Part shown: positions 1-20,470 of the stretch, piece after piece
Numbering within the stretch: position 1 is the first letter of the stretch
Layout of the letters: every line of letters begins with the position of its first letter
From: a virus
Direction: 5' to 3' (one strand)
DNA: 20,470 bases
Virus record (IMG/VR): IMGVR_UViG_3300023116_000451
Span: 1-20,470 of that record
Made by a program: the position numbers and the translations under genes
Notes under the pieces: model-generated
What the model saw: the letters and a program-made list of their open reading frames with translations, nothing else
What the model was told of the DNA's origin: nothing
Database searches by the model: none

Positions 1-632
1 GAATTGAACAGGCTAGAGAAATTTTTAAGCAAGCTGCAGACTCTGGTGATACAGATCGAATGCTTGCTGCACAAGAGGAAATGTCCAAGGCTTATGCTGA
101 GTCTATGGTTGTTCAACAGCAGCAACAGGCGTGGGAAGAATACAATGCACGTCTTGAAGCTGCAGGTCAAACAGCCGAACAGCATGTACCACAGCAGCAG
201 CAGGAGTATGATCCTAAAGCTGTAGCTTGGGCTAGTAAAAATCCTTGGTTTGGTCAGGATCAGATCATGACTGCAGCAGCATTAGCTGCAGATGCTGAAC
301 TAAAAAGTGAAGGCTATGATCCAGCCGATGACGATTTTTATGAGGAGATTGATCAAAGACTACGTAGCCAGTTTCCTCACAAGTATGAAGACCCTGCTCC
401 AGTTGCAAAACAGGAGGAGGAGACACCACGGTTGCAGGATGCCCCGACAAATTCTGCTCAAGTAGTTGCAGGTGCCTCACGCACACCTCAAACCTCTAAA
501 GGCAATAAAGTTAAACTATCTCAAGAAGATGTTCAACGAGCCAATAAATGGGGTATACCACTTGAACAATATGCTGCTGAAAAGCTAAAGGCTGAACAGG
601 CTGATGGCGAATACACAGAAATTTACAATTAA
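1..632 (+). CDS. Head scaffolding-like protein, 3' part
   Basis: The reading frame is open from the left edge (first full codon at position 3), so the N-terminus lies outside the window. The visible ~209 residues are acidic and Gln-rich (several QQQ runs) and look largely helical. A segment reading KNPWFGQDQIMTAAA sits in the middle and a basic patch reading GNKVKLSQEDVQ near the end. A charged, helical, low-complexity protein just ahead of decoration and capsid genes is what a phage scaffolding protein looks like; such proteins guide procapsid assembly and then leave. The assignment rests on composition, position and resemblance to scaffold proteins of marine podoviruses. It could instead be another head-assembly protein. 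The gene ends 17 bases before the next start. Confidence 0.6.
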   Translation, partial: IEQAREIFKQAADSGDTDRMLAAQEEMSKAYAESMVVQQQQQAWEEYNARLEAAGQTAEQHVPQQQQEYDPKAVAWASKNPWFGQDQIMTAAALAADAELKSEGYDPADDDFYEEIDQRLRSQFPHKYEDPAPVAKQEEETPRLQDAPTNSAQVVAGASRTPQTSKGNKVKLSQEDVQRANKWGIPLEQYAAEKLKAEQADGEYTEIYN

Positions 633-649
633 GCGTGGAAGGAAATACA

Positions 650-1135
650 ATGACAACACGAAATGAATCACGTAGTAGCGATACTAGAGAAACTAAACAA
701 CGTCGTACAACATTCGAAGAGCCTAATTGGCTAGATATTCCTGAATCTGTTATGCACCGCTTTGGTGGTGAAGGCATGGTACTAAGGTGGATACGCATTA
801 CTCTACGTAATCAAGAAGATTACCAGAATGTAGGTAAGCGTACTTCTGAAGGATGGGAATTTGTACAGGCAGATGAAGTTCCAGAAATGCTACATTCCTC
901 TGACGTGAGAGAGGGTGGACGATATGCAGGTGCAGTCTGTCGTGGAGACTTGGCTTTAGCAAAGATGCCTAAAGAACTTGCTGAATCTCGTCAAGAATTT
1001 TATGAGAACCGCAGCCGAGAAATGGTTGATGCCGTTAATGCACAGTTAATGCGCGAAAACAATTCTCAGATGCCTATCTCTAATCAAAGTCGTACACAAG
1101 TTAGTCGCGGTAAACAAGCTAAGTTTCAAGACTAA
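650..1135 (+). CDS. Conserved head-region phage protein, function unknown
   Basis: This 161-residue protein has a polar, disordered-looking N-terminus, a core beginning NWLDIPESVMHRF and containing RWIRITLRNQEDYQNVGKR, and a polar tail. The pattern of a W-rich entry, an RW[IV]R strand, 'GWE' and 'MPKELA' is familiar from small proteins between scaffold and capsid genes of T7-like and marine phages, but I know no proven role. I chose ATG 650 because GGAAGGA at 639-645 gives a well-placed ribosome site; the in-frame GTG at 635 would add five residues and lacks such a site. The position suggests a head assembly or minor head component. Confidence 0.7.
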   Translation: MTTRNESRSSDTRETKQRRTTFEEPNWLDIPESVMHRFGGEGMVLRWIRITLRNQEDYQNVGKRTSEGWEFVQADEVPEMLHSSDVREGGRYAGAVCRGDLALAKMPKELAESRQEFYENRSREMVDAVNAQLMRENNSQMPISNQSRTQVSRGKQAKFQD

Positions 1136-1159
1136 GATTGAATACTGTGGACCGATGAG

Positions 1160-1177
1160 TGTACATGTCAATGTATA
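1160..1177 (+). other. Short RNA hairpin in the leader of the decoration gene
   Basis: TGTACAT and ATGTATA flank a GTCA loop and can form a seven-pair stem with one G-U pair. It lies in the 65-base gap before the decoration-capsid pair, upstream of the AAAGGA ribosome site. No T-tract follows, so it is not an intrinsic terminator. An mRNA processing or stability role is possible but unproven. Confidence 0.3.
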
Positions 1178-1200
1178 GAACATAGAAAGGAAAGTGTAAT

Positions 1201-1785
1201 ATGTCTACTACAAAAGCACTTGACGGTCTACGTCCTTCCCGCATTCGCGGTGGTTCACCAAATAGCAGCGGTATGAATGAATACCGTCTTGCAAGCGGCT
1301 ATGCTGCAAACATTTTTACTGGTGATATTGTTGTAAATGCTGATGGGTACGTAAACGTCCTAACAACCACAACTGAGAAAGCACTAGGTGTTTTCATGGG
1401 TTGTAATTATGTTGCCAATGGCGAACCAAAATGGTCTGCTTATTGGCCTTCAGGAACTTCAGTAACAGAAGCAGTTGCTTATGTTATGGATAATCCATCT
1501 GCCACCTTTGTTATTCAAGCTGACGCTTCAGTATCTATTGGTGACATTAATTCACAAAACTTCAATGTTACTCTAGGTTCAGGTTCAACTGTTACAGGCC
1601 GTTCAGGTTTTGGTATTGACGCAAGTTCACGTACCACAGGTAATGCCATGCTTCGTCCTATCGCAGTTGTTAATGAACCGGGCAATGACATTGATGTAGC
1701 AGCAGAACGTGCTTTTCCAAAGCTAGAAGTTCGTATCGTCAAACATGTCGATGCTTACATTTCTGCTGATTCATCTGTAAACTAA
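1201..1785 (+). CDS. Probable capsid decoration/stabilisation protein
   Basis: This 194-residue protein lies directly upstream of the capsid gene. Its start reads MSTTKALDGLRPSRIRGGSP, then a beta-rich body follows (GDIVVNADGYVNVL, ALGVFMG, ATFVIQADASVSIGD). This arrangement is shared by a family of marine phage head proteins encoded next to the major capsid protein and usually taken as decoration or cement proteins that bind the outer shell. A clear ribosome site (AAAGGAAAG) precedes ATG 1201, and the capsid gene starts 23 bases after the stop. The family resemblance is from memory and the role is inferred from position; a minor structural protein is the alternative. Confidence 0.6.
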   Translation: MSTTKALDGLRPSRIRGGSPNSSGMNEYRLASGYAANIFTGDIVVNADGYVNVLTTTTEKALGVFMGCNYVANGEPKWSAYWPSGTSVTEAVAYVMDNPSATFVIQADASVSIGDINSQNFNVTLGSGSTVTGRSGFGIDASSRTTGNAMLRPIAVVNEPGNDIDVAAERAFPKLEVRIVKHVDAYISADSSVN

Positions 1786-1808
1786 GCGGAAGAAGGGAGT
1801 AAATAACA

Positions 1809-2753
1809 ATGGCTATTAATCGCTCTAGTATTGCAAAAGAACTTCTTCCCGGTCTAAATGCTATTTTTGGCATAGAATACGGTGAAGTGGATAATGAACA
1901 TGAACCACTTTACGAAGTTGAACAGTCAGATCGTGCATTTGAAGAAGAAGTTCTATTCACCGGCTTCGGCACTGCACCTGTAAAGGGTGAAGGTGCTGCA
2001 GTTCAGTATGACGACGCACAGGAAGGATATACTGCTCGGTACACACACGAGACAGTTGCCCTTGCTTTCGCAGTCACTGAAGAAGCTATGGAAGATAACC
2101 TCTATGACACCTTTGCCAAGCTACGTGCACGTGGTCTAGCCCGTGCAATGGCAAATACCAAGCAGGTAAAAGCTGCAGACGTTTTCAATAACGGCTTCAG
2201 TGCTGCTTATCTTGGTGGTGACGGTGTTGCACTATTCTCAGCCGCACACCCAACTGTTGGTGATGGTAATCAGTCCAACACTCTAGGTGCTACCGATCTA
2301 TCAGAAGCTTCACTTGAGACTGCACTTATTACAATCTCAAAGACTAAAGATGATCGTGGCATTCTAATCGGTGCACAGGCCGAGTCACTACACGTTCCAT
2401 CTGATCTAGCATTTACTGCAGACCAGATTCTAAACAGCCAGATGACAACTGTTATTGGTGTAAACCCCAATGACACTTCCATCGGCGCAACCAACCAGAA
2501 CAAGATCAACTCAATCCGTAATCAGGGTCTTGTTCCCGGTGGTTTCTTTGTTAATCGTCGGTTCACTGACACAAACGCTTGGTACATTAAGACTGATGTT
2601 CCTAATGGTACAAAGATGTTTGTTCGTGCACCTCTTGCAACAAAGATGGAACCAGATTTTGACACTGGCAATCTCCGGTTCAAGGCACGTGAACGGTACA
2701 GCTTTGGCTGGTCCGATTGGCGTGGCTTCTACGGTGCTTCAGGTTCCTCCTAA
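1809..2753 (+). CDS. Major capsid protein
   Basis: This 314-residue protein has the size and motifs of an HK97-fold coat protein. Examples are the AVQYDDAQEGYTARYTHETV stretch at about residues 65-84, a helix with AVTEEAMEDNLYDTF that would match the spine region, and a C-terminal domain ending RERYSFGWSDWRGFYG. It follows scaffold-like and decoration-like genes and precedes a strong terminator, as expected for the most abundant virion protein. Codons here are more C- and G-ending than in the flanking genes, consistent with high expression. The ribosome site is AGAAGGGAG at 1790-1798. No prohead protease or delta domain is visible within the gene. It resembles coat proteins of the Mu-gpT-like type seen in marine phages, but the exact family is uncertain. 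Confidence 0.85.
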   Translation: MAINRSSIAKELLPGLNAIFGIEYGEVDNEHEPLYEVEQSDRAFEEEVLFTGFGTAPVKGEGAAVQYDDAQEGYTARYTHETVALAFAVTEEAMEDNLYDTFAKLRARGLARAMANTKQVKAADVFNNGFSAAYLGGDGVALFSAAHPTVGDGNQSNTLGATDLSEASLETALITISKTKDDRGILIGAQAESLHVPSDLAFTADQILNSQMTTVIGVNPNDTSIGATNQNKINSIRNQGLVPGGFFVNRRFTDTNAWYIKTDVPNGTKMFVRAPLATKMEPDFDTGNLRFKARERYSFGWSDWRGFYGASGSS

Positions 2754-2772
2754 GAATCTGTTGAACTAGACT

Positions 2773-2833
2773 AAGGCATAGGGGTGTAGAGAGAAGAAAT
2801 TCTTTTTACACTCCTTTGCCTTTTTTATTTTTT
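2773..2833 (+). terminator. Rho-independent terminator after the capsid gene
   Basis: AAGGCATAGGGGTGTA (2773-2788) pairs with TACACTCCTTTGCCTT (2807-2822), sixteen positions with one T-T mismatch and one G-U pair. The loop region can itself form a small AAGAA/TTCTT stem. A T-tract (TTTTTTATTTTTT, 2821-2833) follows at once. It lies just after the capsid stop, so it should end or reduce transcription from the head genes. Confidence 0.9.
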
Positions 2834-2840
2834 AATCTAG

Positions 2841-2849
2841 TGTTATAAT
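2841..2849 (+). promoter_or_regulatory. Extended -10 promoter-like site after the terminator
   Basis: TGTTATAAT matches the bacterial extended -10 consensus (TGnTATAAT) exactly. The bases 17 upstream are only a T-run, a weak -35, but extended -10 sites can work without one. The site is in the non-coding gap right after the capsid terminator and about 38 bases before the next gene, so it could restart host RNA polymerase for the neck and tail genes. Confidence 0.55.
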
Positions 2850-2886
2850 ACAACAAGTATTAATACTAATCCGAAAAGAGGCTAAA

Positions 2887-3192
2887 ATGACAACAACTCT
2901 TCGCGAAGGATATGTTGTAGGCAGCGGTGTAGTTCTAGATGTTACCTCAAGTGTAACAGTTTCCGATACACGCATTCGTTCTCTATTTGCTACTGGTGTA
3001 GGTACTTTCCTTATCACTGGCACTTCAACAGATGCATATGGAAACATTAAGGGTAATAATATTAAATTTACTCTAACAACTGCAAATGATGCTTCAGAAA
3101 TTTATCTTACTGATCTAGGAATGGATATGAACGGAACAGTAAAAGTTTCTGCACCTACATCTGCTGCTACGGTGGCTGTATTCTATGGCTAA
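2887..3192 (+). CDS. Small beta-rich virion-type protein, function unknown
   Basis: This 101-residue protein is rich in Thr, Val, Ser and Gly with alternating hydrophobic residues throughout (for example GYVVGSGVVLDVTSSVTV), suggesting a compact beta-sandwich. It has no Cys and no membrane segment. It is the first gene after the capsid terminator and promoter-like site, with an AAGAGG ribosome site, and its last eight bases overlap the start of the adaptor gene, so the two are probably co-translated. Its place between capsid and adaptor suggests a minor head or neck protein. I do not recognise a named family. Confidence 0.6.
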   Translation: MTTTLREGYVVGSGVVLDVTSSVTVSDTRIRSLFATGVGTFLITGTSTDAYGNIKGNNIKFTLTTANDASEIYLTDLGMDMNGTVKVSAPTSAATVAVFYG

Positions 3193-3841
3193 CTATACTT
3201 ATCTGGTCAACGAACTAATCGCTGCTACTGAAAATGATAGCACCGAGTTTCTTAACTTTATTCCAAATATGGTGAATAGAGCAGAAGAAAGACTTGTCAA
3301 AGACCTAGATGACTATGGTTTAGTTACCTATACTTCAGTAGCTGTATCAAGTGGTAATAATAAAATTACACTTCCTACAGGCACACGCATTGTTAAAAAC
3401 TTTAACATTGTAAGTAACAGTTCCAAGATTAATCTTCTTATGAGAACTGACGAATTTATTAACGATTATTGGCCTGTAAGTGCTTCAACATCAGAACCAC
3501 GTTACTATGGTCAACGTAACGGATCAACAGTAGTAGTTGCTCCTACACCAGCCTCTACCTATGCAGGAGAGGTTGTTTACATTTCCAGACCTACTACACT
3601 AACTTCAGCAACCAACACAAACTACTTTACAGATTTTTGTTATGATCTTCTGTTTAATGCTTGTATGGTTGAAGCTTCAATGTTTCAAAAAGATTATCAA
3701 ACTGCTGGACTATATCAACAGCAATACAATCAAGTTCTTGATCTACAGCGTAATCAAGCACGACGTACAAGAAGAGATGATATGCAAGCACCAGCAAGTC
3801 CTGCAGGTGCAGACGATAATCTTGTACCTAATTCTAATTAA
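3185..3841 (+). CDS. Head-tail adaptor protein (first copy of adaptor-type genes)
   Basis: This 218-residue protein opens with a helical segment (YLVNELIAATENDSTEFLNFIPNMVNRAEERLVKDLD written in part), then a beta stretch (ITLPTGTRIVKNFNI), a proline/tyrosine region (TSEPRYYG), and a C-terminal helical region with KDYQTAGLYQQQYNQVL. This helix-beta-helix plan with an 'AEERL..DLD' motif is typical of phage adaptor proteins that dock on the portal ring and connect it to the tail. It starts eight bases inside the previous gene. The C-terminal 25 residues (RRTRRDDMQAPASPAG) are likely disordered. The family is inferred by motif memory; confidence is moderate. Confidence 0.65.
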   Translation: MANYTYLVNELIAATENDSTEFLNFIPNMVNRAEERLVKDLDDYGLVTYTSVAVSSGNNKITLPTGTRIVKNFNIVSNSSKINLLMRTDEFINDYWPVSASTSEPRYYGQRNGSTVVVAPTPASTYAGEVVYISRPTTLTSATNTNYFTDFCYDLLFNACMVEASMFQKDYQTAGLYQQQYNQVLDLQRNQARRTRRDDMQAPASPAGADDNLVPNSN

Positions 3842-3856
3842 TAATAGGAGATATTA

Positions 3857-4039
3857 ATGAAAGATGTTCCTGCAGATAAAATGAATTCTCTAGGTAAGCT
3901 ACCTACTAAAGTTCGAAATAAAATGGGCTATAAAAAAGCTGGCGGCTATATGAAAAAAATGGGTGGCGGTTATATGAAGAAAATGAAAAAGGGCGGTAAA
4001 ACTGGTAAGTATAATTGTTCACATAATCGGCTTTACTAA
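3857..4039 (+). CDS. Small Lys/Gly-rich basic protein with CSHNRLY tail
   Basis: This 60-residue protein is strongly basic. Its middle is a run of MKKMGGG / MKKMKKGGK units, and it ends in YNCSHNRLY. A good ribosome site (TAGGAG at 3844-3849) precedes ATG 3857. No enzyme motif is visible. Similar MKKGG-rich mini-proteins occur near structural genes of marine phages with no known role. The last seven residues are identical to those of the protein ending at 4782 although the rest differs, so the tail looks like a transferable functional element. DNA or RNA binding, or packaging inside the head, is possible. Confidence 0.7.
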   Translation: MKDVPADKMNSLGKLPTKVRNKMGYKKAGGYMKKMGGGYMKKMKKGGKTGKYNCSHNRLY

Positions 4040-4042
4040 ATT

Positions 4043-4486
4043 ATGGGTGGAATACCTTTAGAACTTATAACAATGCTTGGCTCTGGATTATTATCTGGAG
4101 TAATGACTATTTGGAGTCAAAACCAAAAAGCTAAACAAGCTGCTTTTGATAGAGCAATAGAAGGACTAGCTGCACAATCTAAAGCTACTAATGAAGCACG
4201 TCGTTATGAGAATAAAGGTTTTCAAATTACACGACGTATTATTGCATTAGCTGCCGTATCTGCAATTATTGTTTGGCCTAAAGTTGTTGCAGTATTTTGG
4301 CCTGACGTACCAGTAACAGTTGGATACACACAATGGAATCCCGGTTTTCTATTTATAACAGAAGGAACTGAGACTGTTACTTGGCAATCACTTAAAGGAT
4401 TAGTTTTAACACCCTTGGATACGCATCTACTTTCTGCTATTATTGGAATGTATTTTGGTGCATCAATGGTAAAGAATGCTAGATAA
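4043..4486 (+). CDS. Membrane protein, holin-like candidate
   Basis: This 147-residue protein has a hydrophobic N-terminal stretch (about residues 8-24), a basic amphipathic linker with many Ala, Lys and Arg (25-65), a strong membrane segment (66-86, IIALAAVSAIIVWPKVVAVFW), a loop with TVGYTQWNPGFLF, and a last membrane segment (about 126-143). This plan is common in marine podoviruses, where the protein is often guessed to be a holin. No endolysin or spanin gene is in the window, so a lysis role is inference. A structural or ejection-channel role is an alternative. It starts three bases after the preceding basic mini-protein, in the same mini-protein island. Confidence 0.7.
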   Translation: MGGIPLELITMLGSGLLSGVMTIWSQNQKAKQAAFDRAIEGLAAQSKATNEARRYENKGFQITRRIIALAAVSAIIVWPKVVAVFWPDVPVTVGYTQWNPGFLFITEGTETVTWQSLKGLVLTPLDTHLLSAIIGMYFGASMVKNAR

Positions 4487-4500
4487 ATAGGAGTTTTATA

Positions 4501-4782
4501 ATGGGTTTAAAAGTTACAGATTTTATGGGGGCTATTCCTGCTATTGGCGGGAGAATGGATAAAGAAGATCGTGGTTTTCTTGTTGGTTTGCTTCCCGGTG
4601 TTATGTATAAAGAATCTCAAAGAAAGAAAAGACGTACTCCTAGTCAACAAGTTGCACAAGCTTCTAACGTAGGACAGGCTCAAGCTTCTAATGTAGGAAA
4701 GCGTATGAAGAAGGGTGGTAAAGTTTCTTCTTCTAAAAGCAAAAAGAAGACTTATAAATGTTCACATAATAGGCTTTATTAA
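4501..4782 (+). CDS. Small basic protein with CSHNRLY tail (second copy)
   Basis: This 93-residue protein has a moderately hydrophobic N-terminal third ([16 protein letters not shown], then [13 protein letters not shown]), a tandem seven-residue-type repeat ([14 protein letters not shown]), and a Lys-rich tail ending YKCSHNRLY. The final 24 coding bases (4759-4782) match 4016-4039 at 22 of 24 positions, with both differences synonymous. The ribosome site is AGGAG at 4491-4495. The stop overlaps the next start (TAATG). Function is unknown; the hydrophobic first part could associate with membrane or with the neighbouring membrane protein. Confidence 0.7.
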
Positions 4783-4961
4783 TGCCTCTTAAAAAAGGTA
4801 AAAGTAAAAAAACTATCAGTGAAAACATTCGTAGAGAAATGAAAGCTGGTAAACCACAGAAACAAGCAGTAGCTATCGCACTTCAAAAAGCTGGTAGGAG
4901 AAAGGCAAATGGCCGTAAAACGTCGAACAACAAAGTCAAGAAAAACTACCGCAAAGCCTAA
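4782..4961 (+). CDS. 59-residue basic protein of the KQAVAIAL type
   Basis: The protein reads [20 protein letters not shown] at the start, then [19 protein letters not shown]. The 'G.PQKQA.AIAL..AG' pattern is frequent in tiny phage proteins, and in those I recall the protein ends soon after it. Here about 18 more residues continue across the start of the next gene, a 53-base out-of-frame overlap. The start is coupled to the previous stop (TAATG). It is basic, probably a helical hairpin, with no known role. The overlapping tail may exist only because no stop occurs earlier in this frame. Confidence 0.6.
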
Positions 4962-5127
4962 ATCAAAAGTCAATCAGGCTGGTAACTACACTAAGCCTAC
5001 AATGCGTAAAAGACTTTTTGAAAGTATTAAGGCTGGTGGTAAAGGCGGTAGACCGGGGCAATGGTCAGCACGTAAAGCACAAATGCTTGCAAAACAATAT
5101 AAAGCCAAAGGCGGAGGTTATAGATAA
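4909..5127 (+). CDS. Small basic protein with [10 protein letters not shown] motif
   Basis: This 72-residue, Lys/Arg-rich protein has a disordered basic N-terminus ([13 protein letters not shown]) and a compact C-terminal motif, [18 protein letters not shown], followed by a helix and the ending KAKGGGYR. This motif recurs in very small proteins of marine phages and, as I recall, of some large eukaryotic DNA viruses, as a domain of unknown function. The start at 4909 is supported by AGGAGAAAGG at 4892-4901, which lies inside the end of the previous gene. A nucleic-acid-binding role is plausible from charge alone. Confidence 0.7.
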
Positions 5128-5129
5128 TA

Positions 5130-5210
5130 ATGGAATGTAATTGTAAAATGTGTCCTGTACACACAGTAAAACGTATTATTGCAAAGATCAAGGCTCTTGT
5201 AGGAAAATAA
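5130..5210 (+). CDS. 26-residue Cys-rich cationic microprotein
   Basis: From ATG 5130 the frame reads MECNCKMCPVH followed by TVKRIIAKIKALVGK and a stop. Cys3, Cys5, Cys8 and His11 could bind a metal ion. The rest is a short cationic amphipathic helix. GGAGG at 5113-5117 is twelve bases upstream, and the frame fits exactly between the neighbouring genes (two bases after one stop, one base before the next start), as a real gene would in this tightly packed region. It could also be a chance open frame, so confidence is moderate. Confidence 0.5.
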   Translation: MECNCKMCPVHTVKRIIAKIKALVGK

Positions 5211-5211
5211 A

Positions 5212-5472
5212 GTGGCTTTGAAAAAACCACAACGTAGTCTTAAATCTTGGACTAAGCAGAAATGGCGTACTAAATCAGGTAAGCCATCTACGCAAGGTCC
5301 AAAGGCTACTGGTGAAAGATACTTACCAGAGAAAGCTATTAAACGTCTTAGTGCTAAAGAATATGCTGCTACAACAAAAGCTAAACGTAAAGCAACTAAG
5401 AAGGGTAAGCAAGTAGCTAAACAACCAAAGAAGATTGCTAAAAAAGTAAGACGATATAGAAGGGTTACATAA
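5212..5472 (+). CDS. Small basic protein, SLKSWTKQKWRT type
   Basis: This 86-residue protein starts at GTG 5212 (the frame has no better start, and it follows the previous stop by one base). It reads SLKSWTKQKWRTKSGKPSTQ, then RYLPEKAIKRLSAKEYAAT, and a Lys/Arg-rich tail with KRKATKKGKQVAKQPKK. The W-T-K-Q-K-W opening and the RYLP..A..L plan recur in small proteins of marine phages and apparently in some large DNA viruses of eukaryotes, without a known function. It is extremely basic, so nucleic-acid binding is likely. Its stop overlaps the next start (TAATG). Confidence 0.7.
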   Translation: MALKKPQRSLKSWTKQKWRTKSGKPSTQGPKATGERYLPEKAIKRLSAKEYAATTKAKRKATKKGKQVAKQPKKIAKKVRRYRRVT

Positions 5473-5768
5473 TGGCTGTACGTAAACGTAAAGGCAAAGG
5501 CATGAAAGGCATGAGCATTAAGAGTGGTGATAAGCGTCCCACTAAAGCTGGTGCAGGAATGACCAAGAAGGGTGTTGCTAAATATCGTAGACAGAATCCC
5601 GGTTCTAAGCTTAAAACAGCCGTAACTGAAAAGAAACCTTCTAAAGCACGTGCAGCACGACGTAAGTCATATTGTGCACGATCAGCAGGGCAAATGAAAA
5701 AGTTTCCTAAAGCTGCTAAAAATCCTAATAGCCGTTTGCGTCAAGCACGTAAGCGGTGGAGGTGTTAA
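5472..5768 (+). CDS. Small basic protein with CARSAGQMKKFPKAAK motif
   Basis: This 98-residue protein has a Lys-rich N-terminus, a central GAGMTKKGVAKYRRQNPGSK segment and a conserved end: RRKSYCARSAGQMKKFPKAA followed by NPNSRLRQARKRWRC. The family is widespread in phages and large DNA viruses as a domain of unknown function (I believe DUF6321). The two Cys residues, one in YCARS and one at the C-terminus, are typical of it. It is coupled at both ends by TAATG overlaps, so it is translated with its neighbours. A DNA-binding or virion-packaged role is a guess from charge and context. Confidence 0.75.
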   Translation: MAVRKRKGKGMKGMSIKSGDKRPTKAGAGMTKKGVAKYRRQNPGSKLKTAVTEKKPSKARAARRKSYCARSAGQMKKFPKAAKNPNSRLRQARKRWRC

Positions 5769-5872
5769 TGGCTATAGGTCGTTCTAATATAACACAACAA
5801 GTTACTAAACCACCTTATAAGAAAAGAAAGATAAAAACTAAAAAGATAAAACGGAAAACAAAGAAAAGATAG
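5768..5872 (+). CDS. 34-residue very basic peptide
   Basis: The peptide reads MAIGRSNITQQVTKPPYKKR and then a Lys/Arg run with Ile and Thr, ending in TAG. The opening 'GRS.I..Q.TKPP' is a pattern I recognise from tiny proteins of marine phages of unknown role. It starts inside the previous stop (TAATG), with GGAGG at 5759-5763 as a ribosome site, and its TAG overlaps the next GTG start. These perfect junctions support it despite its size. More than half of the last 20 residues are Lys or Arg. Confidence 0.65.
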   Translation: MAIGRSNITQQVTKPPYKKRKIKTKKIKRKTKKR

Positions 5873-6219
5873 TGTGTAAGTTGAAAAAGTTTTTAAATAA
5901 ATTCTCAGAAGCATGGATTCAAGCTTTTGTATCTTGTTGTACTATGATGGTGCAGGGTGATTTTTTATCTTTATCTTTGAAACATGCTTTTGTTGCTTCT
6001 AAAACAGCGTCAATAACAGGAATAGCAACAAGTTTATTCTTAGTAAAGTTTAATAAAAATATGTCTCCTTTTATAGTAGCATGGATAGTTGGTTTATTTA
6101 CATCAATAAGTGATTATATTGTACATCCAACACACTTTGGTGACTTTTTTTATGAAGCATTAGCTACAGGTATTATGGCAGGATTTCTTGCTTATGCTTA
6201 TGAAAGGTTTAAAAAATAA
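5872..6219 (+). CDS. Small multi-pass membrane protein
   Basis: This 115-residue protein starts at GTG 5872, overlapping the previous TAG. Hydrophobic segments lie at about residues 41-58, 65-84 and 92-110, with a weaker, possibly interfacial stretch at 14-27. The C-terminus is basic (YERFKK). The gene is more AT-rich than its neighbours. With the membrane protein at 4043 it could form a holin/antiholin pair, or act during infection at the membrane, but there is no lysis enzyme nearby. The stop overlaps the next adaptor gene (TAATG). Function unknown. Confidence 0.65.
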   Translation: MCKLKKFLNKFSEAWIQAFVSCCTMMVQGDFLSLSLKHAFVASKTASITGIATSLFLVKFNKNMSPFIVAWIVGLFTSISDYIVHPTHFGDFFYEALATGIMAGFLAYAYERFKK

Positions 6220-6893
6220 TGACTACTTCAGGTACATATAACTTCTCAATGGATATTGACGAAGTTATTCAAGAAGCAATGGAGATGATTGGCGGTGAAC
6301 AGACACTAGGACATGATCCTAAATCTGCTCGACGTTCAATTAATCTATTGCTACAAGATTGGCAGAATCGTGGTGTACTGCTTTGGACTGCTAATACAAC
6401 TACAGTTTCTGTATCTACAAGTGTAACAGCTTATGCTCTAGCTTCTAGCACCGTAGACGTTCTTGAAGTTGTTCTTAATCGTGACGATACTGATCTTCAA
6501 TTAGAACGTATTACAATGGAAGAATATCTCAAGATTCCACGTAAAGGTCAGACAGGTCGTCCATCACAATATGCTGTACGGCGTGATAGAGATAATCCAA
6601 CAATGTATCTCTGGCCTATTCCAGAGAATACAACAGACCTTTTAAAAATTGAACAAGTGCGGTATACTCAAGATGTAAACAAATCTGCTGTACAGACTGC
6701 AGATATTTCTAGACGTTTTTATCCTTGCCTTACTGCAGGACTATCTTACTTTATGTCAATGAAACGTCCCGGTGTAGAAGGTGGGCGTATTCAGTTTCTT
6801 AAAGCTGAATATGAAGAACGTCTAGCACGTGCAATGGATGAAGATAAAGAAAGAGCAAGCTTACGTATAGTACCAAATTTAAATAGAGTTTAA
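6219..6893 (+). CDS. P22 gp4-like tail accessory/adaptor protein
   Basis: This 224-residue protein starts with a helical region (MDIDEVIQEAMEMIGGEQTL, then SARRSINLLLQDWQNRGVLLWT), followed by beta strands, the YLKIPRKGQTGRPSQYAV segment, 'PTMYLWPIPENTTDLLKIE', and a helical C-terminus with FLKAEYEERLARAMDEDKER. This order of motifs is characteristic of the gp4-like adaptors of short-tailed phages that join the portal to the tail. It is coupled to the upstream membrane protein. It is the second adaptor-type gene in the window, 2.4 kb from the first, which fits an adaptor plus tail-accessory factor neck. Confidence 0.75.
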   Translation: MTTSGTYNFSMDIDEVIQEAMEMIGGEQTLGHDPKSARRSINLLLQDWQNRGVLLWTANTTTVSVSTSVTAYALASSTVDVLEVVLNRDDTDLQLERITMEEYLKIPRKGQTGRPSQYAVRRDRDNPTMYLWPIPENTTDLLKIEQVRYTQDVNKSAVQTADISRRFYPCLTAGLSYFMSMKRPGVEGGRIQFLKAEYEERLARAMDEDKERASLRIVPNLNRV

Positions 6894-6898
6894 GAATT

Positions 6899-7177
6899 AT
6901 GGCAAGCACTAAAAGAGCATTAGCAATATGCGATACGTGCGGTTTTCGGTATCCTCACAGGGTACTAAAAATGAACAGCTACGGAATGCTAGTTTGCCCA
7001 ACAGACTACGATGGTGCTTATGACTTAAAGAACCATCCACAAAATAAAACGCCTGATGTAAGAGATAATCCAGCAATACGTAATCCACGTCCAGAACTTA
7101 ATGCTGAACGTCATCTAGATTGGGAAGCTGCTTTATCTCTTTGGGAAGAAACTGACAACTATTGGAATAGTATATAA
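6899..7177 (+). CDS. Small Cys-containing neck-region protein, zinc-ribbon-like
   Basis: This 92-residue protein begins with CDTCGFRY at residues 11-18 and has a second knuckle MLVCPTDYDG at 30-39, then a conserved-looking tail (NHPQNKTPDVRDNPAIRNPRPE) and an acidic end. The fold resembles a four-Cys zinc ribbon, but only Cys11, Cys14 and Cys33 are present; the fourth position is Asp36. Related proteins occur beside adaptor genes in many marine phages and I know no proven function. The stop overlaps the fibre start (TAATG), so it may be co-made with the fibre. Confidence 0.65.
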   Translation: MASTKRALAICDTCGFRYPHRVLKMNSYGMLVCPTDYDGAYDLKNHPQNKTPDVRDNPAIRNPRPELNAERHLDWEAALSLWEETDNYWNSI

Positions 7178-10100
7178 TGGCTACACTTACTGGAACAAAA
7201 ATTGCTAATACTTATAAACAACTTTTACAAGTTGGAAGTAGCAATACTGGATTAACTGGTTCAGTACAAACTGTACAAGATGGTCAGGGTAATAACTCAC
7301 CTTTACAACTTAGTCAAAGTGCAGTAAATATTGATGGAACATTTCAACTAAGTGGAGTAACTCTTACAGCTAATGCTTCAACGCTTAATGCAGTAGCAGA
7401 CCTAACAGGTGCTACAGGCATTGTAGCTGTAAGTGCAGGTAATGTATATGGTAGAACGATTACAGGCGGTACGGGTGTTTCGATTACTAATGGGGATGGT
7501 ACTGAAGGTAATCCTACTATTGCTCTTAATACTACTGGAGTTGTATCTGGTACATATGGTCCATTAACAACTCTTGAAATTAATGAAGTAGGACAGATTG
7601 TAAGTGCTACTGCAGTTAGTACAAGTGTTTCAGTTCCAACTATTCGTGCATCTGAATTTATTGGTGGTACGTTTAAAGGAACAACAGCAGACTTTAGTTC
7701 AGATACTTCAATTGGTGGAACTGCTGTTGTTGAAGGAGCCGCAACATTTAATTCAACAGTTAGTGTTTCAGGTGCACTTACTGGTTCTTCTGCAACATTT
7801 ACAGGTACAGTTTCAGCAGGAAATATTTCAGGTGCTAATGCAACATTTAGCGGAAATGTATCAGCAACTGAATATTATGGTGATGGTTCAAATCTAACTG
7901 GAATTGTAGCAGCTTCAGCAACTTTTGCTGCATCAGCAGGATTTGCAGCTTCAGCAACAAATGCTTCATTTGCTCTTTCAGCTACTAATGCTAACTTTGC
8001 AGCTAGTGCTTCTTTTGCATCTAGTGCTTCATATGCTGCAAGTGCAGGAGAAGCTTCTTTTGCTGTGTCTGCTTCAAGTGCAGCATTTGCTACAAGTGCA
8101 GATAGCGCAACCTTTGCAGTATCTGCTGCCAATGCAACAACTGCTTATAATGTAAGCGGTGGCGTAGCAGACATTTCAGGACTAACTGCTGTTAGTGCAA
8201 GTATTTCAGATTTAAGAGCATTTCAAATTGGTGCTACATCTGTAAGTATTGGATACTTAAATGTAAACGATATTACTGCAATTACAATTTCAGCAACTGA
8301 TCTTAAATCTTCTACACTTAGCTTTACATCTGTTAGTGTATCTTCATTGCGGGTATATCGACTAGCTGTTGAAACAACTCTTTCAGCAACATATGGTACT
8401 TTTACAGGGGATGTTTCAGCCGTTTCATTTTATGGTGATGGTTCAAATCTAACAGGTATTCTTGTTAGTGTTCCAACATCTGTACCATCTTATACAGTTA
8501 ATCAGCTATCAGTTGTTAGTGCAGCTAGTTTTCCTGATGATGCTACATTAAATTTTGGAACAGGAAATGATTTACAAATAGTTCATAATGGTAGTAATTC
8601 TGTAATTAAAGAAACAGGAACTGGTAGTTTATTTGTTCAAAGTAATGAAATTAAATTAACAAATACTGGTTCTTTTTCAATGCTTACTTTAGCAGATGGT
8701 CAAGATGCAGATTTTCCATACGGTATTCAAGTAAGTGGTACAGTTAGTGCTACATCATTTGTAGGACCAACGATTACTTCAATTAATTCTGTAATTTCAA
8801 ATGTATCTGCACTTACAAGTGTAAATGCAGCAGCTATTACAAGTATTAATACTATCTTAGGTGATGGAAGTAACTTTGCAACTTCAGCAGAACTAGCTGC
8901 TACATCTGCTGCATTAGCAACAAGCATTGCTACTGCAAATACACGAATTACTTCAGTAAGTGATTATGCTGTAGCACTTTCAGCTACTCTTGCTACAAGT
9001 ATTGGTAACAGCAATACAAATATTACGACAAATACTAATGCTATTACAAGTATTAACACAGTTATTGCAGGTGTATCGGCTTTAACATCAGTTAATGCAG
9101 CAGCTATTACATCTATTAATACAGTTGTTGATAATCTTGATTTTGCAACTAGTGCTGAACTAGCTACTGTATCAGCAGCACTTGCAACAAGTATTTCTAA
9201 CAGTAATACAAACATTACAACAAATGCTAATGCTATTACAAGCATTAATACAGTTATTAATAACTTAGATTTTGCAACAAGTGCTGAATTAGCTGCTACA
9301 TCTGCTGCATTAGCAACAAGTATTTCAAACCATCTACCATTATCTGGTGGTACACTTACAGGCACAGTAAGCGGTACTGATGCTTCATTTAGTGGTAATG
9401 TATCAGCCGTTTCATTTTATGGTGATGGTTCAAATCTAACCAATCTACCAACTGCTCCTACATCTGTATCAGCATATACAGTAAATCAGCTAACAATAGT
9501 TAGTGCTGCTACACTAGCAGGAACAGATTTAGAAACTAGAATTAATACAGTATCAGTAAATACTTCTGTAAATGCAGCAGCAATTACTTCAATCAATGCA
9601 ATCATTGAAGGTGACGTATCTGCTGATAGTGGTACATTTAATACACTAACAGTTATTACATCTGCATCAGTTGGCGGTACACTTAATGTTGGTGGAAATG
9701 TCAGTATTGGTGGTGATCTAACGGCTGGCGATTCCACATTTGACGCACTGAAAGTAACGACAACTTTTGGTACAATCACAGGAGCAAGCACGGGGTATAT
9801 AGACGACGCTTCTGGAAATATGCGTGTCGTTTCTTTAGGCCCAAATACCTCCCTCAATGGAACGATCACATTTTCATCCCGACGCTCTGATGCCTCAAAT
9901 GCAACTGACCTTTTGACGCTTGGCGGTAGCACAGGCAACGCCACCTTCACAGGTGATGTTAATTTATCAGCAGCTAGTGGCACTATTGATCTTGCAAATG
10001 CTGGTAATCGAGGCATTTATTACGATGGCACGTTAGTTAATGTGTTCTCTACGGTTGCTGGAGGAGATGTCCAATTAGATGCAACGGATCAAGTACGCTT

Positions 10101-13100
10101 TAAAACTGCCTCTACTGAACGTATGCGTATCGATAGCAGCGGTAACTTGCTGGTGGGGAGTACAAATACTGATGGCTTTGATGGCACAAGTGGCTTAAAG
10201 GTTGCTAGCAGCACTGCTGGTTTTCTTTTAGAAAGAACAGGCACAAGAAGTTGGCTGCAATACATTGATAGTTCTGGTGACTGGCGTCTTTATGACTCCA
10301 CAGATAATGCAGACCGTATGGTGGTCGACAGCAGCGGTAATGTCGGTATTGGTACTACGTCACCCGCAGTAAAACTTCATGTTTCAAGCGGTGCTTCGAA
10401 CGAAGTTGCTCGTTTTGAAGGCACTAATACTCCTTACATATCTATCTACGACACTGGTGTTCGCCAATCATATTGGATTTCCTCTACGAGTATTATTTTA
10501 CGTGCAGAAAACTCAAAAGATTTGGACATAGGCACGCTTAATCCAAATGCGTTTCGTTTCACAACTAATAATACCGAACGTATGCGTATCGACAGCAGCG
10601 GCAATGTTGGTATTGGGACCAGTTCACCTTCCGCAAAATTAGACGTTAATGGCACCCTATCGGCTAGTGGCCTTGCTTCGGTTGGCGACTTAACTTTAAC
10701 GGCGGGCAATCCAGAAATACTCACGGACGACAACAGCACTTTTCTATATATCAGCGGGTCCACCACAAAAGACTTGGGCGGCAATATCATTCTGGTTCCA
10801 GACAGCCATCCATCGGTTCCAAACGATATTATTTTCCGGTCTGATGCAACTAACGTCATGCGGTGGGATGACAGCGCGTCTACATTTGATCTTTTGGGCA
10901 ACGCTTTAAGTGCTGGCAACATTATCTCCACATCTTCCGACACTACTGATCAGGTAATTATTGAAAATACCGATGATACTTCGACAAGTGCACCTGATAT
11001 TGTTCTCTATAAGAATAGTGCTTCCCCAGCCTCTTCTGACAATCTCGGTTTGATTCAATTCAGAGGCAAGGATAGTGCTGCCGCCGACGCAAATTATGCG
11101 TCTATCCTTTCTCAAATTGACACCCCAACAAATGGAGCAGAAGTTGGTCGTTTGGCTTTCTTCGTTATGTCTGGTGGAGTTGAAACGCAGACGCTTACGT
11201 TGGATGACGGCAACGCCACCTTCGCGGGTAATGTTGGTATTGGGGGTGCTGCAAGTGCGTCATACGCATTGCAGATTTCAGAAGATAGTGGCTCTGGTGC
11301 AGTTCCCGGTATTTTGCTCAATAACACCAATTCAACCCCTTACGATGATTGGGCAATTTATACACACGCAAATACATTGTATTTCTATAATACAACGGAT
11401 GCGGTAAACGCATTATCTTTTGATGCGAATTACGCAGCCACCTTCGTGGGTGATGGCACGTTCTCACGCTCTGCTGTCGGCGGCACGGTTGGCCTTACAA
11501 TTCAAAACTCCGCAACGTCTGGTGCATCTGCTGCCCGGCTCCACCTTGACGTAAGCGATAGTTCGACGGCTGATCCTTACGTCTGGTGGTCTACCGATAG
11601 CACGAACGTGTATGCCGGTATTGACAATGACGATAGCGATAAATTCAAAATTGGTAACTCGTTCTCTACGCCGTTCGTTGCATTCGAGAAAACCACGAAC
11701 AACGCCACCTTCGCTGGCACCCTCTCCGCTGGTGCTGGTACGTTCACAGGACTGGATGTTGATGGTAATGTAGAGCAACATACAGCTACTCCAACCATTA
11801 ATTACCGCTTAACGGGCACAGGCAATGTGAACGTATCTCAGGTGGTCACAACCCTATCAAGCAACGCAGCATCTTGGGATATACGGACGATGCCGTCAGG
11901 AGGCGGTGGACCGTTTGTTAGCCTATACGCAGCTTATAGTGAGGTTAAACTACGCACGGAAAACACTGACGCCCTTACCATAGACAGCAGCCAAAATGTC
12001 GGTATTGGAAAAAGTCCAAGCTATGCACGATTAGAAGTAAGTGATGGGGCAGGAACAACTCCACCAGAAACACAATCTGCTAGTACTGTAGCATTATTTC
12101 AACATAATGCAACAAGCACAGATGACGCACACATTTCTATAATTGCTGGAACATCAGGACAATCAAGAATTTACTTTGGTGATGCTAACGATGAAAACGC
12201 TGGTCAAATTGAATATGATCACGGATCAAATTACATGTCCTTCAGAACTAATAGTTCTGGTGAGGACATGCGTATCACCAGCAGCGGCAGTGTCGGTATT
12301 GGAGAGTCAAGTCCTTCATATAAGCTACATGTTAGAGGTGATGCTGCTATACAAAGTGGTAATGTAAGTTTAGTTGTAGGAGCCAACGGCGGCAGTACAG
12401 CTTTAAGTGACACTACTCAAAAAATAGCTAGAATAGGTACACCACATTATACCAATTCAGAAGAACCTATAGCTGTTCTTATGAATGTTTCTGATCCATC
12501 AGAAAATATATTGTCTATTGGCGGTAATACAGTTTCGATGAATGCTTCTACACGCATAGGATTTTTTACTGCTGGTAACACAACTACTCTTTCTGGTTCT
12601 GAAAGGATGCGTATCGACAGCACCGGAAATGTCGGTATTGGTACTACTTCATTCAGTTCTGGTTTAACAGTTTCTAAAGAAGGTTCTAATACCACAGACG
12701 GTGCTTATTTTTTAGTCGATTCTGGTAATGCTAGTCTTGGTGGTAATGCTGTTGGAGCAGGATTTAAATATGCTGCGGCAGTAGGTAATGCCTTTATCCC
12801 GTTTAAAATTACTGCTAACGGTACGACCATTAACCAAATATCTTCCACTGGTGCTATGTATGTTGGTAATGGATCAACTGCTTATGGTTCTCATGATCCT
12901 TATTATACATTCACGCATGATACTAATACAGGAATGGATTGGGCTGCTGCTGACACATTAACATTTAAAACTGGTGGCACTGAACGTGTGCGTATCGACA
13001 GCAGCGGTAACGTTGGTATTGGGACTACGTCACCTGCAAAACAACTTCACATAACCAAAGCGGCTAAAGCAGATATTGGTACACTAACAGACGGTGCAAC

Positions 13101-13380
13101 CATCACTCCTGACTTTGATGCTAATCAGAACTTCTCTGTAACTCTTGGCGGCAACCGTACACTTGCTAATCCAAGTAATATTGATGCAGGTCAGACAGGC
13201 AGTATCTTTGTTGTGCAGGATGGCACAGGATCAAGAACATTGTCTTTTGGTTCTTATTGGAAATTTGCTGGTGGTACTGCACCTACACTATCTACTGCCG
13301 CAGGATCAGTTGACAGAATTGATTATATCGTATATACTACTACAGCAATTCATGCTGTTGCAACTCTTAACGTAAGCTAA
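7177..13380 (+). CDS. Giant modular tail fibre protein
   Basis: A 2067-residue tail fibre, very long for a short-tailed phage. The N-terminal part (about 1-220, TKIANTYKQLLQVGSSNTGL) is probably the virion-attachment end. Next come three YGDGSNLTG modules (residues 234-242, 419-427, 748-756, the last as YGDGSNLTN), an Ala-rich segment with Phe every 6 or 9 residues (250-313), and three copies of FATSAELAATSAALATSI (starting 567, 656, 699). From about 980 to 1950 there are seven ERMRIDSSGNVGIG-like modules, and the final domain (about 1965-2067) ends IHAVATLNVS. A PLSGGTLTG motif follows the third copy. Residues about 849-1610 use GC-rich codons unlike either flank, suggesting an acquired block. 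Host binding is the expected role; no endosialidase or depolymerase motif was seen. Confidence 0.85.
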   Translation: MATLTGTKIANTYKQLLQVGSSNTGLTGSVQTVQDGQGNNSPLQLSQSAVNIDGTFQLSGVTLTANASTLNAVADLTGATGIVAVSAGNVYGRTITGGTGVSITNGDGTEGNPTIALNTTGVVSGTYGPLTTLEINEVGQIVSATAVSTSVSVPTIRASEFIGGTFKGTTADFSSDTSIGGTAVVEGAATFNSTVSVSGALTGSSATFTGTVSAGNISGANATFSGNVSATEYYGDGSNLTGIVAASATFAASAGFAASATNASFALSATNANFAASASFASSASYAASAGEASFAVSASSAAFATSADSATFAVSAANATTAYNVSGGVADISGLTAVSASISDLRAFQIGATSVSIGYLNVNDITAITISATDLKSSTLSFTSVSVSSLRVYRLAVETTLSATYGTFTGDVSAVSFYGDGSNLTGILVSVPTSVPSYTVNQLSVVSAASFPDDATLNFGTGNDLQIVHNGSNSVIKETGTGSLFVQSNEIKLTNTGSFSMLTLADGQDADFPYGIQVSGTVSATSFVGPTITSINSVISNVSALTSVNAAAITSINTILGDGSNFATSAELAATSAALATSIATANTRITSVSDYAVALSATLATSIGNSNTNITTNTNAITSINTVIAGVSALTSVNAAAITSINTVVDNLDFATSAELATVSAALATSISNSNTNITTNANAITSINTVINNLDFATSAELAATSAALATSISNHLPLSGGTLTGTVSGTDASFSGNVSAVSFYGDGSNLTNLPTAPTSVSAYTVNQLTIVSAATLAGTDLETRINTVSVNTSVNAAAITSINAIIEGDVSADSGTFNTLTVITSASVGGTLNVGGNVSIGGDLTAGDSTFDALKVTTTFGTITGASTGYIDDASGNMRVVSLGPNTSLNGTITFSSRRSDASNATDLLTLGGSTGNATFTGDVNLSAASGTIDLANAGNRGIYYDGTLVNVFSTVAGGDVQLDATDQVRFKTASTERMRIDSSGNLLVGSTNTDGFDGTSGLKVASSTAGFLLERTGTRSWLQYIDSSGDWRLYDSTDNADRMVVDSSGNVGIGTTSPAVKLHVSSGASNEVARFEGTNTPYISIYDTGVRQSYWISSTSIILRAENSKDLDIGTLNPNAFRFTTNNTERMRIDSSGNVGIGTSSPSAKLDVNGTLSASGLASVGDLTLTAGNPEILTDDNSTFLYISGSTTKDLGGNIILVPDSHPSVPNDIIFRSDATNVMRWDDSASTFDLLGNALSAGNIISTSSDTTDQVIIENTDDTSTSAPDIVLYKNSASPASSDNLGLIQFRGKDSAAADANYASILSQIDTPTNGAEVGRLAFFVMSGGVETQTLTLDDGNATFAGNVGIGGAASASYALQISEDSGSGAVPGILLNNTNSTPYDDWAIYTHANTLYFYNTTDAVNALSFDANYAATFVGDGTFSRSAVGGTVGLTIQNSATSGASAARLHLDVSDSSTADPYVWWSTDSTNVYAGIDNDDSDKFKIGNSFSTPFVAFEKTTNNATFAGTLSAGAGTFTGLDVDGNVEQHTATPTINYRLTGTGNVNVSQVVTTLSSNAASWDIRTMPSGGGGPFVSLYAAYSEVKLRTENTDALTIDSSQNVGIGKSPSYARLEVSDGAGTTPPETQSASTVALFQHNATSTDDAHISIIAGTSGQSRIYFGDANDENAGQIEYDHGSNYMSFRTNSSGEDMRITSSGSVGIGESSPSYKLHVRGDAAIQSGNVSLVVGANGGSTALSDTTQKIARIGTPHYTNSEEPIAVLMNVSDPSENILSIGGNTVSMNASTRIGFFTAGNTTTLSGSERMRIDSTGNVGIGTTSFSSGLTVSKEGSNTTDGAYFLVDSGNASLGGNAVGAGFKYAAAVGNAFIPFKITANGTTINQISSTGAMYVGNGSTAYGSHDPYYTFTHDTNTGMDWAAADTLTFKTGGTERVRIDSSGNVGIGTTSPAKQLHITKAAKADIGTLTDGATITPDFDANQNFSVTLGGNRTLANPSNIDAGQTGSIFVVQDGTGSRTLSFGSYWKFAGGTAPTLSTAAGSVDRIDYIVYTTTAIHAVATLNVS
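7876..7898 (+). repeat. Fibre module repeat, copy 1 (YGDGSNLT)
   Basis: A 23-base direct repeat encoding Y-G-D-G-S-N-L-T that is identical at 8431-8453 and 9418-9440. All copies are in the same reading frame of the fibre gene. Confidence 0.85.
7915..8151 (+). repeat. Ala/Ser-rich Phe-periodic coding repeat
   Basis: Residues 247-325 of the fibre repeat an F-A-x-S-A unit. Aromatic residues fall at 250, 256, 265, 274, 280, 286, 295, 304 and 313, that is, at steps of 6 or 9. This suggests a regular trimeric shaft such as a beta-helix or coiled segment. Confidence 0.7.
8416..8453 (+). repeat. Fibre module repeat, copy 2 (38 bases shared with copy 3)
   Basis: Encodes S-A-V-S-F-Y-G-D-G-S-N-L-T. 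All 38 bases are identical to 9403-9440, and the last 23 bases also match copy 1. The identity at DNA level could support homologous recombination. Confidence 0.85.
8875..8928 (+). repeat. FATSAELAATSAALATSI repeat, copy 1
   Basis: Eighteen-residue helical repeat in the fibre. Near-copies follow at 9142-9195 (with ATV for AAT) and 9271-9324, embedded in ITSIN-type repeats; the DNA copies differ mostly at silent sites. Confidence 0.75.
9142..9195 (+). repeat. FATSAELAATSAALATSI repeat, copy 2
   Basis: Second copy, encoding FATSAELATVSAALATSI, followed by a SNSNTNITTN segment that also occurs near copy 1. The following ITSINTVI block leads into copy 3. Confidence 0.75.
9271..9324 (+). repeat. 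FATSAELAATSAALATSI repeat, copy 3
   Basis: Third copy, identical in protein sequence to copy 1. It is followed by the fibre motif LPLSGGTLTG, a common end of helical fibre sections. Confidence 0.75.
9403..9440 (+). repeat. Fibre module repeat, copy 3
   Basis: Identical over 38 bases to 8416-8453. It precedes PTAPTSVSAYTVNQL, which echoes PTSVPSYTVNQL after copy 2, so the whole module is duplicated. Confidence 0.85.
10117..13030 (+). repeat. Seven DNA-conserved ERMRIDSSGNVGIG linker repeats in the fibre
   Basis: Copies of about 45 bases start near 10117, 10312, 10576, 11974, 12262, 12601 and 12982, spaced unevenly (65 to about 465 residues). Their shared core CGTATCGACAGCAGCGG is GC-rich even where the flanking coding DNA is AT-rich (12200-13000). 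Between them lie unrelated segments, so they look like fixed joints between exchangeable modules. Confidence 0.75.
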
Positions 13381-13397
13381 ATTAAAGGATAAATAAA

Positions 13398-13721
13398 ATG
13401 GCAATTACTTGGTCTATTGTTCAGCTTGATTATGCTCTATCACTAGATGGTCAAACTGATGTAGTAAACAATTCTCATTGGCAGTGCATTGATTCTGATG
13501 ATCAAGGCAATCAGGCTAGAGTTTATGGATCAGTAGCAATCCCTACTGACGATCTTTCAAACTTTACACCTTATGCTGACATTACTGAAGCACAGGCACT
13601 ACAGTGGACAAAAGATGCTCTAGGTGATGAAGAAGTAGCTTCTACTGAGGCTAATGTAACTTCACAACTTAATTTAATTGAAAATCCTACTGAAGGTAGT
13701 GGTAAGCCTTGGGCGGTTTAA
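13398..13721 (+). CDS. Small fibre-associated protein, function unknown
   Basis: This 107-residue acidic protein starts MAITWSIVQLDYALSLDGQT and contains NSHWQCIDSDDQGNQARVYG, then YADITEAQALQWTKDALGDE. The order of an ITW opening, a HW strand, an SYG-like strand and a W-containing helix recurs in small proteins encoded directly after tail fibres in marine phages and cyanophages; I recall them as a domain of unknown function. It begins 17 bases after the fibre stop, with AAGGAT as ribosome site, in a leader identical over 16 bases to the one at 14828. It may assist fibre folding or be a minor tail protein. Confidence 0.7.
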   Translation: MAITWSIVQLDYALSLDGQTDVVNNSHWQCIDSDDQGNQARVYGSVAIPTDDLSNFTPYADITEAQALQWTKDALGDEEVASTEANVTSQLNLIENPTEGSGKPWAV

Positions 13722-13750
13722 CTTAACACATAAACAAAAGGAGAATAATA

Positions 13751-13972
13751 ATGGGAAAAAATGAAAAAACCCCAATTATTGTTGATGACGTAGAATATCA
13801 ATACGAAGACATGACTGAAGAACAACAGCTATATGTAAATCATATTGCTGATCTAGATCGTAAACTTTCTTCTGCTAGATTTAATGTTGATCAGCTTGAA
13901 GTTGGTAAAAGTGCTTTTGTAAAAATGTTGACTGATTCTTTAAATAAAGAAACTATGACTGAAACGGAATAA
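13751..13972 (+). CDS. Small acidic helical protein, function unknown
   Basis: This 73-residue protein opens IIVDDVEYQYEDMTEEQQLY and continues with a helix predicted to form a coiled coil (HIADLDRKLSSARFNVDQLE, then a second helical part). A short beta hairpin followed by one or two long helices is also seen in small tail-region proteins of cyanophages and marine phages (I recall DUF6447-like). AAGGAG at 13738-13743 is an excellent ribosome site. It lies between fibre-related genes, so a fibre chaperone or minor structural role is a fair guess. Confidence 0.65.
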   Translation: MGKNEKTPIIVDDVEYQYEDMTEEQQLYVNHIADLDRKLSSARFNVDQLEVGKSAFVKMLTDSLNKETMTETE

Positions 13973-13973
13973 C

Positions 13974-14675
13974 ATGGTATTTAATAATAATCTCCTTCTA
14001 GGTGCAGCAGGAGCAGCAACGCCATTTTCGATCAGCAATACGGCTAACGGTACGCCGTCAACTAGCACCGGCACTACACATACGTTTAGCTCTCTAGCGT
14101 TTGGTGATGAGGATGACACCCGAATAATTATTGTCGCAACGAGCCATACGACGAATTTCAATAATGGTCGATACAGCAGCGTCACCATCGGTGGTGTTAC
14201 TGCCACTCAAATCGTCACGGCACTAGCAAACTCCGCCGACGACGGGCTGTCTGGTATTTTTGCAGCCCAGGTTCCAACGGGAACAAGCGGCGATGTCGTC
14301 ATAACATTGACAGCTGGCATAGGTGGCAATCGTGGTGTTTCTTGCAGTGTCTTTGCCATGTACGGCAAGGATGATGTTTCGGCACACGCCACCAGTAATG
14401 ATTCAGCGACATCGGGTGTTTTGTCTACACTGAGCCTCAACGTCCCTGCCGGTGGCGCTGTGATCGGCACGACAGGCCACATTGCAACCACAAGTGTGAC
14501 CTGCACATGGGTCGGGGCAACCAGAATAAACAATCAGCAGCCGGGTACTCGTCAAAAACTGAGCGAAGCTTTTTCCGCCGACTTATCAGCAGAAACGCCC
14601 CGAACTGTCACAGCTACTTGGTCTGGTGCTGCTGGCGTCACCAGCGGCGCAGCAGCCTCGTATGGGCCAAATTAA
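13974..14675 (+). CDS. GC-rich putative receptor-binding or tail protein
   Basis: This 233-residue protein is rich in Thr, Gly, Ala, Ser and Val with regular beta strands. Examples are TRIIIVATSHTTNFNN, YSSVTIGGVTATQIV, then IFAAQVPTGTSGDVVITLTA and a VFAMYGKDDV segment. The plan resembles beta-sandwich tail proteins of alphaproteobacterial phages and prophages in which a strand-rich domain is thought to meet the cell surface. The gene has strongly different composition: 35 of 60 bases are G or C at 14221-14280, against 19 of 60 at 15001-15060. ATG 13974 follows the previous stop by one base with only a weak ribosome site. It is probably an acquired accessory gene. Confidence 0.65.
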   Translation: MVFNNNLLLGAAGAATPFSISNTANGTPSTSTGTTHTFSSLAFGDEDDTRIIIVATSHTTNFNNGRYSSVTIGGVTATQIVTALANSADDGLSGIFAAQVPTGTSGDVVITLTAGIGGNRGVSCSVFAMYGKDDVSAHATSNDSATSGVLSTLSLNVPAGGAVIGTTGHIATTSVTCTWVGATRINNQQPGTRQKLSEAFSADLSAETPRTVTATWSGAAGVTSGAAASYGPN

Positions 14676-14695
14676 GAAAGAAGCAAGTAGATTAA

Positions 14696-14839
14696 ATGTG
14701 GAAATACTCAAACAGAACCATCCTTGAAAACAAATCTTGGACCGATGACAACGGGATTACACACCTGAGAAACTGGCACATATGTAGTACGGAAGATAAG
14801 GCGTTGCACCAGATACAGCAAGATAATAAGGATAAATAA
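14696..14839 (+). pseudogene. Truncated first part of a fibre-assembly-like gene
   Basis: The 47-residue frame reads MWKYSNRTILENKSWTDDNG at the start. It matches the first 35 residues of the next gene at 18 positions, including WTD, NGI and NWHI. It then loses similarity and stops. The last codons and stop (AAG GAT AAA TAA) are the same bases as the leader of the next gene, so the stop belongs to the neighbour's ribosome-site region. Composition is intermediate to GC-rich. I read it as the leftover front of a second version of the next gene. A real short gene cannot be excluded. Confidence 0.6.
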
Positions 14840-14840
14840 A

Positions 14841-15401
14841 ATGTGGACTTATAATGGAAAACAAATTAAAGAAGGAAAAGCTTGGACCGATAATAATGGT
14901 ATTCAGCATCCTGCAAATTGGCATATTTGGACGGAACAGGAAAAACAAGCTGTTGGACTTGTTTGGATCACTTTAGATACACCACCTGATAGCAGACTAT
15001 ATACTTGGTCATATAATGCTGATGGTACTATTACATCTACTGCTAAATCTATTGAAGATGTTTATGAAGTAGATGAAGATGGTAATGCTCTATTAGATGG
15101 TGATGGAAATCAAATTATTACTTTTGGTGTTAAAACTAAACTAAAAGAAGAAGTTAAGGCCCAACAGGCTGGGCTGCTAGCGCAGACCGATTGGGCAATT
15201 ATTCGGCGGGCCGACACGAACATCGACGTACCCACCAATATACAAAAATGGCGTGACGAAATTAGACTGGCTGCTGCGGCGATGGAGGATCAGATCACAC
15301 AGGCTGCTGACATTGATGCCATAGCTGCATTGTTTATTACCTACGATGAAGACGGAAACCGGTCTGGTACTCTCTATGAATGGCCTGAGTTAGTAAGGTA
15401 A
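14841..15401 (+). CDS. Fibre-assembly-like protein, apparently chimeric
   Basis: This 186-residue protein has an N-terminal domain (1 to about 105) with WTDNNGIQHPANWHIW, YTWSYNADGT and a Gly/Asp-rich linker, then a helical C-terminal domain starting near residue 106 (QQAGLLAQTDWAIIRRADT, RLAAAAMEDQITQAADIDAI). The C-terminal pattern 'LAQTDW..IR.AD....P..I..WR..IR' is typical of phage tail-fibre assembly proteins. Base composition jumps at about 15159: 19 of 60 G or C at 15001-15060 against 34 of 60 at 15181-15240. The switch falls at the domain boundary. The stop overlaps the next start (TAATG). A chaperone for one of the fibres is the likely role. Confidence 0.65.
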   Translation: MWTYNGKQIKEGKAWTDNNGIQHPANWHIWTEQEKQAVGLVWITLDTPPDSRLYTWSYNADGTITSTAKSIEDVYEVDEDGNALLDGDGNQIITFGVKTKLKEEVKAQQAGLLAQTDWAIIRRADTNIDVPTNIQKWRDEIRLAAAAMEDQITQAADIDAIAALFITYDEDGNRSGTLYEWPELVR

Positions 15402-15601
15402 TGTTTTATTATATCTCAGTAATTATAGTAACACTGCTGCCTACAGGTAAGCCTATTAAAGAACATGCTGTAACAGGACCATTTCCTGATATAGTAAACT
15501 GCATGAACTATGCAAATGTTATTAATCAAGTAACAATAGAAGCAAAAACAAAAATCTTACGATCAGAGTGTAAAGAAAAAGTTAAAAGAAAGGCAGTATA
15601 A
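15401..15601 (+). CDS. Small protein with hydrophobic N-terminus
   Basis: This 66-residue protein begins MFYYISVIIVTLLPTGKPIK, a short hydrophobic stretch that could be a signal or anchor segment, and has two Cys residues (in NCMN and SECKEK) that could form a disulphide if exported. The C-terminus is basic. It is joined to both neighbours by TAATG overlaps, which supports it as a real gene. No family recognised. It may be secreted or membrane-anchored, or simply a short gene in the tail operon. Confidence 0.55.
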   Translation: MFYYISVIIVTLLPTGKPIKEHAVTGPFPDIVNCMNYANVINQVTIEAKTKILRSECKEKVKRKAV

Positions 15602-17013
15602 TGGCAAGTACATACACAGATAGACTAGGTTTAGAAAAACAAGGTGATGGAGAGAATCCAAATAGCTGGGGTACTATTCTAAACACTAATGTTATTGATC
15701 TAATAGATGACGCTATTGCTGGCTATGAAATTGTTTCTGTTAGCGGAACAGGAATTACACTTACAGATAATAACGGTTCTTCAGATCAATCACGTAATGC
15801 TGCTTTAGAGTTTGCTGGTACACTTACAGCTAATGTAACTATTACTATTCCATCAGAAGAAAAAACTTACTTTGTTAGAGAAAATACTACAGGTTCTTTT
15901 GCTGTTCAAATGAAAACAGCAGGAGGTTCTGCGATTACTCTAACACAACAAAGTAATGTTTTTGTAGCTTGTGATGGTACAGATATTTACTCTGTAGAAT
16001 CACCTACATCTGTTAGTGCTTTTACAGTTAATGATTTAACAGCTAATGTTTTAACAGCTACCAGTATTACAACTTCTATTTTAGCTGCTACAAATGTTTC
16101 TACTTCTATCCTTACTGCTATAAATGTTTCTACTACTTCTTTTGCTGCAACAAGTATTAGTACTTCTACTGTTAGTGCGTCCTCTATTACAGTTACTGGA
16201 AATGTTTCTGCTACAGAATATTACGGAGATGGAAGTAATCTAACAGGTTTAGGTAATCTTCCAAGAGGATATTTATCTGGTCTTACATTATCAAATGGTA
16301 CAGACGCAGATCACGATATTGATATTGCGGTAGGTGAAGCTAGAGACTCTGGCAATACTACTGATTTAAGTTTATCATCTATAATGACAAAACAAATAGA
16401 TGCTACTTGGTCGTCGGGTACTGGTGCTGGTGGGATGGCTTCTGGAGTTACTTTATCAGCAGATACTTGGTATCACGTTTATCTTGTTGAACTAGATGCT
16501 GGAGGCACTGATGCTGGATTTGATACATCTACTACTGCAGCTAATCTTGTAGCTACTTCTGGCATTGCCTCTGCCTATAGGCGTATTGGTTCTGTTCTTA
16601 CAGATAGCAGCAGTAACATTCTTGGCTTTACCCAATTTGAAGATGAATTTATTTGGGACACTCAAGTAACAAATGTAGACGAAACTGCACTTGGAACTAG
16701 CCGTGTATTGCAAACAGTTACTACACCATTAGGATTTGAAACTAAGGCTATACTTGGTATTATTGCAAGAGTTATAAATTCTAATTATAATATTCAATTT
16801 ACTGTAACGCATCCAAATGTAACAGATGCTGAACCTCTACCACCTATTGCTAATAATGCTGGTGAGAACACTGGTGGTGAGCAAGGTACATGGGCTGCTG
16901 GCACACACATAGTCAGAACTAATACATCAAGTCAAGTAGCATTTAGACAAAGCTTTAATGGCACAGACTATATTAATACTAATGGTTACTATGATCCTAG
17001 AGGTAGAGGATAA
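15601..17013 (+). CDS. Second tail fibre/tail protein
   Basis: This 470-residue protein opens YTDRLGLEKQGDGENPNSWG and continues with a beta-rich domain ending near residue 130. This type of N-terminus is common in tail proteins of marine phages. Residues 150-198 form a Ser/Thr-rich shaft with a period of about ten (ILAATNVSTS, ILTAINVSTT). Residues 200-216 (GNVSATEYYGDGSNLTG) are identical to residues 226-242 of the giant fibre, and 135-146 resemble its PTSV..YTVNQL segment. The C-terminal half (about 220-470) is a separate beta-rich domain with IDVDE-free, Gly-rich loops and a final NTNGYYDPRGRG. It may be a side fibre or the fibre's attachment partner. Confidence 0.75.
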   Translation: MASTYTDRLGLEKQGDGENPNSWGTILNTNVIDLIDDAIAGYEIVSVSGTGITLTDNNGSSDQSRNAALEFAGTLTANVTITIPSEEKTYFVRENTTGSFAVQMKTAGGSAITLTQQSNVFVACDGTDIYSVESPTSVSAFTVNDLTANVLTATSITTSILAATNVSTSILTAINVSTTSFAATSISTSTVSASSITVTGNVSATEYYGDGSNLTGLGNLPRGYLSGLTLSNGTDADHDIDIAVGEARDSGNTTDLSLSSIMTKQIDATWSSGTGAGGMASGVTLSADTWYHVYLVELDAGGTDAGFDTSTTAANLVATSGIASAYRRIGSVLTDSSSNILGFTQFEDEFIWDTQVTNVDETALGTSRVLQTVTTPLGFETKAILGIIARVINSNYNIQFTVTHPNVTDAEPLPPIANNAGENTGGEQGTWAAGTHIVRTNTSSQVAFRQSFNGTDYINTNGYYDPRGRG

Positions 17014-17015
17014 CA

Positions 17016-18872
17016 ATGCCTACTTCTTCTTCACGTTTACAAAAACTAAATTTTCTACCCGGTTTTCACCGTGAGTCTACTCAGTATTCTGAGGAAGGCA
17101 AATGGTATGATGGTGATCGTGTACGTTTTCGTGAAGGTAAACCTGAAAATTTAAGAGGTTATCAAAAAAAATCTGATACGGCTATCATAGGTACTTCTAG
17201 AGTTTTACATTCTTGGATCAATAATTCAACTGAAAAGCTATTAGCTACAGGAACAGAACAACGTCTTAATATTTTTTTTAATGACATTAATTATGACGTA
17301 ACACCTATAGTAAAAGTATCAGCTTTAACTAGCACAATGAATGTACAGAGTGGTTCTGCTGTTGTTTCTGTTAGTTTAACAAATCACGGTGTAAGTGTTG
17401 GTGATTGGATTATGTTTTCCAGTACATCTTTACCCGGCTTTTCTGAAGGAACTGACTTTGCAGTAACAGCTTTTGGTGGACCTACTTATCAAGTAGTAAG
17501 TAAATCAGGACTAAATAATTTTGCATTTACAGTTAATTATACAGCAGATTCCAATCTTACAGATGTAGGCATAGCTACTGCTAACTTTCTATTGCCTACT
17601 GAACAGACAGACAGTATTCAAGGACTAGGATATGGTGCTGGTGTATATAATGCAGGTGTTTCTACTACAGGTTTACGTGCATGGAATGTTCAAGCTTCTT
17701 CTTCCAATATTACCTTCCTTGCAAATCAATGGTCAATGGATAACTGGGGTGAAGACCTTTTAGCTGTACGTCGAGGTTCTGAACTATTTCATTGGGATGC
17801 AGATGCTTCAGCAACACCACAAAGAGCAGATATTGTTTCTACTGGTCCTTCTAAAATAAACAGTATTGTTGTGTCTCCTAATGATAGACATGTTATTGCT
17901 CTAGGAACAAATGAAGCAGGTACTTCTATATTTAATCCTCTACTTGTTAGATGGTCAGATCAAGAAGATTATACTAATTGGACACCAAGTATTTCTACTA
18001 CATCAGGTGAGATACAGTTAGTAGACGGTACAGAAATTATTGGCGGTATTCGTTCACGTAATGCTATTCACATTTGGACTGATCGTGCTATGTATGCTCT
18101 AAACTATGTTGGTCCTCCTTTTATCTTTAACAATACACTACTAGGTAATAATGCAGGTCTTATTGGTCCACATGCTGCAGTAGCACTTGAAGGTGTTACA
18201 TATTGGATGGGTATTAATGACTTTTTTGCATTCAATGGTCGTGTACAAAAACTAGATTGTACTGTTCGTAGACATATTTATGATAGTTTTAATATGTCGC
18301 AAGCTGACAAAGTATATGCTGGAACTAACTCAGAGTTTCACGAAGTAATTTGGCTATATCCTGCTAATGATGCACTAGAACCTGATAGATATATTATTTA
18401 TAATACAGTAGAAAATCATTGGGTATTTGGTACAGGTTTCTTTAATACATTTGAAGATAGGGTTGTGTTTGATAATACAATTACTACAGGTTCAAAGACT
18501 GTTGGAGCAGATAATTATTATTGGGATAATGAACTTGTATCTGTATTTACTGGTGATGGTGATGCACTAACTTCTTATATTGAATCAGCAGACTTTGACA
18601 TTGAAGATGGTGACAAGTTAATGTTTATGGATCGTATTATTCCTGACTATACTATTAACCAAGGTTCTATTCAATTTACTATTGATACTAAAAATTATCC
18701 TTCTGGTTCTACAGTTTCAAAAGGACCATTTACTATTAATGCAGGTACACAAAAAATTGATCTAAGAGCAAGAGGTAGACAAGCATCTATTCGTGTTTCT
18801 TCTTCTGATTCTGGTACTAGCTGGCGTTGGGGTAGTGTACGATTGGCTATTCAACCAGATGGTGGTAGATAA
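17016..18872 (+). CDS. Tail nozzle/stabilisation-like protein (P22 gp10 or tail tubular B type)
   Basis: This 618-residue protein begins with LNFLPGFHRESTQYSEEGKW and YDGDRVRFREGKPENLRGY, which resembles the N-terminus of tail-nozzle and DNA-stabilisation proteins of short-tailed phages. A domain around residues 105-190 with NHGVSVGDWIMFSS looks like an inserted beta domain. The middle and end repeat beta-propeller-like strands (RNAIHIWTDRAMYAL, GVTYWMGINDFFAFNG, YAGTNSEFHEVIWLYP). The likely role is in the distal tail tube or nozzle, together with the two adaptors. Exact family is uncertain. It starts three bases after the fibre stop and ends in a TAATG overlap. Confidence 0.6.
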   Translation: MPTSSSRLQKLNFLPGFHRESTQYSEEGKWYDGDRVRFREGKPENLRGYQKKSDTAIIGTSRVLHSWINNSTEKLLATGTEQRLNIFFNDINYDVTPIVKVSALTSTMNVQSGSAVVSVSLTNHGVSVGDWIMFSSTSLPGFSEGTDFAVTAFGGPTYQVVSKSGLNNFAFTVNYTADSNLTDVGIATANFLLPTEQTDSIQGLGYGAGVYNAGVSTTGLRAWNVQASSSNITFLANQWSMDNWGEDLLAVRRGSELFHWDADASATPQRADIVSTGPSKINSIVVSPNDRHVIALGTNEAGTSIFNPLLVRWSDQEDYTNWTPSISTTSGEIQLVDGTEIIGGIRSRNAIHIWTDRAMYALNYVGPPFIFNNTLLGNNAGLIGPHAAVALEGVTYWMGINDFFAFNGRVQKLDCTVRRHIYDSFNMSQADKVYAGTNSEFHEVIWLYPANDALEPDRYIIYNTVENHWVFGTGFFNTFEDRVVFDNTITTGSKTVGADNYYWDNELVSVFTGDGDALTSYIESADFDIEDGDKLMFMDRIIPDYTINQGSIQFTIDTKNYPSGSTVSKGPFTINAGTQKIDLRARGRQASIRVSSSDSGTSWRWGSVRLAIQPDGGR

Positions 18873-19150
18873 TGGTAGCTAAACTTTATCCTGAACTTCC
18901 ATACTATGCTAACCTAGATATGGTAGATAGTCAACAGCTTTATAATGATCTTATTCGTTATGCAGCAGAAATGAAGTTCCTTCTAGAACAAAGAGATTTG
19001 GAAGTAGAGTTATCTCCTGCTACACGTGTACGTACTGTGGTTAGTGTTAATGAAATAGGTAGACCAGAAGAAGGTTTTATAGTTTTTGCTACAAGTGTAC
19101 AGAAATACAAAGGTTATGTCTCAGGAACAGGTTGGGTAGACTTTCACTAA
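18872..19150 (+). CDS. Small tail-region protein, function unknown
   Basis: This 92-residue protein has a helical first half (YNDLIRYAAEMKFLLEQRDL) and a beta-rich second half (RVRTVVSVNEIGRPEEGFIV, then YKGYVSGTGWVDFH). The sequence suggests a helix used for oligomerisation plus a compact beta end. It is coupled to both the nozzle-like gene and the next small gene by TAATG overlaps. It is similar in plan to small proteins encoded next to nozzle genes in marine phages. No known function. Confidence 0.6.
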   Translation: MVAKLYPELPYYANLDMVDSQQLYNDLIRYAAEMKFLLEQRDLEVELSPATRVRTVVSVNEIGRPEEGFIVFATSVQKYKGYVSGTGWVDFH

Positions 19151-19371
19151 TGAATAATAATTACAAGAATATGATTGATTTGATTTATAATAGTACATTT
19201 GTAGAGAATGTCAACAACGGATTAGCGCCTCAAACTGATTATTTTGGGGCTAGAACGGGAAATGGTATGGCATATTCTAAAGACTCATTGTATAATAATA
19301 CAAATACTTTACATGCGGATATGACCAAACCACAGTCACACTACATGAATATAAAACAAGGGACTAAGTAA
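19150..19371 (+). CDS. Small Asn-rich hypothetical protein
   Basis: This 73-residue protein reads MNNNYKNMIDLIYNSTFVEN and later YFGARTGNGMAYSKDSLYNN. ATG 19150 overlaps the previous stop (TAATG), a junction used at ten places here; a TTG at 19132 would add six residues and is less likely. It is Asn- and Tyr-rich with no Cys and no membrane segment. I recognise no family. Its place before the glycine-rich virion protein suggests a minor tail or internal protein. Confidence 0.5.
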   Translation: MNNNYKNMIDLIYNSTFVENVNNGLAPQTDYFGARTGNGMAYSKDSLYNNTNTLHADMTKPQSHYMNIKQGTK

Positions 19372-19372
19372 T

Positions 19373-20470
19373 ATGGCACTAATGGTAAATAGAGACGCAC
19401 CGTATAGTGGTTTATCCAATCTTATGGCTATGCAAGGACGGTATGGAGATACTGAACTTGTACACATGTCTAAGCCTGAGATTCAAGGACTAGCATCACT
19501 AGGCCAGCTTACTATCAATCCTGATACAGGCCTACCAGAAGCTTTTAGTCTTAAATCACTTCTTCCAGTAATAGGTGGTATTGCAGGTAGTATTCTTCTT
19601 CCCGGTGCAGGAACTGCTTTAGGTGCTGGTTTGGGTGCTACCGCTGTTGGTGCAGGTTTAGGTACTACAGTAGGTGGTTTATTAGCTGGTCAAAAACCGG
19701 GTGAAGCTTTACTTGGTGGTGTTACTTCTGGTCTTTTGTCTTTTGGTATTGGTTCAGCTTTAGGTACGACAGGTGTAGAACAAGCACTTAAACCTGCTGA
19801 ACAAATAGCTTCTGAGGCTGCTGCTGCACAGCTCGCAGATGTTCCGGGCTATATAGGAGCGGGGCCGACAGGGGTATCTACTGTTGGACAAGCTATGGCT
19901 GCTTTAGAAGCACCAGCAGGATCAATGATAGGTATAAAAGATGTAGCACCTAAAACTTTCTTAGGTTTTGAAACGGCTCCTGCTGTAGCAAAAGGACAGA
20001 TATATGCTCCTTCAGAATTAATGAAAATGGGGGTTACTCCTTCTACAGCTAGTTTTAAAGAAATAGCATTACAAAAAGCTACAGACCCTTTCACATATGC
20101 TCCATTAGGTATTGCAGCATTAACAGGTGGATTACAAGAACGTTATAAAGCACCAGAACCTAAAGCACGTAAGCCGGCAGAAACTGACTTTGATAAAATT
20201 GAATTAGTAGGTGGGGGTGTTAGACGACCTATTCCTACAGAAGCAGAATATCTAAGACGTGGTGTTGAAGGAGGTAGCCAACGATACTTTGATGAACCTT
20301 ATCGCTATATCCGTACAGCGGCAGAAGGTGGTATAGTTGGACTACAACAAGGCGGTATGCCTACACCACAAGCACCATCAGCCATGTCTGCTATGCTTAC
20401 ACCTCCTGTACAACAGCCACAGCCAATACAACCTATTAATATAGCTGTACAGCCTCCACAACAACAGCCT
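19373..20470 (+). CDS. Glycine-rich virion protein, 5' part (possible internal/ejected protein)
   Basis: The frame is open from ATG 19373 to the right edge (366 codons, no stop), so the C-terminus is outside the window. Residues 25-58 contain GDTELVHMSKPEIQGLASLG and TINPDTGLPEAF, motifs I recall from a family of marine phage structural proteins. Residues 65-134 are a long Gly/Ala/Leu-rich hydrophobic region that could insert into membrane. The visible end is Pro/Gln-rich (TPPVQQPQPIQPIN). A hydrophobic Gly-rich block after tail genes suits an internal virion protein ejected into the host envelope, but this is inference. Confidence 0.6.
   Translation, partial: MALMVNRDAPYSGLSNLMAMQGRYGDTELVHMSKPEIQGLASLGQLTINPDTGLPEAFSLKSLLPVIGGIAGSILLPGAGTALGAGLGATAVGAGLGTTVGGLLAGQKPGEALLGGVTSGLLSFGIGSALGTTGVEQALKPAEQIASEAAAAQLADVPGYIGAGPTGVSTVGQAMAALEAPAGSMIGIKDVAPKTFLGFETAPAVAKGQIYAPSELMKMGVTPSTASFKEIALQKATDPFTYAPLGIAALTGGLQERYKAPEPKARKPAETDFDKIELVGGGVRRPIPTEAEYLRRGVEGGSQRYFDEPYRYIRTAAEGGIVGLQQGGMPTPQAPSAMSAMLTPPVQQPQPIQPINIAVQPPQQQP

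Follow-up and report, generated by a model that had tools for sequence, protein, structure and literature searches.

The open reading frame of 47 codons at positions 14696–14839 (plus strand) of the analysed viral DNA, a single metagenomic contig of 20,470 nt from an uncultured tailed phage (here called the window), is very probably not a gene but the scar of an exchange of a receptor-binding cassette. The frame was confirmed at this position and an ungapped comparison with the next gene (14841–15401, 186 aa) gave 18 identities in the first 35 residues and 1 in the last 12. Local alignment of the two resulted in a score of 115, the maximum among shuffled sequences being 58 (n = 5000), and tblastn within the window's own record recovered residues 1–36 of the frame at 50% identity (E 3e-9). 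The duplicate head of an assembly gene claimed in the original prediction is therefore real and far above chance. Its similarity to intact assembly genes stops at codon 35–37, and searches of the whole frame against Pfam and PHROGs gave no match. The part 14696–14799 (ATCCTTGARAAYAARTCNTGGACC) is described here as a truncated and decayed head of ~35 codons that stems from a foreign assembly/chaperone gene and travelled as a passenger with the adhesin cassette, and annotation of the 47-residue frame as a gene should be avoided.

The blastn blocks shared with the sister contigs L001, L002, L059 and L079 (L002 and L079 being the same contig) begin exactly at ~14800, a point that in the sisters lies inside the 3'-terminal part of a large adhesin gene, and continue from there at 79–84% identity. 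In all of them this gene ends with ...AENPFGGDGAAPATAR and a stop, the DNA there being GGCGCAGCACCAGCGACAGCAAGATAA, while window positions 14800–14826 (GGCGTTGCACCAGATACAGCAAGATAA) read GVAPDTAR and a stop in another frame than the 47-residue ORF. Since this tip DNA ends the adhesins of the relatives, the closing sequence of the frame can be divided into the 3' tip left from an adhesin gene that was replaced (14800–14826, plus strand) and the leader that carries the ribosome site for the resident assembly gene (14827–14840, plus strand, identical to L002, L079 and L059). The second parent beyond the break is thereby identified as the old adhesin tip, collinear with the four sister loci from 14800. 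Judging from the aligned sequences, the junction (GARGAYAAGGCGTYGCACCAG) is placed at 14796–14806, with recipient DNA from ~14800 onwards; this is ~20 nt upstream of the 14820–14828 first suggested. The idea that the frame is closed by its neighbour's leader holds for the last codons, which do run through AAGGATAAATAAAATG, but leaves out the old adhesin tip.

A degenerate pattern for the tip gave a single match in the window and none in any of 100 shuffled sequences. When the viral collection of IMG/VR was scanned for the tip, 48 stretches were found to carry it, nearly all with an adhesin ending ...AENPFGGDGVAPATAR and a stop and with an assembly gene within ~20 nt, and a head fragment before the tip appeared only in the window and in one further contig (L009, the same contig as L048 and L084). 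These 48 stretches were chosen by the tip itself; in an independent check using loci found by the assembly-gene head, a P-x-TAR tip precedes 22 out of 60 distinct assembly genes, and for most of the others the preceding adhesin is LamG-like and closes with a motif such as AFAE.PFK.A.AR.

The upstream end of the exchanged region was located in the same manner. Sister L079 harbours one intact adhesin gene of 1223 aa at this place and L001 one of 804 aa, both directly before the same assembly gene and both reading MVFNNNLLLGAAG...AENPFGGDGAAPATAR with a stop; we take these adhesins to be LamG-like, as recognised from the sequences rather than by a profile. The same four sister loci match the window on both sides, from 14800 onwards as described above and at 83–92% up to 7538, both flanks of the cassette matching the same sister contig in order, and the start and the tip of the sisters' adhesin gene are exactly the two pieces that the window has retained. 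Besides the last codons, ~38–45 nt of the old gene start remain (13974–14011/14018, MVFNNNLLLGAAG..., approximately the first 13–15 codons). The resulting N-terminal tag (MVFNNNLLLGAAGAA, 13974–14018, plus strand), from which the reading frame runs on into the foreign adhesin, shows 88–95% identity over 41–50 nt to the starts of LamG-like genes of 804, 1223 and 536 aa (L001, L002/L079 and L003, respectively).

Between the retained ends the GC profile lies at ~52%, compared with ~33% in the surrounding DNA, with steps at ~13990, ~14800, ~15158 and ~15390. The foreign GC-rich adhesin body (14019–14675, plus strand, 219 residues) was delimited by its alignment to L009 and the GC step; its structure model is all-beta but weak (pLDDT 53) and too poor for a fold search. 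The position of the 233-residue protein together with its predicted beta structure points to a putative adhesin, and the same flanking genes enclose different adhesins, LamG-like in the sisters and beta-rich in the window. A tblastn search of isolated phages gave no match for the 233-aa adhesin, and among genome contigs there was no relative of either the adhesin or the head. In L005/L006 a related adhesin (33% identity) has an intact, GC-rich assembly gene immediately behind it, showing that the arrangement expected of a donor exists. Further upstream, at 13365–13967, two small genes (DUF7936, 107 aa, and phrog_21153, 73 aa) are situated between a large structural gene and the adhesin; they are absent from L002/L059, where the adhesin follows after ~15 nt, and the region of the 73-aa gene matches Roseobacter phages CRP-1 and CRP-7.

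The second carrier, L009, shares adhesin body, head, exact junction and tip with the window, and the union can accordingly no longer be regarded as confined to this genome, as had been proposed. The adhesins are 84% identical in amino acids over residues 2–232, the identity starting abruptly at 14022, and the heads, which are 86% identical in amino acids, agree in 84 of 87 nt over codons 1–29. In L009 the cassette has an unrelated N-terminal tag upstream, while the assembly gene downstream differs from that of the window (60% aa identity), and the simplest reading of these sequences is therefore that the cassette moved between phages as a unit, after one original break. Exact-pattern scans of 2.9 million viral contigs, one for the junction and one for the head, revealed only L009.

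Comparison with intact assembly genes (93 distinct, full-length) showed that Pro24 and an aromatic residue at position 30 (Trp or Tyr) are both present in 93 out of 93. Both head fragments have Leu24, and position 30 is Cys in the window and a stop (TGA) in L009. A search for free-standing 47-residue genes that are conserved and share this end found none: of the 90 distinct assembly-gene loci having 200 nt or more of upstream sequence, two carry a second head, the window and L009. This agrees with the prediction of a leftover start from another version of the assembly gene, truncated and decayed, that recombination placed next to the resident one. A third candidate, in L126, was rejected as a chance match of 17 residues inside an intact adhesin gene. 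Between the only two copies of the head, 3 out of 87 nt differ in codons 1–29, while the few codons beyond differ more. For codons 1–29 this is less than expected from drift at the rate seen for synonymous sites in the neighbouring end of the adhesin (pS 0.16; binomial P ~2e-4). Such low divergence, a point against the reading as a scar, could stem from constraint or from a later exchange of the head stretch. Over 14019–14823 the divergence between the window and L009 falls steadily, the dS of the adhesin going from 1.09 at its start to 0.18 at its end, and since the adhesin divergence also decreases towards the 3' end, a recent re-exchange of the 3' part of the cassette is preferred, although unproven.

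The resident assembly/chaperone gene (14841–15401, plus strand, 186 aa) is itself a hybrid, as seen from the alignment to L002, the GC profile and class comparison, with an AT-rich part of sister type (14841 to ~15157) followed by a GC-rich part of a different class (~15159–15385). The profile phrog_4912, "tail fiber assembly", matches 28 out of 30 members of the family at E ≤ 0.01; for the gene in the window the match (E 0.002) covers residues 98–142 only. This match and the place behind adhesins suggest a putative function as fibre chaperone. The confident model of the protein (pLDDT 93) shows a helical domain at the C-terminus, preceded by a small N-terminal part, and the latter is all that the orphan head would encode. 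For the assembly protein, searches of the PDB by sequence and by fold brought up nothing convincing; viral predicted structures include proteins named tail assembly chaperone-like. Isolated phages contain distant relatives of the assembly gene only, the best at 46% (Phage C72C1, Roseobacter phages CRP-406 and CRP-811, Pelagibacter phage HTVC202P).

The following order of events is proposed. In an ancestor, a pair consisting of a beta-rich adhesin and its assembly gene would have been joined, after assembly codon 35–36, to the 3' tip of a gene for a LamG-like adhesin, a short stretch of shared bases (AAGGCG / GACGGCG) being the probable point of contact, giving a unit of adhesin body, orphan assembly head and adhesin tip that later would have moved between phages. 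We infer the donor from its class, since an intact donor with the exact head was not found (best 83% aa over 29 residues). In the lineage of the window the unit would have taken the place of everything in the resident LamG-like gene (~2.4–3.6 kb in the sisters) except its first 13–15 and last 8 codons, so that translation of the new adhesin starts in the old N-terminal tag and continues in the same frame. The head left over is decaying and would have no function as an assembly protein, and the frame would reach 47 codons by chance, running through the old tip and the leader, while the resident assembly gene, intact downstream, presumably serves the new adhesin.

The original prediction had instead assumed one donor for the fragment and for the GC-rich C-terminal end of the resident gene (15159–15385), the two being separated by an insertion of the resident 5' part, and had expected the missing rest of the fragment to match 15159–15401. 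Both pieces are indeed GC-rich and flank an AT-rich resident piece, but the similarities do not go together. The intact relatives of the head (class MWKYSGRTIKE..., 79–83% aa over the N-terminal 29 residues) have C-terminal ends that are 53–62% identical to 15159–15398, and the closest C-terminal ends (71–75%) are mostly found in genes with heads of MTTIFKCC type, 24–38% identical to the fragment; over the set of 93 genes, likeness in the head shows no correlation with likeness in the C-terminal end (rho 0.01), and L009 has the fragment together with another C-terminal end (58%). A common donor is thus very unlikely. As head and C-terminal similarities belong to different gene classes, the GC-rich end most likely derives from a separate exchange with another class, and most likely, by this class comparison, at least three sources of assembly gene meet within 700 bp. 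A local tandem duplication of the start of the resident gene, followed by divergence, would also place two heads in tandem, 145 nt apart, but appears extremely improbable: the fragment is 72% identical to the head of the L009 gene, up to 83% to MWKYSGRTIKE genes and 51% to the resident head, from which it also differs in GC content, and the tip of the replaced adhesin between the two heads is not expected from a duplication.

That the frame is a functional mini-gene under selection (a head-only assembly protein, a leader peptide or an ORF for translational coupling) would explain why the ATG is kept in both carriers and why their first 29 codons are more alike than neighbouring synonymous sites predict. 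We nevertheless regard this as very unlikely, as the frame occurs in two contigs only and ends differently in them (codon 30 and codon 47), has lost the invariant P24 and the aromatic residue 30, and takes its last 12 codons from the DNA of another gene, in the wrong frame. The single uncultured contig with its abrupt changes in composition might also suggest a chimera assembled from several metagenomic phages. The recurrence of the exact right junction in a separate contig, L009, strongly argues against an artefact of this kind, as does the match of both sides of the cassette to the same sister contig in order, making a chimera highly improbable. The exchange of an adhesin cassette carrying a broken assembly-gene head remains the preferred explanation.

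LamG-like adhesins located before the assembly gene (L079:2664–6335 and many loci of the tip scan) share the C-terminal end AFAENPFGGDGVAPATAR with a stop, or AFAE.PFK.ANAR with a stop, and this shared end is possibly a site recognised by the assembly protein. Among 38 tip loci there are 29 pairs with similar assembly-gene starts, of which 23 have unrelated adhesin ends, and in the pairs identity rises to 0.93–1.0 at the tip. These pairs, which are not independent and come from loci chosen by the tip pattern, are suggestive only of a conserved adhesin end repeatedly used as exchange boundary. Tentatively, the adhesin 3' tip (GCACCAGNNACAGCAAGATA and the leader) might be a shared DNA boundary at which many marine phages repeatedly swap whole adhesins, each retaining its own assembly gene, the orphan head then being a tracer of one such swap that spread as a unit. 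The importance of the locus lies in a change of a host-binding protein, predicted as such from position and the all-beta model, that can be resolved almost to the base with both ends of the old gene still visible, in a broken passenger piece that makes the same cassette recognisable in another phage, and in the indication that exchanges are likely to have their boundary in a conserved sequence at the adhesin end.

The event is an ordinary exchange of a receptor-binding module, of a known kind but unusually well resolved. Mosaicism of the tail-fibre C-terminal end and tfa is found in the coliphages Mu, P1, P2 and lambda, whose fibres combine a conserved N-terminal end, a swapped distal part and a downstream partner assembly gene with partial copies left behind, as is also the case in the window, although different protein families are involved. 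The likeness to the phrog_4912 family extends to gene order, the gene in the window directly following the adhesin. Within a limited coverage of the literature, a truncated assembly-gene head travelling as a passenger was not found described. In the Alteromonas phages A5, V22 and P24 horizontal exchange of tail-fibre/chaperone modules has been reported, with illegitimate or homologous recombination proposed as the mechanism (PMC10579305). There, as in the window, an adhesin and the adjacent assembly/chaperone gene are exchanged between otherwise unrelated phages, but while the Alteromonas phages share whole fibre–chaperone modules (PMC10579305), the window received the adhesin with only the broken head of its partner and the resident partner stayed in place.

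Follow-up and report, generated by a model that had tools for sequence, protein, structure and literature searches.

Organization of the locus

The window analysed here, i.e., the whole stretch of 20,470 bases that constitutes the record of an uncultured and probably marine phage, contains at positions 14841–15401 (plus strand) an open reading frame for a protein of 186 residues which, judged from a profile match and from gene order, most likely encodes a tail-fibre assembly chaperone. The features of the locus are listed below, with homologous loci in other genomes and contigs designated by L numbers.

13968–14011, plus strand: constant start of the fibre gene (MVFNNNLLLGAAG), where the fibre cassette is joined on the left; 87–95% DNA identity in at least nine loci with unlike fibre bodies
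13974–14675, plus strand: exchanged GC-rich fibre-like gene (233 residues) from an L013-like source, its first ~40 nt being resident; 84% to L013, 95% to L002 at the 5' end
14696–14803, plus strand: dead N-terminal piece of a chaperone gene that came along with the fibre cassette; 102/108 to L013
14806–14826, plus strand: fibre–chaperone linker (GCACCAGATACAGCAAGATAA), a leftover of a DUF7483 fibre gene (its 3' end) at which the fibre cassette is joined on the right; sole match in the window, site of the switch from L013 to L002
14841–15401, plus strand: chimeric tail-fibre assembly chaperone-like gene (186 residues); open reading frame with a weak PHROG 4912 match, directly after the fibre-like gene
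14841–15158, plus strand: resident AT-rich front (residues 1–106, GC3 0.13); 298/318 to L002, tree support 99/95
15113–15158, plus strand: left junction zone; identity to L002 falls at about residue 92, composition shifts after codon 105
15159–15370, plus strand: foreign back half (GC3 about 0.5); low identity to L002, C-half clade 98/98, AU p 0.002
15371–15401, plus strand: return to resident sequence (residues ~178–186 and stop); L122/L001 0.89, downstream 183/200 to L002

The protein matches PHROG 4912 (‘tail fiber assembly’) weakly (E 0.0021 over 45 residues), a family that also matches 25 of 34 aligned relatives at E ≤ 0.001 (best 1.2e-6), and its gene adjoins an upstream fibre-like gene having the same 5' end as the fibre genes of the relatives. 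None of the 34 relatives matches any Pfam model at E ≤ 0.01, including those of tail-assembly chaperones such as Caudo_TAP and Phage_tail_APC. A profile search against the PDB yielded nothing credible (best E 0.62), and Foldseek against the PDB retrieved no structure at E ≤ 0.001 and, on a second look, only middling helical matches. Ten matches in BFVD at E ≤ 0.001 carry uninformative names, and the next one (E 0.0016) is named phage tail assembly chaperone-like. Seven records of annotated phages match the chaperone, and a search of bacterial genomes gave three pattern matches and no relative. The homologues in Roseobacter phages CRP-406 (L010, 4995–5537) and CRP-811 are annotated as ‘N-acetylmuramidase/lysin’, which looks like a misannotation.

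Proteins of the Tfa/gp38 type, known from phages Mu, lambda and T4, are encoded by a small gene straight after the fibre gene, and Tfa of Mu is a tail-fibre assembly protein with a solved structure. The gene in the window is likewise small, lies straight after a fibre-like gene and exhibits the weak match to PHROG 4912; it differs in that none of 34 relatives has a Pfam match and in that its own product yielded no PDB fold match at E ≤ 0.001.

Several other observations were made in the window. The Pfam model SU10_adaptor is matched by both 3185–3841 (E 2.6e-23) and 6219–6893 (E 3e-10), and BLASTP of one against the other detects no credible similarity. A DUF7936 gene (E 1.3e-27) is located at 13398–13721, just ahead of the variable fibre locus. 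The gene for 2067 residues at 7177–13380 has a GC content of 0.42–0.51 per 300-nt window in its middle (9600–12150) and mostly 0.30–0.44 at its ends, the middle possibly being another exchanged stretch. Beside the first variable fibre gene lies a second one, a fibre-like gene for 470 residues at 15601–17013, of which the first ~130 residues resemble the 296-residue gene that L002 has in the corresponding position (4773–5663) and the remainder differs.

Two halves of the chaperone gene with separate histories

A first reading of the locus from its sequence only had described a sharp change of composition at about position 15159, which our analysis confirms. GC content rises from 0.333 (14841–15158) to 0.510 (15159–15401) and GC3 from 0.132 to 0.494 (Fisher p 8e-8), the strongest single GC3 break lying after codon 105 (position 15155), a break that none of 5000 shuffles reached. 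Among 102 distinct full-length homologues, for which the C-minus-N difference in GC3 has a mean of −0.01 (sd 0.08), the gene in the window exhibits the largest difference (+0.38), the next in size being L118 (−0.26). Genes measured on both sides of the locus have GC3 values of 0.13–0.19; values of 0.46 and 0.52 are found for the gene just upstream of the chaperone (13974–14675) and for the fragment at 14696–14839, respectively. The homologue search covered the best 80 loci, so that the sample of the family leans to close relatives; full-length copies (at least 131, of which 102 are distinct) were used, to the exclusion of six short pieces.

The resident form of the locus is represented by two viral contigs, L001 and L002, which share 94% identity with each other in the front and 94.5% in the back. 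When compared with L002 at the DNA level, the window is 94% identical in the front (298/318), 59% in the back (15159–15401; 151/255), and 92% in the next 200 nt (15402–15601; 183/200), and a sharp step at the junction is present in both GC3 and identity to L002. Consistently, the tree of the front halves unites the window with L001 and L002 (support 99/95), and the tree of the back halves places it, without these two, in a clade of ten rows (98/98) together with L021, L022, L024, L026, L036, L040, L046, L056 and L058; trees were calculated for 88 of the 102 rows (<95% identity) and then, giving the support values cited, for 30 rows picked after the 88-row trees had been seen. A C-half tree constrained to unite the window with L001 and L002 is worse by 34 lnL and is rejected (AU p 0.002), and an N-half tree in which the members of the back clade are kept together is likewise rejected (p 6e-44), the groups compared in these AU tests having been picked in part once the 88-row trees were known.

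Hence, based on the different relatives and the incompatible trees of its halves, a resident AT-rich front has been joined to a foreign GC-rich back, as the sequence-only reading had proposed when suggesting separate searches and trees for each half: their closest relatives differ, and a common tree is rejected. The change in composition thus stands up, and the gene at 14841–15401 is to be regarded as a true chimera. That reading had also suggested looking for the same junction in other genomes, and here the outcome was negative, with the exact junction peptide being found in no other viral contig searched.

Codons 178–186 (15371–15401) match L122 and L001 best (0.89) and are thus resident-like again, so that the foreign piece ends at ~15370. 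At the other end, codons 92–105 are unlike L002 and yet AT-rich, for which reason they may represent a third piece or an older exchange. A close donor of the C-half was not found among the homologues compared, where the best protein identity of this half is 71–75%. Its GC3 of 0.49 falls between the kinds encountered in the C-half clade, i.e., 0.77–0.80 for L018, L020 and L022, and 0.30 for L021.

A hairpin (GCCCA, six nucleotides, TGGGC) had been noted on the junction and is indeed present at 15159–15174, although no significance can be attached to it: a stretch of 243 nt is expected to hold 0.38 GC-rich stems (with a probability of 0.27 for one or more), and among the 102 homologues it can be formed in the window only. 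Being at chance level and unique to the window, the hairpin is ruled out as a recombination site.

Fibre cassette, dead fragment and linker

In L001 and L002, the gene upstream of the chaperone is a DUF7483 fibre gene (in L002 also matching Laminin_G_3) that starts with MVFNNNLLLGAAG and ends with GAAPATAR followed by the stop codon. The window retains the first ~40 nt of an L002-type fibre gene (95% identity to L002 over the first 41 nt) and also, at 14806–14826, its end linker. The GC-rich gene for 233 residues (13974–14675) shares 84% protein identity with L013, and the fragment at 14696–14803 is identical to L013 2440–2547 in 102 of 108 positions (92% in protein); identity then switches from L013 to L002 within the linker. 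The fibre-like protein has no match among annotated phages, and its fold model (pLDDT 38) is too poor to use.

In L013, the fragment is interrupted by an in-frame stop, and a full-length chaperone gene lies behind it (2580–3143); the C-half of this gene shares 57% protein identity with that of the window. No viral contig beyond L013 was found to carry the fragment. The presence of the same broken fragment along with a complete chaperone in L013 indicates that the fragment came with the fibre-like gene and constitutes an inherited scar, and the low similarity of the L013 C-half indicates that it did not come with the C-half. Since fibre and fragment are L013-like and the C-half is from elsewhere, at least two replacements have occurred. 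A role of the fragment as a functional small gene is unlikely, considering the in-frame stop in L013 and that the copy in the window runs through the linker in another frame.

The linker (GCACCAG..ACAGCAAGATAA) matches the window once, with zero matches expected. In all 25 contigs of the viral_contigs set that carry its exact form (GCACCAGCNACAGCAAGATAA), it is the 3' end of a fibre gene ahead of a chaperone, which starts 9–15 nt after the linker and has several unlike fronts. Moreover, 64 of the 88 upstream open reading frames found for chaperone homologues end in xAR or TGR, and DUF7483 (PF24299) was detected in 62 of the 74 that were scanned (plus strand, non-redundant rows, window excluded), ending at the chaperone border. 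DUF7483 was detected in neither of the two fibre candidates scanned in the window (7177–13377 and 13974–14672), and the chaperone may act on the product of the new fibre-like gene or on another fibre, or may be idle. In 59 rows, the fibre tip (last 70 residues) is weakly coupled to chaperone residues 48–94 (partial r 0.18; 2/1000 permutations), and no coupling signal was detected for residues 1–47 or for the C-terminal part.

Position of the cut and reassortment in the family

The AF2 model of the chaperone (pLDDT 93) comprises a mixed/β N-terminal part and a helical C-terminal part, with the changeover at residue 96/97. With identity to L002 dropping at about residue 92 and composition changing at 105, the cut brackets the structural border without lying exactly on it; the sequence-only reading, which had put the change exactly at the domain border, was thus right as to the vicinity and not as to the coincidence. 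Residues 105–118 form the densest conserved block of the family (9 of 14 columns are invariant or nearly invariant), and the return point falls within another dense conserved block, residues 174–184.

The signal is likewise seen in the family at large. In the analysis of all 88 rows (<95% identity), coupling across the cut is weakest at residue 105, and with the window and eight outlying rows removed (79 rows) the minimum is at 117 and nearly flat from 111 to 126. The two halves have a best match in common in just 19 of the 88 rows, as opposed to 38–57 (mean 48.6) for 200 random column splits of the same size. For example, L136 shares the C-half and not the front with L001, and L069 has a front like that of L024 and a back like that of L103. 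Single-pair breakpoints were obtained for 75 non-independent pairs, of which 14 are left once relatives are removed; these are spread over residues 32–171, and given this variation the claim is limited to the coupling minimum. Taken together, the few shared best matches and the weak coupling in the middle of the gene identify the gene in the window as one case of a family-wide habit of swapping halves. Its relatives trade the same halves repeatedly, and the window thus represents a clear but broadly expected instance of phage gene mosaicism.

As a separate observation, L021 (4680–5252) is also a mosaic, in which the front and the early C-half are L002-like and ‘RDEIRLAAAAMEDQITQA’ resembles the window and L018.

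Origin of the chimera

The history that we consider quite probable is as follows. A two-part tail-fibre assembly chaperone, from a family that normally sits behind a DUF7483 fibre gene, would have had codons ~92–106 to ~178 of its gene, and thus its 3' half, exchanged for the corresponding section of a distantly related homologue, with the AT-rich front and the last codons remaining resident. In another event, a GC-rich fibre-like gene from a phage similar to L013 would have taken the place of the adjacent fibre gene, the incoming cassette bringing along the dead N-terminal chaperone fragment and having its right end in the linker at the fibre–chaperone border. Conserved coding blocks harbour both ends of the foreign C-half, and the shared linker harbours the right end of the cassette, an arrangement that fits exchange through short conserved stretches. 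Probably, diverged co-infecting phages recombined via such blocks, the joints being the linker towards the fibre and, within the chaperone gene, a pair of conserved coding blocks. The resulting hybrid chaperone would presumably be functional.

The sequence-only reading had assembled the pieces differently, regarding the fragment at 14696–14803 and the back part at 15159–15401 as one incoming GC-rich chaperone gene split by the resident AT-rich front. The two pieces do have GC3 values near 0.5 and occur in the right order; however, in L013 the fragment (102/108) is already a broken partial copy with a complete chaperone after it, the C-half of L013 is only 57% like that of the window when compared with 84% for the fibre and 92% for the fragment (protein), and the C-half of the window groups with other lineages. 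This interruption model is thus largely refuted and retains little probability. Somewhat less improbable, albeit still unlikely, is an artefact in which the assembler fused two co-occurring phage variants at a conserved block. The record is indeed one metagenome contig, the switch does lie inside a conserved block, and the exact junction is seen in no other viral contig; however, because the sequence is resident again at 15371–15601 (with 183/200 to L002 for 15402–15601), such an artefact requires a double switch within ~250 nt, and discordant halves recur family-wide in other contigs. That no exchange occurred at all, and that the back half of a single gene owes its composition to drift or to selection for other codons, appears hardly credible. 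GC-rich C-halves of equal length do occur among the homologues, so that the protein evidently tolerates such codons, but the trees of the halves disagree at the protein level and not merely in codons, and the identity shared with L002 drops from 94 to 59% before rising again.

Relation to known systems and implications

Replacement of the chaperone 3' half together with a separate fibre replacement can be compared with three published systems. Modules of fibre and chaperone are common to Alteromonas phages A5 and V22 (PMC10579305), where, as in the window, a marine fibre gene and its downstream chaperone moved among lineages within a host-recognition module. Whole modules are concerned there, whereas in the window the cut is inside the chaperone, exchange of the fibre was a separate event and a Pfam family is lacking for the proteins. 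Metaviromic islands of marine phages, for which tail fibre (12) and putative tail fibre assembly (4) genes are tabulated (PMC3909814), likewise consist of variable host-recognition genes between constant flanks, a feature also evident when the window is compared with L001, L002 and L013; for these islands under-recruitment was measured, and for the window breakpoints and relatives are resolved at the level of single bases. Finally, relaxed homologous recombination by Rad52-like phage recombinases has been shown experimentally in temperate phages of E. coli (PMC3945230), with small gene fragments being exchanged between diverged phages via short conserved stretches, as we infer for the window; the exchange in the latter is deduced from the sequence of what is itself a fragment.

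The literature search revealed mosaic fibre/chaperone modules and, as judged by titles and abstracts, no paper on half-exchange inside the chaperone family linked to DUF7483; neither was literature found that names both ‘DUF7483’ and ‘phage’. Sharing of fibre/chaperone modules, variable host-recognition islands and relaxed recombination are known, and the fresh element is the half-wise reassortment in the DUF7483-linked family.

The present locus offers a view, base by base, of how a host-recognition module is rebuilt, the joints being a conserved linker and conserved coding blocks. Fibre, chaperone and even chaperone halves move separately, and the trace left by an earlier exchange is handed on along with the fibre gene. 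For DUF7483, a domain without a name, a likely chaperone partner is gained. One might speculate further, although we regard this as doubtful, that the chaperone consists of two independently exchangeable modules in a locus arranged for swapping at fixed joints, namely the constant fibre start, the constant 21-bp linker and the near-invariant block in the middle of the gene, and that hybrids can adapt quickly to new fibres. If so, lineages would reassort the fibre body, the chaperone front and the chaperone back.
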